From Thermococcus sp. MV5 (GTDB taxonomy: Archaea; Methanobacteriota_B; Thermococci; Thermococcales; Thermococcaceae): a stretch of 64,000 nt of DNA. Of the stretch, positions 1-64,000 are shown piece by piece (positions within the stretch are counted from its first letter, which is position 1; the number at the start of each line of letters is the position of its first letter). Both the position numbers and the translations under genes were made by a program. Location: NCBI RefSeq assembly GCF_012027425.1, contig NZ_SNUE01000001.1, positions 248,001-312,000 of the forward strand, read 5' to 3'. Below the pieces are notes generated by a model. The model was not told the DNA's origin and searched no databases. It was given only the letters and a program-made list of their open reading frames with translations.

Positions 1-629
1 GGAACTTCTGTAAAACCTCCACGAACCTCACACTTGTGGAAATGTCTTATTGTTGGAATCTCGTATCCTAAGATATTAAGTGCAAATATTGCTTGATATG
101 TCATAGTTGTCGTTGCTTGTTTTACCCCATACCCACTTCCTTTCCTAAACGTCTCAATAAATTCCCGTATTTTCTTTTTTTCTTCTGAGGAAGGTTCATA
201 CTCTATCACATTAAATGCCCTAAGTACCCAGTATGTGGCCTCAAGAGGTGTTGCAGTTCCAAATTCTTCACTTCCTCCAAGACCAATGGCAAATTTGCCT
301 TTAAGAGGATTGTACTTTTTAAAGATCAACTGCAAGCCTTCTTCTGCAAGATCTATTGCTCCCAAAATCACAAGTCCTTCAATCGCCATAGATATTGCCA
401 CAACGGCTTGTTGAGGTTTTAACAAAGCATAAAGGAATTCTATTGTCTTTTCTTTCTCTGGAATTCTCATACCTAGGAGAGTATAAGTCTTAACTGCATA
501 GTAGGTATCGTTTATATTTGTCTCATTCAACAAAGAGATGAAGCAATACCCACCGTCTTCGTGTCTTCTCTTTTCAAGATATTTTAAAACTGCTTTAATA
601 TCCACATAACTCCCAAGCTCCGAGCCCAT
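1..629 (-). CDS. Prenyltransferase/squalene-cyclase-fold protein (3' truncated by window edge)
   Basis: The frame is open from an ATG at 629 to the window edge, giving the N-terminal 209 residues. The protein begins MGSELGSYVDIKAV and carries internal repeats of helix pairs with glycine/aromatic motifs (DGGYCF near residue 26, GGSEEFGTATPLEATYW near residue 125, RGGFTEV at the end). These resemble the alpha-alpha toroid of protein prenyltransferases and squalene-hopene cyclases. No catalytic aspartate cluster can be judged from this part, so an enzymatic role is unproven. GGAGG at 637-641 sits 7 nt before the ATG and fixes the start. The transcript begins with a fluoride riboswitch, which implies fluoride-dependent expression. 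What lies downstream in the same operon is outside the window; a fluoride exporter there would explain the switch. Confidence 0.75.
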   Translation of the reverse strand, partial: MGSELGSYVDIKAVLKYLEKRRHEDGGYCFISLLNETNINDTYYAVKTYTLLGMRIPEKEKTIEFLYALLKPQQAVVAISMAIEGLVILGAIDLAEEGLQLIFKKYNPLKGKFAIGLGGSEEFGTATPLEATYWVLRAFNVIEYEPSSEEKKKIREFIETFRKGSGYGVKQATTTMTYQAIFALNILGYEIPTIRHFHKCEVRGGFTEV

Positions 630-635
630 TCTACC

Positions 636-724
636 GCCTCCTAAAGTTTTAGCGGAGAACAGGCGTCATCAGCCCTTAATGGGCGGTTCGGGCTCGAAGC
701 CCTGGGCGGACGCCATCGCCCAAG
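636..724 (-). promoter_or_regulatory. Fluoride riboswitch (crcB motif) with RBS-sequestering hairpin
   Basis: On the minus strand the aptamer core runs from about 721 to 660. It starts GGGCGATGGCGTCCGCCC, continues through AACCGCCC, ATTAA and GGGC, and closes with TGATGACGCCT. This matches the crcB-motif layout: helix GGCGTC/GACGCC, helix GGGCG/CGCCC, helix GCCC/GGGC, and the conserved ATGG and TGATGAC segments. An extra GC hairpin (GGGCT-TCG-AGCCC) is inserted before the AACC segment. Downstream, CTCC (652-655) can pair with the ribosome binding site GGAG (638-641) around CTAAA/TTTAG, so translational control of the gene starting at 629 is the likely mechanism. Family recognition is from memory of the consensus, not from a covariance search. 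Confidence 0.9.
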
Positions 725-737
725 GCAAATCTTTAGG

Positions 738-752
738 TAATTTTATAAGCTT
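738..752 (-). promoter_or_regulatory. BRE/TATA promoter of the fluoride-riboswitch transcript
   Basis: Read on the minus strand, AAAAGCTTATAAAATT is a good archaeal BRE/TATA. Its centre near 745 predicts initiation around 719-722, which is the first base of the riboswitch aptamer. The transcript would therefore begin directly with the sensing RNA. Confidence 0.6.
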
Positions 753-798
753 TTCTTTTAGAAAGATAATAATAGCACTCAAGCTAGCGTGAGTTAAC

Positions 799-1452
799 AT
801 GGAGCTCATAGGATTTGTTCACGTAGGCAATACGTTCAATGAAAGGCTCATTGCTAGAGTTTACAGAAAGGTTAATGCATATTTCAAATCAAAGTACCTG
901 CCGATAAGGCTAGTTTATTTAGGAGAGCTTGAATTGGGACCGGCTTACTTAGTTAATATCCAAACGAAAGAGGGAAGTGTTAAAGGATACCCCCTTGAGG
1001 GAATCACCGAACTTTTACATGCAAATCTCATTCACAAACAAGAAGAGCTTATGCAAAAAAGGCGAATAAGAGAAGAGAGGAAAGAAGGTAAAAGTAAGAA
1101 TATTTCGAGGATGAATAAGATTTTTGGCATAGTAAACTTCCCCCTAGTTTCAAGAAATCCCTACCTTGATTTTTACGAAAAGTTTCTGGGAATTCAACAA
1201 AACTTTCATGATCTTAGAGTAATGGTCCTCTCTATAAAACCTTTTGAAGACAAAAATGAAGAAATTTTTGAAAAAAGACTCTTCAAAGGTATTTTACATG
1301 AAATTGGACATGCTTTTGGTTTAGACCATTGCCAGAACGACTGTGTCATGAATCCACCAAAACTTATTGCAGAGTGGGATCTAAGAAAAGAAGATTTCTG
1401 TAAAGAGTGTTTCTTGGAGCTGAAAGAGAATGTTAAGGGGGAAAACTATTAG
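799..1452 (+). CDS. amzA: Archaemetzincin zinc metalloprotease
   Basis: This 217-aa protein is predicted to be a cytosolic zinc metallopeptidase of the archaemetzincin family. The signature HEIGHAFGLDHC begins at residue 167 (zinc ligands H167, H171 and H177; general base E168). It is followed by C182, the Met-turn M184 and a C201-x2-C204 pair that should form the second, structural zinc site. The family usually has C-x4-C after the catalytic helix; here it is C178-x3-C182. Physiological substrates of the family are unknown. The gene overlaps the following glycosyltransferase by 23 bp, so the two are probably co-transcribed. An AT-rich box at 764-773 would give a nearly leaderless mRNA. Confidence 0.9.
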   Translation: MELIGFVHVGNTFNERLIARVYRKVNAYFKSKYLPIRLVYLGELELGPAYLVNIQTKEGSVKGYPLEGITELLHANLIHKQEELMQKRRIREERKEGKSKNISRMNKIFGIVNFPLVSRNPYLDFYEKFLGIQQNFHDLRVMVLSIKPFEDKNEEIFEKRLFKGILHEIGHAFGLDHCQNDCVMNPPKLIAEWDLRKEDFCKECFLELKENVKGENY

Positions 1453-2080
1453 TGTCATCATTCCTGCCTACAATGAAGCAAAGAGGATTGGTAGTGTTCT
1501 TTCCAAAATTCCAGATTTTATTGACGAGATCATAGTTGTGGATGATGGAAGTAAAGACAATACTTCTGAAGTTGCAGAAAACTGGGGAGCAAAAGTGATT
1601 AGACTAAAACAAAATCAAGGAAAAGGAGCAGCTATGAAAGCAGGAATTAATGAAGCAAGTGGAGATATAATAGTTTTTATGGATGCAGATGGACAGCACA
1701 ACCCCAAAGAGATAGAAAAGCTCATTATACCAATAATAAATGATGAAGCAGACTTTGTAATCGGATCCAGATTGATAAAAACTCAGGGGAAAAGACCACT
1801 AATTAGAAGGCTCAGTAATTTCTTGAGCACTTTCTTGATAAAGCTCAAACTGGGAATTGAAGTAAAAGATACTCAAAGCGGCTTCAGAGCTATTAAGAGA
1901 GAGTTTTTACCAGAAATCGAGAGCAAACGATATGAAGTAGAGACAGAACTCCTAATAAAAGCCGTAAAGAAAGGAGCAAGAGTTAAAGAGACCCCAGTAG
2001 AGCGAATCTATGGGATCGAAACAGGTCACTTCCGATTTGAAGACATTATAAGATTCCTAAAAGTCCTTTTCAAATATTAA
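1430..2080 (+). CDS. Family 2 glycosyltransferase (dolichyl-phosphate mannose synthase-like)
   Basis: The 216-aa product has a GT-A fold pattern: SVIIPAYNEAKRI at the N-terminus, VVDDGSKDNT (nucleotide-sugar binding) near residue 37, and MDADGQHNP (the DxD metal site) near residue 84. These features resemble dolichol-phosphate mannose or glucose synthases, which transfer a sugar from a nucleotide donor to a polyprenyl phosphate at the inner face of the membrane. It lacks C-terminal transmembrane helices, so it is the soluble catalytic type. Start ATG 1430 lies inside the end of amzA. The alternative annotation is a generic glycan-building GT2; the acceptor cannot be told from sequence. It could supply the GT39 protein and AglB encoded elsewhere in this window. 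Confidence 0.85.
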   Translation: MLRGKTISVIIPAYNEAKRIGSVLSKIPDFIDEIIVVDDGSKDNTSEVAENWGAKVIRLKQNQGKGAAMKAGINEASGDIIVFMDADGQHNPKEIEKLIIPIINDEADFVIGSRLIKTQGKRPLIRRLSNFLSTFLIKLKLGIEVKDTQSGFRAIKREFLPEIESKRYEVETELLIKAVKKGARVKETPVERIYGIETGHFRFEDIIRFLKVLFKY

Positions 2081-2106
2081 ATTTATCAAAAATCTGGAAA
2101 TTCTAA

Positions 2107-2337
2107 CTAGCCTCCACTTAGGACAGGCATAATCTTTATTTCATCCCCTTCTTCCACTAACGCTGTCCCTTTTGCTGGCTTACCGTTAATGAATATTATT
2201 TTATCATGAAATTCGTCATACCTAGGAATCACTTCCCGGAGAATTTCATCGACGGTTTTTTGACCTTCAAGCTTAACTTCAAGTTCCCTTGCCTTTGCAA
2301 GATGAGCAAAAGCTCCCATAAGTCTAATTCTAACCAT
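2107..2337 (-). CDS. MoaD/ThiS-family ubiquitin-like sulfur carrier
   Basis: This is a beta-grasp protein of 76 aa ending in the diglycine SGG typical of sulfur carriers, which are thiocarboxylated by an E1-like enzyme. It has the family pattern VRIRLMGAFAHLAKAREL, FINGKPAKGT and EEGDEIKIMPVLSGG. I chose ATG 2337 over the upstream ATG 2349 because GGTGG lies 5 nt before 2337. It lies downstream of the tungsten enzyme gene on the same strand (64 bp gap), which suggests a role in tungstopterin dithiolene formation. Archaeal proteins of this family can also serve tRNA thiolation by TtuA-type enzymes (one is encoded at 23196-24098) or act as protein modifiers (SAMPs). Confidence 0.85.
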   Translation of the reverse strand: MVRIRLMGAFAHLAKARELEVKLEGQKTVDEILREVIPRYDEFHDKIIFINGKPAKGTALVEEGDEIKIMPVLSGG

Positions 2338-2401
2338 GATCACCACCATAGAAACTTAATCTCAGGGTGTTAAAAATTTAATTGAAAGAAAAGAAAAAGC
2401 T

Positions 2402-4267
2402 TCACTCGAGCTGTGTAACTTTTTCAAGTTCTGGAATAACAAAATCAAGTCCAAACTCTTTGAGTGTTTCCTTCTTTGGAATACCTCTCTCATCCCAGCC
2501 CCTGAGCTTGTAGTACTCGCTAAGTAAGGCATCATATTTGTCTTTTTCAAGGTGTTCTCCTTTGTGTGGCCCGGTCTTAAGTCCTTCCTTGAACCATCTC
2601 TCTGGTGGATAGTCCATCTCTCTGTTCCAGTTGCCATTGTATTCTCTAACCCAGTAAGCCCTGATAAGGGCGTAAACTCTATCAGCTGCTTTGTAAAGAT
2701 CGTCCCATGTGTATTTAACTCCAGTAATAGCCTCAAGAAGCTTTGGATAGTAGTCTAAGCTGAGCCCAACCTCAACCCATGGAAGTCTGCACGCTGTGAG
2801 CATCTCGAATAGACCGCCTCTAAGTCTCTGTAGCTCAATAACTTTAGCAGCCTTTTCTGGATCATAAGTAATCTTGTACTCAACTTTCTGGGCCTTTTCA
2901 CCCTCAATTGGCGCTGTACCAATCTCCCAAGCAATAACCCAAGCTTCCTTGTGGTGGGCCCCAATAGCACTTGTTCCATAAGCTAAAGCCATTGCTGGGT
3001 AGATGAAACAGTTGTAACCGCTTACTTCCAATCCTTTTACGTGCATTGCAAAGTCCTTAGCACCAAGTTTCTCGGCCATTGCCTTAACGCCTTCAGCAGC
3101 GAAGTTCCCAAGTTCTGTTCTTCTGTAAGCAATATCCAAAGCTAGTTGTTTGGCCTTCTTGAAGTCACCAAACTCTGGAGCAGCGTCATCTTTTATGAGG
3201 CCCTTTTCTTTAGCTTCCATTACATATGAGATTGCCACACCTAGAGATATTGTATCAAGGCCCATCTCATCAGCAATTCTGTTTAGAACTGAAACCTCGT
3301 TGAGTTTTCCAAGACCTAGGTTTGAACCAAGTAAAGCAACGTTTTCATAGTCAAGTTCACTCTCTTGGCCCTCTGCATCGAGAACAACATTTCCACATGG
3401 CATGTTACAGTAAGGACATCCTCTTTGCTTAACTTTCATACCTTCCATTGTAAAACCATCAATAGAACGAGCAAACTCAAAACTACCATCACTGAAGTTC
3501 CTTGTTGGAAGGGCCGAGTTTTCATTGGTCCATTCAAGTGCGGCCATTGTCCCCTGTCTGTGCCAGAATGGATAACCAGGCGAATTAAGGATTTTATTAT
3601 ATGCTTCTTGAGAGAGTTCTCTAAGCTTTTCTTTATCGGCAACTGGAATCTCTTTGGTTCCTTTTATCACTACTGCCTTTAAGTTCTTGCTTCCCATAAC
3701 TGCACCCATACCAGGTCTTCCAGCGGCTCTCCCCTCTTGAGAGATAACAACTGCGTATTTAACGAGATTCTCTCCACCAGGACCAATGCTTAGTACTCCC
3801 ACATTCTTCCCGTGGATTTCTTTAAGTTCTTTTTCTGTTTCAAAAGTAGTCTTACCCCATAATCCCTCTGCACTGAGAATGCTAACGTTATCATTCTCAA
3901 TATAAATATAAACCGGCTTTTTGGCCTTACCTTCAACAACAAGTGCATCATAACCAGCTTTTCTTAAGTGAACAGTTGCCATTGTTCCAAGGTTACCATC
4001 ACCATAACCACCTGTTATGGGACTCTTAGCAGCAATGACCATCTTTCCTCCACTCGGGGTCGGGAGTCCGTTAAATGGCCCACTTGCAAAAATCAACTTA
4101 TTATCAGGGCCTAATGGATCCACATTCTTAGCTTCGTTCCAAAGAATCCAAGCTGCTAATCCTCTACCACCAATAAAGTTTTTCGCAACATCTTCAGAAT
4201 ATTCTTGCACCCATACTTTGTTGTTCGTTAGATCAACTCTTAAGATTCTTCCCCACCATCCTTTCAT
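2402..4267 (-). CDS. for: Tungsten-dependent formaldehyde ferredoxin oxidoreductase
   Basis: The 621-aa protein belongs to the AOR family: cytoplasmic enzymes with a tungsten-bispyranopterin centre and one [4Fe-4S] cluster that oxidise aldehydes with ferredoxin. It begins [18 protein letters not shown] and has the pterin-binding regions [15 protein letters not shown] and [17 protein letters not shown]. The cluster ligands are in CPYCNMPC (about residue 285) plus a distal cysteine in LTACRLPW. Length and sequence fit FOR (P. furiosus and T. litoralis type, about 620 aa) better than AOR (605 aa) or GAPOR (about 650 aa). FOR is thought to act on short C4-C6 semialdehydes in amino-acid catabolism. 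GGTGAT at 4274-4279 precedes ATG 4267. Confidence 0.93.
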
Positions 4268-4273
4268 AAAAGA

Positions 4274-4312
4274 TCACCAAAGTTCATTAATGTGTGAATT
4301 TTAATAAAATTT
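4274..4312 (-). promoter_or_regulatory. Promoter and RBS of the FOR gene
   Basis: On the minus strand CCCAAAATTTTATTAAAATT (about 4298-4317) forms a BRE/TATA box. Initiation about 25 nt downstream leaves a short leader that contains GGTGAT 6 nt before the ATG at 4267. No Thermococcales glycolytic motif is visible here. Confidence 0.5.
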
Positions 4313-4435
4313 TGGGTTCACAAAATATTTTACTCCGAATACACTATGAAAACGTGTTTATTTAACGCAAACTCGACAAATAAGCTTTTTTGTTTAGCAA
4401 TGATTTTCGAAAATTTTACGATGAAATGCAACTAA

Positions 4436-4492
4436 AGCAAAGAGTTTGCTAAATTGCTTTGCGTATGCAAAACCTGAAAAGAATTTAAAGGC
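4436..4492 (+). promoter_or_regulatory. Two palindromes upstream of the radical SAM gene promoter
   Basis: AGCAAA-GAG-TTTGCT (4436-4450) is a perfect 6+6 inverted repeat. Eight bases later TTTGC-GTAT-GCAAA (4458-4471) repeats the same half-site sequence. They end 5 nt before the BRE/TATA GAAAAGAATTTAAAGG (4476-4491). Both lie outside any credible gene, between the divergent FOR and radical SAM genes. The repeated half-site and the placement suggest an operator for an unidentified regulator. Confidence 0.5.
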
Positions 4493-4519
4493 TCAATTAA
4501 AATTTCTAACTGATGAGTT

Positions 4520-5566
4520 ATGTGGTTTAGGAGAGTTGAGATTGGAGAGATTGAAAGAGCAAAGAAAGCATTACCACATTATTTTTCAGTGTTTAGTGGA
4601 AAAGAAAAACCAAATTTCTTTCATGTGAAACAAGTAGAAGTATATTTCGATGAGGAAGACGAACTCAAAGAGCTCTGGAAAATACATGAGGAAGGTCTAG
4701 AAAAGCTGAGAAAAAATGACTTAAAAGAAAATCCAGAGAAAAATCTCCTTGATCTCAAGGTCCTCATTGCCCATAAGATCCTAGAAAAGTGCGAACTTTG
4801 TGAAATTAAATGTCATGTAAATCGTTTTGATAAGGCAGGATACTGTCGTGTCAAAGAGAGCCTCATTGCAAGCGATTTTCTGCATATTGGTGAAGAGCCG
4901 GAACTTATTCCCTCATACACAATTTTCTTCTCTGGATGTAACTTTAGATGTGTTTTTTGCCAAAATTGGGATATAAGCCAGTATCAAGTGGGTGTAAGAT
5001 ATTCTCCAAAAGATATGGGGACAAAAATAGGGGTTGCCTATGCAAGAGGAGCTAAAAACGTTAATTTTGTTGGTGGTGAACCAACGCCAAATCTTCCTTT
5101 TATATTGGAGAGCCTAAAATACGTTGAAGTCCCAATTCCAGTGGTATGGAACTCCAACATGTATATGAGCAAAGAAAGCATGGCTCTTTTAGACGGTATT
5201 GTTGATGTTTATTTGGCTGATTTCAAATGGGGAAATAACCAAGACGCCCTTAAGTATTCAAAAGCCCCTAAATACTGGGAAACCATTACAAGAAACTTCC
5301 TCTTAGCAAAGAAACATTACAAGGCAGAATTCCTTATAAGACATCTTGTAATTCCTGGTCATCTAGAATGCTGTACACAGCCAATTCTAAAGTGGATAAG
5401 TGAAAACTTAGGCAAGGAGATTAGAGTCAATGTGATGTTCCAATATAGGCCAGAATATAAGGCACACAAATATCCTGAGATCAATAGAGGACTCACAAAT
5501 GAAGAGATGATACGAGCGGCCGAACTTGCAGGAGAATTCGGGCTAAAAAACGCGCTGGTGGGATAA
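4520..5566 (+). CDS. Radical SAM protein, PflA-activating-enzyme related
   Basis: This 348-aa protein has the radical SAM cluster motif C-x3-C-x2-C in SGCNFRCVFCQNWD (about residues 137-150), followed by glycine-rich SAM-binding segments (NFVGGEPTPN) and DVYLADFKWG. A second cysteine group before it (CELCEIKCHVNRFDKAGYC, near residue 93) is characteristic of the archaeal pyruvate formate-lyase-activating-enzyme-like family. Its substrate is unknown, and Thermococcales generally lack a classical PFL pathway. ATG 4520 lies about 30 nt after the TATA box, giving a short leader. The gene is followed after 1 bp by a 55-aa membrane protein. Reaction assignment beyond radical SAM chemistry would be guesswork. 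Confidence 0.85.
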   Translation: MWFRRVEIGEIERAKKALPHYFSVFSGKEKPNFFHVKQVEVYFDEEDELKELWKIHEEGLEKLRKNDLKENPEKNLLDLKVLIAHKILEKCELCEIKCHVNRFDKAGYCRVKESLIASDFLHIGEEPELIPSYTIFFSGCNFRCVFCQNWDISQYQVGVRYSPKDMGTKIGVAYARGAKNVNFVGGEPTPNLPFILESLKYVEVPIPVVWNSNMYMSKESMALLDGIVDVYLADFKWGNNQDALKYSKAPKYWETITRNFLLAKKHYKAEFLIRHLVIPGHLECCTQPILKWISENLGKEIRVNVMFQYRPEYKAHKYPEINRGLTNEEMIRAAELAGEFGLKNALVG

Positions 5567-5567
5567 G

Positions 5568-5735
5568 ATGCCTATCCCAAATAAAGAGATCACCGATAAA
5601 GACTTAGTAACCTCTTTGATAGCAGTGATAATAGTTTATGCACTTATCCAAGTCTACACAAGATGGTACTCTAACTATCTCAAGAAAAGGGAAGAAAAGC
5701 TTAAAGAACGCAGAAATATAGGGAAGCTCTACTAA
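5568..5735 (+). CDS. Small single-span membrane protein (55 aa)
   Basis: The frame ATG 5568 to TAA 5735 encodes 55 residues: a polar N-terminus, one hydrophobic span (LVTSLIAVIIVYALIQVY) and a strongly basic tail (YLKKREEKLKERRNIGKLY). It begins 1 bp after the stop of the radical SAM gene, and GGTGGG lies about 6 nt upstream of the ATG, so it is probably translated from the same mRNA. Topology would put the basic tail in the cytoplasm. I do not recognise a family. It is short, but its position, ribosome binding site and amphipathic composition argue for a real gene. Confidence 0.6.
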   Translation: MPIPNKEITDKDLVTSLIAVIIVYALIQVYTRWYSNYLKKREEKLKERRNIGKLY

Positions 5736-5932
5736 CCACCCGCCCTAGCTCTCATGAAAACCTCCATAAATTTTTCTATTTCTTCTTTGCTTCCTTTCAA
5801 AACTACTCTCCAACGAGGAGCCCCATAGAAAGGCTCACCTTCTTTAATACATATATACAAGTTCGCTTTTGATTTTTCTAGAATCCCCTGTATTTCTTCT
5901 GGAGGTACAGCGGTGACAAGTTCTCGTTTCAT
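5732..5932 (-). CDS. Hypothetical protein (66 aa)
   Basis: The product begins MKRELVTAVPPEEIQGILEKSK and has an alternating strand/helix pattern that suggests a small alpha/beta domain (YICIKEGE, RWRVVLKGSKEEIEKFMEVFMRARAGG). I recognise no function. An in-frame ATG lies further upstream at 5965, but a TATA box (ATTATAAAATC, about 5951-5961) overlaps it. Initiation about 25 nt downstream of that box places the transcript start near 5932, so the internal ATG of a nearly leaderless mRNA is the better start. The 3' end overlaps the convergent 55-aa gene by 4 bp. Confidence 0.6.
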   Translation of the reverse strand: MKRELVTAVPPEEIQGILEKSKANLYICIKEGEPFYGAPRWRVVLKGSKEEIEKFMEVFMRARAGG

Positions 5933-6075
5933 GTTGATATCTTCACTCAGAGATTTTATAATCATTATCCTTCTTTTTTCTTAGAAAGCCTTGCCTTTCA
6001 AGGCGAGGAGAATGTCAAACATAAATGAGAAGATATATAACCAAGATATTTCACATAAACAAAAGGTGAAAAAAA

Positions 6076-7503
6076 GTGAGGCTTCCTTCCCATAAGACAA
6101 AGATAATTGCCACTATAGGTCCCGCATGTAGAAACAAATCTACCTTGGAAAAAATGATAAAAGCAGGAATGAGTGTCGCTAGATTGAACTTCTCCCATGG
6201 TAGCCTAGAGGAACACGCAAAAATGATAGAATTAATTAGGAAAACGTCTGAAAAGCTTGATAAAAGAGTTGCCATCCTAGGAGACCTCCCTGGAGTTAAG
6301 ATACGGGTTGGAAATCTAAAAGAAAACTCCATAACATTAAAAAAAGGGGAAAAGATCATTCTTACAACAAAAGAGATAGAAGGCGATGAAAACGTCATTC
6401 CTGTTGAATTTAAAGACTTTCCAAAGCTCGTTTCAATAGGAGATACTATTTACTTGAGTGATGGGTATATTGCATTAAAAGTTGAAAACATTAGAGAAAG
6501 TGATGTAGAATGCCTTGTAATCAATGGAGGAGTCCTATTCTCTCATAAAGGCATAAATATCCCAAAAGCCAACCTTCCAATAGAAGCAATAACCAAAAGA
6601 GACCTCGAAATCATAGAATTTGGGGTTGAACATGGAATCGATGCTATAGGAATATCCTTTGTGGGTTCCGTTTATGATGTTCTCAAAGTTAAGCGGTCTA
6701 TAGAAAAGAAAAAATCCAGAATGTTTGTTATTTCCAAAATAGAACGACCTGATGCTGTAAGAAACTTTGATGAGATCCTTAATGCCTCCGACGGGATAAT
6801 GGTTGCACGAGGAGACCTTGGGGTGGAGATGCCTATTGAAAGTTTGCCAATTCTCCAAAAACAGCTAATCAAGAAAGCCAATATGGCCGCAAAACCCGTG
6901 ATAACCGCAACCCAAATGCTCGTTTCAATGACCCAAGACAGACTACCAACAAGAGCCGAGGTCACTGATGTAGCCAATGCAATACTTGACGGAACAGATG
7001 CCGTAATGTTATCAGAGGAAACTGCTGTTGGAAAATATCCAGTAGAAGCTGTTGAAATGATGACCAAAATTGCCAAAGTTACAGAGGAATACAGAGAATC
7101 ATTAGGCTATTCAAGAATACGGTCTTGGATTGAGGTTTTACCAAAGAAAAGTACAATAAAAGAAGCAATAACTAGAAGTGTCATAGATGCACTGTGTACA
7201 GTAGACACAAAGTACATATTAACCCCTACAAGGACTGGTTTAACTGCAAGACTTATCTCAAGATTTAAGCCAAAACAATGGACCCTAGCATTCTCCACCG
7301 ACCCATGGGTATGTAATACGTTGATGTTCTCCTATGGTGTCTACCCATTCTGCATGGAAGAAGAATTCAACGAAAATGACATGATATCACTAATAAAGAG
7401 TCTTGGATTAGTGGATAGTGATGATGTTGTCCTCCTAACGGAAGGAAAACCCATAGGAAAGACCGTTGGAACAAATGCAATGAAAATATTCCAGATACCC
7501 TAG
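6076..7503 (+). CDS. pyk: Pyruvate kinase
   Basis: This 475-aa protein converts phosphoenolpyruvate and ADP to pyruvate and ATP at the end of the modified Embden-Meyerhof pathway. It begins KTKIIATIGPACRN and has ARLNFSHGSLEEH, the catalytic lysine region MFVISKIERPDAV, the metal-binding MVARGDLGVEMP, and the signature ITATQMLVSM with PTRAEVTDVANAILDGTDAVMLSEETA. Start GTG 6076 follows GGTGA (6065-6069). TATA-like ATATATAACC lies near 6033-6042. The gene overlaps the convergent CinA-like gene by 4 bp. No TATCAC-N5-GTGATA motif is seen at this promoter, so it may not be in the TrmBL1 regulon. Confidence 0.95.
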   Translation: MRLPSHKTKIIATIGPACRNKSTLEKMIKAGMSVARLNFSHGSLEEHAKMIELIRKTSEKLDKRVAILGDLPGVKIRVGNLKENSITLKKGEKIILTTKEIEGDENVIPVEFKDFPKLVSIGDTIYLSDGYIALKVENIRESDVECLVINGGVLFSHKGINIPKANLPIEAITKRDLEIIEFGVEHGIDAIGISFVGSVYDVLKVKRSIEKKKSRMFVISKIERPDAVRNFDEILNASDGIMVARGDLGVEMPIESLPILQKQLIKKANMAAKPVITATQMLVSMTQDRLPTRAEVTDVANAILDGTDAVMLSEETAVGKYPVEAVEMMTKIAKVTEEYRESLGYSRIRSWIEVLPKKSTIKEAITRSVIDALCTVDTKYILTPTRTGLTARLISRFKPKQWTLAFSTDPWVCNTLMFSYGVYPFCMEEEFNENDMISLIKSLGLVDSDDVVLLTEGKPIGKTVGTNAMKIFQIP

Positions 7504-8255
7504 ACATTCTCAAATCTTAATCCTCTCTTTTCCATAAATTTTTTCGCCCTTTTAATTTCCTCCTCAGATTCACCAAAGAGTATTATTCCGATATACTTTC
7601 CAAAGCCTTTTGGAGAGGAGTGGATTCTCACATCAAATCTTTCTAAAACCTCATTTAAAAGTGGTGCGAGTTTTGATTCGTCTGTTATCTCCGCAAGAAG
7701 CTTTTCTTGAATAAACTTTCTTTTTCCAAGTCTTGGAAGAACTTCATTCTCAAGCATAGCTTTCATTTCTCTTGGCATCCCAGGAAGAACAAAGACTTCA
7801 GTAGAGTTATGTTTAAAGTAAGCTCCAGGGGCCGCACCTACAGAATTATCTAGCGCTTCTGCCCCTTTTGGTAAGTAAGCCATTTTTATTCTGGCTTCAT
7901 TTAAATTTGGGTCCTCTACAATACCTTCTTCATAAAGCTCACGGTAAAAAACCTCGATTCTCTCTACCACGTCTTCCCTGAGCTCAAGTTCCACATTTAA
8001 GGCTTGAGCCACGGCCGCCATTGTAACATCATCATGAGTTGGACCAAGTCCTCCAGCTATAATGAGAACCTCCGGTTCTCTTGAAAGGGCTTCTTTAACA
8101 GCGTTCTTTATTTCCTCAACATCATCACCCACAGTAGTTATCCTCCTAACCCAGAATCCCCTTTCCGTGAGCTTCTGAGCAATGAAAGCAGAATTGCTGT
8201 CTACAGTATTCCCAGTTAGAAGCTCGTCACCCACTGTAATTATCTCCGCGAACAT
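7500..8255 (-). CDS. CinA N-terminal/molybdopterin-binding domain protein
   Basis: The 251-aa protein matches the MoCF/COG1058 domain: EIITVGDELLTGNTVDSNS at the N-terminus and GGLGPTHDDVTMAAVA near residue 70. It lacks the C-terminal nicotinamide-nucleotide amidase domain of bacterial CinA (about 400 aa), as is usual in archaea. Related domains hydrolyse ADP-ribose or bind molybdopterin; which applies here cannot be decided. A C-terminal ferredoxin-like segment follows (RFDVRIHSSPKGFGKYIGIILFGE). It is convergent with pyk and has an independent start at ATG 8255. Confidence 0.85.
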   Translation of the reverse strand: MFAEIITVGDELLTGNTVDSNSAFIAQKLTERGFWVRRITTVGDDVEEIKNAVKEALSREPEVLIIAGGLGPTHDDVTMAAVAQALNVELELREDVVERIEVFYRELYEEGIVEDPNLNEARIKMAYLPKGAEALDNSVGAAPGAYFKHNSTEVFVLPGMPREMKAMLENEVLPRLGKRKFIQEKLLAEITDESKLAPLLNEVLERFDVRIHSSPKGFGKYIGIILFGESEEEIKRAKKFMEKRGLRFENV

Positions 8256-8299
8256 TTTTGCTCACCTTTTTAGTCTACTCTCTCAAAAATTTTAACTTA

Positions 8300-8338
8300 T
8301 CGGCGGGAAGTCCCTTCCGAAAGGGCGGGGTAGTTCAC
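8300..8338 (+). mobile_element. Solitary IS200/IS605-like right-end scar
   Basis: A GC-rich island in AT-rich intergenic DNA reads CGGCGGGAAGTCCC, then a hairpin CCCTT-CCGA-AAGGG, then CGGGGTAGTTCAC. The arrangement (GGGAAG, hairpin, GGGGTAGTTCAC) resembles the subterminal right ends of archaeal IS200/IS605 elements, which also form the 3' scaffold of TnpB guide RNAs. No tnpA or tnpB remnant flanks it; the neighbours are the divergently oriented CinA-like and PP-loop genes. It is therefore either an excision or deletion scar, a tiny non-autonomous element, or a small hairpin RNA. Identification is by resemblance only. Confidence 0.45.
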
Positions 8339-8385
8339 TCTTTCTCATAGAAATCCTTTAAAATATTATACCAAATCAATCTTCG

Positions 8386-9126
8386 ATGATAGAGAGAATA
8401 AAAGATGATTTCGTAAAATCCTACCGTCTGCAGCAAAGTCTAGAAGCACTCGAACAGGTTAAGGGAGATATTAGTAAAGAAGCGTACAAAAGACTAAGAG
8501 CTCTCCTTCGTTATCGACTTTATGGAGAAGAATTTGAGAGAAGTAAAATTGATGAAAAGATTGCTTTAGCTTTTTCAATGGGTAGTGATAGCACGGCCTC
8601 TCTCTTGATCCTTAAATGGGCAGGCTTCGACGTAGTCCCACTGATGGTGAAACTCCCTCAGATGAGAGATGTTGTCCTATTTAGAGCCCAAAGCTATGGA
8701 GCTGTTTTTGTCGAGATACCCAATTATATAGAAGTTATAAGTGATCAGATTCAAAAAAGAGCGCCAATCTGTGGAAAGTGTCATTCTATGATAATGGATG
8801 CTGTAAAGAACTACGCCAGAGAAAATGGAATAAAAATTGTGGCCTCCGGAGACCTTTTGAGTTTTGGTAGCATATCCATATACAAAGATGGAGATTTAAT
8901 AAGGTTAAATCTTCCAGCCTTTCTCGCAATCGATAAACGGGAAGCAATAAAAATACTGGGAAGAAAGTATGCCGTTGGATTTGGATGTTCACTTTGGAAA
9001 GGAGCCATCAAAAATGCACCAATATTAAAACGCTTTGGCATCCAGAGAGTATTAAGAGAACTTAGAGCAGGAGCAATAGATAAAGAGATAGCCAAGACAC
9101 TTATTAGGGATATACTAAAGAACTAA
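8386..9126 (+). CDS. PP-loop superfamily ATPase (probable nucleotide-modifying enzyme)
   Basis: This 246-aa protein has an N-type ATP pyrophosphatase P-loop in an unusual form, FSMGSDSTASLLIL (about residue 63), where most relatives have SGGxDS. A C-x2-C pair (PICGKCHSM, near residue 128) and a later cysteine (GFGCSLWKG) could bind a metal, or carry sulfur as in tRNA thiolases. N- and C-terminal helical segments flank the Rossmann-like core. PP-loop enzymes adenylate their substrate (tRNA bases, acids). The adjacent Trm-G10 gene 6 bp downstream points to tRNA modification, but the target is unknown. A TATA-like TTTAAAATATTAT near 8359 would give a nearly leaderless mRNA. Confidence 0.75.
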   Translation: MIERIKDDFVKSYRLQQSLEALEQVKGDISKEAYKRLRALLRYRLYGEEFERSKIDEKIALAFSMGSDSTASLLILKWAGFDVVPLMVKLPQMRDVVLFRAQSYGAVFVEIPNYIEVISDQIQKRAPICGKCHSMIMDAVKNYARENGIKIVASGDLLSFGSISIYKDGDLIRLNLPAFLAIDKREAIKILGRKYAVGFGCSLWKGAIKNAPILKRFGIQRVLRELRAGAIDKEIAKTLIRDILKN

Positions 9127-9132
9127 AACAAG

Positions 9133-10149
9133 ATGGAGGAGAAAAAGTTGCTCTATGTTGAAATTCTTGGGAATTTACCCAAAATGGCCGAAGGGGAAGT
9201 TAAAGCACTATTAGAACTTAGCGGTAGCCGATTCAGGATTATTGAAAGAGATTACCTATTTCTGGCATTAAAAGCAGACAAAGAAGCTTTTTCGTATCTC
9301 AAAAGACTTGGGATGGCTCATGAATATGGAATTTTACTCTTCTCAGCTAAAAGTCTAGAGGAGCTCTACTTAAAAGCAAAAGCTCTTAAATGGGAGGATT
9401 TTATTAACAGTACATTCAAAGTGGACAGAGAAACAATGTTAAATTGTTCCTATAACGTAAAAGATTTAGAGAAAGAACTTGGTGCGATCATAGCACAACA
9501 AGGCTTTAAAGTCAACTTGAGCAATCCAGGCACCCTAGTTAGGGCCTATTGTGGAGAAAAACTGTGGGTTGGAATAAGAAAAGAAACGTTTTCGGCTAAA
9601 GACTTTGAGAAAAGAAAGGCTGATAAAAGACCATTCTTTAAACCAATAGCATTGCCTCCCCGACTTGCGAGAGCAATGATAAACTTAGCAAGGGCAAAAA
9701 AGGAGGTTCTTGATCCATTTATGGGAACTGGAGGGATACTAATTGAGGCTGGGCTTATCGGCCTAAAAGTTTACGGAGTAGATCTCAGATCGGATATGGT
9801 GGAAGGTGCCAAAAAGAATCTCGAATATTATGGAATAAAGGAATACAAACTACAAAAAGGAGATGCAACCAAGTTAAGAGAGCTTTTCCCTGATAAAACG
9901 TTTGAAGCAATTGTCACTGATCCACCCTATGGAACTTCCGCAACACTAGGAGGGAAGAAAAGGGAGGATCTCTATGAAAAGGCCCTGGAGAGTATGTATG
10001 AAGTTCTAAATGGATATCTAAGTATTGCATTTCCAGCTGATTTTAATGTAGAAAAAACTGCTGAGAGAATAGGATTTACAGTTTTAGAAAAATATTATCA
10101 AAGAGTTCACTCTTCACTAGATAGATATTTCTATGTGATGAAAAACTAG
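9133..10149 (+). CDS. trmG10: tRNA (guanine10-N2)-methyltransferase Trm-G10
   Basis: The 338-aa protein has an N-terminal ferredoxin-like/THUMP region (residues 1-150) that binds tRNA and a C-terminal Rossmann methyltransferase. SAM-binding motif I is [16 protein letters not shown], followed by [17 protein letters not shown], and the N2-guanine catalytic motif is TDPPYGTS. This is the architecture and length of the archaeal enzyme, which makes m2G and then m2,2G at position 10 of tRNA. The gene starts 6 bp after the PP-loop ATPase gene, probably in one transcript. Confidence 0.92.
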
Positions 10150-10200
10150 CTCATTTCTGCTCACCTGTTTTCACGCATCCCTAAACTTGTCCTTAAATCT

Positions 10201-10244
10201 CTTTTATAACTTAGTTTTAAATTTTAACAAAAAAGTTATAAAAG
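10201..10244 (+). promoter_or_regulatory. Perfect 12-bp inverted repeat over the thiamine operon promoter
   Basis: CTTTTATAACTT (10201-10212) and AAGTTATAAAAG (10233-10244) are exact reverse complements separated by 20 bp. The right arm contains the TATA element of the cytX operon, with initiation predicted near 10265-10270. The left arm has no divergent gene to serve, since the upstream gene ends at 10149 on the same strand. A dimeric or looping repressor site is the simplest reading; an archaeal ThiR-type regulator is the obvious candidate but is not shown. No TPP riboswitch is visible in the short leader. Confidence 0.55.
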
Positions 10245-10285
10245 TCCAAGAGAATGAAGAATGGAACAATTGAAAGGTGATAAAC

Positions 10286-11566
10286 ATGGAGGGGGAATAT
10301 GATATAAAACCCGTAGAGAGAGATAAGAGGACTTTTACCCTCCTAACACTTCTTGCAATATGGTTTGGAGCAGGAATAAGCATTGCAGAATTTTGGGCCG
10401 GGGCACTGCTAACACCAGCTCTCTCATTAGGTATGGCACTCCTTGTGATACTCTTCGGACATATTCTTGGAAATACCATAATGGGATTAATAGCTCTGGA
10501 AGGAGAAAAAACAGGTCTTCCAACAATGGTGCTTTCGAGAGCTTCTCTAGGAATCAAAGGATCGATTCTACCTTCCATCCTAAATTATCTCCAACTTATA
10601 GGATGGACAGCAATAATGCTCATTGTAGGGGCCAATGCTATGAACGCAGTCGCAAAAAGCCTTGGAGTTGATAATTATGCCCTCTGGGTAATTTTGCTGG
10701 GCCTCTTAGTTACAGGATGGACATATATAGGACCTAAAAACTGGGAAAAATTAGAAAAAATTGCAGCCCTTCTTTTACTCGCACTAAGTCTATGGCTCAC
10801 ATACGTTACTCTCCAAAGATTTTCATTCACACAACTTCTCTCTAAGCCCGGCACTGGCGAAATAGGAGTTATGCTAGGATTAGACTTAGTAATAGCGATG
10901 CCACTTTCATGGGCACCGTTAATAGCCGATTATTCGAGATTTGCCAAAAATAGAAACGCAGCGTTTTGGGGCACTTATCTTGGGTATTTCATCTCATCAA
11001 GCCTCTTCTATTTTGTAGGGGCCCTAACAAACATGGCAATTGGAGAAGGAGATCCAATCAGAATCATAGCAACATATGGGATTGGAATCCCAGCAATGTT
11101 GATAATCATATTCTCCACTGTGACAACTACTTTCCTCGATGTTTACTCTGCCGCGATAACTTACAAAAACATTTCTCCAAGAGCCAATGCAAAGAAACAA
11201 GTTTTACTTGTTGGAGCCCTTGGAACTCTACTCGCCCTAGTGTTTCCAATGGAACAATATGAGGGCTTTTTACTTCTCATTGGTGGAGCTTTTGTTTCGC
11301 TAGCAGCAATAATGATAACAGACTACTTCCTCGTCGAAAAAGAATACAATGCAACGGAACTCCTCGATGAAAATGGAAAATTCGCAGGATATAACATCAA
11401 AGCCATACTCGTATGGGCGATTGGATTCACATTTTATATGGGGCTTGCTATAGAAGGACTCTTCGGGATTCACATTCCTCTGTTAAGTGAAGTTGGCTTT
11501 AGGCTTGGCTCAAGCATTCCAACTTTCATCTTGGTAAGTCTTCTATATTACCTGGTGGAGAGGTGA
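10286..11566 (+). CDS. cytX: NCS1-family permease, probable hydroxymethylpyrimidine transporter CytX
   Basis: The 426-aa integral membrane protein has about 12 hydrophobic spans and NCS1 (cytosine/purine/allantoin permease) features, such as the first-helix pattern LAIWFGAGISIAEFWAGALL and PLSWAPLIADYSRFAKNRNAA. Membership of a thiamine operon makes import of the HMP moiety the likely role, as for bacterial CytX. ATG 10286 is preceded by GGTGA (10276-10280). A GTG at 10277 is possible but overlaps this ribosome binding site. It is followed after 6 bp by thiM. Confidence 0.85.
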   Translation: MEGEYDIKPVERDKRTFTLLTLLAIWFGAGISIAEFWAGALLTPALSLGMALLVILFGHILGNTIMGLIALEGEKTGLPTMVLSRASLGIKGSILPSILNYLQLIGWTAIMLIVGANAMNAVAKSLGVDNYALWVILLGLLVTGWTYIGPKNWEKLEKIAALLLLALSLWLTYVTLQRFSFTQLLSKPGTGEIGVMLGLDLVIAMPLSWAPLIADYSRFAKNRNAAFWGTYLGYFISSSLFYFVGALTNMAIGEGDPIRIIATYGIGIPAMLIIIFSTVTTTFLDVYSAAITYKNISPRANAKKQVLLVGALGTLLALVFPMEQYEGFLLLIGGAFVSLAAIMITDYFLVEKEYNATELLDENGKFAGYNIKAILVWAIGFTFYMGLAIEGLFGIHIPLLSEVGFRLGSSIPTFILVSLLYYLVER

Positions 11567-11572
11567 AGGAAA

Positions 11573-12373
11573 ATGGAGTGGATTATCAAAGCATTGGAAA
11601 AAGTTAGAGAAAAGAAACCCTTGGTACATAACATAACCAACTACGTAGTTATGAATACCACAGCAAATGCTCTCCTTGCTATAGGAGCTTCTCCAGTTAT
11701 GGCCCATGCAATAGAAGAACTCGAAGAGATGGTTGCCTTGGCTAACGCACTAGTGATAAACATCGGGACCTTAGACGAGCACAAAATATACTCCATGATG
11801 AAAGCTGTTAAGGCTGCAAAAGACCTCAAAAAGCCTGTTATTCTGGATCCTGTAGGCGCTGGAGCTACGAAACTCAGAACAAAGACTTCTCTAAGACTTT
11901 TAGAGATAGGAGAGATAAGTGTTATCAGAGGAAACTTTGGAGAAATCGCGGCACTTCTTGGTGAGCATGGAAAAACAAGAGGAGTGGATTCTGCTGTATA
12001 TGATGAACAGGTTGCCAAAAAACTTGCAAAAGATGCCTCAAAAGAATTCAACGCGATAGTTGCTGTTACAGGGCCTGTAGATTATGTAAGTGATGGAGAG
12101 AAAGTTTATGCTATAGAAAATGGGACTCCTTTGCTTGGAAGGGTGACTGGAACCGGTTGTATAGCAACAGCAATAATCGGCGCATTTTTAGCTGTTGAAG
12201 ATCCTCTAAAAGCCACCCTTGCAGGATTAGTCTCTTTTGAAATTGCTGCTGAAAAAGCCTTCGAGGAGTCTCCCTACCCAGGAACATTCCACACAAAGTT
12301 ATATGATTGGCTCTACAGGATTAATGAAGAGATTATAATAAAAAGAGCAAAGGTGAAAGAAGTTGAACTTTAG
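11573..12373 (+). CDS. thiM: Hydroxyethylthiazole kinase
   Basis: This 266-aa protein phosphorylates 4-methyl-5-(2-hydroxyethyl)thiazole, a salvage step of thiamine synthesis. It shows the family hallmarks VHNITNYVVMNTTANALLAIGASPVM, VLDPVGAGATKLRT and the anion-hole/ATP segment GRVTGTGCIATAIIGAFLA. Length matches the family (about 265 aa). Second gene of the operon; its end overlaps thiE by 11 bp. Confidence 0.95.
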   Translation: MEWIIKALEKVREKKPLVHNITNYVVMNTTANALLAIGASPVMAHAIEELEEMVALANALVINIGTLDEHKIYSMMKAVKAAKDLKKPVILDPVGAGATKLRTKTSLRLLEIGEISVIRGNFGEIAALLGEHGKTRGVDSAVYDEQVAKKLAKDASKEFNAIVAVTGPVDYVSDGEKVYAIENGTPLLGRVTGTGCIATAIIGAFLAVEDPLKATLAGLVSFEIAAEKAFEESPYPGTFHTKLYDWLYRINEEIIIKRAKVKEVEL

Positions 12374-12986
12374 AGAAAAGCTCAAACTATATGTAATAAC
12401 TGATAGAAGACTGAAAGATGAGATAGAAAGTACCAAACAGGCTCTGGAAGGGGGGGCAACTTCAATTCAACTTCGCATAAAGAGTGCACCCACAAAAGAG
12501 ATGATCAAAATTGGAAAAGAAATAAGAAGATTAACAAGTGAATATGATGCTCTTTATTTTGTGGACGACCGTTTAGATGTTGCCTTAGCAACAAACGCTG
12601 ATGGACTCCAACTTGGACCTGAAGATATGCCAATTCCCATTGCTAAAGAGATTGCCCCAAATTTAATCCTTGGAGCCTCTGTATACAGTCTAAAGGAAGC
12701 TTTAGATGCTGAAAAAGAAGGAGCAGATTACTTGGGGGCCGGAGCTATTTTTCCCACCTCTACAAAAGCTGATGTTAGAGTTATTGGAATTGATGGGCTT
12801 AAGAAAATACTTGAGTCAGTAAAAATTCCAGTGGTTGCAATAGGGGGAATAAATCACGAGAATGTCAAAGAAGTGTTAAGAACTGGCGTTGATGGAGTTG
12901 CAATAATTTCAGCGATAATTGGAGCAGAAAATATAAGAAAAGCCACAGAAGACATGAAAAAAATCATAGAAGAGGTGGTTAAATGA
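12363..12986 (+). CDS. thiE: Thiamine-phosphate synthase ThiE
   Basis: This 207-aa TIM-barrel enzyme couples HMP-pyrophosphate with thiazole phosphate to give thiamine phosphate. Visible motifs are YVITDRRL, GGATSIQLRIK, YFVDDRLDVALATNADGLQLGPEDMP and PVVAIGGINHENV. Start TTG 12363 lies within the end of thiM; GGTGA about 8 nt upstream supports it, and no better ATG is available without losing the first strand. The operon also encodes a ThiN domain with the same activity in other archaea, so the step is duplicated. Confidence 0.93.
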   Translation: MNFREKLKLYVITDRRLKDEIESTKQALEGGATSIQLRIKSAPTKEMIKIGKEIRRLTSEYDALYFVDDRLDVALATNADGLQLGPEDMPIPIAKEIAPNLILGASVYSLKEALDAEKEGADYLGAGAIFPTSTKADVRVIGIDGLKKILESVKIPVVAIGGINHENVKEVLRTGVDGVAIISAIIGAENIRKATEDMKKIIEEVVK

Positions 12987-13468
12987 AACCCGGAACTAGA
13001 ACACAAAAACTTGCTTATGTTGGAATTTTCACAGCTTTGGGAGTTGTTCTGGGAACAATTTCCTTCCCAGTTGGACCTACGAAAGTGGCTCCCTTTCAAC
13101 ATTTTATAAATGTAATAACCGGCATCCTGCTTGGACCATGGTGGGCTTCCCTAACAGCTCTCTTTATAGGACTCCTTAGAATGTCTTTTGGAGTTGGCAC
13201 AATATTTTCAATACCCGGCGGAATCCCAGGAGCTTTTACCGTGGGAGTAGTTTACAGAGCAATGAGAAAAGATTGGGCTGCATTTAGCGAACCTCTGGCT
13301 ACGGTTTTCATAGGAGGAACACTAAGTGCCCTATTATTTGGTCCCCTCATAAATGTCCATAAAGGAGTTACATGGTTCTGGATAGCTTTCGCTCCAAGCA
13401 CCTTAGTTGGAACGACTTTGGGATTCTTAACTCTTAAAGCTCTGAAAAGAATGGAGGTGATAAAGTGA
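12983..13468 (+). CDS. thiW: ThiW-type S-component, thiazole or thiamine-precursor transporter
   Basis: The small integral membrane protein (161 aa, about 5-6 helices) has the start LAYVGIFTALGVVLGTISFPVGPTKVAPFQHFINVITGI typical of ThiW, a substrate-binding S-component of ECF transporters predicted to take up thiazole. It would need a shared energising module (EcfA/T) encoded elsewhere. It overlaps thiE by 4 bp (ATGA) and thiDN by 4 bp, showing translational coupling. Confidence 0.88.
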   Translation: MKPGTRTQKLAYVGIFTALGVVLGTISFPVGPTKVAPFQHFINVITGILLGPWWASLTALFIGLLRMSFGVGTIFSIPGGIPGAFTVGVVYRAMRKDWAAFSEPLATVFIGGTLSALLFGPLINVHKGVTWFWIAFAPSTLVGTTLGFLTLKALKRMEVIK

Positions 13469-14880
13469 TTAGAAAGGCCCTAACTATAGCAGGAAGTGAT
13501 AGTGGAGGGGGAGCAGGAATAGAGGCAGATTTAAAAACTTTCTCTGCCTTTGGAGTTCATGGGCTTGTAGCAATAACCTCTGTAACCGCTCAAAACACAC
13601 AAGAAGTTAGAGCAATTTATGACATCTCACCAGAAGTTGTGGTAAAACAAATTGAAGCTGTTGCAGAGGATATAGGTGTTGATGCTGCAAAAACTGGAAT
13701 GCTAAGCAATTCAGAGATCATAAAAGCTGTGGCAAAAACCGTGAAGAAGTACAACTTTCCTCTAGTGGTTGACCCCGTGATGATAGCAAAAAGTGGGGCT
13801 CCTCTTCTAAGAGAAGATGCCATGGAAGCATTGATTAAAGAAATAATCCCATTAGCTTCGCTTGTCACACCAAACAGGCCAGAAGCAGAAAAATTGAGCG
13901 GGCTCCAAATAAAAAATTGTGATGATGCCAAAAAAGCCGCAAAGATAATTGTAGAAGAACTTGGAGCTAGAGCAGCAATTGTAAAAGGTGGCCATTTAGG
14001 ATTAAATGAAGCAGTGGATATCTTATATGCCAACGGAGAGTTTAGAGAATACCGTGCACCTTTTGTTGAAGGCTGCACTCATGGTACAGGATGCTCGTTT
14101 TCTGCAGCGATTGCTGCAAATCTTGCAAAAGGAAAGTTCCTAGAAGAAGCTGTGGAAATAGCAAAGAGGTTTATAACAATGGGCATTTATTATGGTGCAA
14201 GGATTGGGCACGGCCACTGCCCTGTGAACCAAAATGCATGGATTGAAATCCCAGCTGAGAAATGGAGAGTGTATGATACATTAAATAGAGCTCTCAAAGA
14301 GCTTATATCAATAGAAAACCTTCACAAATATGTCCCCGAAGTAGGAATGAACTTTGTTTACGCACTTCCAAAGCTTTATGCAAAAGACCGAGAAGACGTT
14401 GCCGGAGTTAAGGGGAGAATCGTAAAGTTTGGAAACGCTATAAAGCCAGTGGGTTGGATAGAATTTGGCGCTTCTGATCACCTTGCGAGAGCAATATTGG
14501 CCTTTATGGATGTTTTCCCAGAAGTTAGGAGTGTTCTCAACATAAAGTACAACGAAGGGCTAATTGCCAAAGCACAGAAACTCGGATTTAAAATATCCTT
14601 CTACGATAGAAGAGAAGAACCCAAGGAAATAAAAGCAAGAGAAGGCGGGACTATCCCATGGGGTGTAAGAACAGCAATCGAGAGATTAAGAGACAAGCCT
14701 GATTTGATATACCACCTTGGAGACTGGGGCAAAGAAGCAATGATCCTGATATTTGGAGAAACCCCTAAAGTAGTATTAGCAAAGCTCAAAAGACTTATAG
14801 AAGAAACGAAGAGTGGTGAACTTAAAAAACATGTCTCAGCAGGAGAAGGCAAACCCAATACTCATGGATCTAAAGACTAG
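13465..14880 (+). CDS. thiDN: Bifunctional HMP(-P) kinase / thiamine-phosphate synthase ThiDN
   Basis: The 471-aa fusion has a ThiD ribokinase-fold domain (residues 1-260: AGSDSGGGAGIEADLKTFSAFGVHG, VDPVMIAKSGAPLL, GCTHGTGCSFSAAIAANLAKG) that makes HMP-pyrophosphate. A ThiN domain follows (about 285-460: VGMNFVYALPKLYAKDREDVAGVKGRI, FGASDHLARAILAF, LNIKYNEGLI, HLGDWGKEAMILIFG). ThiN is an alternative, ThiE-unrelated thiamine-phosphate synthase. The conserved ThiN arginine and histidine region (SDHLARA) is intact, so it looks catalytically competent. GTG 13465 has an excellent GGAGGTGA 5-12 nt upstream. Confidence 0.95.
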   Translation: MIRKALTIAGSDSGGGAGIEADLKTFSAFGVHGLVAITSVTAQNTQEVRAIYDISPEVVVKQIEAVAEDIGVDAAKTGMLSNSEIIKAVAKTVKKYNFPLVVDPVMIAKSGAPLLREDAMEALIKEIIPLASLVTPNRPEAEKLSGLQIKNCDDAKKAAKIIVEELGARAAIVKGGHLGLNEAVDILYANGEFREYRAPFVEGCTHGTGCSFSAAIAANLAKGKFLEEAVEIAKRFITMGIYYGARIGHGHCPVNQNAWIEIPAEKWRVYDTLNRALKELISIENLHKYVPEVGMNFVYALPKLYAKDREDVAGVKGRIVKFGNAIKPVGWIEFGASDHLARAILAFMDVFPEVRSVLNIKYNEGLIAKAQKLGFKISFYDRREEPKEIKAREGGTIPWGVRTAIERLRDKPDLIYHLGDWGKEAMILIFGETPKVVLAKLKRLIEETKSGELKKHVSAGEGKPNTHGSKD

Positions 14881-15194
14881 TACTATCACCATCTCCAAGT
14901 TAGAAAAATCTCTTAACTCCTTAGTTTCATGCAAAAATTTTTTCTTTTTTCCACAAGAGGGATTGGCATATACCATGCCTCCAAGTGCTCATCACGCTGT
15001 CCTTCAGAACGCTAAGGAACACGCAAGGAAGAGAAAAAATTCTATACTTTCTATGGTGCTCCAAATGAATTGTTCTCTTCCCGGGTGAAGTTTCCAATAT
15101 ATAATCTCCTCGATATATTTAAAAATTTCGCTTTATGATTAACAAGTAAAAATCCAAAAGTAACTTACATAGCTACTCGCCATTATATAAAAAT
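14881..15194 (+). other. Intergenic region with possible decayed coding fragments
   Basis: This 314-bp stretch lies between the converging thiDN and mfnA genes. I see no RNA gene or promoter needed by a neighbour. A frame near 15026-15137 reads like a protein tail (FYTFYGAPNELFSSRV, then FPIYNLLDIFKNFAL and stop). An upstream piece (MPPSAHHAVLQNAKEHARKR, from about 14978) is in another frame. This is consistent with a decayed gene, but neither fragment can be assigned to a family. Confidence 0.3.
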
Positions 15195-16346
15195 TTAGAT
15201 AGAAGATAAGATTTCTTTTAAATCTTCCAAAAAATTCAATAAGTGTTCCCTCTTCACATGTGGCATCATGACTATTCTTATATATCCTCTGTGAGCACTT
15301 ATCCCCCAGCCTCTCGCTTTAAGTTCTGCTTCGATTTTCTTGAGCTTCTTTGAACCAAAAGATACTATGTTAAGCATGGGGTTCCTTATTAAATAAACAC
15401 CACCCAAAGCTTTTATTCGGTTCGCAAACCATTCAGCATTCTCCATAGCTTCTTTGACAATTCTTTTATAACCTTCAAATCCAAGATGTTTAAGAAGAGC
15501 CCAAACCGCTATCGCATTTGCCCCAGGCCTTGTACCTGTTATTGTGGCTTGGAATATTTCACCTCCTGCCAAATAAGGGGCTAAGACATTAATCGCGTCC
15601 ATGTATTCCTTTTCTCTAAATATTATCCCACCCGCAGGAATCGGCGCCATTCCCATTTTATGCGGGTCTATTGTGACACTTTGAACTCCCTTAAGCTTAA
15701 AGTCAAAGTCCGGCAGATCATAACCTAAAGCCTTTGCAAATGGAATTACAAATCCTCCAAATGCAGCATCAACATGAAGAGGGATTCCATAATCTATTGC
15801 TATATCAGAAAGTGAGGGGATATCATCAACAACTCCTAATCCCGTTGTTCCTGCTATCCCCACTATTCCTATTGTATTGTCTGTTATTTTAGCCTCTACA
15901 TCTTTTACATTGACAGAATAATCATCATTGAGTTCTGCCCAAACAAGTTTTACCTTTAACAAATCCTCTGCCTTTAGAAAAGAAAAATGCGCACTCCGGG
16001 GCAGGATAAGCTCTGGTTCTTCAACATCCGAGACATTCCTAAAAGCTCTTACAGCTAAGATGTTTGCCTCTGTACCACCACTAACTATATTCCCATAGGG
16101 CCTCTTTAGGTGTAAAAGCTCTCCAAGCATCTGAACAGCTTCTGCTTCAATTTTTTTGCTCCCCCTGTGCAGTCCCGGATCTCCCAAGTTTCTATCTATA
16201 TATTTTTGAATTATCTTTTGAGCCAGCGGATGAGGATAAGTACACATTGATCCAAGGATTTTACCTGAATTAAAAGATAAGTCGACTTTAAGCCTTTTTT
16301 CAAGTTCAGCAAAAATCTCCTCTTCACTTATACCTTCTTTTGGCAT
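15195..16346 (-). CDS. mfnA: L-aspartate/L-tyrosine decarboxylase MfnA
   Basis: This PLP-dependent group II decarboxylase has about 383 aa. It shows the substrate and cofactor motifs GSMCTYPHPLAQKI, GNIVSGGTEANILAVR, HVDAAFGGFVIP and the Schiff-base lysine in TIDPHKMGMAPIPAGG. In Thermococcales the orthologue acts mainly as aspartate 1-decarboxylase and supplies beta-alanine for coenzyme A; methanogens use it on tyrosine for methanofuran. I prefer ATG 16346 (MPKEGISEEEIF) because GGTGGG lies 7 nt upstream. Codons further 5' to 16382 remain open but lack a ribosome binding site. Confidence 0.9.
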   Translation of the reverse strand: MPKEGISEEEIFAELEKRLKVDLSFNSGKILGSMCTYPHPLAQKIIQKYIDRNLGDPGLHRGSKKIEAEAVQMLGELLHLKRPYGNIVSGGTEANILAVRAFRNVSDVEEPELILPRSAHFSFLKAEDLLKVKLVWAELNDDYSVNVKDVEAKITDNTIGIVGIAGTTGLGVVDDIPSLSDIAIDYGIPLHVDAAFGGFVIPFAKALGYDLPDFDFKLKGVQSVTIDPHKMGMAPIPAGGIIFREKEYMDAINVLAPYLAGGEIFQATITGTRPGANAIAVWALLKHLGFEGYKRIVKEAMENAEWFANRIKALGGVYLIRNPMLNIVSFGSKKLKKIEAELKARGWGISAHRGYIRIVMMPHVKREHLLNFLEDLKEILSSI

Positions 16347-16393
16347 CATACTCCCACCAGCCAAAGTTATTTGCATAACCATTTAAGCTTTTG

Positions 16394-17572
16394 TTATTCC
16401 TCCCGAATGTGGTTTAGGTAAAGCTTAAAAAACTGAGGTGTCGTTACAGCCGTGAGCATTGAAACTATGACCACAGCTGCAAAGATTCCCTGATCTATTA
16501 AACCTTCCTCAATACCAAACTTTAAAATGGCAAGCTCTAGGCTACCTCGCCCTCCCATTCCAATACCGACTAGCGCTGCTGATTTCCAATCGAACTTGAA
16601 GAATTTCATTCCAAGACCACATCCCAAAAACTTTCCTGCAACGGCTGCTAAATAAAGAATGAATACTAATGCTATGTTGAACTCATTTAGAGGAGGATTA
16701 AACATTAACCCCACATATATAAAAAACAACGGAATGAAGAATTCCGTGAGAACTACTTGAAGATCTCCAATGAGTTCATTAAGCTTTATTTTACTTAGTA
16801 CAAGAGGATCTTTTCTCTCTCTGAGTCTACTAATTGTTAATCCGGCAAGATATGCCCCAATTATCTGGTGTAGGCCAACTCTCTCTGCAACTATTGCTAA
16901 AAGGAAAGTGAGAATTATCGTAAAAGTGAAGAATATGTTAAGGTTCCTTAGAATACTGTAGAATCTTACAGAACGTTTGAAGACATACTCAGAAATCAGA
17001 AGCACTACAATTATAAAAATTGCAATTTTGATCGTCAGTATTCCAAGAGGAAAAAGTGCTAGTTCCCCTTTTGTCATTGCAGTGATTATACCTATCAAAT
17101 AAACAGCCATAATGTCGTCCGCAAATGCAGCTCCCATTAATATAGACGAAATTTCCTTTCTAACCCGTGACTTTAAAATTACTCCACTTGTCACCTCTAT
17201 TGCAGTATTCCCAAGAGTTACTCCTACAAATATCGCTGCCGCTAAACCTTTACCAAAGAGATAAACTGTCAAAAATCCAAATATAAATGAGAACACCACC
17301 CCTAGACCCGCAACAAAAATTGCCTTGCTCTTGTTGGATGATATAGAAGAGAAATTGCTTGTAAGTCCCATGTAAAGCATCATCATTAAGAGGCCAAATT
17401 CAGAGAGAACCTTTAATGGTTCAGATGGTATGACTACATTAAGAAAAAATGGACCAAGCACCATTCCAGTGAGTATATGTGCAATTATTGGATGGATTTC
17501 TTTTTTCTCAAAAAGCCACTCTAATGTCTTTGCAAGCACGAGAAGTATAGAAAGGTCAAGAATATACTCCAC
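16394..17572 (-). CDS. Monovalent cation:proton antiporter, CPA2/NapA type
   Basis: The 392-aa membrane protein has 12-13 hydrophobic segments and the family's cavity motif ADDIMAVYLIGI. The double-aspartate core shared by CPA2 transporters is in helix 6 (GAAFADDIM). It probably exchanges Na+ or K+ for H+ across the cytoplasmic membrane. GTG 17572 is chosen because AGGAGG lies 9 nt upstream, in the end of the DUF131 gene. An ATG at 17602 would overlap that gene with no ribosome binding site. It is co-transcribed with the DUF131 protein. Confidence 0.88.
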   Translation of the reverse strand: MEYILDLSILLVLAKTLEWLFEKKEIHPIIAHILTGMVLGPFFLNVVIPSEPLKVLSEFGLLMMMLYMGLTSNFSSISSNKSKAIFVAGLGVVFSFIFGFLTVYLFGKGLAAAIFVGVTLGNTAIEVTSGVILKSRVRKEISSILMGAAFADDIMAVYLIGIITAMTKGELALFPLGILTIKIAIFIIVVLLISEYVFKRSVRFYSILRNLNIFFTFTIILTFLLAIVAERVGLHQIIGAYLAGLTISRLRERKDPLVLSKIKLNELIGDLQVVLTEFFIPLFFIYVGLMFNPPLNEFNIALVFILYLAAVAGKFLGCGLGMKFFKFDWKSAALVGIGMGGRGSLELAILKFGIEEGLIDQGIFAAVVIVSMLTAVTTPQFFKLYLNHIREE

Positions 17573-17573
17573 T

Positions 17574-17819
17574 TCACACCCTCCTGCTGAGCAAAGCTCC
17601 AATTATCCAGAGAATCATTAATAGAATAGCTAATATCATCGCAAAAGTGGCCCCTCTACTGGTTCCAAATACTATGGGGATAGGGCCTATCATTATAACC
17701 CCTCCTCCTTCTACTTCAGTCTCTCCACTTGAGGCACTTATTAGAGTGCCTATAAAAATCAACATGAACCCTATAAATATCAATCCCATTCCCGCCAACA
17801 CTAACAATTCGCCTCTCAT
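17574..17819 (-). CDS. DUF131/TIGR00304 family membrane protein
   Basis: The 81-aa protein has two hydrophobic helices flanking a loop with a glycine-rich strand (GGGVIMIGPIPIVFGTS), the hallmark of the archaeal TIGR00304/DUF131 family of unknown function. The gene stops 1 bp before the antiporter start (TGA A GTG). The partnership with an antiporter suggests a membrane accessory role, but nothing direct supports this. ATG 17819 is preceded by a GGGG-rich segment. Confidence 0.75.
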   Translation of the reverse strand: MRGELLVLAGMGLIFIGFMLIFIGTLISASSGETEVEGGGVIMIGPIPIVFGTSRGATFAMILAILLMILWIIGALLSRRV

Positions 17820-17897
17820 GGCCCCTCATGAAAAAACTATATTCAGGGTTTAAAGCTTTAACGTTAAAGTTATTAAAGTATATGGCACATTTATTAC

Positions 17898-18590
17898 ATG
17901 CTTGTACTTGTGGATTTGGATGACACCTTATGCAATACGTGGGAAGCTGCTAGATGGAGTGTCCTTCGCCTTTTACCCCATTTGATCAAAAAAAGAAAGT
18001 TCCGAGCCTTACTTTATATCCTCACACAACGTTATAAAGAACTAGAACAATCGAGAGAGCTACATCTGCTTGATTTAGATGAGTTAGTTGAAAACTTTAT
18101 GGAAAGAGTCTATAGGAAAATTTCAGAAGAAGACTTAAAAGAGATGTTTGAATTAGTTGATAGGACATTCTTCTCAAATTTAAAACTCTATCCTGATGCA
18201 ATCGAGTTCTTAAAGGGATTAAAAGCGATGAGTGCGAAGGTAGTTCTAATAACCGATTCCTCATCTGAATGGCAAAGAAAAAAGCTTGAATACTTAAACC
18301 TAAAAGATTATTTTGATTCACTTATAATAAGTGGAGAAACCGGTTACAGCAAACTTGAGCCATATAACTTTATATTGGCAAAAAGAAGATTCCCCAAAGA
18401 GAGTGAGATATACGTAGTGGGAGACAGGGACGATACCGATATGAGAGGAGGGAAAGAGATAGGAGCAACGACAATTCTAGTTAGAAGGGGTTATTTCAAG
18501 TCTCTTATGCCAAAACACGCTGATTATATAGTAAAAGACCTTAAAGAGGCCTTAAAGGTGATAAAACGTGAGCATGAAAAGCGAACTTAA
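17898..18590 (+). CDS. HAD superfamily hydrolase
   Basis: This 230-aa phosphatase-like protein has HAD motif I LVDLDDTLCNTW (nucleophile D7, acid D9), a helical cap from about residue 20 to 85, motif II VLITDSSS, a motif III lysine near the GYSKLEPYN segment, and motif IV VVGDRDDTDMRGG. The substrate is unknown; the subfamily includes phosphoglycolate phosphatases and pyrimidine nucleotidases. It overlaps the next gene by 23 bp, so the two are co-translated, and a phosphorylated lipid precursor might be a substrate. ATG 17898 gives a short leader. Confidence 0.85.
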   Translation: MLVLVDLDDTLCNTWEAARWSVLRLLPHLIKKRKFRALLYILTQRYKELEQSRELHLLDLDELVENFMERVYRKISEEDLKEMFELVDRTFFSNLKLYPDAIEFLKGLKAMSAKVVLITDSSSEWQRKKLEYLNLKDYFDSLIISGETGYSKLEPYNFILAKRRFPKESEIYVVGDRDDTDMRGGKEIGATTILVRRGYFKSLMPKHADYIVKDLKEALKVIKREHEKRT

Positions 18591-19188
18591 AAGAAAGACA
18601 CTTCACCTAACGGGGTTGAGTGTTCCGCTACTTTACCTTCTCCTTGGCCAAAAAGTAACAATAGGATTCGTTGCCACAGCTTTAATCGTTTTCATAATAT
18701 TAGAACCCTTTAGAATAGTTGAAGAGTTGAGAGACAAAGTGAAAAGAAAACTAGGCCTCTACGTAAGGGAAGAAGTTATAGCCCTAGTGGAAAAAGAGCT
18801 AGAAGCAATATCTCGAGAACATGAAAAGTATTCCATTGGAGCCCATATATACTTTACAGTTGGAGCACTAATAATAGTGTGCTTTTTTCCAAAAGATATT
18901 GCTATCGGTGCTATAACAGTTGCAACTTTGGGAGATGCCATAGCTGCGATAATAGGAAAGCCTTTTGGAAAACATAGATTTAAGAATGGCAAAAGTGTCG
19001 AAGGTAGTTTGGCGTACTTTGTAACTGCGTTTCTAATACTTTTCGTGTTGATAGATTTACCACATGCCCTCATCGGGGCCTTAGCCGGAATGTTGGCAGA
19101 ATTCTATGAGTTACCCCCCGATGATAATTTCTCTAATCAAATAGCAGTAGCCATCGCAATATACGCATTCAGAAGAATATTCTTTTAA
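18568..19188 (+). CDS. Dolichol kinase/phosphatidate cytidylyltransferase-like membrane protein
   Basis: The 206-aa polytopic protein resembles the SEC59/DGK1/VTE5 family of CTP-dependent lipid kinases. It starts KRKTLHLTGLSVPLLYLLLG and carries the CTP-site signature TVATLGDAIAAIIGKPFGKHRF with GKSVEGSLAYF. A role in phosphorylating dolichol or another isoprenoid alcohol for glycan carriers or membrane lipids fits. GTG 18568 (GGTGA 6 nt upstream) is preferred over ATG 18574. Translation is coupled to the upstream HAD gene. Confidence 0.85.
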   Translation: MSMKSELKRKTLHLTGLSVPLLYLLLGQKVTIGFVATALIVFIILEPFRIVEELRDKVKRKLGLYVREEVIALVEKELEAISREHEKYSIGAHIYFTVGALIIVCFFPKDIAIGAITVATLGDAIAAIIGKPFGKHRFKNGKSVEGSLAYFVTAFLILFVLIDLPHALIGALAGMLAEFYELPPDDNFSNQIAVAIAIYAFRRIFF

Positions 19189-19314
19189 AAAATTGAGAAA
19201 AGTGAGATCAGCTAACTTCTATCTCAGCAAAAACCGTTCTCAATTCATACGTTCCTCTCCTTGAGCAGAAACTCGGAGAAAGAGAATAACAGTCAAGAGA
19301 AACTTTATGCACTT

Positions 19315-19331
19315 ATTCACCTCGGGTGATA
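19315..19331. promoter_or_regulatory. Imperfect second Thermococcales glycolytic motif (upstream)
   Basis: ATTCAC-CTCGG-GTGATA has the right half of the TATCAC-N5-GTGATA consensus intact and four of six bases of the left half. It lies about 36 bp upstream of the TATA box of the glucanotransferase gene, a position where TrmBL1 sites are usually activating. Confidence 0.4.
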
Positions 19332-19366
19332 TTTGTTCACCCAAGTTGGTATATATGCATAAAATA

Positions 19367-19376
19367 TTTATATATC
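19367..19376 (+). promoter_or_regulatory. TATA box of the 4-alpha-glucanotransferase gene
   Basis: TTTATATATC, preceded by the A-rich BRE region GCATAAAATA, predicts initiation near 19396-19400, inside the downstream TrmBL1 site. ATG 19422 then has a leader of roughly 25 nt containing GGAGGTG. Confidence 0.6.
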
Positions 19377-19384
19377 TTTTCCAC

Positions 19385-19401
19385 TATCACCCTTAGTGAT
19401 A
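19385..19401. promoter_or_regulatory. Thermococcales glycolytic motif (TrmBL1/Tgr operator)
   Basis: TATCACCCTTAGTGATA is an exact TATCAC-N5-GTGATA site, bound by TrmBL1 (Tgr), the sugar-responsive regulator of Thermococcales. It lies downstream of the TATA box and over the predicted transcription start, where binding represses. The expected behaviour is repression in the absence of maltodextrins and relief when they are present. Confidence 0.85.
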
Positions 19402-19421
19402 ATATCCATGGAGGTGTAAAA

Positions 19422-21401
19422 ATGGAAAAAATCAACTTCATATTTGGCATTCACAACCATCAGCCTCTTGGAAACTTTGGCTGGGTTTTTGAAGAGGCTT
19501 ATAACCACTCTTATCGACCATTTATGGAAATTCTTGAAGAATTTCCAATGATGAAAGTAAATGCCCACTTTAGTGGCCCTCTTTTGGAGTGGATTGAGGA
19601 AAATAAACCTGATTACATTGATCTTTTAAAATCTCTTGTAAAAAACGGCCAGCTTGAAATAGTAGTTGCAGGATTTTACGAACCTGTACTCGCAGCTATT
19701 CCAAAAGAAGATAGAATAGCCCAAGTAGAATTGCTTAAAGAGTATGCAAGAAAACTTGGATATGAGGCGAAAGGAGTATGGCTTACCGAAAGAGTATGGC
19801 AGCCAGAACTCGTAAAATCTCTTAAAGAAACAGGAATTGAATATGTAGTGGTTGATGACTATCACTTTATGAGTGCTGGATTAAGCAAGGAAGAGCTCTT
19901 CTGGCCATATTATACCGAAGACGGGGGAGAAGTGATAGCAGTCTTTCCAATAGATGAAAAACTTAGATACCTGATTCCTTTCCGACCTGTAGAAAAAACC
20001 ATTGAATACTTGGAAACCCTCGTAGACAGCGATCCATCTAAAGTCGCAGTCTTCCATGATGATGGGGAGAAATTCGGCGTTTGGCCTGGAACCTATGAAT
20101 GGGTCTACGAGAAAGGATGGTTGAGAAACTTCTTTGACGCTATTACAAGCAATGAAAAGATTAATCTACTAACGTATACTGAGTATCTAGAAATGTTCAC
20201 TCCCCGTGGGTTGGTTTATCTTCCAATAGCATCATACTTTGAGATGAGCGAATGGAGTTTACCAGCTAAACAAGCAAAATTATTTGTAGAGTTCGTTAAA
20301 GATTTGAAAAAAGAAGGAAAATTTGAAAAATACCGTGTCTTCGTAAGAGGAGGGATATGGAAGAACTTCTTCTTCAAATATCCAGAGAGTAACTTCATGC
20401 ACAAAAGAATGCTTATGATAAGCAAAGCTGTTAGAAACAACCCAGAGGCAAGACGCTATATTCTAAGGGCCCAATGTAACGATGCATACTGGCACGGGAT
20501 TTTTGGAGGGGTTTATCTCCCCCACTTAAGAAGAACTATATGGGAAAACATCATAAAAGCCCAAAGTTATCTAAGACCAGAAAACAAAGTCGTTGATGTT
20601 GACTTTGATGGGAGAAAAGAAGTTATGCTTGAAAATGAAAGCTTCATTGCTACAATAAAGCCCCATTATGGCGGGAGCATATTTGAATTAAGCTCGAAAC
20701 GAAAGGCCGTGAACTACAACGATGTAATCCCAAGAAGGTGGGAGCATTATCACGAAGTACCAGATGCAGCAACTCCAGAAGAAGAGAGCGGCGAAGGTGT
20801 AGCAAGCATCCATGAGTTCGGGAAAGCAATTCCAGAGGAGATAAAACGCGAACTGGCATATGACTGGCAACTCAGGGGTATTCTTCAGGATCATTTCATT
20901 GGAGTCAATGAAAGTTTAGACCGGTATAGACTCGTCAGATATCACGAGCTTGGAGATTTTGTTAACCAAGCCTATGACTTTAAGATTAACGAAAACTCCA
21001 TCATGCTCTGGCGCAATGGGGGAATATACGTAGAGAGAAAGATACCAGTAAGGATTGAGAAAAACATTGAACTCACCAAAGAAGGTTTTCTCGCCCACTA
21101 CAGAGTCAGCTTAGAAACTCCGTATGAAGCACTCTTTGGAGTTGAGCTAAACCTTGCAGTCCATAGCATTATGGAAAAGCCAGAAGAATTTGAAACAAGT
21201 GAATTTGAAGTAAACGACCCATACGGAATCGGTAGAGTAAGAATAGACTTAGATAGGAAAGGCAAGGTGTGGAAGTTTCCAATAAAAACACTTTCACAAA
21301 GTGAAGCTGGATGGGACTTTATACAGCAGGGGGTTAGCTATACTCTGCTTTTCCCAATTGAAAAGGAGCTCAAGTTTGAGATAAGATTTAAAGAACTTTG
21401 A
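19422..21401 (+). CDS. 4-alpha-glucanotransferase, GH57
   Basis: This 659-aa cytosolic enzyme belongs to glycoside hydrolase family 57 and transfers alpha-1,4-glucan segments during maltodextrin metabolism. It begins NFIFGIHNHQPLGNFGWVFEEAY (conserved region 1) and has GVWLTERVWQPELVKSL with the catalytic nucleophile glutamate in WLTER. FHDDGEKFGVWPGTYEWVYE contains the second catalytic acidic residue, and an all-beta C-terminal domain follows. Length equals the T. litoralis enzyme, which I recall as nearly identical. ATG 19422 has GGAGGTG 6 nt upstream. The in-frame codons back to 19326 span the promoter and operator and are not translated. Confidence 0.96.
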   Translation: MEKINFIFGIHNHQPLGNFGWVFEEAYNHSYRPFMEILEEFPMMKVNAHFSGPLLEWIEENKPDYIDLLKSLVKNGQLEIVVAGFYEPVLAAIPKEDRIAQVELLKEYARKLGYEAKGVWLTERVWQPELVKSLKETGIEYVVVDDYHFMSAGLSKEELFWPYYTEDGGEVIAVFPIDEKLRYLIPFRPVEKTIEYLETLVDSDPSKVAVFHDDGEKFGVWPGTYEWVYEKGWLRNFFDAITSNEKINLLTYTEYLEMFTPRGLVYLPIASYFEMSEWSLPAKQAKLFVEFVKDLKKEGKFEKYRVFVRGGIWKNFFFKYPESNFMHKRMLMISKAVRNNPEARRYILRAQCNDAYWHGIFGGVYLPHLRRTIWENIIKAQSYLRPENKVVDVDFDGRKEVMLENESFIATIKPHYGGSIFELSSKRKAVNYNDVIPRRWEHYHEVPDAATPEEESGEGVASIHEFGKAIPEEIKRELAYDWQLRGILQDHFIGVNESLDRYRLVRYHELGDFVNQAYDFKINENSIMLWRNGGIYVERKIPVRIEKNIELTKEGFLAHYRVSLETPYEALFGVELNLAVHSIMEKPEEFETSEFEVNDPYGIGRVRIDLDRKGKVWKFPIKTLSQSEAGWDFIQQGVSYTLLFPIEKELKFEIRFKEL

Positions 21402-21403
21402 TT

Positions 21404-23095
21404 TTAATTTGTTTCAATTCTTATGTCATTAATCTCATAACTGCTCCTGCCTCTCCATGCTCCACTTCCTCCTCCATTTATCATCCATTCATTAGGGTCA
21501 ATTATGACTGTTTCAGGCTTGTTCTCGAGTTCAAATGTTAAAATCGCACTTTTATTGACAAATATTCTCTTCAAATAACTTTTTCCTTGGGAGTCAACAA
21601 CCTTCACTTCTAATGGCATTTTAAATCCATTTGTTTCCACTATTTGGAGAGTTAAGAGATATATGCCATCTTTTTTCTCTAAGATCGCATTAGAAACTTC
21701 AAAATGTGGATAACCCGTTTTATAAAACCATTCACTAAAGAACCATTCCAAGCTTTGGTTTGAAACCTCCTCAAAAATCCTCTGAATTTGCTTTAAACTT
21801 GTCACAGTGTCTTGGACACAATTATTCAAATGACAATACTCCAGCAAATTCCTCATCCCCTTGAAAAATACTTCATCCCCCAAAACAAACTGCAAAGAAC
21901 GAAAAACAAAAGCATTTTTATAATATAAGGTTACCATATTCTCGCCAGTATTATCCTTAATTTCTGCGATCGGAATTGTATCAGTTAAGCTCAAACACAT
22001 TCTTTCAATCTCATCATATTTAGTCAAATTGTTCTCATAAAGCAGATCCGCATAAGTGGCTATACCCTCATGTATTGGATAAATGTTAGCATAGAGACCA
22101 AACCAATTATGTGCAGTCTCATGGGCAATCAATGGAGTATATAACTGGGTTGCTATTATTCCTCCATCTAATCCATGACCTCTGTATTTGCTCATTGGAT
22201 GCTTGATCTGTATATAAAAGTATTGGGCCTTAGGATAAGGCATAAACACTTCCGAATAAAAGCGTAAGATGCTTTTAATACTTTCTAAAACCCATTCACC
22301 TTCATTTGTAAGAGCTATTACTCTAACGGTTCTATTTCCAACTTTTATGCTCCTCTTATAAAAATTCCACTTTCCAAAAATTAAATAAAAATCATTTAGA
22401 TTCTCTTTTTCAAAACTTCCATTATAGAGTAGAGGTCTGAATCTCCAGAATTCTGTCTTAGATGGCTGATCCAGTATAACAAGAATATAATTTTTTGGAT
22501 AGTTAATATCGACCTTAATTCTCTCTCCATTACCCTTTAAGTTATTCAAGATAGTAAAGTATCTTTTTGGGATATAAATATGCAGAGAATCCTGATTTAA
22601 GTGATAATCTAGATAACTTTTTGGCTTTTCACGAAAAGGATTATAACTCACTTTAAAATGAACTTCAACAGTCACATTTTCAGTTTTTGGGGTTATATTG
22701 AGCAAGATCAGTCTGCCTTCTTTGTCTTTGAATGCTCTGTATGTAACTGATGCATTATACACTATAATCCTATTAACCTGCTTGAAATCTTCAAGGAGTA
22801 TTGAATATAAAGCAGGATATGTCAAGGGAAAAGTAACCCTTTCAATTCCTACAATCGATACACGTTCATCCTCTATACTGATATTTAAGATATAATGATA
22901 AGAAGCATTGAGTGTGGAAAGCTTATTTTCTTGATAAAGTTCATCCAATTTTTCTTTTTCTATTTTTTGAAAAATTATCTCCTGAGTAATGTTTTCCATT
23001 ATTAGAACACTTTTTGGATTTGCATTGTTTACAATAAGAGTACAGAAGAAGAGTGTTATGATGAGTATCATGGGCAAGAGCATGGTCTTTTTCAT
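21404..23095 (-). CDS. Secreted or membrane-anchored M1-like metallopeptidase
   Basis: The 563-aa protein starts with a signal peptide/anchor (MKKTMLLPMILIITLFFCTLIV), has a beta-rich N-terminal domain and then a thermolysin-like domain with zinc motif HETAHNWFG. Thirteen residues later is the third ligand glutamate in HEGIATY. Canonical M1 aminopeptidases have 18 residues at this spacing and an upstream GAMEN exopeptidase loop; here the equivalent is GHGLDGGIIATQLY. It is therefore a divergent M1 relative acting outside the membrane, perhaps on peptides. ATG 23095 has GGTGA 4 nt upstream. It is convergent with the glucanotransferase gene, with a 2-bp gap. Confidence 0.8.
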   Translation of the reverse strand: MKKTMLLPMILIITLFFCTLIVNNANPKSVLIMENITQEIIFQKIEKEKLDELYQENKLSTLNASYHYILNISIEDERVSIVGIERVTFPLTYPALYSILLEDFKQVNRIIVYNASVTYRAFKDKEGRLILLNITPKTENVTVEVHFKVSYNPFREKPKSYLDYHLNQDSLHIYIPKRYFTILNNLKGNGERIKVDINYPKNYILVILDQPSKTEFWRFRPLLYNGSFEKENLNDFYLIFGKWNFYKRSIKVGNRTVRVIALTNEGEWVLESIKSILRFYSEVFMPYPKAQYFYIQIKHPMSKYRGHGLDGGIIATQLYTPLIAHETAHNWFGLYANIYPIHEGIATYADLLYENNLTKYDEIERMCLSLTDTIPIAEIKDNTGENMVTLYYKNAFVFRSLQFVLGDEVFFKGMRNLLEYCHLNNCVQDTVTSLKQIQRIFEEVSNQSLEWFFSEWFYKTGYPHFEVSNAILEKKDGIYLLTLQIVETNGFKMPLEVKVVDSQGKSYLKRIFVNKSAILTFELENKPETVIIDPNEWMINGGGSGAWRGRSSYEINDIRIETN

Positions 23096-23195
23096 AACTA
23101 TCACCATGGATAAATTTTATTCTATATATTATATATTATTTTATGTATGGTGAGAAATTTTTAAAATTTCATTAAAAGAAGAAAAGCCTAGAAAC

Positions 23196-24098
23196 TTAAA
23201 TCTTAAAATTCACAGGCTCATTCAAGCGCCAGAACCTACAAAAAGAGCATTTTTCTCCTTGGGCGGGCATTCCACAAACCTCACAGGCACGTAGCTCAGC
23301 TTTTTCTAATTCTTGACCGAAGAGAGATTTTTTCCTTAGATACCCTTTTACAAAGCTTATCTTTGTTCCAGGTCTTTTTTCCTCCATTTGGTTCAAAATC
23401 TCCTTATATTCTATTGTTGTCGCACCTCTTGCATGAGGACATTCCTCAATAAGATACTCTATTCCCACGGCCAAAGCATATGCAACAACTTCTCTTTCTG
23501 TAAGTTCATAAAGAGGTTTGACCTTTTTCACAAAAACTCCTTCACCTAGTAAGAGAGGACCTTGTTTGGCTAGATACTCTGTATTCCAATTCATCAAGTT
23601 TGAGAAGATAAAACTCGCTTCATCATCCAAATTGTGACCGGTAGCTATTACGTTAAACCCATTGTCATAAGCAAACTTATTAAAGATATACCTTTTTGTC
23701 AGTCCACAATAAGAACACGTAGGCCTTCTTGTTCTGACTTCTCCAATACCAGCGCCTAAAATCTCTTTGACTCTGACTATATGCAGAGGAGCATCTATTA
23801 GTTCGCATTGTCTTTTTACATATTCTTCACTTTTCCTGGAGTATTCTCCTATGCCAAGATTTATATGGAGACATTCAATGTTATAACCGAGTTTCTTGAG
23901 AATATGAGCAGTTACCACTGAATCTTTACCGCCACTGATAACCACAAGGATTCTCTCGGCAGGTTTGAGGAGTTTATATCTTTCAATAGTTCGTTTAACT
24001 TTTCTCTCAAAGTATTCGATAAAGTGATTAACACAAAGATACATTTTGGGATAGTGAATCTTTATGTAAGCCTTGTTCCCACAAAATTTACATCTCAT
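23196..24098 (-). CDS. ttuA: TtuA/Ncs6-type tRNA 2-thiouridine synthetase
   Basis: The 300-aa thiolase has an N-terminal zinc finger (C3, C6, C22, H25), a PP-loop ATPase core with SGGKDS at 55-60, and a C-terminal zinc finger (CEVCGMPAQGEKCSFC). The three [4Fe-4S] cysteines needed by TtuA are present: C128 and C131 in CSYCG, and C220 in EECPH. It thiolates uridine 54 or wobble U34 of tRNA using sulfur delivered by a ubiquitin-like carrier; thiolation raises tRNA melting temperature. The carrier could be the MoaD-like protein at 2107-2337. Confidence 0.92.
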   Translation of the reverse strand: MRCKFCGNKAYIKIHYPKMYLCVNHFIEYFERKVKRTIERYKLLKPAERILVVISGGKDSVVTAHILKKLGYNIECLHINLGIGEYSRKSEEYVKRQCELIDAPLHIVRVKEILGAGIGEVRTRRPTCSYCGLTKRYIFNKFAYDNGFNVIATGHNLDDEASFIFSNLMNWNTEYLAKQGPLLLGEGVFVKKVKPLYELTEREVVAYALAVGIEYLIEECPHARGATTIEYKEILNQMEEKRPGTKISFVKGYLRKKSLFGQELEKAELRACEVCGMPAQGEKCSFCRFWRLNEPVNFKI

Positions 24099-24145
24099 GT
24101 TCTCACCAAAAGAAGAAAATAGAAACCAAAATTTAAAGCTTGCTC

Positions 24146-25600
24146 TTATTCCTCCAAACTTTCAACAGCCTTTTTCCAGTTATCTGATTTTTTGAAGTCT
24201 CGTTCTCTGTAAAGTCCCTCTTTAACCAGTATTCCTCTAGCTGCTAAAAGACCAGTTGCAGCGGCGTTTACTATATCCCTCGAAAGCCCTGCGCCATCTC
24301 CAGCCACAAAAATATTCTCCATGTTCGTTTCAAGCAGATCATTAACTTCTACTCTTATAGCATAGTACTTAATCTCGGGAGCATAGAGAAGCGTATGGTC
24401 ACTGGCAACACCTGGAATTACTTTGTCAAGCTTTTCAAGTCCCTCGATTATATTTGTAACAACTCTATGAGGCAAAGCCATTGCTATATCTCCTGGAGTA
24501 ACATGTTTTAAAGTGGGTTCAACATCGCTTTTCTTAATCCTACTCCATGTGCTTCTCCTTCCTCGCCTTAAATCTCCTAATCTCTGCAGTATCGGTTTTC
24601 CTCCTCCAATAGTTGTTGCTAACTGAGCTATGCTCTTTCCATATGCTGTCGTATCTTCCACGGGCTCCGTAAGCTCAATTCTCGTAAGAAAAGCAAAATT
24701 TGTATTATTGCTCTTTTTGCCCCTCATTGAATGCCCATTTACCCCCACATAGCTATCATATTTCTCTTCAACAACAAAGCCGTTTGGATTAGTACAGAAT
24801 GTCCTCACAAAATCATCATAAGTCTCAGTGTATATGTGGAACTTGGGATCATGGTTTATTTTTGTTATTGGATCCATTATTATAGCTGGTACCTCAACTC
24901 TAACCCCTACGTCAATAGGCCCGTGTCTCGAGTGCAGACCAATCTTTTGCGCAACTTCTTGAAACCATTCTGCTCCTCCTCTTCCCGGGGCAACTATTAT
25001 GTAGCGTGTTTTTATTGTAAACGTATCCACTCCTTTCCTAGCAATAACTTCTCCCTCTCTAAATTCTTCCACTTTTGTCCACAGGAGAAACTTAACTCCT
25101 TTATTCTCTAAATGCTCCTTTATGCCCTTTATAACCCCTTTAGTATGATCCGAACCTATGTGGCGCTGGATTATTGGGATAAATTTCACTCCAGCTTGAG
25201 CAGCTCTCCGTTCCCACATCCGTATTTCATCTTCGTCGCCTTTGTAGATTCCTCTAGGAGCACCATGTCTCAAGAGAATCTGATCTACTTCCCAAACAAG
25301 CTGCCAAGAATACATCTCATCTCTTGTAAGCTCTGTTAAATCCCCTCCAATATCCGGTCTTAAGTTTATAGTACCGTCACTAAGTCCTCCTGCTCCTCCC
25401 ACACCACTCATGATATGGCACGGTTTGCACTCGATACAATAGCCAAGTTCATCCATTGGACATATCCGATTTTCAATGTCTCCTCCCTCGTCAATTACCG
25501 CAATTTTCAGGTCGCTCTTTTCTGAAAGTTCATAGGCCGAAAAAAGACCTGCCGGCCCAGCACCAATTATGACAACATCAAACTTTTCTTCAAAATTCAT
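24146..25600 (-). CDS. FAD-dependent oxidoreductase, COG2509 family
   Basis: The 484-aa flavoprotein has an N-terminal dinucleotide-binding motif VIIGAGPAGLFSAYEL and an ED-type acidic residue in AVIDEGGD. A conserved cysteine cluster follows (CPMDELGYCIECKPC, residues about 47-61), then GVGGAGGLSDGTINL, and a C-terminal FAD signature NIFVAGDGAGLSRDIVNAAATGLLAARGI. Members of this uncharacterised family are annotated as dehydrogenases; the cysteines might bind a Fe-S cluster or act in redox. No substrate can be inferred. It is 48 bp upstream of ttuA on the same strand, so co-expression is possible. Confidence 0.85.
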   Translation of the reverse strand: MNFEEKFDVVIIGAGPAGLFSAYELSEKSDLKIAVIDEGGDIENRICPMDELGYCIECKPCHIMSGVGGAGGLSDGTINLRPDIGGDLTELTRDEMYSWQLVWEVDQILLRHGAPRGIYKGDEDEIRMWERRAAQAGVKFIPIIQRHIGSDHTKGVIKGIKEHLENKGVKFLLWTKVEEFREGEVIARKGVDTFTIKTRYIIVAPGRGGAEWFQEVAQKIGLHSRHGPIDVGVRVEVPAIIMDPITKINHDPKFHIYTETYDDFVRTFCTNPNGFVVEEKYDSYVGVNGHSMRGKKSNNTNFAFLTRIELTEPVEDTTAYGKSIAQLATTIGGGKPILQRLGDLRRGRRSTWSRIKKSDVEPTLKHVTPGDIAMALPHRVVTNIIEGLEKLDKVIPGVASDHTLLYAPEIKYYAIRVEVNDLLETNMENIFVAGDGAGLSRDIVNAAATGLLAARGILVKEGLYRERDFKKSDNWKKAVESLEE

Positions 25601-25786
25601 AATTTCCCTTGTCTATGTTTGTAGTCACCGCTCTTATAAACTTTTTGCTTGTTACAAGATTAATATCTCATGCTTTTCCACAAGTTTTTGCCTTAAAAAT
25701 GTATATTTTTAGAGGTCATAACAGAGAGTTTGCTCAAGAAGAGAAAATTTTAAGTTGAGAAGAGAGAAAAACTATAGGGGATAAAT

Positions 25787-26344
25787 GTGGACGACGCCTC
25801 CCTTTCAAACATGCCTAAAGAAGCTAAAAACAAAAAAATAGCAATAATAATAGGCAAAAAGAGACATTTACAACTTCAGAGAAAGGAGGAACTAAGCCAC
25901 AACCTTCGATATATTTCAAAAGTTCCCGTAAAAATCGTTATGGATAAAGATTTTCTAACAGTTCATCCCCAAGACTCATTTACCGTTTTGATAGGAAAGT
26001 TCACAAGCGAGGAAACTTCTGCAATAGTTGTAGACGATGAAGGGAAGTTGTTAGGGTTTATCACAATGAAAGATCTTCTTCAGTTTTTCACAACCCCTAG
26101 AAGGCACTCTGTTGTGGGGTTGGGATTGCTAAAAAAGTACACAATAACGCGAGCTTCCAGAGTGGAGGACATAATGGTGACAAAACCAATAACAATTCAT
26201 GTAGATGATAATCTCGGACATGCGATCAAACTCATGGTGGAAACAGGCAAACATCATCTTCCGGTTGTAGATAGTGAAAAAAAGGTCCATGGGTTGTTGG
26301 AGGTCAAAGACATAATTCGACTTATTAGACTTGTTGCACTCTAA
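25787..26344 (+). CDS. CBS-domain pair protein
   Basis: The 185-aa protein has two CBS motifs: residues about 50-105 (FLTVHPQDSFTVLIGKF through GFITMKDLLQFF) and 125-180 (VEDIMVTKPITIHVDDNLGHAI through GLLEVKDIIRLI). Such a Bateman module binds adenosine nucleotides and senses energy state. It precedes two antiporter genes with an 18-bp gap, so it may gate or regulate them. Start GTG 25787 has GGGGAT 5 nt upstream; the region before CBS1 is lysine-rich and unassigned. Confidence 0.85.
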   Translation: MDDASLSNMPKEAKNKKIAIIIGKKRHLQLQRKEELSHNLRYISKVPVKIVMDKDFLTVHPQDSFTVLIGKFTSEETSAIVVDDEGKLLGFITMKDLLQFFTTPRRHSVVGLGLLKKYTITRASRVEDIMVTKPITIHVDDNLGHAIKLMVETGKHHLPVVDSEKKVHGLLEVKDIIRLIRLVAL

Positions 26345-26362
26345 TCAGCAGGAGATGAAAGT

Positions 26363-27505
26363 ATGGATGTATTCCTTGAACTTGCAGTGATTCTGATAGT
26401 GGCCAAACTATTTGGTTATATTGCTACAAAAGTAAAAATGCCTGGAGCTCTTGGGCAACTTATTGGAGGAATGCTTATTGGTCCCTCCATTCTCAGTATA
26501 GTAAGCTATTCCGAGGGGGTTCATTTAATAAGTGAAATGGGGGTAGTTCTATTACTTTTCCTTGCTGGCCTTGAAACGGATGTTGAAGAATTCAAGAGTG
26601 TTGGACTACCTGCTTTTCTGGTAGCTATAGGAGGAGTAACAGTGCCCTTCGCGTTAGGGTACTTTGTTTCCGAGGGATTTGGATATGAAAAGATGGAGGC
26701 ATTGTTCCTAGCAGGTATCTTAACAGCCACCAGTGTTGGACTAACTGCAAGTATTTTGATGGAAATGAAAAGACTCCGAACAAAAGAAGGAACAGCAATT
26801 TTAGCTGCCGCAGTTGTTGATGATATATTAGGAATTATAGTGCTTACCACATTGATAGCCATGCATAGAAAAGGACATGTATATGTAGAAGATCTTGGAA
26901 TATTAATTGGAGAGATAATTATATTTTTCATAATAAGTTGGCTTGTTGGAAAACCTGTTATCAAAGAAATTTTGATGCTTTCAGAGAGAATTGACTTGCC
27001 AGAAACCTTAACAGCATTCGCTCTCGCTTTAACACTCATCTTCGCCTATATAGCTGAACAGTTCAAAATAGCAGGAATAACAGGAGCCTATTTAGCAGGA
27101 GTTTTGATGGCTCAAACAGACGAAGCAAAAAGAATAACTGACAGAATAATAACCCTTTCATACTCCCTGTTTGTTCCTGTTTTCCTCGTTGGGATTGGGG
27201 TTAACACTGATCTGAGTATCCTCCTTCATGCAGGGTTCTTCGCAATAGTTTACTCAATAATAGCAGTCATGGGGAAGATATTAGGCTGTGGTGTTGGAGC
27301 CTTAGCAGCCAGGTTTAGTCCAAAAGACGCCCTCAAAGTGGGCGTAGGAATGGTTCCCAGAATGGAGGTTGCTTTAATTATGGCCAATGTTGCACTGACA
27401 GAAGGAGTATTTGACAAAGGTATCTTTTCAATTCCGGTTACAATGGTAATAATTACCACATTCGTTACACCACCCCTTCTAAAATGGGCCTTCTCGAGGG
27501 ATTAG
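26363..27505 (+). CDS. Cation:proton antiporter, CPA2 family (first of tandem pair)
   Basis: The 380-aa protein has about 12 transmembrane helices and a KefB/NapA-type core: GALGQLIGGMLIGPSIL, LLLFLAGLETDVEEF and the ion-site helix AAAVVDDILGIIVLT with paired aspartates. The conserved HxxIAGxxGAYLAGxxxA-like segment is FKIAGITGAYLAGVLMAQ. It should exchange Na+ or K+ for H+. AGGAGATG precedes ATG 26363. One base separates it from the second antiporter gene. Confidence 0.88.
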   Translation: MDVFLELAVILIVAKLFGYIATKVKMPGALGQLIGGMLIGPSILSIVSYSEGVHLISEMGVVLLLFLAGLETDVEEFKSVGLPAFLVAIGGVTVPFALGYFVSEGFGYEKMEALFLAGILTATSVGLTASILMEMKRLRTKEGTAILAAAVVDDILGIIVLTTLIAMHRKGHVYVEDLGILIGEIIIFFIISWLVGKPVIKEILMLSERIDLPETLTAFALALTLIFAYIAEQFKIAGITGAYLAGVLMAQTDEAKRITDRIITLSYSLFVPVFLVGIGVNTDLSILLHAGFFAIVYSIIAVMGKILGCGVGALAARFSPKDALKVGVGMVPRMEVALIMANVALTEGVFDKGIFSIPVTMVIITTFVTPPLLKWAFSRD

Positions 27506-27506
27506 T

Positions 27507-28670
27507 ATGGAGACAATACTTGTGATTGCCCTAATGCTTGCAGTGGCTAAACTTCTCGGGTGGGTATTTGAAAAAATCGGCCAACCCGTAGTCCTCGGAC
27601 AAATTTTAGGTGGATTACTCATAGGACTTTTTGCAGAAAGCAATGAGATAATTAGAGAGTTCTCTAACCTTGGAGTTCTCTTGCTTTTATTCCTAGCAGG
27701 AATTGAAAGTGACCTTACCGAGTTTAAGCGAGTTGGAAAGCCAAGTACCCTCGTCGCTGGTATAGGAGTAGCATTCGCCTTTATACTTGGATTTTTAGTT
27801 GCATATCCATTTGTAGAGTTCCATGAAGCTCTTCTTTATGGTGCAATAATGACCCCAACAAGTGTCAGTATAACCGTGAAAGTCCTAATGGAGCTTAGGA
27901 AACTTAGAACTAGAGAAGGCACAACTATTTTGGCTGCTGCAGTTGTTGATGATGTATTAGGAATACTCGTCCTAACTGTAATAATATCTCTCCTCCGTGA
28001 AGGAACTATCGATTATAAAACTATCCTTGAGATTGTTATTGAGGTTAGCGGATTCCTAGCAGTTTTTCTGTATTTCGGACCAGTCTTTGCAGAAAAGGCT
28101 TTTAGAAGAATTTCCCGCATAGACTTACCTGAGTCTACGACAGCATTCGCAATAGTCTTTCTAATAATTTTTGCTTACATGGCCGAACATCTAAACCTAG
28201 CGTCTATTCTGGGAGCATATTTAGTAGGATTAACGATTGGTCAGACAAACTATCGAAAGCAAGTTGAAGACCATGTGAGCATTCTTGGTTACTCTCTGTT
28301 TATCCCCCTTTTCTTTGTAGAAGTGGGAATGAGAATTGAGCCCAGTTATATTTTACATGCTAGCCTTTTCGCGATTTTATACACCATTGCCGCAATAATA
28401 AGTAAAGTCGTCGGCTGTGGAGCCGGGGCATATCTAGCAGGTTTTGACTTCAGCACCTCCCTAAAAATCGGAGTTGGAATGATCCCCAGACTGGGTGTTG
28501 AGCTTGCAATGCTTACAATAGCTCTAAAAAGTGGCGTCATTGGTCCAGATGCCCTAACAATAGCTATATCTATGGTGTTTGTGACTACGATTTTAACACC
28601 TCCTCTACTAAAATGGACCTACTATTCAAAAGCTCCTTCCGTCAAAACAGTTAAGACCTCGGAAAAATAA
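27507..28670 (+). CDS. Cation:proton antiporter, CPA2 family (second of tandem pair)
   Basis: The 387-aa paralogue of the preceding gene aligns over its full length: GQPVVLGQILGGLLIGLFAE, LLLFLAGIESDLTEF, AAAVVDDVLGILVLTV and LNLASILGAYLVGLTIGQ. The pair of aspartates in the ion-binding helix is kept. A tandem duplication followed by divergence is likely. The pair may form a heterodimer or cover different ion or pH ranges. Start ATG 27507 lies immediately after the previous stop. Confidence 0.88.
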   Translation: METILVIALMLAVAKLLGWVFEKIGQPVVLGQILGGLLIGLFAESNEIIREFSNLGVLLLLFLAGIESDLTEFKRVGKPSTLVAGIGVAFAFILGFLVAYPFVEFHEALLYGAIMTPTSVSITVKVLMELRKLRTREGTTILAAAVVDDVLGILVLTVIISLLREGTIDYKTILEIVIEVSGFLAVFLYFGPVFAEKAFRRISRIDLPESTTAFAIVFLIIFAYMAEHLNLASILGAYLVGLTIGQTNYRKQVEDHVSILGYSLFIPLFFVEVGMRIEPSYILHASLFAILYTIAAIISKVVGCGAGAYLAGFDFSTSLKIGVGMIPRLGVELAMLTIALKSGVIGPDALTIAISMVFVTTILTPPLLKWTYYSKAPSVKTVKTSEK

Positions 28671-28784
28671 AATAAAACTCCTATTAACAGAGACTCTTTT
28701 CAACTCTTTTGAAAGAAAATTATTTATATTTGAAGAAACTATAAATTGTGAATATAATATGAAAAGATTCTAGGTGTGGTATAT

Positions 28785-29054
28785 ATGGTCTATGTAATCC
28801 TCAGGGAGGAGATAGCCAATGGGAAGCTTAAAAAACTCACTCTTCTACTCGGGGATAAAGAACAGTTGAATAATTTCATTTACGAAGAACTAAACAGATT
28901 TTATAAAGAAGGAGGGAGTTTTTCAAAGAGAAAAGAAACTGAAGACAGACTTTATGAGGTTTGGGAGCTACGCAAGTCTACCGGAGAAATCATTGAACTA
29001 AGATTCTATGTGTTTGGAAACGAAGATATAGATGTTATTGAAATAGTGAGCTAA
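28785..29054 (+). CDS. Hypothetical protein (89 aa)
   Basis: A small alpha/beta protein: VYVILREEIANGKLKKLTLLLGDKEQLNNFIYEELNRFYKEG followed by charged strands (YEVWELRKSTGEIIELRFYVF, IDVIEIVS). I recognise no family. AGGTG 8 nt before ATG 28785 favours this start over GTG 28776. A TATA box (AAATTATTTATATTTG, about 28719-28734) gives it its own promoter, independent of the antiporters. Confidence 0.6.
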   Translation: MVYVILREEIANGKLKKLTLLLGDKEQLNNFIYEELNRFYKEGGSFSKRKETEDRLYEVWELRKSTGEIIELRFYVFGNEDIDVIEIVS

Positions 29055-29092
29055 TTCCTCCAATCCCATCCACCCTGAATAGAGAAGGTCTA

Positions 29093-29170
29093 TGGTGCGG
29101 TGGCCGGGATTCGAACCCGGGTCACCGGCTTGGGAGGCCGGTGTCCTAGACCAGGCTAGACTACCACCGC
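29093..29170 (-). tRNA. tRNA-Gly (anticodon CCC)
   Basis: On the minus strand the gene starts GCGGTGGTAGTCTAGCC and ends CCACCGC with discriminator A and an encoded CCA (29093-29095). The acceptor stem is GCGGTGG/CCACCGC. The anticodon stem CCGGC/GCCGG closes the loop CTCCCAA, whose central triplet is CCC (reads GGG, glycine). The T arm is CCGGG-TTCGAAT-CCCGG. No intron is seen. A TATA-like TATATTATTC lies just upstream near 29180-29190. Confidence 0.96.
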
Positions 29171-29205
29171 CCAACGAAGAATAATATAAAAAAGGTTTAA
29201 AAGCT

Positions 29206-29631
29206 TTACTTTAGGCGCTCTAAGATTATGGAAGGACAAACCTTTGTAACTCCGTCAATTTTTCCTATTTTATTTGACATTATATCCGCTAAATCTTCCC
29301 CATCTTTTGCCCATATCTCTGCCATGATCATGTGATCTCCACTTGAGAGGTACAATTCCCTAACAAACTCAAATGCTTTCAGTTTTTCAGCAACTTCAAA
29401 AAGCTTCTCTGGTCTTGTATCAACGCCAGTAAGGCTTATCAAATTATAACCTAGTCTTTGTGGATCCACTTTTATAGTATACTGACGTATAATTCCCTTT
29501 TCTTCTAATCCCCGTACTCTCTTTCTGACTGCTGTTTCACTTATACCCAAGATCTTTGCTATTTCTGTGAAAGGCATCCTTGCATCCTTTGTCAACATTT
29601 CAATTATGACCTTATCTCGTTCGTCTAGCAT
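29206..29631 (-). CDS. lrpA: Lrp/AsnC-family transcriptional regulator LrpA
   Basis: The 141-aa protein has an N-terminal HTH ([40 protein letters not shown]) and a C-terminal RAM effector/oligomerisation domain ([40 protein letters not shown]). It closely matches the pattern I recall for P. furiosus LrpA, an autoregulator that blocks RNA polymerase recruitment at its own promoter. A TATA-like AGTTAATATACC lies about 40 nt upstream of ATG 29631. The tRNA-Gly gene follows on the same strand 35 bp downstream. Confidence 0.92.
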
Positions 29632-29682
29632 AAACCCACCTCACCGTTGTTTTATCAAACAGGTATATTAACTTTTTGAACC

Positions 29683-30942
29683 CTATATTTTGCTTTTCAA
29701 ATTTAGTTTTGCAATAATTTCAACATGGGGAGTATGAGGAAACATATCAAGGCCCACTATTTGCTCAATGAGATAACTCTCTTTAAGCTTTTCTAAGTTT
29801 TCAGAGAAGGTTTTTGGGTTACATGAGACATAAACTAGTGTCTCGGGCAAATCCCTTAGTAGTTTCTTTATGAGCTTTGGATGAAGACCCGCTCTAGGAG
29901 GATCCACAATAACAGTATCGTAAACTCCTAGATTTCTCACACCTTTGTCAGTGCCTACTCTAAATTCAGCATTTACCTTGTTTATTCTAGCATTTCTATT
30001 AGCCATTTCTACGGCAAAAGGATTCACTTCAATCCCTTCTACTTGAAAACCCCTCTTTGCTAAATAAACTCCAAAGGTTCCTACTCCAGAGTAGAGGTCA
30101 AGAACTCTTTCCCCATCTACAAATTCGCTGACCTTTTTTACAAGATTAACAGCCTGATAGGAGTTTGTCTGGAAAAATGAATTTGGATGGATAAAATATG
30201 TAACATCATCAAGTCTCTCCCTAATAAACTCCTCTCGCCAAAAGTTTCTTGGTTCTCCATAGGATACATCACTTTTAGTATTGTTGACACTCCAATAAAG
30301 AGAAGTCGCAAAATCAAAGTACTCAAAAATTCTTTCAGGAAGCTCTCCTTCAGAGGTCACTAAGGTTATCATAAAATCTCCAGTAAATTTGCCCTCTCGT
30401 AATACGATATACCTTAGAAAGCCCGTATTTTTCTTCAGATCCCATGGTGCCAATTTATAATCTTCAATGAGGTCTCGTAGGAATTTTAGAGCTTTTTTAC
30501 TTTTATTCCCAAACACATCACATTTCTCTATATCAACAACATTCCACCAAGTACCTCTTTTTCTAAACCCAATACCTCTAGTTGTTATTGCAATATCAAT
30601 CCTGTTCCTATATCCATATATTCTAGGAGAGGGAATCACGTCAACTTGAAGCTGCAAAAGCTCGAATAATTTCTGTTCTTTAAACTCTATTTGCTCTTTA
30701 TAAGGAAAATGTTGTAACAAACAACCTCCACAAATGCCAAAGTATTCACACTTCGGTTCAATCCTAGAAGAAGACATCTCAACTATTTCGTAATCATGGG
30801 CCACAAGTTTTCTTTTTTCCCTACGCCACTTTCTAATATCAACTATATCCCCTGGAACAGTGAAAGGCACTAGTATCTTCTTCCCGCCAACCTCAGTTTC
30901 CCCAAATCCCTCAGAACTTAGCTTTTTTATCTTCACTCGCAT
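29683..30942 (-). CDS. tRNA/rRNA (uracil-5-)-methyltransferase, RlmD/TrmA family
   Basis: The 419-aa enzyme has an N-terminal TRAM-like beta barrel (MRVKIKKLSSEGFGETEVGGKKILVPFTVPGDIV), a [4Fe-4S] site (CEYFGICGGC near residue 64 and CDVFGNKS near 140), SAM motif VLDLYSGVGTFGVYLAKRG, DPPRAGLH and the catalytic cysteine in YVSCNPKTF. In Pyrococcus two paralogues exist, one making m5U54 in tRNA and one acting on 23S rRNA. Sequence alone does not let me choose between them here. Confidence 0.88.
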   Translation of the reverse strand: MRVKIKKLSSEGFGETEVGGKKILVPFTVPGDIVDIRKWRREKRKLVAHDYEIVEMSSSRIEPKCEYFGICGGCLLQHFPYKEQIEFKEQKLFELLQLQVDVIPSPRIYGYRNRIDIAITTRGIGFRKRGTWWNVVDIEKCDVFGNKSKKALKFLRDLIEDYKLAPWDLKKNTGFLRYIVLREGKFTGDFMITLVTSEGELPERIFEYFDFATSLYWSVNNTKSDVSYGEPRNFWREEFIRERLDDVTYFIHPNSFFQTNSYQAVNLVKKVSEFVDGERVLDLYSGVGTFGVYLAKRGFQVEGIEVNPFAVEMANRNARINKVNAEFRVGTDKGVRNLGVYDTVIVDPPRAGLHPKLIKKLLRDLPETLVYVSCNPKTFSENLEKLKESYLIEQIVGLDMFPHTPHVEIIAKLNLKSKI

Positions 30943-31083
30943 GTGCCAAAATTTAAAATATTCCTATAAAAATGTGCCGTCTAAAAAAGAGAATAATTCC
31001 CTCGTTAACTTGTCAAAATGTCAACACCATTGCAAGAAATATTTATTAGAAACAAAAACAATACATTATTTGGTGTCTTCAGA

Positions 31084-31296
31084 ATGGTTGTCAAAAAAGA
31101 CATTATTTACAAACTATTAGTGACAAAAAAGAAGGCGACTTCTTTACAAAAGTTGAGTGAAGAACTGGAGACCCCAATGCCATGGCTTCTCCATACATTA
31201 AAAAGTTTGGAATCAGAGGGGCTTGTTGAAATATTCTATGGAAACGAAAAAGCTGCAATAATGATCAAAGCAAAAACTCTTGAAGATTATTTTTAG
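31084..31296 (+). CDS. Small winged-helix DNA-binding protein
   Basis: The 70-aa protein is almost entirely a winged HTH: DIIYKLLVTKKKATSLQKLSEELETPMPWLLHTLKSLESEGLVEIFYGNEKAAIMIKAKTL. It is probably a transcription regulator; its target is unknown. ATG 31084 fits a TATA box near 31034-31045 and GGTG about 10 nt upstream. The reading frame upstream to 31018 lies across that promoter and is not expected to be translated. It is convergent with pyrE. Confidence 0.65.
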   Translation: MVVKKDIIYKLLVTKKKATSLQKLSEELETPMPWLLHTLKSLESEGLVEIFYGNEKAAIMIKAKTLEDYF

Positions 31297-31309
31297 TCTC
31301 TTATTTACT

Positions 31310-31864
31310 TCACTTTTCTCTATATTTAAAGAGCTCCCCAACTGTTACCAAGGGGATTAATGTATAACCTTCTTTTTCCAGAGTTTGCTTGGCACCCTCT
31401 TCCCGATCAACAACCACAATGATAGCCACTATATTGGCACCTTCCCCTTCCAAAATCTTAGCTGCTCTAAGTACACTACCCCCTGTTGTTGTAACATCTT
31501 CTACAAGAAGAACTCTATCCCCTATTTTTACCTCTCCTTCAACTTGTTTTCCCGTCCCATAATCCTTCTTCTTTTTACGTACTATTAAAAGAGGTTTATC
31601 GGCTATTAAAGCCAATGAAACTACAATAGGAACTGCCCCGAGCTCTGGACCTGCTATTTTATCGTACTCAAGACCAAAGCTCTCTGCCTTAGCTTTTATA
31701 AGAGAAGCGATTATTTTTAAGGCTTGAGGATTTGTTATAAGTTTTTTGATATTAATATAATAGTTGCTCTGTTTTCCTGAGCTAAGAACAAAGTTTCCAA
31801 ATTCAATAGCACCCTCTCTGAAAATCAGCTCAATCAAAAGCTCCTTTTCTTTTAACATTTCCAT
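31310..31864 (-). CDS. pyrE: Orotate phosphoribosyltransferase
   Basis: The 184-aa enzyme transfers ribose-5-phosphate from PRPP to orotate, forming OMP. It has the PRPP-binding motif [19 protein letters not shown], the flexible-loop lysines [17 protein letters not shown] and the family N-terminus [21 protein letters not shown] 31864 is preceded by GGTGG with 5-nt spacing. It is divergent from pyrB across a 78-bp region with a shared palindromic TATA, so all UMP-pathway genes of this locus can be co-regulated. Confidence 0.94.
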
Positions 31865-31904
31865 GTAAACCACCCCCACATTTCCAAAAATATGTTAACA
31901 AAAA

Positions 31905-33312
<1,408 letters not shown>

Positions 33313-33321
33313 GGACTAAAC

Positions 33322-34587
33322 ATGATAATTAAAGGTGAGATACTATCTCACAGCTATCAAGGGAAAGGATACATTGTAATAAAAAATGGGATAATCAAAA
33401 AAGTCCAACATAATAAACCTAAAGAAGAAGGAGAGTTTATAGATGCAGGAGACAAACTCGTGATTCCTGGTTTAATAGACATGCACGCTCATTTCAGAGA
33501 ACCAGGTTATGAACATAGAGAGACTATAGAGAGTGGCTCAAAAGCTGCTGTCCATGGAGGAGTTACTACTGTGGCGATAATGCCAAACACGAATCCTCCA
33601 CTAGACAATATCGAAACCATTGAATATGTAAAAAAACGAGCTCAACAAGTGGGGCTCATCGATATCCTCCCAGTAGGAGCAATAACAAAAAAGAGACGTG
33701 GAAAAGAGCTTGTAGATTTTAAAATCCTAAGTCCACATGTAGTTGCATTTAGCGACGATGGAACAACCCCTCAAAGTTTTAAAGTGTTTCTCAAGGCAGC
33801 ACAGCTGGCAAGAGCCGTAGGAAAGCCAATTGCTGACCATGCGGAAATAACAGAATTATCTGGGGGAAGTATAAGGGAGGGTAAATTTTCAAGGGTTTAC
33901 AGAATAAGTGGAATCCCAGATATTGCTGAATCAATAGCTGTTGCAAGGGACGTTGAGATTGCTCGGTATACTGGAGCCCACATCCACGTCCAACACTTAT
34001 CCACAAGTGCCTCTGTCAAAATTCTAAGAGATGGGAAGAAAAGAGGAGCGCCAGTAACAGCCGAGGTAACTCATCACCATCTACTTTTTACTGATGAGGA
34101 TTTAAGAGATCGATCTCCTTTTAAAAAAGTTAATCCTCCACTTCCAAGAAAAGAAGACCAAGAAGAGCTCATAAAGGGCCTCTTAGATGGTACAATCGAT
34201 ATAATAGTTACTGATCACGCCCCTTATTCAAAAGAAGAAAAATCTACAAACATAGAAGAGGCTCCATTTGGAATAAGTGGTATCGAGACCCTTCTCTCTT
34301 CACTTTTCATTATAGCTGAGAAATATGAAATACCCTTTAAGGTTCTTTTGGAGAAAGTTACTTGGAGACCAGCCCAGCTTTTCGACTTAGGTCTCAAGGG
34401 AGACATCACCCCTGGATATTCAGGAGATGTTGTGATAGTCGATCCAAACAAAACATGGAGGGTTAATGAAGAAAGTCTCTTTTCAAAAGGTAAAAATACA
34501 CCATTTTTAAACAGAACTCTTCCAGGAGTTATTGAATTAACGATTAAAAATGGCAAAATTGTATACAGGAGGGATAGTGTTGATTGA
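33322..34587 (+). CDS. pyrC: Dihydroorotase
   Basis: The 421-aa amidohydrolase closes carbamoyl-aspartate to dihydroorotate. Metal-binding motifs are GLIDMHAHFREPGYEHRETI, a carboxylated-lysine-containing SFKVFLKAAQ segment, ADHAEI, HIHVQHLS and VTDHAPYSKEEK. It is the long (type I, about 420 aa) form. It starts 9 bp after pyrI and overlaps pyrK by 11 bp. Confidence 0.94.
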   Translation: MIIKGEILSHSYQGKGYIVIKNGIIKKVQHNKPKEEGEFIDAGDKLVIPGLIDMHAHFREPGYEHRETIESGSKAAVHGGVTTVAIMPNTNPPLDNIETIEYVKKRAQQVGLIDILPVGAITKKRRGKELVDFKILSPHVVAFSDDGTTPQSFKVFLKAAQLARAVGKPIADHAEITELSGGSIREGKFSRVYRISGIPDIAESIAVARDVEIARYTGAHIHVQHLSTSASVKILRDGKKRGAPVTAEVTHHHLLFTDEDLRDRSPFKKVNPPLPRKEDQEELIKGLLDGTIDIIVTDHAPYSKEEKSTNIEEAPFGISGIETLLSSLFIIAEKYEIPFKVLLEKVTWRPAQLFDLGLKGDITPGYSGDVVIVDPNKTWRVNEESLFSKGKNTPFLNRTLPGVIELTIKNGKIVYRRDSVD

Positions 34588-35287
34588 AGCTGAACTTAAG
34601 AAAAAGAGAATAAGCGGCGACTATGGATTTTTTATTTTCAAGCTTCAGGAAGAGATAGAAAACCCAGATGCAGGCCAATTTGTAATGCTTAAGGCCCCAG
34701 ACGAGCCAATTTTAGCAAAACCATTCTCCATATACTCATATAAGAATAGAGAACTCATATTGTTCATAAAGCGTGTTGGGAGGCTAACAGGGAGAATATT
34801 CTCAAGTCCTATTGGAGAAATTTTCTATGTAAGAGGACCTCATGGAAATCCCTACGTTAGCTCAATAGATTTAACGAAACGGTACATCCTAGTTGGAGGA
34901 GGAAGTGGAATTTCCCCATTAAACTTCTTTTCTGAACTCCATCCAGAGCTAACATATACAAAATTATATGGGTTCAAAGAAGGGCATATAAGAAAACTCT
35001 TTAATGAAAATGAACAGAAACACCTCGTAATAGAAGAAGAAACCGGACATACCGTTGTAGATGTTCTTAACGAGCTAATTTCAAAGGAAGTTGGAATAAT
35101 AGCCTGTGGTCCTATTCCAATGCTAAAAAACTTGCCTAAAAATGCGTATGTATCTCTTGAAGCTGTAATGGGATGTGGGATTGGAACGTGCAAAAGTTGT
35201 GCCGTGAAGACTACAGATGGTATAAAGCTCGTCTGCAAAGATGGCCCCTTATTCAGAAAGGAGGAGATAACATGGGAGTGGATTTAA
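34577..35287 (+). CDS. pyrK: Dihydroorotate dehydrogenase B, electron transfer subunit
   Basis: The 236-aa flavo-iron-sulfur protein has an FAD domain (AKPFSIYSYKNRELILFIKRVGRLT), an NAD-binding domain (YILVGGGSGISPLNFFSEL, IIACGPIPMLKNL) and the [2Fe-2S] motif CGIGTCKSCAVKTTDGIKLVC. It passes electrons from PyrD to NAD+. AGGAGG at 34567-34572 lies before GTG 34577 and TTG 34580; either may initiate. Codons further 5' to 34550 lie upstream of this ribosome binding site. Confidence 0.92.
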   Translation: MLIEAELKKKRISGDYGFFIFKLQEEIENPDAGQFVMLKAPDEPILAKPFSIYSYKNRELILFIKRVGRLTGRIFSSPIGEIFYVRGPHGNPYVSSIDLTKRYILVGGGSGISPLNFFSELHPELTYTKLYGFKEGHIRKLFNENEQKHLVIEEETGHTVVDVLNELISKEVGIIACGPIPMLKNLPKNAYVSLEAVMGCGIGTCKSCAVKTTDGIKLVCKDGPLFRKEEITWEWI

Positions 35288-36201
35288 GCATTGAAGTATT
35301 CGGAATACAGTTTAAAAACCCAATAGTGCTAGCCTCTGGCCCTGCAGGATTTGGTTTTGAGCTCCAACCGTACTTAGACTTCTCAAAAATTGGTGCAATA
35401 ACCCTAAAGACAATTACAGTGAAACCTAGAGATGGAAACCCACCTCCACGACTCGTAGATGCGTATGGAGGAATCATAAATTCCATAGGGCTCCAAAACC
35501 CAGGTATCAAAGGATTTATCACAGAAATCGTGCCCGAGCTTAATAAGCTTGATACCATAAAGATTGGTAGTATAGCCGGCTTCAACCTTGAGGAGTGGCA
35601 ACTCCTAGTAGAAGAGATGGACAAAATAAAAGAAATACCACTCATCGAACTTAATCTCTCCTGTCCTAATATCAAGGGGAAAAGACGTTGGGCAGAAGAC
35701 GTGAAACTTACACAAGAAGTTGTGAAAACTGCTAGAGAGTTAACAAATAAGCCAATAATAGTCAAACTTGCTCCAGATGTCACGGATATAATAGAGATTG
35801 CAAAAGCAGCTGCAGAGGCAGGAGCGGATGGACTAACTATTGGAAATGGTATTCAAGGCATGAGAATAAATGTCGAAACTGGCTTACCAGTACTCAAACT
35901 TAAAACAGGGGGCTTAGGTGGACCAGCTATAAAACCAATAACCCTTGCAAGAGTATTTAAAACGAGTGAGGTATTGGACATACCAATAATAGGCATAGGC
36001 GGAATCATGAACTGGCAGGATGCTCTCGAATATGCTATGGCAGGGGCATCGCTTTTGGGAATAGGAACGGCAGTAATGGTGGACCCAAAGAGCCCTACAG
36101 CAATCTTAAGTGGAATTGAAGCCTTCCTCAAGCGGAAAAAGATAGAAAGATTTCGGGACATAATTGGAATAGCCCACAGAGGTGGATTTAGTGTTTCTTG
36201 A
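35272..36201 (+). CDS. pyrD: Dihydroorotate dehydrogenase B, catalytic subunit
   Basis: This 309-aa FMN-dependent TIM barrel has NPIVLASGPAGFG, TITVKPRDGNPPPRLVDAYGGIINSIGLQNPG, the active-site loop ELNLSCPNIKG with the class 1B cysteine base, and IIGIGGIMNWQDALEYAMAGASLLGIGTAVM. It pairs with PyrK to oxidise dihydroorotate with NAD+. ATG 35272 overlaps pyrK by 16 bp and follows AGGAGAT. The reading frame upstream of it lies inside pyrK. Confidence 0.95.
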   Translation: MGVDLSIEVFGIQFKNPIVLASGPAGFGFELQPYLDFSKIGAITLKTITVKPRDGNPPPRLVDAYGGIINSIGLQNPGIKGFITEIVPELNKLDTIKIGSIAGFNLEEWQLLVEEMDKIKEIPLIELNLSCPNIKGKRRWAEDVKLTQEVVKTARELTNKPIIVKLAPDVTDIIEIAKAAAEAGADGLTIGNGIQGMRINVETGLPVLKLKTGGLGGPAIKPITLARVFKTSEVLDIPIIGIGGIMNWQDALEYAMAGASLLGIGTAVMVDPKSPTAILSGIEAFLKRKKIERFRDIIGIAHRGGFSVS

Positions 36202-36943
36202 AAAATACAGAAAGGCCAGAGATAAGAACAATTCTATTCTTGTAGTAGGTCTGGATAGTGACATAGACAAGATTCCCAAAAAATTCAGGAATATTACAGA
36301 GTTCAATGAGCATGTGATAAAAGAAACTGCAGATCTCGTATGTGCATACAAAATAAACATTGCCTTCTACGAAAAACTTGGTTGGAGAGGGTACAAAGCC
36401 TTAGAAGAAACAGTAGAACTAATAAAACAAGATACAAAAGTGCCAATAATTTTGGACGCCAAACGGGGAGACATAGGAAATACTGCAAAAGCCTATGCAG
36501 AAGCTTATTTCGACAAACTAAAAGTAGATTCTGTAACTGTAAATCCCTACATGGGACGAGATGCCATAATACCATTTTTAGAAAAAGGACATGTATTCAT
36601 TCTTCTCTTAACTAGTAATGAGTCTGCACATGAGCTCGAAATATCTGTATATCCAAAAGTGCTTGCACTTTCAAAAGAGCTTGAACACACATACCCCAAA
36701 AAAGTGGGAATTGTTGTCGGAGCTACAAAAGAGGATTACATAAAAAAAGTTTCCCAAGAGAGTGGAGACCTTCCATGGCTAATTCCTGGAATCGGAACAC
36801 AGGGAGGAAACCCAAAAATCCTTGAAGAACTAAAGGGGAAAGATATCTTAGTAAACGTGTCAAGAGCAATAATATTTGCAGAAAATGTTAAAAACACCAC
36901 AGAAAAATTCAGAGAGATTCTAAACAAACACTACTTAGGATAA
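36191..36943 (+). CDS. pyrF: Orotidine 5'-phosphate decarboxylase, subfamily 2
   Basis: The 250-aa TIM-barrel enzyme has the catalytic Asp-Lys array in [35 protein letters not shown] and [10 protein letters not shown]. This pattern and length are those of the TIGR02127 (mycobacterial) subfamily, rather than the roughly 210-aa type usual in archaea. It completes UMP synthesis. GTG 36191 is preferred because GGTGG lies 6 nt upstream; GTG 36182 overlaps that site. It overlaps pyrD by 11 bp and the convergent phosphatase gene by 13 bp. Confidence 0.9.
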
Positions 36944-37647
36944 TAGTCCTCTAAATATCCAAACTTTTCCAAAATATGCAGAATACCCTCTGCTCCCCCC
37001 TCCCCATAAGAGTTACTTGTGACATAATCCGCTTTCTTTTTAAGACTCTCTGGAGCCTGAGCCACTGCAACTTTATACCCTACAACTCCGAAAGCATCAA
37101 GATCATTTTCTCCATCGCCAATATGTGCCACTTCTTTTGGAGTTATGCCTAAACTTTGACATGCTTTCTTTATCCCCTCTCCTTTGTTTACATGTGGTTG
37201 TTTTATATGAATGGCATATCCACTGTCCACAGCTATAAGATCCAAATTCAAGTCCTCTATAATGGCCCTAACAACTTCTACAGGTACCGTTCTCTTTATT
37301 ACAAGACCTGCTCGTCTTTCTCCATATTTCATCGTATCACTCATTTCAGCATTGGGATAACGTTTTTTCAGTTCACTCCATAAAATCATCGAATCGCCCA
37401 TATCACCAAGAAAAATCCGATTATTTTTTCTGTCCCCTATCACTCCCCCATCTTCAGCAATAAACGGACCAGTAGTACCAATTAAGATGCTCGTAGCATA
37501 AGCAAAGCATGCACTATTCCCAGTGACGAGCATAACAGGTACTCCAAGAGTCTCTGCTAGTCTTATAGCTTCAACAGCTTTTTCATGTAATCTCCGATTT
37601 GGATACGTTATCGTCCCATCTATATCTACCGAGATTGCCCTAATCAT
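36931..37647 (-). CDS. Archaeal phosphoglycolate phosphatase, HAD IIB
   Basis: The 238-aa phosphatase has HAD motif [15 protein letters not shown], motif II MLVTGNS, a C2B cap domain (residues about 85-155), the motif III lysine KGEGIKKAC and motif [14 protein letters not shown]. It matches the archaeal TIGR01487 phosphoglycolate phosphatase group (P. horikoshii PH1421-like). It would remove phosphoglycolate produced by DNA repair or metabolism. It is the last gene of a pth2-truD-pgp operon. Confidence 0.9.
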
Positions 37648-37658
37648 GACATCTCCTC

Positions 37659-38924
37659 CTAGTGATCTTTCATTATCTCTCTCATAACACTTGTAGCATA
37701 AACCCCTTTAGGAAGGAAAAATCTAAATATTAACCCCTGCTCAAAGGCTCTATACTTAAACCCTCTTGGTCTGATTAGAAGCTCTCTCCTACCACCAGCC
37801 TCTGCGAGAATTGAGAGCTGTTTCATTTTAAATTCATCCATGCTTATTCCCTCCTCTTCTAAGATTTCTCTTTCTATTCTACCCATCTGACCCTCGGCAA
37901 GTCTTGAGGCAAAACCAAAAATCGGTCCAGTTACCATGGCCTCTCCTCGCCTAATCTTCTCATTAACAAATCCTAATGACTTCTTTGTAACCTTAAACGT
38001 CTTACTCCGAAGTGGAAAGCCTTTTTTCACTTGACAGACTATATCACCCACAAGAGCCTCATTAAGAGGTAATTCCTCTTCTATTCTACGCGATAACACT
38101 TTATTAAACAAATAGGACTGATAAGAATGAATGAATATCCGTACTATAGGCCTTGGAAGAACTGCAAAGGCTTTTTTCCAGCTTTTAGTTTCTCTATACT
38201 TGTAAAGCATTGCCCTTTCATACCGGAGAAAATTAGGAAACTCCTCCAAAGCTTTTTCTACATTCTTGGTTTCCAAAAAATTCTTCCTAGCTTCATCACC
38301 CATCATGCCTCCAGTATACTCACCCAAAAACTTTAAAGCTGCCTCTTCAAAGTTCCCTTTTAGTAAAAGCTTCCCAACTTCATGATTGATAACTCTCCTC
38401 TCTCCAAAACGCTGATAACCAAAGTAATTCGGGAACCCTCCCTTAGACTTCAATTCCTTTAGAATCTCCCGTGTTCTATTTAGTTCTTTGATAGGATCGA
38501 CATCCCTAACAATTATTTGAAAATGATTCCCAAGAAGCATGCCAAGCTTTAGAGGTTTTCCAAATCCTACAAACTTTAGAGAAATATCCTGTATGTCCAA
38601 AGTATCAACACGCTCTTTAACCTCTTCTAGGTTTTCTGTACAAATACTGATATACTGATACGTTACAGCGTGTCTGTCTTTAGTCCCAGCGAATCCAATG
38701 GCTCTATAATCAATACCACTGCGTTTGGCAATTTCCTTTATAGCCGCCATTGTTTCCCAATTCCGCTTTTTCATGATGTAGATCAAACATTTGTTCCCTC
38801 TATGCACGGCCTTTGGAATAACTTCTTTAACTACAAAATCCTCCGGTCGAGACTTGATTCTTCCACCGATACCCGCCAATGGACTTAAATATTTAAATTG
38901 AGCAAAGAATTCTTTATAGTCCAT
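37659..38924 (-). CDS. truD: tRNA pseudouridine(13) synthase TruD
   Basis: The 421-aa archaeal TruD has the catalytic aspartate in the TruD signature [17 protein letters not shown] (about residues 78-94), then [24 protein letters not shown] and [13 protein letters not shown]. The insertion domain between about residues 200 and 310 is larger than in bacterial TruD (about 350 aa), as is usual in archaea. It converts U13 of several tRNAs to pseudouridine. It is separated from pth2 and the phosphatase gene by about 11 bp each. Confidence 0.95.
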
Positions 38925-38934
38925 TTCCTCCCAC

Positions 38935-39291
38935 TCACATAAGCTTTAAATCCCCAGTGACTTTATTAACCAGTTCTTCAGGGCCAGGGCCAATTGCCAG
39001 GCACGTTATCGTCCCTGGAGGGATTTCTGTTAATCCTGCATCTCTTATTAGAGCTGTCGGAAGCCCAAATTTCTCAGCTTCAGCTTTTAGTTTAAATAAA
39101 TCACTCTCGCCATCTACCTTTACTACGACCTTTTTCTGGCCCTCTTGGAACCATGGTTTAAACCACTCTGGTTTCTCTTTATATGCTTTAAAGGCTGCTG
39201 TAACTGCTCCATGGGCTACTTGGACTGCTAACTTTCCCTTACTGAGTTTTAAGTCGCTCCTAACTACTACGACTTGCTTATACCTGAACAT
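38935..39291 (-). CDS. pth2: Peptidyl-tRNA hydrolase Pth2
   Basis: The 118-aa Pth2-fold protein ([79 protein letters not shown]) recycles peptidyl-tRNA released from stalled ribosomes. ATG 39291 gives a protein of the usual archaeal length (118-121 aa). The codons upstream to 39312 overlap the GGGATGTG ribosome-binding region. Confidence 0.95.
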
Positions 39292-39346
39292 CTCACATCC
39301 CAAAAGAACCAAATAAAAAGGAGTATATAAAAGTTAAGAAAAGACT

Positions 39347-41401
39347 TCAAAGTTGTTCTTCTTTACTCTGGATTTCTTCAGTTTTTTGAGCTTCTTCTTT
39401 CTTTGGAATTCCTCCAGGTCTCCTCTTCTTTCTTCCAAGTTCTTTGAGAGCTTTGTCATATTTCGACTTTAGATCAACATAATTGTATCCTAGAACCGCT
39501 GAAACTATAATGAAGAGAACTGCAAGAATTGGCCACCAGCTGATACCCTTTTTGGGTAAGTATGCAAGAGTGATATTTTGGAGAGCTTCTGCCAGTGTGA
39601 CTTTACTGTCATTATCCAATTCAGCGAGAGTGCTGTTCACATAGGATGGAAGTTCATCTGGAGCTGGATAAACCTTTACTTCCTTAATCTCAATTGCTGG
39701 TGGGAGGGAGTTCACTACAACTAAATTTCCAAAGCTTTCCTCGTGCCAATTTCCTAGAGGATCTTGATAGACAAGTTTTGCATTTATTATAGCATTGTCT
39801 GCTTTTAGTATTGCATAATCACTTTCAAGAGTCTTTGTCTCACCAGCTTTAATATCACCAACGTATAGTTTTACCTCCCCATCCATACTATCAGGAAGCT
39901 CTAGTTGTAGAGTTGCATTTTTGATAAACTCATACTTCGGATCTTTACCCTCCGCAGAGATCGTGAATTTTAATTTGACGGTTTTCTCTTGAGTATGGAC
40001 GTAAGTGCTCCATGTACCGTTGAAGGCCTCTCCTGTTACGGAAAGTTTTGGAAGTGCATAAACTGTTATCTGGATTGGTTTTCCAGAGTCCTCTTCTTTC
40101 TCAGCACCTCTTTCATCGTGATATTTGACAACTACTGGACCAAGTGAATATCTGCCGACTTGAGTTGGTTTTAAGACATAAACTAAAACAGGCATTTTAG
40201 TGAAAGGTGGCAACGTACTAAGAGTCCAAGTTCCAATTTCGCTCCCTAATTCAAATCCAGTAGGTATTGAGGCAACTACATTAACATTATCTGCCCTTCC
40301 ACGCCCGCTGTTTTCAACATCTATGAACACCAAAAGTTCATCCCCATCCAATAATAGTGCTGTTGAAGAGGCACTTATGGAAACGTGTATTTCAGGATCT
40401 CTGATAATTGGGGTTGCTTCAGCCCCTTTTGGTGCATAAATTCTCACATATGCCCTTTTATACTCACTTTCATAGCTAAGTACTTCCACAGCTAAAGGTG
40501 CTTCAGACATTATGTATCCTGTGCCTCTCCTAACTTCAAAGGTTTTGATAAGATTATTCTCATCATCAAAGACAGAAAAGCTAGAATAATACCCAACTGT
40601 GTTAAGCTTTACTGTGTAACTAGTCTCATTAAGAGTTATTGTAAGATTTTCCCCTTCATACATGATGTCATTATAAACAAGTTCAGTAGGCTCTGCACTC
40701 GGGGCACTTGGTGTGGTGCCACCTGTTTCCCCTTCACCTAATTGGAAAACTGTAGTTGGATATTTTGGGAGATACACATCAAAAACTGCATAATTCGTAG
40801 TTGCGTTTTTGAGGTAAATATACAGATACGGAGAGTATTGAAAATCACCATTTAGCTTGTAAGAAACACCATAATGGTCTCCCTCAAAAATAGTCTGAGT
40901 TACAGTCTCATAAGGCAATTTAATTTGAACATCTGCCTTGTTATCATAAGTGTTGGTCACTTTTATTTTTATAGCTGGAATTACTACATCATTGAACTTA
41001 TAAGGCAAAGAATATTCTCCATTTTTGGTGATATTTACATCCCCTTGGACTAACTCTAGATCTGATTCTAAGGATATCAAGATTTTTTGATTGCTTGCTA
41101 ATATCCACGAAACCCTGACATAAAATATTGGATTTTGAGCATCAGGTACTGGAAGGGAGTATCCAGTGGGGAGCACTTTACTTGTGACAAGACTTCCATC
41201 TCTAGCATAAACCTTTATTAGTGCTTGAGTCCATGCTTGATCTACATCTGCAAATTGAATCTTATAATCACCAAAAGTCACTGATTCCCCCAAACCAAGC
41301 ATTACTTGATCAATGCTAGCTTTACCGACACTAGCTGATTCCACATAAGGCACAAGTGAAAAAATCAGCAACCCCATCATAATCAGAGGCAATTTTTTCA
41401 T
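39347..41401 (-). CDS. S-layer-like cell-surface protein (COG1361 type)
   Basis: The 684-aa exported protein has a signal peptide (KKLPLIMMGLLIFSLVPYVESA), a long series of beta-sandwich segments, including a CARDB-like region in the middle (VFIDVENSGRGRADNVNVVASIP), and one C-terminal membrane helix (WWPILAVLFIIVSAVLGY). A highly charged Lys/Glu-rich cytoplasmic tail follows. It is probably anchored in the membrane with its bulk outside, and its several N-x-S/T sequons make it a candidate AglB substrate. GGAGGAG 7 nt before ATG 41401 fixes the start; a TATA at about 41452-41462 provides its own promoter. Confidence 0.85.
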   Translation of the reverse strand: MKKLPLIMMGLLIFSLVPYVESASVGKASIDQVMLGLGESVTFGDYKIQFADVDQAWTQALIKVYARDGSLVTSKVLPTGYSLPVPDAQNPIFYVRVSWILASNQKILISLESDLELVQGDVNITKNGEYSLPYKFNDVVIPAIKIKVTNTYDNKADVQIKLPYETVTQTIFEGDHYGVSYKLNGDFQYSPYLYIYLKNATTNYAVFDVYLPKYPTTVFQLGEGETGGTTPSAPSAEPTELVYNDIMYEGENLTITLNETSYTVKLNTVGYYSSFSVFDDENNLIKTFEVRRGTGYIMSEAPLAVEVLSYESEYKRAYVRIYAPKGAEATPIIRDPEIHVSISASSTALLLDGDELLVFIDVENSGRGRADNVNVVASIPTGFELGSEIGTWTLSTLPPFTKMPVLVYVLKPTQVGRYSLGPVVVKYHDERGAEKEEDSGKPIQITVYALPKLSVTGEAFNGTWSTYVHTQEKTVKLKFTISAEGKDPKYEFIKNATLQLELPDSMDGEVKLYVGDIKAGETKTLESDYAILKADNAIINAKLVYQDPLGNWHEESFGNLVVVNSLPPAIEIKEVKVYPAPDELPSYVNSTLAELDNDSKVTLAEALQNITLAYLPKKGISWWPILAVLFIIVSAVLGYNYVDLKSKYDKALKELGRKKRRPGGIPKKEEAQKTEEIQSKEEQL

Positions 41402-41462
41402 CTTTTTCTCCTCCACCAACTTGTTTCCTAAATTCATAAAAAGGTAAAAGAATATAAAGCTC

Positions 41463-42779
41463 TTATGGTTCCAACCTTTTTCTGTCCCTTGGGAATAGTA
41501 TGACTTCTCGGATATTGCCCAAGTCAAGCATTTGCTTGACCAATCTCTCAGCACCGAGACCAAAACCCCCATGCGGCGGCATGCCATAACGGAATGCTTT
41601 TAAGTAGAAATCAAAGCTCTCTACGTTCAGTCCTTTTTCTGCTATTTGAGCCTTTAGTTTCTCATATCTGTGCTCTCTTTGACCACCAGAGGTTATCTCT
41701 ATTCCCCTATACTCAAGGTCGAATGACCTTGAGATCTCTGGCTTATTGTCATATCTCATAATATAGAAAGGCTTGGCACTACTAGGATATTGATATATGA
41801 AATAGAGATCTTCATCATAGGTTTCCTTAATATAACGGCCAAGGAGCTTCTCTCCTTCAGTGTCTATATCTTCCCCCCAAGGGATGTCTTTTCCTAAGTC
41901 TCTCAGGATTTCAAGAGCTTCAGTATAAGTAATCCTTCTAAAAGGAAGCTTTGGTTCTTCGAGTTCAAAATTAAGAACTCTTAGTTCCCTCTCATTATGC
42001 CTTCTCACATAAGCGATCACATGTGCTATGAGGCGTTCAAGAAACTGCATCACTTCATCTTCGTTCTCTATAAATGCCATTTCTCCATCAATACTCCAAG
42101 CTTCATTTAAGTGCCTAGTAGTGTTGTGTTCCTCAGCTCTGAATATTGGAGCTATTTCAAAGACTCTGTCTAACCCTGAAGCCATCATAATTTGTTTGTA
42201 AAGTTGTGGAGACTGAGCCAAAAAAGCATCTCTTTCAAAGTACTTCATAGGAAAGAGCTCAGTCCCGCCTTCTGTAGCCGTAGCTATTATTTTGGGAGTG
42301 TGAATTTCTACAAAGCCTTCCCTATAAAAGAAGTCTCTAACTGCTCTAAAGACACTTGAACGGATTTTGAATATTGCCATGACTTCTGGCCTTCTTAGGT
42401 CTATGAAACGATTATCAAGCCTAGTATCTAGTTCAGCTTTAATCTTTCCAGTTGGATCTAAGGGGAGTGGTGTTCCGGCTTTTGAAAGAATCTCAATTTT
42501 CTCAGGAATAATTTCAAAACCCAATTTTGCTTTTGGAGTAAAGTTAACAACTCCTTCAACTGAGACTACGTCTTCACTATTGAGTTTCGGTATAAGTTTA
42601 AATAGCTCTTCAGAGACTTTCTTTTTTGGAGCGGTAATTTGGGTTATGCCATCTCTGTCTCGTATCCACAGGAACTTTATTCCACCCAAATCCTTAACTT
42701 CATGCACCCATCCAGCTATCCTTACCTTTTTTCCATTCAATTCTTCGGTGATTTGACTTGAATAGTGTGTCCGGTACAT
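41463..42779 (-). CDS. aspS: Aspartyl-tRNA synthetase
   Basis: The 438-aa class IIb synthetase of archaeal type has an N-terminal OB-fold anticodon-binding domain ([25 protein letters not shown]) and a catalytic core with motif 2 ([17 protein letters not shown]) and motif 3 ([15 protein letters not shown]). It lacks the bacterial GAD insertion. Length equals that of the T. kodakarensis enzyme. It follows the KH-domain gene by 23 bp on the same strand and is probably co-transcribed. Confidence 0.96.
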
Positions 42780-42802
42780 GCTTAAACCTCCAAAAAATAG
42801 AA

Positions 42803-43312
42803 TCAGATAAAAGAGATCTTTACGTCAGAGCCAACGATTTTAGATAAAATATCTTCCAAAATTTCCTGTCTCTCAGGGAGCTTCTGCTTATCCCTTCTAA
42901 GTACCAAGACCTTGTAGTACTGTCCAGCTGGAGCATACACTACATTAACTCCAAAAACACTTGCAGGATATAATAAGTCAATCGCCAGCTTTTTGATGTC
43001 TTCAGTCCCTTTTATTTCCATCCCTTCAATTACCCTCACTCTCTTTCCAAGCTCCCTCATAAGGAGCTTGATATTTTTGCCACCCTTCCCAATGACAAGA
43101 GGGACGTTTCCCTCTCCTACCATTATAACTACTAGGTCACCCGCTTCTACCGCTTTTTTAAATTCCACATCAGCATCTCCCAAGAGCTTGTAAAGCATCC
43201 TTGAAATCCTAACATCCATCTCAGAAATAACTCCCTCTTGCAGTTTCTTCTCATCTGCTGGACATAAAATATCCTCCGTTTTAAGACACACCTCACAGAT
43301 TGGTGCTTTCAT
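42803..43312 (-). CDS. KH-domain RNA-binding protein (NusA-like)
   Basis: The 169-aa protein has an N-terminal cysteine-containing segment (CEVCLKTEDILC), a helical linker, and a type II KH domain with the GxxG loop in VPLVIGKGGKNIKLLMRELGKRVRVIEG. A basic C-terminal strand region follows (YYKVLVLRRDKQKLPERQEILEDIL). It is conserved in Thermococcales and may act in translation or transcription elongation, as related archaeal KH/NusA-like proteins do. Its position upstream of aspS supports an information-processing role. The exact target is not known. Confidence 0.75.
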   Translation of the reverse strand: MKAPICEVCLKTEDILCPADEKKLQEGVISEMDVRISRMLYKLLGDADVEFKKAVEAGDLVVIMVGEGNVPLVIGKGGKNIKLLMRELGKRVRVIEGMEIKGTEDIKKLAIDLLYPASVFGVNVVYAPAGQYYKVLVLRRDKQKLPERQEILEDILSKIVGSDVKISFI

Positions 43313-43465
43313 TAGCCCACCTCCCAGTTATTTGCAAAAAATGAACATAAGCTAACACTCTTTTGTAGATGTTATTTAAAAACCTTATCCCATCGCAAAA
43401 AGAATTGAAAAGTGGGCTGTTCACTCCAAAATCAAAACCTTAAAAAGACACATCTGACAAAAAGC

Positions 43466-44089
43466 CTAAAGCTCTCCTTCAATTTCCTTCTGGATTCTTT
43501 TAATAAACTCCTCCACAAACTTGTGTCTCTCGTTAGCAAGCTTCTTTGCACTTTTGGTATACATCAAATCTCTAAGTTTCAATATTTTCTCTTCAAAGTG
43601 CCTTAACGAGACCTCTATATCCCTTCCATGTTCTCCAGAATACATGAATACTCTTGCGATCCCAATCGCACCTATAGCATCAAGTTTATCCGCATCGCTT
43701 AGTATTTTTGCCTCAATGGTTTTTGGTTCTGGAGGTTTTGAGAACCGATGAGCCTCTATTGCATGAACTACTTCCTCTATTTTGGGGTATCCAAAAGAAC
43801 TCAAAAAGCGACGAGCAATTTTTGCACTTTCTTTTGCATGATCCTCCACAATCCCCCTGTCTTCCAAAGGCCGTGCAATATCATGAAGCAATGCTGCTAA
43901 AGCTAGAACCTCAAGATCTGCCCCTTCATCCTTTCCCAAATGCAAACAAAGATTAAAAACCCGTTTAACATGAGAGAACCCATGAGTCCCCTCTCTTTCA
44001 AAGAAGTTTATAGCGAATTGTTCTGCTTTTCGTATAAGTTCTAAACTAGCATTATTATGAATATACTCCTCGATTTTCATCGTACTCAC
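43466..44089 (-). CDS. HD-domain phosphohydrolase
   Basis: The 207-aa HD superfamily protein has the metal site H...HD...D: THGFSHVKRVFNL, AALLHDIARPLEDRG, EDHAKESAKIARRF and LSDADKLDAIGAIGIARVF. Such enzymes hydrolyse phosphomonoesters or nucleotides, and the YedJ-like group has unknown substrates. It overlaps the upstream glutamate-cyclase-like gene by 4 bp (ATGA-type), so it is the last gene of that operon. Confidence 0.88.
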   Translation of the reverse strand: MSTMKIEEYIHNNASLELIRKAEQFAINFFEREGTHGFSHVKRVFNLCLHLGKDEGADLEVLALAALLHDIARPLEDRGIVEDHAKESAKIARRFLSSFGYPKIEEVVHAIEAHRFSKPPEPKTIEAKILSDADKLDAIGAIGIARVFMYSGEHGRDIEVSLRHFEEKILKLRDLMYTKSAKKLANERHKFVEEFIKRIQKEIEGEL

Positions 44090-44895
44090 CCAATTCTACT
44101 CTCTATTATCGAATTAAGCAAGGCTAAGATATTCTTATGAAGTTCAAATGGAATTCCATCAACACTAAGCTGAGGTTTTTTAACAATACCGTCTATAACT
44201 CCCACAGAAACTAGGGCCTCCAGAACCCTTCTTTCATCCCAATCTTTCAAGAGATTCTCTTTCACTTCAAGGGAAACTTGGGCGATCAAACCATAAGCCC
44301 CCCAATTGGAAACCGCAGCAAGTATTAATTCATCAACTTCTACAATACTAGCTATTTTCTCTCCAAACCGAATATACTTCTTAATGAGTTTGGCAATATT
44401 TCCCATTCCTATCTCATTCCCTCCGTCACCAATCCCAATAGTAGGAATTTCAAGCTCTCTCGCTTTCAAAAATAATTCGTCAAATGGCAACATTTCAATT
44501 TCCAACGCACTCATCGAATAATATTTACCATCCTTTGCCCGTCCAGGAGTTTCAACACTTATTAAAAGAGAGTACTCCTCAACCGAAGGATCCTCTGCAA
44601 AATTAACTTTAAATCTGTTGAGGGCCCTTTTTATTTTTTCACATGTTAATATCTCCGCTCTCCCTCCAAGTTTTTCAATTGTCTTATATAGGGCCAACGC
44701 ACCAGGTGGGCCGTCAGTTTCTACTATCTGCATTGGAGGTATTGGGAAACAGGTCACGATGAGAACATTATCGAGATTTTTTAAAAAGAGATCTTTGGCA
44801 TTTTCTAAAAAATTGAAGTTTTGCTCTCGATATTCCAAATAAACCTTCAAAATGTCCCTTCCATAGATATCAGTGTTGATTAGATGTGCAATCAT
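44086..44895 (-). CDS. DUF4392 protein, D-glutamate cyclase-like
   Basis: The 269-aa protein matches the DUF4392 fold, whose vertebrate member converts D-glutamate to 5-oxo-D-proline. It has FPIPPMQIVETDGPPGALALYKTIEKLGGRAEIL, the glycine-rich catalytic loop PTIGIGDGGNEIGMGNI and a C-terminal SNWGAYGLIAQVSLE segment. A role in removing D-glutamate or a related lactam-forming acid is possible, but activity in archaea is not established to my knowledge. It starts at ATG 44895, 3 bp after the stop of the 59-aa gene. Confidence 0.78.
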   Translation of the reverse strand: MIAHLINTDIYGRDILKVYLEYREQNFNFLENAKDLFLKNLDNVLIVTCFPIPPMQIVETDGPPGALALYKTIEKLGGRAEILTCEKIKRALNRFKVNFAEDPSVEEYSLLISVETPGRAKDGKYYSMSALEIEMLPFDELFLKARELEIPTIGIGDGGNEIGMGNIAKLIKKYIRFGEKIASIVEVDELILAAVSNWGAYGLIAQVSLEVKENLLKDWDERRVLEALVSVGVIDGIVKKPQLSVDGIPFELHKNILALLNSIIESRIG

Positions 44896-44898
44896 TTT

Positions 44899-45078
44899 TC
44901 ATTCCCCAAGTTCATATACAATTATTTTGATCTTTTTTCCCTTTATAACCTCTTTAAGTTCCCACCATAGATTAGTAGGGCGTTCTTGCTTATGTACCAA
45001 CTCATCCCCATTCTCCAGTTTCACCACCTTCTTGTCAAATTTTATGAAAATCCCCTCCCTATTGAATATCTCCCTCAT
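44899..45078 (-). CDS. Small hypothetical protein (59 aa)
   Basis: The frame ATG 45078 to TGA 44899 overlaps the HAD gene's stop by 4 bp (ATGA) and ends 3 bp before the DUF4392 start. The protein (REIFNREGIFIKFDKKVVKLENGDELVHKQERPTNLWWELKEVIKGKKIKIIVYELGE) looks like a small beta-rich domain. I recognise no family. The tight spacing on both sides makes it a real operon member despite its size; GGGGGG-type purine signal (within 45082-45089) precedes the ATG. Confidence 0.65.
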   Translation of the reverse strand: MREIFNREGIFIKFDKKVVKLENGDELVHKQERPTNLWWELKEVIKGKKIKIIVYELGE

Positions 45079-45722
45079 TTTTCAAATCCCCCCAGTATAC
45101 TTCTAAGCTGATGGAGGCTCCTAATTTCAATGGTAGCAAAATTATAATCCTCTATGCCCTCACGATTTATCCAGATGGATGTCATTCCAACATTTCTAGG
45201 GCCATACACATCCTGATTTAAATCATCTCCTATCATCACAGCTTCTCTTGGTTCTATTCCTAACTTCTCACACCCATATAAAAATATTCTAGGATCAGGC
45301 TTCACAGTTTTTACATCTTCTCTTGTCACAATAACATCAAAGTACCTATCAAGTTTCGTTATCCTGAGTTTCAATTTCTGATACTCCGGACCACTAGTTA
45401 TTACCCCCAATTTATATCCCTCTTCTTTTAGCCACTCCAAAGTTGGGATTACATCCGGAAACACTTGAATTTTGTGGGGATAACTCTTTATCAGCTCTTC
45501 ATACTTAAACTCAAGTCCAAAGCTCTTAAAGAAAAAATTCCAATCATGCCATTCGTAAGTATTTTTTCTTTCTGCGATTTCTCTAAGAAATCTTAGTCGA
45601 GCGTCACCCTTGGATATTCCGAGCTTTTTTGAGAGCTTGTCATATACCTGTGGAAGAAATAGCATGATGAGAGGTCTTTCTGTCAAGAGAGTTCCATCTA
45701 TGTCAAAGAAGATAGCTCTCAT
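45075..45722 (-). CDS. HAD superfamily hydrolase (subfamily IA)
   Basis: The 215-aa protein has motif I RAIFFDIDGTLLTERP, a four-helix cap (residues about 15-85), motif II LGVITSGP, the motif III lysine VKTVKPDPRIF and motif IV AVMIGDDLNQDVYGPRNVGM. It is a probable small-molecule phosphatase of unknown substrate. GAGGTGG 4 nt before ATG 45722 marks the start; it follows the FtsZ-like gene by 1 bp. Earlier in-frame codons overlap that gene and have no ribosome binding site. Confidence 0.85.
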   Translation of the reverse strand: MRAIFFDIDGTLLTERPLIMLFLPQVYDKLSKKLGISKGDARLRFLREIAERKNTYEWHDWNFFFKSFGLEFKYEELIKSYPHKIQVFPDVIPTLEWLKEEGYKLGVITSGPEYQKLKLRITKLDRYFDVIVTREDVKTVKPDPRIFLYGCEKLGIEPREAVMIGDDLNQDVYGPRNVGMTSIWINREGIEDYNFATIEIRSLHQLRSILGGFEK

Positions 45723-45723
45723 G

Positions 45724-46479
45724 TTACCACCTCTTAACCAAGAGAGAAAGTATCTCAACCCGGTTGTTTAATCCCTCTTCCATTTTTACTCCCCAGATTA
45801 TATCCTTTTCTTTCAGGAAATTCTGAAAATTGTAAAGTATTTTATGTGCATCGCTTAAGGGAACGTTTTCCCCTACAAGAATGTTTATCAAGCCTTTATC
45901 CCAGATTCCCCAATGCCACTCAAAGTTAACTTTAGTTAGCAACCGTAAGATCCCTACATTATTACCCCTAACTATGTTAAAGAAGTCGGCATAATCAACA
46001 TTTACCAACATTTGGTTTTCAAGGTAATAATGAAGCCTAGTAAACATAACTCCAATATTTTTTGCTGCCATTTGAAAGGCCGTTTCTAGCGAAACATCTG
46101 TGTAATCGTGCAAGAATTCCCATAAAGAATCATAGAATACTGTATCAAATTCCTGAGCCCACCACGGTTTCTTTTCATATATCAGCTCTTTTTGAGGAGT
46201 TAAGATGTATGCAAGTTTTAATGGATTTTTAGGCAAATAATCAAGAATAATCTCTAATATTTCAATATTTATTGGCTTATTTTCTAGCACAATCCACAGA
46301 ACTGCATTGTCTGGAATATCCCAGAAGACCTTCCTGATTTTCTCCCTGAATGATGATTTCCCTAATAAATAATAAGAAGGATTTATGGAGAACTTTAGAA
46401 ACTCTTCTATTCCAATATTCCGAACAACCCTATTGCCATTGTTTCCAATTCCAATAAAAATATGAGGAAATGAAGGCAT
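45724..46479 (-). CDS. Degenerate tubulin/FtsZ-superfamily protein
   Basis: The 251-aa protein follows the FtsZ fold by eye. A T1-like loop sits in HIFIGIGNNGNRVVRNIG (residues about 6-23). A strand like FtsZ's after T4 is LKLAYILTPQ (about 88-97). The core helix is NIGVMFTRLHYYL. The T7 loop is NVDYADF, with the N-x-D-x-x-D catalytic set at about 160-165. The C-terminal domain strands are KGLINILVGENVPLSDAHKIL and DIIWGVKMEEGLNNRVEILSLL, close in pattern to FtsZ. The GGGTGTG T4 signature is missing; the corresponding stretch is VLENKPINIEILEII. Start ATG 46479 (GTGA 8 nt upstream) is preferred over GTG 46488. It lies between HPS-PHI and a HAD phosphatase. Family assignment is my own reading, not a search. 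Confidence 0.65.
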   Translation of the reverse strand: MPSFPHIFIGIGNNGNRVVRNIGIEEFLKFSINPSYYLLGKSSFREKIRKVFWDIPDNAVLWIVLENKPINIEILEIILDYLPKNPLKLAYILTPQKELIYEKKPWWAQEFDTVFYDSLWEFLHDYTDVSLETAFQMAAKNIGVMFTRLHYYLENQMLVNVDYADFFNIVRGNNVGILRLLTKVNFEWHWGIWDKGLINILVGENVPLSDAHKILYNFQNFLKEKDIIWGVKMEEGLNNRVEILSLLVKRW

Positions 46480-46484
46480 ACAAA

Positions 46485-47705
46485 TCACTCTAATGTAGCA
46501 TGTTTTCTCTTCATATCCTTTTCTGTCTTTTGGAAAGTGGCCATCAATAGAGCTATTATACCATCTAAAAACAGCATTGTTGAATCTTCAAAAAGCGTTC
46601 CCATTGGGGCTATCCACTTATACTCTGTAAGCATTTGTCTAGCAATGTAGTCAGTGGGAATATCCGCTTTTGTTCTTCCTGGTATTTCCACCACCACATC
46701 GGAGAGCTTCCCAAGAGTTGAATCCCTATATGAGGTTATTGCTACAACTTTTCCACCTTGTTTTTTAGCAATCTCTGCTGCATCGACTATAGTTCTGGTT
46801 TCACCACTCCCACTAATTGCTATAAGGAGATCCCCCTCACCAAATGCAGGGGTTATTGTTTCGCCTACAATATAAACGTCAAAGTCGAGATGCATTAACC
46901 TCATTGCAAATGCTTTTCCTACTAGACCACTTCTCCCAGCACCATAAATAAATATTTTATTTGCCCCAATCATTGCGTCTACCATTCCCCTGACTTGATC
47001 TAGTTTTAAAGAATCAGCTACCATGTCGATATGGTCTGTAATATCGTGAATCGCCTTTCTAATCGTTTGCATGTATTCACCCCAGAAGAGGTCGAGTATC
47101 TTCTTGGTAATACCTTCAGGATCTTTCGTCTTTGTTATTGCTCCCCCAACGATGATAATGGTAGCACCGGCTTCTATAACCGTGGGGATTGTCTCTAAAT
47201 TTAACCCACCAGCCACCGCAACTGGGACTTTTACTGCCTTTACAACTTTTTCTAGATCTTCAAGTGGATCTTTTCCTTGAGCTTGTTCATCTATTCCCGT
47301 ATGAACAAGAATGTAGTGAACTCCCATCTTTTCAAGTTCTTTTGCTCTTTCTACCTTATTCTTAACTCCGATTAAGTCTACCATCACTTTTATTCCATAC
47401 TTTCTACCTACGGCAACTGCGTCTTTTATAGTTTTGTTGTCAGCAACCCCAAGTATTGAGACGACATCTGCCCCATGTCTAGCTGCCATCTCTACTTCAA
47501 GTGCCCCTGTATCCATAGTTTTCAGGTCAGCCACTATTTTTCTATCAGGGAACCTTCTTTTCATAAGTTCTACTGCTCTCATGCCTTCCTTCTTTATGAG
47601 TGGTGTTCCAACCTCGAGCCAGTGAGCCCCACCACGGGCTGCTTTTTCTGCTATAGAAATAGCCTGTTCTATATCCGTTAAGTCAAGTGCCACTTGTAAG
47701 ATCAT
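46485..47705 (-). CDS. hps-phi: Fused 3-hexulose-6-phosphate synthase / 6-phospho-3-hexuloisomerase
   Basis: The 406-aa fusion has an HPS TIM barrel (residues 1-210: LQVALDLTDIEQAISIAEKA, VADLKTMDTGALEVEMAARHGADVVSILG, VAVAGGLNLETIP) and a PHI sugar-isomerase domain (215-406: IFIYGAGRSGLVGKAFAMRL, LIAISGSGETRTIVDAAEIA). In Thermococcales, which lack a classical pentose phosphate pathway, it works in reverse: fructose-6-phosphate to ribulose-5-phosphate plus formaldehyde, supplying ribose for nucleotides. It can also fix formaldehyde. ATG 47705 follows GGGGGAGG at 47716-47723. The stop overlaps the start region of the FtsZ-like gene. Confidence 0.95.
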   Translation of the reverse strand: MILQVALDLTDIEQAISIAEKAARGGAHWLEVGTPLIKKEGMRAVELMKRRFPDRKIVADLKTMDTGALEVEMAARHGADVVSILGVADNKTIKDAVAVGRKYGIKVMVDLIGVKNKVERAKELEKMGVHYILVHTGIDEQAQGKDPLEDLEKVVKAVKVPVAVAGGLNLETIPTVIEAGATIIIVGGAITKTKDPEGITKKILDLFWGEYMQTIRKAIHDITDHIDMVADSLKLDQVRGMVDAMIGANKIFIYGAGRSGLVGKAFAMRLMHLDFDVYIVGETITPAFGEGDLLIAISGSGETRTIVDAAEIAKKQGGKVVAITSYRDSTLGKLSDVVVEIPGRTKADIPTDYIARQMLTEYKWIAPMGTLFEDSTMLFLDGIIALLMATFQKTEKDMKRKHATLE

Positions 47706-47837
47706 CTTAACGTACCTCCCCCAATGATCCTCAAACTTAACATCAAGGGGGTTACTTTTAACTTTAACCCTTCACCGTTAGTTACTCTCTCCCATAAATT
47801 TAAAAATAATAACCCCAAATAGCCTCACGTGAGAAAT

Positions 47838-48566
47838 ATGGTCACTTTCATTCCTTTTGGAGAAAAACCAAATAGAGATGGAGTCATATACGCCCTTGAG
47901 CTACTTAGAAAAAACAAGATAATACAGGATTTCATGGTGGTCGAATCAAGCAATGTTGAACTCTTAGCTGATAGACTCCCGTTTGACAAATGCTACATAG
48001 TAGGAGATCACCTAGCCACTTATGGAATAATTAAGCGTGTTAAACCACGATCATTGATAAGCATCGATGCCCATACTGACCTAATGCATGACTATCTTGA
48101 CCATGGTTCATGGCTTGCTTATAGCTTAGAAGAGCGACTAATTGATAGGGCAAGTATAGTTGGGCCAGTGTTAATGATTCCCACAACCGAGGGGACAAGC
48201 TTATGGACACGACGAGTTAAGATATTTCCAGCTCTCCCAAGAAGCAGGCGTGTAAGAGGAAGATGGAGAGCATATAAAAGTTTAAGAACCTCCTCTCTCG
48301 AAGAAATCATCAGAGATATGAAAAAATATCTAGGAGATGAAGTATATTTAACTGTCGATATGGATGTTTTAAAACCAGAATACAAACTCGCTAGGTTCCA
48401 ACATGGAGAATTAACATTAGATGAATTGACCAGTATTGTAGAAGATATTAAAAAGAATTTTAATATAATTGCATGTGATATTGCTGAGGTTTCAGACAGA
48501 ATAAAGAGATCCAAACTAGGAAAGAAAGCCCTAATTGAACTTTACACAACTCTTATGGGGGAGTAA
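47838..48566 (+). CDS. Ureohydrolase (arginase/agmatinase superfamily) protein
   Basis: The 242-aa protein has the metal-binding signatures of the arginase fold: IVGDHLATYG (GDH), SLISIDAHTDLMHDYLDHGSW (DAHTD) and LTVDMDVLKPEYKL (DxD). It is shorter than agmatinase (about 300 aa) and has an insertion of basic residues (LPRSRRVRGRWRAYKSLR). A guanidine-type substrate is likely, but which one is unclear. ATG 47838 is chosen over GTG 47829. A downstream zinc protein gene starts 1 bp after its stop. Confidence 0.82.
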   Translation: MVTFIPFGEKPNRDGVIYALELLRKNKIIQDFMVVESSNVELLADRLPFDKCYIVGDHLATYGIIKRVKPRSLISIDAHTDLMHDYLDHGSWLAYSLEERLIDRASIVGPVLMIPTTEGTSLWTRRVKIFPALPRSRRVRGRWRAYKSLRTSSLEEIIRDMKKYLGDEVYLTVDMDVLKPEYKLARFQHGELTLDELTSIVEDIKKNFNIIACDIAEVSDRIKRSKLGKKALIELYTTLMGE

Positions 48567-48567
48567 G

Positions 48568-48888
48568 ATGGTACTCAGCGATAAGGAGATTAGAGAAATA
48601 ATAACACCTCTCCTACTTTCAGGAGCAAAGATGCTTGATAAGCACTGCCCTAAATGTGGCTCTCCACTATTTGAACTAAATGGGAAGGTATTCTGCCCTG
48701 TTTGTGAGCACAGAAAAAAGCATGAAGAAGTCGGGTTAAAGAGTGTTGAGGAAAATTTGGTGCAGAAACTGAACATGTTAGCAAACACCCTTCCCAATGA
48801 TGTTGATGAGTTAAGAAAATACTTAGAAGTTATGGACCGGATAATCACACTGCTAGAAAAATACAAGAGAATGGAGGGAGCAAAATGA
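48568..48888 (+). CDS. Autoantigen p27-like zinc-binding protein
   Basis: The 106-aa protein belongs to the Sjogren's syndrome/scleroderma autoantigen 1 (p27) family: DKEIREIITPLLLSGAKMLDKHCPKCGSPLFELNGKVFCPVCEHRKKH with two C-x2-C pairs for zinc, then a coiled helical tail (ENLVQKLNMLANTLPNDVDELRKYLEVMDRIITLLEKYKR). Function in archaea is unknown. GGGGGAG precedes ATG 48568. It overlaps the next HTH gene by 4 bp. Confidence 0.85.
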   Translation: MVLSDKEIREIITPLLLSGAKMLDKHCPKCGSPLFELNGKVFCPVCEHRKKHEEVGLKSVEENLVQKLNMLANTLPNDVDELRKYLEVMDRIITLLEKYKRMEGAK

Positions 48889-49097
48889 AGCTTATGCAAA
48901 TCCTAGAAATTCTAAAAAATGAAGAAGCAACAGTTGAAGAGATCGCAAATAGAACAGGAATGAACATCCCCCAAGTAAAAAGACTTCTATTGAGACTTTT
49001 GAGCCAAGGGAAGATAGAAAGTCTTGAGAAGAATGGAAAACTGGTTTGGAAAGCTAAAGAAAAGGATGAAGCCGAAGAGAAATTCAAGTATATCTAA
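48885..49097 (+). CDS. Small winged-helix protein
   Basis: The 70-aa protein consists of one winged HTH (MQILEILKNEEATVEEIANRTGMNIPQVKRLLLRLLSQGKIESLEKNGKLVWKA) and a short acidic tail. It may be a DNA-binding regulator, or a protein-interaction module for the p27-like zinc protein with which it is translationally coupled (ATGA overlap). Its 3' end overlaps the convergent trmBL2 gene by 4 bp. Confidence 0.75.
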   Translation: MKLMQILEILKNEEATVEEIANRTGMNIPQVKRLLLRLLSQGKIESLEKNGKLVWKAKEKDEAEEKFKYI

Positions 49098-49888
49098 GCC
49101 TTCTTTGCTTTTTCCCAATATTCATTGAATTTGCTCTTGAATAGTTCGACTATTCTGAAGTCTTTAATCCACACTTGGGTTTCATAATTAAAGTATCTAG
49201 CGGCCAGATCTTCTAAAGCAAAAAAGACTTCCTCATCGCAAATTAACATTGGAAGCTCTATCTTATCAAGAACTCTAAGTTCCAATTTTCCGTCTTTATA
49301 ATAATCCATAATTTTTGAAGTCTCGAGTCTAGGAAGGAGTTGCTTTAATACAAGCAATTTTGCTTTAACTCCCTTATCCACTGCAGCAACTATCTCTTTA
49401 TCAAGATTTGCCGCAACGTATCCGTTATCAGCAAGTAGTATTTCTTTCTCAACTTCTTCTAACATTTCCTGGGTCTTTAAAGTTGAATTTCTAATTCCTC
49501 TTACCACCCAAACTCTTTCAACACCATATTTTGGAATTTCAGTTTCTATGAGGGGTGTCATTAGTTCTATAAGTTCCTCTTTTGCCTTTTTCTTTGCTTC
49601 AAGTTCTTCTTTAACTCTCTCTTGCCAGTCCTCTATAAATTTCTCCAAAATGTTCTTAGGATGTACAGGCCTATATTTATTGGCCTTTCCAGGCTGGCTT
49701 AGTGCAAACCCCTTCTTCTCTAAGCTTCTTAGAACATCATATGTCCTAGGAGCTGGAACCTCTGAAACACTAGCCAGCTCTGCAGGTGTAAGGATCCCAA
49801 AGCCTACTAAAGCAACATACGCTCTGGCTTCATATAGATTCAACTCGAAGTGTTCCTGTAGAAGTTCTACAATTTTTTCTTTTACCAT
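49094..49888 (-). CDS. trmBL2: TrmB-family chromatin protein/global regulator TrmBL2
   Basis: The 264-aa protein has an N-terminal winged HTH (LLQEHFELNLYEARAYVALVGFGILTPAELASVSEVPAPRTYDVLRSLEKKGFALSQPGKANKYRPV), a coiled coil (about residues 85-115: WQERVKEELEAKKKAKEELIEL) and a C-terminal PLD-like domain. It lacks the sugar-binding extension of TrmB (about 340 aa). Length and sequence match TrmBL2 of Pyrococcus and T. kodakarensis, an abundant protein that coats DNA as thick filaments and represses many genes. ATG 49888 follows GAGGTGG; the GTG at 49897 lies within that ribosome binding site. Confidence 0.93.
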   Translation of the reverse strand: MVKEKIVELLQEHFELNLYEARAYVALVGFGILTPAELASVSEVPAPRTYDVLRSLEKKGFALSQPGKANKYRPVHPKNILEKFIEDWQERVKEELEAKKKAKEELIELMTPLIETEIPKYGVERVWVVRGIRNSTLKTQEMLEEVEKEILLADNGYVAANLDKEIVAAVDKGVKAKLLVLKQLLPRLETSKIMDYYKDGKLELRVLDKIELPMLICDEEVFFALEDLAARYFNYETQVWIKDFRIVELFKSKFNEYWEKAKKA

Positions 49889-49923
49889 TTTAACCACCTC
49901 TTCTTTTTATAAAAAAGTCGACG

Positions 49924-49945
49924 ATCTATATAAATTTTTCTTATC
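49924..49945 (-). promoter_or_regulatory. Promoter of trmBL2
   Basis: Read on the minus strand, GATAAGAAAAATTTATATAG contains a BRE (GAAAAA) and TATA (TTTATATAG). Initiation near 49908 leaves a leader of about 20 nt ending in GAGGTGG and ATG 49888. The rest of the 280-bp divergent region is very AT-rich and shows no further feature I can name. Confidence 0.5.
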
Positions 49946-50170
49946 ACTATTAGTTGCTCTTTTTCTACATAATGATTTTATTTAGAATGTATGATTATGC
50001 AATTCTGCTACTCTTAATATTATTAAAAATACACTATGGTAAGTGTAATTGATTTTTTTCATACTATTCATTAAAGACAATAAAATTTTGAGCAAAGTGG
50101 TCAAGATTTGCCACAAATGTTTTCCCAAAACTTTATAATACCTTTGTCTTTCACTCCTCATGACGGCAAA

Positions 50171-50551
50171 ATGAACGCCGAAAATTATAAAAGACTCAAA
50201 CAACTTATAGATAGATTGCGAGAGTTTGATGGTGTTATCCTGGTAGAAGGAATGCGAGACGAGGTGGCTTTACGAAAATTGGGGGTCGGAACGGAGATAA
50301 TTAAACTTTCCCGCTTGCCATTAGCGGAGATTGCACTAACAGCCTCTCACTATCATGATATAATGATATTAACGGACTTTGACAGAAAGGGTGAAGAACT
50401 GGCAAAGAAATTAACTCAATATTTAGAAGGGTACAAATGTAGAATCGATGTCGAAACAAGAAAAGAGTTCAAAAAAATAGCAAAAAAATACATTAAAGGT
50501 ATTGAAGACTTATATGGATTATATTTACGGGCTGAGAATCTCCGTTTCTGA
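50171..50551 (+). CDS. Small Toprim-domain protein
   Basis: The 126-aa protein is a single Toprim fold: VILVEGMRDEVALRKLGVGTEIIKLS with the catalytic glutamate of EGxxD, and IMILTDFDRKGEELAKKL with the DxD pair. These Mg2+-binding residues are shared by DnaG, topoisomerases and RNase M5, so nuclease or nucleotidyl transfer on RNA/DNA is plausible. ATG 50171 lies about 30 nt after a TATA box (AACTTTATAATACC, about 50129-50142), leaving almost no leader; the frame further upstream crosses that promoter. It is followed by dnaG. Confidence 0.8.
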   Translation: MNAENYKRLKQLIDRLREFDGVILVEGMRDEVALRKLGVGTEIIKLSRLPLAEIALTASHYHDIMILTDFDRKGEELAKKLTQYLEGYKCRIDVETRKEFKKIAKKYIKGIEDLYGLYLRAENLRF

Positions 50552-50657
50552 CCCCCAACAGGAGGGGTATGGATTGAAGAGGAAAAAGACTACAATCCAG
50601 CAGATTTTGCTTGATAAACAAAGAATGTTAAAAAAGAAGGAAATAGAAGGTGATAGC

Positions 50658-51983
50658 ATGGCTGCAAAGGATGATTTTGGAACAACAAAGTATGTAATCC
50701 ACGCAGAATTTGAAGCAAGTGGAATTGTCGAACGACCGGATGTTGTTGGTGCTATTTTTGGACAAACTGAAGGCTTACTCGGAGATGATTTGGATCTAAG
50801 GGAACTGCAAAAAACTGGAAGAATTGGAAGAATAAAAGTTGATGTTCATACAAGAGCTGGAAAAAGTTATGGAAGTATAACAATTCCTTCCAGTCTAGAT
50901 AGGGTAGAAACTGCGATTTTAGCAGCTGCCTTAGAAACTATAGACAGAATAGGACCATCAGAAGCTAGAATTAAAGTAATGAGGATTGAAGATGTTAGAG
51001 CAACAAAGAGAAAGTACATCATTGAAAGAGCTAAAGAGATTCTGGAGACCCTTATGGAAGAAGAAATCCCAGAGACCCAAGAGATTACTGAAGAGGTTAA
51101 AAAAGAGGTACGGGCTAAGGAACTCATTGAATATGGTTCAGAAAAACTCCCTGCAGGGCCTCATGTACCATTCTCAGATTCAATAATTGTTGTTGAAGGG
51201 AGAGCTGACGTGCTTAACCTCCTCAAACACGGAATAAAGAACGCTATAGCTGTTGAGGGTACCTCAATTCCAGAGACTATAATACGACTCAGCAAAGAAA
51301 GGATTGTTACAGCTTTTACCGATGGAGATAGAGGTGGGGAGCTAATACTCAAAGAACTTCTTCAAGTGGCAGATATTGATTACGTAGCTAGGGCCCCAGA
51401 AGGAAAAGAAGTTGAAGAACTAACCAAGAAGGAGATAATTAAATCCTTGAGGAGCAAGGTTCCAGCAGAACAAGTAATCAACGAACTATTTGCAAAGGGT
51501 AAAAGCTTTTATGAACTAGTGAAAGAGAAAGAACAGCAAAAGGTCGCTCCTGCTGGAAAAATAGAAGCCCCAGTTGAAAGCAAAGCCGAAGTACCTGCAG
51601 AAATTCACTCAGAAGCTCCAAAAGTTGAGACTCGAGCTCCCGAAAGGGAAGAAAAGAGAGAAGAGAGGTTTATAAAACCAATAAAAATATCAAAACCTCC
51701 AGAAATTGATAAATTTAACCAATGGGTTGAGGAAGTGAAAAAGGACTCAAAGGCAATCCTATTAGATGAAAATAAAAATATTATTGCAGAAATACCAGTA
51801 AGAGACCTTTCAAGTTCGTTGAATGATAAGGAGAATGTATATGCAATAATTTTCAATGGAATAATAACTCAGCGACTTATTGATGTAGTTAGTGAGAAAG
51901 GTGTTAAATATCTAGTAGGTGCAAGGAAAAGCAACGTTGTTAGAAGGCCAATAAACCTCAAAATACTTACTTTCGCTGAGTAA
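50658..51983 (+). CDS. dnaG: Archaeal DnaG-like primase / exosome subunit
   Basis: The 441-aa protein has a conserved archaeal N-terminal domain (KYVIHAEFEASGIVERPDVVGAIFGQTEGLLGDDLDLRELQ), a central Toprim domain (SIIVVEGRADVLNLLKHGI, VTAFTDGDRGGELILKEL), a low-complexity Lys/Glu/Pro linker (about residues 295-340) and a C-terminal domain. Archaeal DnaG associates with the RNA exosome as a poly(A)-binding subunit; primase activity has also been reported. GGTGA 4-8 nt before ATG 50658 marks the start. The 106 bp between the Toprim gene and dnaG are open in frame but lack a better start. Confidence 0.93.
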   Translation: MAAKDDFGTTKYVIHAEFEASGIVERPDVVGAIFGQTEGLLGDDLDLRELQKTGRIGRIKVDVHTRAGKSYGSITIPSSLDRVETAILAAALETIDRIGPSEARIKVMRIEDVRATKRKYIIERAKEILETLMEEEIPETQEITEEVKKEVRAKELIEYGSEKLPAGPHVPFSDSIIVVEGRADVLNLLKHGIKNAIAVEGTSIPETIIRLSKERIVTAFTDGDRGGELILKELLQVADIDYVARAPEGKEVEELTKKEIIKSLRSKVPAEQVINELFAKGKSFYELVKEKEQQKVAPAGKIEAPVESKAEVPAEIHSEAPKVETRAPEREEKREERFIKPIKISKPPEIDKFNQWVEEVKKDSKAILLDENKNIIAEIPVRDLSSSLNDKENVYAIIFNGIITQRLIDVVSEKGVKYLVGARKSNVVRRPINLKILTFAE

Positions 51984-52064
51984 GCTCTTTTTATATTTTT
52001 TCTTTGAAAGCTTTAAGAGTAAATACCCCATCAATTCAAAATTAAGAAGAAAAATGGAGAAAGA

Positions 52065-52268
52065 TCACTTCTTCTTTGCTCTTTGAAGTTTTGCCTCTTC
52101 AAATGCCTTTGTCCACTTGAGTTTTCTTGGGTTTCTGCCCATAAAGAAGTACTTTTCACACTTCCTCGAACAGAAGAAGTATACTCTTCCATCGTTTCTA
52201 ACATACATTTTTCCTGTTCCAGGCTCGAATTCCTTTCCACAGTATGAGCAAACGTTCCACCTTGCCAT
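52065..52268 (-). CDS. rpl24e: Large ribosomal subunit protein L24e
   Basis: This 67-aa zinc-ribbon ribosomal protein ([50 protein letters not shown]) keeps all four zinc cysteines (C7, C10, C33, C37). It belongs to the large subunit. It forms the conserved archaeal cluster L7Ae-S28e-L24e, lying 5 bp after S28e on the same strand. Confidence 0.97.
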
Positions 52269-52273
52269 TTACA

Positions 52274-52486
52274 TCACCTTCTTGCCTTAATTTCTCTGGC
52301 TTCTCTTTCAGTCTCTCTGAGGATAACTATGTCTCCAATTCTAACTGGGCCTTTGACGTTTCTTCTGATAACTCTCCCCTTGTCCATACCTTCAAGAACA
52401 CGAACCTTTACTTGAGTAACCTCTCCAGTAACCCCTGTCCTTCCTACAATCTCAATAACCTCTGCCGGGTATCCCTCATCTGACAT
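52274..52486 (-). CDS. rps28e: Small ribosomal subunit protein S28e
   Basis: The 70-aa OB-fold ribosomal protein has the diagnostic [28 protein letters not shown] and [29 protein letters not shown]. It is in the canonical order between L7Ae and L24e. A 68-bp gap from L7Ae contains a hairpin, so S28e may be transcribed partly from its own TATA-like box (about 52510-52520). Confidence 0.97.
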
Positions 52487-52548
52487 TTCTCACACCTCTA
52501 ATGATTGTAAATATAAAAGCTCGCTCAATTTAATGAGAGTGAGGAAAA

Positions 52549-52571
52549 GGGAGCTCACTTAGCGAGCTCCC
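52549..52571 (-). terminator. Hairpin overlapping the rpl7ae stop codon
   Basis: GGGAGCTC and GAGCTCCC form a perfect 8-bp stem around a 7-nt loop. In the minus-strand transcript the stop codon TGA of rpl7ae lies at the base of the 3' arm, and TTTT follows the stem. It resembles a weak intrinsic terminator or an mRNA-end/attenuation structure between rpl7ae and rps28e. Archaeal termination relies mainly on U-tracts, so the function is uncertain. Confidence 0.45.
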
Positions 52572-52926
52572 TAACCTTCATTGCGATTTCTTCAACAAGT
52601 TCACGAGCCTTACCAGGCTCGATTATAGCAACACTTGCAGATGGAACTTCAATACCTGCAGCAGCTCCAAGCTCCTTCTTACTTGGAACATAAATATAGG
52701 GTATCTCTTTCTCCTCACAGAGGGGTGGTAAGTGAGCTACAATCTCTTCGGGATCAACATCTTCGGCTATTACCACAAGTTTAGCTTGGCCCCTCTCAAC
52801 AGCCTTTGTTGTCTCGTTTGTACCCTTTCTGACCCTTCCAGTGTCTCTTGCAACTTCCACTGCTTCAAGAGCCTTCTCAGCAAGCTCTTTTGGAACCTCA
52901 AACTTTACGTAACTTGGCTTTGCCAT
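52555..52926 (-). CDS. rpl7ae: Ribosomal protein L7Ae, kink-turn-binding protein
   Basis: The 123-aa protein binds kink-turns in 23S rRNA, box C/D and H/ACA guide RNAs and RNase P RNA. It has [68 protein letters not shown], with the RNA-recognition NETTK and the specificity loop at [12 protein letters not shown] 52926 (GGAGGG 9-14 nt upstream) gives the standard length; codons upstream to 52941 enter the structured leader. The leader carries a kink-loop-like motif that could allow autoregulation. Confidence 0.97.
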
Positions 52927-52940
52927 TTCACATCCCTCCA

Positions 52941-52969
52941 AACTTCATCGTTCATCGAGTCATCAAGTT
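52941..52969 (-). promoter_or_regulatory. Kink-loop-like motif at the 5' end of the rpl7ae leader
   Basis: In the minus-strand transcript the arms AACT and AGTT (extendable to AACTT/AAGTT) enclose a TGATGA C-box-like element and an ATGA element, similar to the D box CTGA. The two are separated by CTCGATGAACG. This resembles a box C/D-type kink-loop, the ligand of L7Ae. The TATA box (GATTTAAAAAGC, about 52986-52997) predicts initiation near 52965-52970, so the mRNA would begin with this motif. GGAGGG follows 3 nt after the stem. The D-like element deviates from consensus in its first base. Confidence 0.45.
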
Positions 52970-53042
52970 AGGGAAGGGTGCTTGCTTTTTAAATCTTTCC
53001 TTTATTTTAAGAAGGAGAATTAGAAAAGGCAAAAGAAAAAAG

Positions 53043-55907
53043 TCAACCCTCATATAGCACATACTCTTTCTCAGCTATAAACACAGGTTCAATCCTTATT
53101 CCTCTAACCTCCACTCTATCGCCATATTTTTCCTTGAGCTTTTCAATATATGGCTGGATGACAACTGGGAATTTAGCTTCTCCTTTGAACTCCAGTACTT
53201 TGTTACTTGTAGTTAGCCCATCAGCGATTTTTTCATAGTGAATTATATCCATATGGGGCTCAAATGCTGCATTTGGGTCATCTCTACTCTCCCCTTTAGT
53301 TCTAACAAGATAAATTACTGTTGCCCTAAGATAAAGCTCAAGGTTTGAATAATCTTTTCTGAACCCTGCTTTTAATTCAAGTTCTCCCCTCTGACCATCT
53401 CCAAAAACCCTTATTGGATTTGTTATTTTGCCGTCTACTTTAGGAGCTTCAGTGAGAACTCCAACTGGGCCTTTCTGTATAAGAACTAACTGGTATCTCG
53501 TGGCATTTGGTAGTTTTAATTCAACTTCTAGTGGGGTCTCATTAAGATGATTAACGTTGACATTTTGAGCTATTACTTGTTCACTCACAAGCTTATCTCC
53601 ATTGTATGCCCTTAGTTTTATTGTGGCCTCCTTTACATCCCTTCCAAATGCTGAAATATAAAGTTTGGCCTTGTACTCTCCTGGTGTAAGCTTTGAAATT
53701 GACTCCCAGCTACCATTCTTATAGATCTCAATTTTATAAATGCCAAATGGAGTAAATTTATATGTATTCAGATCATTCGTACTTTTCACAAGCTGGAAGT
53801 TTGAACGTAGCTTTCCAACAAATCGTGCCTCTGTACTAATAGGAACTCCAAAAGCTAGTTTCATGAAATTACTTGTCGCCACTTTATGGTAAACAGCGAC
53901 AGCGTAATTCGGAAAGACATAAACAACGTATGGAAAGTTCCCTTTCCCGGGTATCACCTCTCCAGTTTGCAAATCTACCGTTTGCACAGGTTCTCCCTGC
54001 TGGTTACCAGCTATTATTATTCCTACTTTCTTCCCATCCTGCTCAACTATCTGAAACTGAATACCATAAGGGCTATAATACGCCTTTTCCCCAATTTTCT
54101 GGTTGAATGGAAGAATCATACCAGATCTATCTCTTTCAGTCCTTGTTATTGCTCCTCCTAAATAACTAATAGCATTGAACTTAGCCCAGTCTTGTATCCA
54201 CACAATGAAATAATTAAGCTGCCAGCTTTCAAAGTCCACTTCACTCTGATTTCCATCATTTGCAAGGAAGCGGGCTATTATATAATCCCTATCTCTAGCA
54301 TGACCCCCATCTGCACTTGCCCTTCTATTACCCAACAAGGAGCTTTCAATCCAGTATCCATAATCCCACCACGAAGTTGCAGTATCGTATTCATGTGTAT
54401 TTTCCCTAAGCCATTCGAGGGTTTCCTCCCAACTCGAAGTCACTGCATCTCTACTAGCCTTTGCAGATTTATAGATCGTGTTTGCCCCAACTATTGGTAT
54501 GGGTATAAAAAGAAGTATTAACAATACGGCGTAGAGAGCTTTTGTAGAGGCCTTTTCCTGCATGGATTCCACGATTTCAAAAAGTTCGCCAACTAAGATA
54601 CCAAAAGCAAGTAATACTGCACCTGAAGCGAGGAAAAGAAATCTCACAGCAGTCCACATGAGATAAACCGAAAGTCCATAGAACACCAACATGAAAAGAT
54701 TATCACTTTTCACATCACTTTCATTAAGCATGTTCTTAAAGAATTTAAAGGCCACTATTGTGATCCCAACAAGAGAAAGTAAAAAGACCAATCCATCAGT
54801 ACTCTTAACTGAGTAATACCTCTTTACGTCATCCCATGTAGTCTTTGCAAGCTCTTGGACGGTCTCATATACTTGGGTTGATTGGTATGCACCGCTCATT
54901 AATGAGAAAAGTTTGGGACCAACATAAAGGTAGGCTCCAGTAATACCCAATAGGATAACAACAGCAACGACACCAAATCTATGGGTTCTGTCAGAGTAGT
55001 TAAGATATTTTCCTCCATAGAGCATAATTACTGTAAGCAATGTCAGTCCAAGGAAAACTTCAAATGCGAATTTTATATGCCCCCCAACCCTCACGATTCC
55101 GTTGAATGTTAATATGTAACCTGTAAGAAGAATTGCTAAATAAGCTGGATAGAAGTCTTTAACGAACTTCTTTACGTCGTCAATTTTGCCAAAGATAAAC
55201 GTTACTATCACGTAGAGACTTGCGAATCCTAGAAGCACCATAAGACCAAAGGGCGAACCATTCCAAACTGTAAGCATTAGAACACCAGAAATTACAAAGA
55301 GACTTCCAAATAAGGATTTCTTTCTGAGATCATTGCTTTCAAAATAGTAGAACATGAATAAAGCAGAGAAAATAAAGAACATTAAAAACGGCCCATCACC
55401 TCTAGCATTTCCCGAAAATGTTCTTGTCCAGTGAGCTACTGAAAACATCATTGCCAAGGCTGCCCAAAGACCAGCCCATTCTGAATGGAGTTTTTTTCCA
55501 AGGGAATAAATACCAAGTATACTAACGAATCCTACAAGAGGTGGCCAGAGTTTGAAAACTCTGACCACTTCAAAACCGAAAGTTGAGATCATCTTATAGA
55601 GAATAGCAGGAAGTATATACAAGCCAAGAGGCTCTCCAATAGTAGAGCCAAACGGAGCATCAGATAATGGATAATATTTAGGAATCCACTCTTGAATTGC
55701 GAGTTTATAAATCTCAAAGTGATAGAATGTGTCTGGATCTATAAAGTACTTGGTTTGGCCTGTTGCAGCCCTAATTTTGTATCCAATAATTCCAATAACA
55801 ATCACTAGTATGGGAAACAAATACACCCTAACTTTCGAGAAATCAAAAGATGAAGAGGATTTTTCCCCTCCTCCTTTAGATTTTTCCTTAACTTTTGTCT
55901 CCACCAT
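53043..55907 (-). CDS. aglB: Oligosaccharyltransferase AglB
   Basis: The 954-aa membrane enzyme transfers lipid-linked glycan to asparagine in N-x-S/T sequons on the outer face. Thirteen or so N-terminal helices include the first external loop with the acidic FIDPDTFYHFEIYK motif and the second with SGNARGDGPF. The soluble domain holds the signature TSWWDYGYWIESS (about residue 505) and beta-rich modules to the C-terminus. Length resembles the long AglB-L of Pyrococcus (about 967 aa). It starts 11 bp after glmS and is probably in one operon with it. Confidence 0.95.
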   Translation of the reverse strand: MVETKVKEKSKGGGEKSSSSFDFSKVRVYLFPILVIVIGIIGYKIRAATGQTKYFIDPDTFYHFEIYKLAIQEWIPKYYPLSDAPFGSTIGEPLGLYILPAILYKMISTFGFEVVRVFKLWPPLVGFVSILGIYSLGKKLHSEWAGLWAALAMMFSVAHWTRTFSGNARGDGPFLMFFIFSALFMFYYFESNDLRKKSLFGSLFVISGVLMLTVWNGSPFGLMVLLGFASLYVIVTFIFGKIDDVKKFVKDFYPAYLAILLTGYILTFNGIVRVGGHIKFAFEVFLGLTLLTVIMLYGGKYLNYSDRTHRFGVVAVVILLGITGAYLYVGPKLFSLMSGAYQSTQVYETVQELAKTTWDDVKRYYSVKSTDGLVFLLSLVGITIVAFKFFKNMLNESDVKSDNLFMLVFYGLSVYLMWTAVRFLFLASGAVLLAFGILVGELFEIVESMQEKASTKALYAVLLILLFIPIPIVGANTIYKSAKASRDAVTSSWEETLEWLRENTHEYDTATSWWDYGYWIESSLLGNRRASADGGHARDRDYIIARFLANDGNQSEVDFESWQLNYFIVWIQDWAKFNAISYLGGAITRTERDRSGMILPFNQKIGEKAYYSPYGIQFQIVEQDGKKVGIIIAGNQQGEPVQTVDLQTGEVIPGKGNFPYVVYVFPNYAVAVYHKVATSNFMKLAFGVPISTEARFVGKLRSNFQLVKSTNDLNTYKFTPFGIYKIEIYKNGSWESISKLTPGEYKAKLYISAFGRDVKEATIKLRAYNGDKLVSEQVIAQNVNVNHLNETPLEVELKLPNATRYQLVLIQKGPVGVLTEAPKVDGKITNPIRVFGDGQRGELELKAGFRKDYSNLELYLRATVIYLVRTKGESRDDPNAAFEPHMDIIHYEKIADGLTTSNKVLEFKGEAKFPVVIQPYIEKLKEKYGDRVEVRGIRIEPVFIAEKEYVLYEG

Positions 55908-55918
55908 TTTAAATCACC

Positions 55919-57724
55919 TCATTCAACAGTAACAGACTTTGCCAAATTTCTAGGTTTGTCCGGGTCATTACCTCTAAGTATCGCTAAATGATAAGCTAAC
56001 AATTGCAGTGGTACTATATACACAATAGGACTTAAAAGTTCATCTATTCTTGGCATCTTTAAAAACACTTGGCTCACTTTTTTAAGTTCTTCGCTATCCC
56101 CAAGACTTATAACAAACCCCTTTCTTGCGTTGACTTCCTGTATATTAGAGATCGTCTTCTCGAATGTCTTTCCAGTGGGAGCAATTGCAACTACTGGAAC
56201 TCCCTCTTCAATCAGGGCCAATGGGCCGTGCTTGAGTTCACCCGCAGAGAGCCCTTCTGCATGAATATAACTAATTTCTTTAAGTTTTAAGGCACCTTCA
56301 AGGGCCGTTGCTACACTAGGACCCCTCCCAATATAGAAAAAGTCCCTTTTCATTACTAACTGCTCTGCCAAGCTCTTTATCTTATTCTCATAGCCTAAAA
56401 CTACCTCAACATATTTTGGAAGTCCTTGAAGCTGTTTTTCAAGAATCATGAGGTATTCCCTATCTATCGTGTTCAGTTTTTTAGCCAGCGCTATTGCAAG
56501 CATCATTAAAACCGTAAGCTGTGTTGTATAAGTCTTAGTAGCAGCAACACCTATTTCTGGCCCAGCATGTGTATAAAGAACAAGATCACTTAGCCGAGTT
56601 GCCATGCTTCCAACGACATTTACAATACTCAAAACTTTTGCACCATTCTTCTTAGCGAGCCTTATCGCTGCTAACGTATCTGCAGTTTCTCCACTTTGGG
56701 TTATGGCTATCACAAGGGAGTTTTCATCCACTATATCTTCAAATTCATATCTAAATTCGCTTGCTTCCTCTACCAAGACCGTTTTATTCGCTAAACGCTG
56801 AAGCAGGTATTTAGCAGCAATTCCTGCATGGTACGACGTCCCCATTGCCACTACAAATATCTTCTCGTACTTTGCTATCTCCTCTGCCACTTTATTTATT
56901 ACTTCAAGATTTCCATGTATTGCATCTTTTACCGCCCTTGCCTGCTCATGGATCTCTTTAAGCATGAAATGAGCATAACCTTGCTTCTCTGCCATCTCAA
57001 GGGTCCAGTTAATCTCATGGATTTTTTTATCCTTTATATCTCCCGTCTCTAGGTCTTTCACCACAAAAGAATCCTTATCTACAATTGCATACTCTCCATC
57101 ATCTAAGAATACTACTTTATTTGTATAGGGGAGAAAAGCAGGGATATCGGATGCTGCAAACATTTCATTATTCCCTACTCCAAGAACGAGGGGGCTTTCA
57201 TTTCTAACAAAATACAAATGGTCCCGATCCTCTGTGTATATAATACCAAGTGCAAAAGATCCCCTGAGTCTCAAAAGGGCCTTTCTCAATGCCATCTCAA
57301 AGGAATTTGATCTGGCTAACTCTTCTTCAATTAAATGGGCAATAATTTCAGTATCAGTATCACTCTTAAACTTATGACCCCTCCTTTCGAGCTCTTCCCT
57401 GAGCTCAATATAGTTCTCAATTATTCCATTATGAACAACTGCTATCTTACCTGTGCAATCAGTGTGAGGATGCGCATTAACATCATTAGGAATACCATGA
57501 GTAGCCCATCTTGTATGTCCAATCCCTCTCTTCCCTGGAAGTTGAGCAAGACCTAGTCGCTCTTTAAGTTCATTTATTTTACCCGCTCCTTTTTTTATAA
57601 AGAGTTTTCCATCTTCCGTTACTACACCAACTGAGTCATATCCTCTATATTCAAGCCGTTTGAGGCCATCAACAAGAATTTCAGCAGCTTCTTTCTCTCC
57701 AATGTATCCTATTATTCCACACAT
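55919..57724 (-). CDS. glmS: Glutamine-fructose-6-phosphate aminotransferase (isomerizing)
   Basis: The 601-aa enzyme forms glucosamine-6-phosphate from fructose-6-phosphate and glutamine. The N-terminal Ntn glutaminase begins [32 protein letters not shown] with catalytic Cys2, followed by [18 protein letters not shown]. Two SIS isomerase domains follow ([62 protein letters not shown]). The C-terminal KSVTVE is conserved. Placement upstream of aglB links amino-sugar supply to N-glycan assembly. Confidence 0.96.
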
Positions 57725-57977
57725 TTCACTGCCCCCTCATTTGCACTGTAAATCGTAATCTTCTAATAACAATTAAAAGGTTTCCCTAAAACCTTTGCTA
57801 CATCTGATCCAAGTTCGGGGCAAGCATCTGCTTTTCGATTAGAATAGTTCAAAACAATTTCTATCCATTTTAAGTCTCTGAAAATTAGAGATTATGACAA
57901 CATGTCCTTCAAGAATAATTGGAACACTTCCAAAAAATCTATATATTTGTTTGAATGGTATTAGTTTGGGTGGGTAA

Positions 57978-58196
57978 ATGAATAGAACCCTTGATGAATT
58001 CATTAAAGGAGACACTAAAATCAGCAAAGAAAATTCATTAAACAATAAAACTCGAAAAAAGAGACTAAAATCCACAAAACTAGATCAATTCCTACCTAAT
58101 GAGCACATAGACTACTTCAAGGCTCTTAGAATAGGCTCAAAGAGAATACAAAGAATGAAGATAATCGAGGTCTCGACCAAAAAAGAGGAAAGCTAA
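57978..58196 (+). CDS. Hypothetical basic protein (72 aa)
   Basis: The 72-aa lysine-rich protein has a probably unstructured N-terminal half and a more ordered C-terminal half ([32 protein letters not shown]). I recognise no characterised family. GGGTGGG 3-9 nt before ATG 57978 and a TATA-like CTATATATTTG at 57940-57950 support expression. The 253-bp gap before it, down to glmS, shows no other feature I can support. Its stop overlaps the convergent methyltransferase gene by 4 bp. Confidence 0.62.
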
Positions 58197-59329
58197 TCAA
58201 TAGATTCAGCAATTATTGCCTTATCATTAAATTTGAATAAATATGCTCTTTTATCTCCTCTTAATCCCTGTTCTACTCTTCTTCTAATCTTCCAGTATTC
58301 AGTATCAGGTATGGAGATTTTAAGGGTGGCTCTTCCATACCCCTCTTTTTTTAGGAATTCATTGATTTTTACCGGATGAAACTCTAGAATACTTTGAACC
58401 ACGTAGCGTCTTTTGAAGTAATCACTCTTTATTTCTTCGTCGCTTGTAGCTAATACTCGCCTTTTCTCCCCCATAAGCATCCAGAGATCACCATTAACTA
58501 TGTGAAAAAGCTCATTTATTAACCCTGCATAATTAATACTTTGAGGAATTTCATATAAATACTTCCTCACTTCCCTACTCCATTTTACAATGTCCTCTAG
58601 ATTTGGATCGCTCTCTAGTCTAATACCTTGGGGCAATATAACTGCCGAACGTTCTGCTTTTGCTAAGGGCTCAAAGTAGAAGGTTAGCCTATTAAGTGCA
58701 CCATAGAGATCTATGTATTCAAATTCACCGTTCCACGGAATCTTCTCCCTCCTTATCTGGGGAGGAAGATCAAAGATGAAAGCATCTGTTTTATGTTTAT
58801 ATGCCTCATACACCTTAAGAGGACTAGGTAAAAGGTCTTCAAGCTTCCTCTCAGGCATTTTTGGTGGTCTGGCAGGATCAGAAAAGATAATATCTGCCTC
58901 TACCTGGCTAACAATTTCTCCCTTCAAGCTATCCCCATGGATGAAAGTGATTTTATCTCTAACACCATATTTCTCAGCATTTTTCATCGCATAGAAAAGC
59001 TTCTTCTTATCTATATCAATGGCATAGGCCTTATCAGCATATTTTGCAAAGAAGATGAGCTGAATTCCTACTCCACAGCTTACATCTGCTATGCTCTCGG
59101 GTTTTACTCTTTTAGCCCTATATTCCGCAACGATCTCGTGGGTAGCGTATCTAAGTCCATCTAAGTCCATCCACAGGTCTGTTCTTGAGAATTTGTTTTT
59201 TGCTTTTATTCTAGCCCTTGCTATTTCAATTATCTCATCGGCGCTCTCTCTCGGAAGTCTCGCCCTTATTTTTTTCTCATCAAATCCCTGTTTTATCATC
59301 TCAACAACTTCTTTGATATATTCTTCCAT
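58193..59329 (-). CDS. Archaeal class I SAM-dependent methyltransferase
   Basis: The 378-aa protein has an N-terminal helical region with a [27 protein letters not shown] motif and a Rossmann core with [17 protein letters not shown] (SAM motif I). [21 protein letters not shown] and the catalytic-loop-like [25 protein letters not shown] follow, then a C-terminal domain of mixed strands. SDPARPP resembles the DPPR/NPPY motifs of RNA base methyltransferases and Tgs1/Trm-like enzymes, so an RNA substrate is likely. The exact target is unknown. Confidence 0.8.
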
Positions 59330-59413
59330 GCTGCCTCACTATTCTTCCTATTTTCGGGATTTTTAAAGATTTGTGCGAAAGGGTTTAAAGAGAGTTGGAG
59401 TAAATCTAGTGGG

Positions 59414-60970
59414 ATGAAGATGAGAGAACTCAAGAAGAGACTCTACTTTGCATTGGTTGCTTTGATAATACTTGGAACCTTTTGGTATTCATATGAAAAA
59501 GCTTCAAGTTCAGAACTTTATGATTATATTGGAGACGAAGTGTGGTATATCCCAGCTGCTAGAAACGTTCTTCACAAACTTGGCTTTGAACTTCATTATC
59601 TAAATGAGACAACAAATTCAGAGGGCATAAATATTATCTCCAAAGGTACAATAATCAAAGGATACGTGAATGTGAGTGCATTTGGATTTGAATTCACAAG
59701 GCCGTATACAAGAAACGTTGCTTTTCAAACTCCCCCTCTTCTCTCTAAAATAGGGATAAAACTTGAATTTACACCATTAAACAAAACCCAGACATCCAAT
59801 TTCGATGAAATTAAATTTAAAATAGAAGTGATAGCCAAGAGATACAACTATACTTACTACAAACCATACAGCAACTTCCCTGGAGTCTACTATGAGATCC
59901 CCCAAGAAAACATAGACGAATTTATAGATGAAGTCAAAAAGATAGAAGGGATTGAAATTGTAAAAGGCTTTCGATATCCTGATAAAGAGAACATCCAGAA
60001 CTATCTTAACACCGAACATCCGTTTCTCGGAAAAGATATTATAATGCTAGGAATGCTCATAGAAGACAAACCTATTTTTTGGCGTCTCCCTGGACTGATA
60101 GAACATGCCATCATAAATCTTATCGTCTTTTTAGTAACATATAAGATCGTGAAAAGTTATTTGGCAGCTTTCATAGCCTTAATATTTTCTGCATTTGATC
60201 CTTTACTATATGCGACTTCTCTTACTGCCATGCTCGATATTCACGTAGCGTTTTTCACCGCTGTTTTTATGTATTTCTTAATTCTCGATAGGTACAGTTT
60301 AAGTGGGACCTCAATCGGGCTTGCAGCTTCCACAAAACTCAACGGGGTATTTTCCTATCCAGTGTTAGTTATAAAAACTCTCAAAGAGAGAACAGAGCCT
60401 AAAAAATGCCTAGTCTCTCTAATATTCTTACCTGCAATTGCTTTCCTGCTTCCACAACTACCAATAATTATGGCAATAGGGTTCTTTCCGTGGCTTTCAG
60501 AATTTATCGGAAGCTTTGGATGGCACTTAAGTTACAAAGGCGATCATCCCGCAAATTCACCCTTCTGGGAATGGTTTATAAGCCTCAAACCTTTTGCCTT
60601 TCATTACAACCCCGACATATTTGCAGCAACTGATCCCATTTTAATGCTCTCAATGATTGTATTTATCTTTGCGATTCCCTACGCAGCTATGAAAAGGAGA
60701 AAGCTTCTAATTCCTTTCGGAATCTTCTGGAGCACTATAGCCTTCTATGCACTCCAATGGATCCTTGGAGGTAAGACGCAGTTTAGTTTCTATGCAACCC
60801 CCTTAGTCCCTCCTGGAGCTGTAACGTTGGGAGTAATGGCCTATGAGATAATAAAATGGGAGTATTTCAAGAATTCTATCCAAATGTACTGGAGATGGGC
60901 AAAAGGGATTCTCTTATGGGTATGGGAAAAAATCCAGAAGTTTAAGGTCTTTTTAAGAAATCTAAAATAG
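59414..60970 (+). CDS. GT39-like dolichyl-phosphate-mannose protein mannosyltransferase family protein
   Basis: The 518-aa polytopic protein has a first helix, then the acidic external motif YIGDEVWYIPAARNVLHKLGFEL with the DE pair typical of the PMT/GT39-type GT-C fold. A roughly 150-residue hydrophilic loop precedes 8-9 further helices with GLAASTKLNGVFSYPVLVIKTLKER. It should use a dolichyl-phosphate sugar at the outer membrane face to glycosylate protein or lipid. The 3' end overlaps rnhB by 29 bp in convergent orientation. Confidence 0.85.
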   Translation: MKMRELKKRLYFALVALIILGTFWYSYEKASSSELYDYIGDEVWYIPAARNVLHKLGFELHYLNETTNSEGINIISKGTIIKGYVNVSAFGFEFTRPYTRNVAFQTPPLLSKIGIKLEFTPLNKTQTSNFDEIKFKIEVIAKRYNYTYYKPYSNFPGVYYEIPQENIDEFIDEVKKIEGIEIVKGFRYPDKENIQNYLNTEHPFLGKDIIMLGMLIEDKPIFWRLPGLIEHAIINLIVFLVTYKIVKSYLAAFIALIFSAFDPLLYATSLTAMLDIHVAFFTAVFMYFLILDRYSLSGTSIGLAASTKLNGVFSYPVLVIKTLKERTEPKKCLVSLIFLPAIAFLLPQLPIIMAIGFFPWLSEFIGSFGWHLSYKGDHPANSPFWEWFISLKPFAFHYNPDIFAATDPILMLSMIVFIFAIPYAAMKRRKLLIPFGIFWSTIAFYALQWILGGKTQFSFYATPLVPPGAVTLGVMAYEIIKWEYFKNSIQMYWRWAKGILLWVWEKIQKFKVFLRNLK

Positions 60971-61616
60971 TAGATTGCGCTTCTTTATTTTTTAGTTTTT
61001 CTTCGATTTTTTCCAAGGTTTTCCAACTTTTCCTTACTATAGGCGGAAAAACACCATGCTTCTTATAGTATTCCTCTAGAAATCGTCTTGTAATTGGGTC
61101 ACTGGGATAACCGGATCCTATTTCTCCATAAGCTTCCTTGAGTTTTTCTATTGCTCTATCTCTCGTAACTTTCGCAAGAATTGAAGCTGCTGCTACTGGA
61201 AGGTACTTAGAATCTGCCTTATGCTCCGCCACTATCTTGGGAGAAAATGATAGTCTTTTTCTAATTACCTCCCCAAAACGTTCTTCCTTCACATCAGCAG
61301 CATCTATATAAAGGACATCAGGTTTGAGATTAAGTGAATTTAAGACCTTGATAAAGTTTTCAACTTCAAATTCGTTCATAGTACATTCTCTATTATCTAT
61401 CTCCTCAGGAGAAATCTTTAAAATAAAATAATCATCGACAAGTCTGATTATTTCCTTAAAAAGTTCTTCTCTCTTCTTAGGACTCAATTTTTTCGAATCT
61501 TTAACTCCTAAAGTTTCAAGCTTAGAGAGTTTTGACTTATCTACAACTACAGCCGCTATTACAAGTGGACCTACAACAGGACCTCTTCCAGCTTCATCTA
61601 TGCCTCCCAGTTTCAT
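60942..61616 (-). CDS. rnhB: Ribonuclease HII
   Basis: This 224-aa nuclease cleaves RNA in RNA-DNA hybrids and removes single ribonucleotides. It has KLGGIDEAGRGPVVGPLVIAA (catalytic D7, E8), GVKDSKKLSPKKREELF, VLYIDAADV, AEHKADSKYLPVAAASILAKVTRDRAI and the C-terminal GSGYPSDPITRRFLEEYYKKHG. Length and C-terminal extension match archaeal RNase HII. It starts 5 bp after the metal permease gene on the same strand. Confidence 0.96.
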   Translation of the reverse strand: MKLGGIDEAGRGPVVGPLVIAAVVVDKSKLSKLETLGVKDSKKLSPKKREELFKEIIRLVDDYFILKISPEEIDNRECTMNEFEVENFIKVLNSLNLKPDVLYIDAADVKEERFGEVIRKRLSFSPKIVAEHKADSKYLPVAAASILAKVTRDRAIEKLKEAYGEIGSGYPSDPITRRFLEEYYKKHGVFPPIVRKSWKTLEKIEEKLKNKEAQSTILDFLKRP

Positions 61617-61621
61617 TTCTT

Positions 61622-62443
61622 CTACCTCCTTAAAACTAAAGTTCCATAAACCAAACCAAGTATTATGGTGGCTATTCCACTAGGTGGAATATCAGTAAAA
61701 TATGCCAATATTATAGAAACTACCTGAACTGAGAGAGTTAAGCCCAAGCTAATCCCTAAGACCTTTCTAAGATCATTACTCAACATTAACGCTATTGCAC
61801 CAGGTAAAACTGCGATAACTTGAAGGGTTATCAATCCTACAGTTCTAACTATCAATGCTCCCGTAGCTCCTACCACCACATATAGGAGGGTAAGATAAAA
61901 CTTTGCATTGCCAGAGTAACTCTCAAGTCCTTCAGCATCAAAACTCACATACAAAAAGTCCCTATAAAAGACAAGCATGACAAAAAATATTACCCCCCCG
62001 CCTAGGATTAAAAAGAGCAGATCATTGAGTGTAATTAGAAAGAGTTCACCTGTAAGATAAGAAACTATACTTTGAGAAAATGCAAAGTAGGGTTTGAGCG
62101 CCATCACTTTATACAAAATCCCAAATCCCAAAACCGTAAAACCCGCTATGAAACTCGCTATTATCCCTATTGCCGTATCACTTCCAAACCCCCTACCTTC
62201 AAGAAATGCTACCAAGATTACCACAAGAATTGTAACTATTAATGCCATCCAAAGGATTAGAGAAAGGTTTTCAAAAAGTAATCCAAGTATCATACCCAGA
62301 ACCGCACCAAGAAGTAGAGAATGAAAGAGAGCATGAGTTAAAAACGCCAGACCTTTCATATTTATTAAGGGACTAAGCATACCTAACAATACACTAACCA
62401 TTATACCCCCCAAAAGAGCTCTAAGTAGATACTCGGGGATCAC
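61622..62443 (-). CDS. ABC transporter permease, ZnuB/MntB family
   Basis: The 273-aa protein has about 8 membrane helices with the family pattern YLLRALLGGIMVSVLLGMLSPLINMKGLAFLTHALFHSLLLGAVLG and a central GSDTAIGIIASFIAGFTVLGFGILY. These permeases import zinc or manganese, in some cases iron. It overlaps the ATPase gene by 4 bp. Metal specificity cannot be settled, since the substrate-binding protein is not in the window. Confidence 0.9.
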   Translation of the reverse strand: MIPEYLLRALLGGIMVSVLLGMLSPLINMKGLAFLTHALFHSLLLGAVLGMILGLLFENLSLILWMALIVTILVVILVAFLEGRGFGSDTAIGIIASFIAGFTVLGFGILYKVMALKPYFAFSQSIVSYLTGELFLITLNDLLFLILGGGVIFFVMLVFYRDFLYVSFDAEGLESYSGNAKFYLTLLYVVVGATGALIVRTVGLITLQVIAVLPGAIALMLSNDLRKVLGISLGLTLSVQVVSIILAYFTDIPPSGIATIILGLVYGTLVLRR

Positions 62444-63222
62444 TTTTTCTCCCTCCTATGCAAGTGTACATCACCTATAAAACAGTACATTCTCTCGCCA
62501 ACTTTAACAGCTTTAGAAAGAGGGCCGTATACCTTTGTGATTATCTCGTCTTTAAGCACATCTTCGGGAGTTCCAAATGCTATGAGACGTCTGTTAATGA
62601 GCATTATTTTATCACCAATCTCCGTTAGAGGGTTTGGATCATGGGTGGTTATGATTACTGTAATACCTGTCTCATGTTTTATTTTTGCTATAACAGAAAC
62701 AACCTCCACTCTTGCACTAGGGTCAAGAGCTGATAAAGGTTCATCTAACAAGAGTAATTTAGGCTTTGATACAAGTGCTCTTGCGAGTAAAACTCTCTGT
62801 TTTTGTCCTCCACTAAGTTCTGCAAACCGTTTGTTCCTTACTCTCGTAAGACCCACAAATTCCAGTGCCTTTTCTGATTCTTTCAATATTTCCTTAGGGA
62901 TGCTAAAATGAATTAGGTCTTTCTTATAGAGTGCACCCATAGCAACGACTTCAATAGCCTTTAGGGGCACGCGTTCATTTAAAGAATGACTTTGAGGAAC
63001 GTAAGAGATAACATCTCTAGTTTTAACTGGAGGTTTCCCAAATACTAAGAGTTTTCCTCTGTATTCCTCATGAAGCCCGGCAATTGCCTTTAAAAGCGTG
63101 GTTTTTCCAGCACCATTCGGGCCCAGCAGAAGAAGAGTCTCTCCAGTATTCAGCTCAAATGTCACATCTTCAATTGCTCTATGATTATCATAGTAAATGT
63201 TCAGATTTTCAGCTATTATCAA
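62440..63222 (-). CDS. ABC transporter ATPase, metal-type (ZnuC-like)
   Basis: The 260-aa ATPase has Walker A LLLGPNGAGKTTLLKA, Q-loop SYVPQSHSLNERVPLKAIEVV, signature LSGGQKQRVLLARALVSKPKLLLLDEPLSALDP (with Walker B) and the H-loop TTHDPNPL. It energises the permease encoded immediately downstream. A short C-terminal extension with several histidines (GERMYCFIGDVHLHRREKK) could sense metal. Confidence 0.92.
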   Translation of the reverse strand: MIIAENLNIYYDNHRAIEDVTFELNTGETLLLLGPNGAGKTTLLKAIAGLHEEYRGKLLVFGKPPVKTRDVISYVPQSHSLNERVPLKAIEVVAMGALYKKDLIHFSIPKEILKESEKALEFVGLTRVRNKRFAELSGGQKQRVLLARALVSKPKLLLLDEPLSALDPSARVEVVSVIAKIKHETGITVIITTHDPNPLTEIGDKIMLINRRLIAFGTPEDVLKDEIITKVYGPLSKAVKVGERMYCFIGDVHLHRREKK

Positions 63223-63273
63223 TTTTCCACCCTCAATTAGGTTTACCTAAAAAATTTAAAAAGTTTATGGAGC

Positions 63274-63370
63274 TTAAATGCCAAATACTCCTTTAATCCC
63301 GTTAATCACGAGTTGCACGACCATTGAAGCTAGAATTGCCCATCACCCTAATAATTGCAAAAAATAACAA
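63274..63370 (-). pseudogene. Remnant of a MarC-family membrane protein gene (3' end)
   Basis: On the minus strand the stop TAA at 63274-63276 ends AILASMVVQLVINGIKGVFGI, which reads like the last helix of MarC/SnatA-type proteins. The preceding segment LLFFAIIRVMG (about 63340-63370) continues the same family pattern but is in another reading frame, implying an indel near 63337. Nothing of the remaining roughly 180 residues is found; FtsY follows directly upstream. It is best read as a decayed gene tail. Recognition is by eye only. Confidence 0.5.
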
Positions 63371-63410
63371 AGATATAGAGAAAAGTCTTAAAAACAAAAA
63401 GAATTCCATT

Positions 63411-64000
63411 TTACTCGCCAAATAACCGTTCAAGCATCCACTTTTCATCAAAAGACATTAAGTCATCATAGCCTTGTCCAACACCTACAAAAAGTATTGG
63501 GGCGCCTATAGCATGACTTATACTTAATGCTGCTCCTCCTCTTGCATCTGCATCTAATTTAGTCAATATAACCCCATCAATTTTAACAGCATCGTTAAAC
63601 TGTCTTGCTTGCTCTATTATTGCGTTTCCCGCCAACGCATCTCCAACAAACATGACGAGATCTGGCTTAGTAACTCTCGCTATCTTCTTCATTTCGTCCA
63701 TTAAATTTCTGTTAAGTTCATTTCTTCCGGCTGTGTCAACTAGAACGACATCAATTCCTCTTGCTTTTGCATGCTCTATAGCATCGTAAGCTACTGCAGC
63801 AGGATCAGATTTATAGCCGTGTTTTATTATCTTAACGCCTACTCTTTTCGCATGTTCCTCCACCTGCTCTATTGCACCAGCTCTAAAAGTATCACTAGCT
63901 GCTATAACCACGCTAAGTCCGTGTTTTTTAAGCCAGTTTGCAAGCTTTGCTATAGTTGTCGTCTTTCCACTCCCATTAAATCCAACAAAAACTATTACAA
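63411..64000 (-). CDS. ftsY: Signal recognition particle receptor FtsY (5' truncated by window edge)
   Basis: The last 196 residues of the SRP receptor GTPase are present. They include G1 [20 protein letters not shown], the SRP-GTPase insertion box ([25 protein letters not shown]), G3 [13 protein letters not shown]4 [11 protein letters not shown] and the closing [17 protein letters not shown]. FtsY docks ribosome-SRP complexes at the membrane. The ending (FDxxWMLERLF) is typical of FtsY rather than SRP54, which would continue into an M domain. The N-terminal part lies beyond 64000. Confidence 0.95.

Follow-up and report, generated by a model that had tools for sequence, protein, structure and literature searches.

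A short gene of Thermococcus sp. MV5, conserved across the Thermococcales of hydrothermal vents, codes for a reduced version of the cell-division protein FtsZ. The gene, here called Z, lies in a window of 64,000 nucleotides (NZ_SNUE01000001.1, 248,001-312,000; positions are numbered within this window, which is the whole stretch of DNA analysed). A first-pass annotation had described its product as a tubulin-superfamily protein of 251 residues that keeps the T7 loop of FtsZ and has lost the GTP-binding T4 signature. The reading frame agrees with this length (Table 1), an in-frame GTG at 46488 being an alternative, less likely start. Translation of the same interval on the plus strand meets many stops, so that Z is coded on the minus strand only. 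The motifs first noticed are all present: GIGNNGN at residues 10-16, N160-V-D162-Y-A-D165, DIIWGVKMEEG at 226-236 and ILSLL at 243-247.

Table 1. Z, its parts and its immediate neighbours in the window.
Feature	Position	Strand	Remarks
HAD-family hydrolase, downstream of Z	45075..45722	minus	Pfam HAD_2, 2.5e-30; ATG one base past the Z stop
Z (FtsZ-like gene)	45724..46479	minus	251 aa; ATG at 46479, stop TAA at 45726-45724
Strand S9 of Z, EKDIIWGVKM (residues 224-233)	45781..45810	minus	Aligned with xxVIWG of FtsZ
Trp-rich family-specific loop of Z, FEWHWGIWDKG (residues 186-196)	45892..45924	minus	Position of helix H9 in FtsZ
T7 synergy loop of Z, MLVNVDYAD (residues 157-165)	45985..46011	minus	N160, D162 and D165 invariant
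Helix H7 of Z, core helix of the FtsZ fold (residues 131-154)	46018..46089	minus	From the AlphaFold model
Strand S6/T6 position in Z, TVFYDSL	46123..46143	minus	Guanine-contacting N[DN]xL here in FtsZ
T5 position in Z (PFxxEG in FtsZ)	46165..46203	minus	LTPxKEL instead; FtsZ residues missing
T4 position in Z (GMGGGTGT in FtsZ)	46261..46281	minus	8 residues deleted; ENKPINIE after strand S4
Loop T1 remnant of Z, FIGIGNNGN (residues 8-16)	46432..46458	minus	Aligned with GxGGxGNN of FtsZ
Hps-Phi (fused 3-hexulose-6-phosphate synthase/6-phospho-3-hexuloisomerase), upstream of Z	46485..47705	minus	Pfam OMPdecase/HUMPS and SIS

Single-sequence searches with Z return weak, C-terminal similarity to FtsZ. 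The window's protein scores 16.5 bits against TIGR00065 (cut-off 295.2) and 13.7 bits against PF12327 (cut-off 27). The similarity becomes significant with an alignment of 50 Thermococcales orthologues, which was used for the profiles and for AlphaFold. Of these orthologues, 49 are matched by the NCBIfam FtsZ model at E-values of up to 1 (best 1.9e-8). The family profile matches Methanocaldococcus jannaschii FtsZ over the T7 region and the final strands (2.8e-7), and its comparison with the Thermococcales FtsZ2 profile extends over the full length of the protein (2e-11). The AlphaFold model obtained from this alignment (pLDDT 86.8, pTM 0.87) has the two-domain fold joined by H7. A 46%-identical orthologue, modelled on fewer of the same sequences, shows the same order of elements (pLDDT 85.3, pTM 0.85), with H7 at residues 128-150. 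For both models, the best 50 Foldseek matches in the PDB are to FtsZ only (1e-11 and 1.2e-13), and the best named matches in a viral library are FtsZ/tubulin-like. The proposed FtsZ/tubulin fold is thus recovered in two orthologues, and we regard it as practically certain that Z is a protein of the FtsZ lineage devoid of the GTP loops.

Aligned with FtsZ1, FtsZ2 and CetZ, Z lacks about 26 residues across S3 and T3 and eight residues at the T4 signature. The T5 loop and helix H9 are also deleted in the alignment, H9 being absent from the model too, and the protein ends at strand S10, without the C-terminal tail that in FtsZ carries the SepF-binding peptide. At T6, the N[DN]xL of FtsZ is FYDS in Z. 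What is retained comprises S1/T1, H7, T7/H8 and S7-S10. In T1, the GIGxxG part is kept and the second part (GNN) is not; among the 50 aligned orthologues, G10 and G12 are invariant, and I11 and G15 nearly so. The same alignment shows invariance of P95, E98, L99 and P105 around the former T5, of T113 and F115-S118 at S6/T6, of W188, W190, G191, W193 and G196 in the Trp-rich loop, and of K225, D226, I228, W229 and G230 in S9. Around the T4 position, the model passes from a strand (60-66) to a helix (69-80). The first-pass annotation was therefore right that GGGTGTG is absent, but not that unrelated residues replace it: the signature has rather been deleted, as have T3/S3, T5, H9 and the C-terminal tail. 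Judged from the alignment, the GTP pocket of Z is excised rather than merely mutated. Nucleotide contacts in FtsZ are made by T1-T4 with the phosphates, T5 with the ribose and T6 with the guanine (PMC8936486). Because T3, T4 and T5 are deleted and T6 reads FYDS, Z appears very unlikely to bind GTP in the manner of FtsZ.

The T7 loop has had another fate. N160, D162 and D165 are invariant in the 50 aligned orthologues and in 57/57 distinct sequences, which conform to N-x-D-x-A-D, so that the T7 match is a conserved property of the family. They are the counterparts of N208, D210 and D213 of Staphylococcus aureus FtsZ, which work in trans on the GTP bound by the adjacent subunit; mutants of each of the three suppressed assembly (PMC8936486). 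Seven of the 34 N/D positions of Z are invariant and include all three catalytic T7 positions, for which the chance expectation is 35/5984, or about 0.006, if positions are independent. The three residues could also be kept for local structure, by capping helix H8. The T7 face of Z is, moreover, not identical to that of FtsZ, H9 being lost and the C-terminal domain carrying the Trp-rich family-specific loop.

From sequence comparison, Z most likely arose when FtsZ2 was duplicated in the common ancestor of Thermococcales. With profiles of equal depth, Z matches FtsZ2 at 2e-11 and FtsZ1 at 2.7e-9, and profile-profile comparison with CetZ gives no match. In a tree on 158 shared columns, Z groups with Thermococcales FtsZ2 (support 97/99) on a stem of 5.3 changes per site, alternative placements not being rejected (AU p 0.13-0.33). 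A CetZ origin was set aside for want of profile similarity; the tree test gives no formal rejection. The true FtsZ2 proteins of the order show a lineage-specific change of their own in the nucleotide loop: T4 reads GNGTGTG in genera g1, g3, g4 and g5 (L052, L095, L097, L098, L099), and GGGTGTG in g2 and g6 (L100, L101) and in most FtsZ2 of other families.

Of 94 Thermococcales genomes, 89 contain Z, including 72 of the 74 good ones. All six genera are represented, and the gene is single-copy in essentially every genome. The five genomes without it look like assembly gaps rather than real losses, because they also lack a full-length Hps-Phi match and two of them are cut at contig ends. One genome carries a second, broken copy, with a stop and a split frame (G070:C2:360947-361698), the intact copy being on another contig. 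No relative of Z was found in the sister families of the phylum, where weak profile matches fall mostly on FtsZ frames of FtsZ length. A scan of 84,980 species with two short motifs, which distant relatives could escape, returned none beyond Thermococcales. At least three true Tubulin-domain proteins occur in 70/70 genomes checked, and the comparison of seven Thermococcales genomes assigns them to the FtsZ1, FtsZ2 and CetZ groups. Since all three are present beside Z, Z is a fourth tubulin-superfamily member in Thermococcales. SepF is present in the window's genome.

Z lies in a conserved Hps-Phi/Z/HAD operon. In the window, the stop of Hps-Phi lies 5 nt before Z, and elsewhere this gap is usually 5-53 nt, with a maximum of 863. 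The spacing between Z and the HAD gene is -4 to +17 nt in 76/76 loci (values raised by 3 nt to correct for where the query starts), meaning that the two adjoin and sometimes overlap; across these loci the link of Z to HAD is tighter than that to Hps-Phi. In most loci reaching that far, the gene order is Hps-Phi, Z, HAD, glutamate-cyclase-like, HD, NusA-like KH and AspRS. An apparent fusion of Hps-Phi and Z in one locus (L009 of G075), a frame of 662 aa, comes from one extra A in a homopolymer and is probably a sequencing error or a young frameshift. On a larger scale, FtsZ1 and Z are separated by about 36-51 kb in several genomes (G000, C1:293727 and 344357; G014, G027, G034, G071 and G072), and no such proximity is seen in the genome of genus g3 that was compared (G005). 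It is perhaps a conserved synteny block only.

These observations are best accommodated by a model that builds on the filament-capping idea of the first-pass annotation and to which, taken as a whole, we give somewhat less than an even chance. In this model, Z is a pseudo-GTPase of the FtsZ lineage that acts as a one-faced subunit, docking through T7 on the GTP face of FtsZ to cap filaments or occupy monomers. Deletions would have removed the nucleotide pocket along with the surface on which another subunit docks, while the T7/H8 surface would have stayed under selection. Because the T7 face is present and the GTP face absent, Z could engage one neighbour only, through the top face of FtsZ. 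Its T7 loop would meet the top face of a true FtsZ, the one that bears GTP; the likeliest partner would be FtsZ2, and N160, D162 and D165 would take the places of the catalytic N-x-D-x-x-D. Lacking a GTP face, T3 and T5 of its own, Z could be followed by no FtsZ, and the filament would be ended at its top end. Alternatively or additionally, Z may occupy the top face of GTP-bound FtsZ monomers and, both aspartates being kept, could promote hydrolysis of the terminal or neighbouring GTP. In current models of assembly, FtsZ monomers join the exposed T7 end of a filament through their GTP-bound top face (PMC8936486), from which it would follow that Z caps the top end, occupies free GTP-monomers or seeds filaments from the top.

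Several other readings have to be weighed against this docking model. That Z might be a decaying pseudogene or a spurious frame is brought to mind by its very long branch to FtsZ and by the broken extra copy, but dN/dS values of 0.05-0.22 in comparable pairs indicate strong purifying selection, 49 positions are invariant across the order and the gene is intact in nearly all genomes, so that this reading is refuted and retains a negligible probability. A more serious competitor, though still an unlikely one, is that the FtsZ fold has been repurposed, with Z serving the HAD hydrolase (or Hps-Phi) as partner or regulator in a role unrelated to filaments, and T7 playing a structural part. The metabolic neighbourhood is the main argument for such a role: Hps-Phi, HAD, the glutamate-cyclase-like gene and HD are metabolic and include no division genes, which counts against a regulator of FtsZ, and the HAD hydrolase, adjoining Z in every locus with Hps-Phi usually close upstream, may be its functional partner. 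The most family-specific invariants (W62, P95-L99, W107, FYDS, WHWGIW) are, in addition, not common to FtsZ. Operon neighbours in archaea are, however, often functionally unrelated, and a repurposed scaffold leaves unexplained why the three trans-acting T7 residues should be among the few invariant N/D positions.

Other alternatives concern what the two faces of Z might bind. Z could be a nucleating minus-end cap that leaves the bottom of the first FtsZ free, so that filaments are seeded or anchored much as microtubule minus ends are by gamma-tubulin. Such a cap would fit a protein with T7 intact and the top face lost, as well as current models in which the growing end is the bottom and monomers add by the GTP-bound top (PMC8936486). 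Its anatomy would nevertheless be identical to that of an inhibitor, there is no evidence of Z oligomerisation or of a membrane anchor and the C-terminal tail is absent; we consider it rather improbable. Lower still stands the possibility that the former GTP pocket has come to accept a different small molecule, Z then serving as a sensor through which a metabolite signals to FtsZ or HAD. The T1 glycines and the old T5/T6 surroundings (P95, E98, Y116, D117, S118) are invariant, but this may merely reflect the packing of a closed pocket, T3, T4 and T5 being deleted, and domain-model searches matched Z to no ligand-binding family. Within the docking model, an inhibitory cap, a monomer decoy and a nucleator would look alike in sequence, and a role with HAD is compatible with the same data.

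Comparison with known systems helps to place Z. Archaeal FtsZ2 is its neighbour in the tree and gives its best profile score; the two share the fold, the strand order, H7, the T7 pattern N-[IV]-D-[YF]-A-D, the GG after H8 and the xIWG strand S9, but FtsZ2 has about 405-440 aa against 251 in Z, identity is about 20% and T3/S3, T4, T5, H9 and the C-terminal tail are missing from Z. CetZ belongs to the same superfamily and occurs in the same order (PMC9856176), yet it keeps GGGTGAG and has T-L-D-x-x-D in T7, whereas Z has no T4 and no match to the CetZ profile. FtsZl1 and FtsZl2 are, like Z, divergent families of the FtsZ superfamily found by remote homology; both retain GGGTG(S/T)G, and FtsZl1 has coiled-coils and no alignable T6-H7 (Makarova and Koonin 2010, PMC2875224). 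Z is the opposite of FtsZl1, T4 being lost and H7-T7 kept, and membership of FtsZl1/Tubulin_2 is rejected by the lack of a Pfam Tubulin_2 match in 50 members, the missing T4 and the short length. In proposed outcome, Z resembles MciZ, the FtsZ capping peptide of Bacillus subtilis, which ends FtsZ filaments; MciZ, however, is no paralogue of FtsZ, and its binding site is the bottom (T7) interface (PMC8936486), whereas Z would bind the opposite, GTP-bearing face. One archaeal survey divides the superfamily mainly into FtsZ1, FtsZ2 and CetZ and adds a single divergent protein from two Thermococcus strains (PMC9856176), and another leaves Thermococcales unmentioned (PMC9871819). As the first-pass annotation had supposed, no system of this kind was found in the openly licensed papers on the archaeal tubulin superfamily, and no description of the Z family in the openly licensed literature, although a subscription journal or an arCOG annotation may mention it.

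The GTP loop is the usual means of recognising tubulin-superfamily proteins, and a motif search would miss an order-universal fourth member in Thermococcales that does without it. It is tentatively conceivable, though on the unlikely side, that Z is specialised in capping the minus (top) end of FtsZ filaments, or in nucleating them, as a protein universal in the order and made from FtsZ itself by deletion of the nucleotide face. If the T7 face of Z does act on FtsZ, Thermococcales would possess a regulator of filament ends derived from the filament protein itself. The two halves of the FtsZ interface would then occur separated in nature, in an order in which Thermococcus kodakarensis is genetically tractable for tests.
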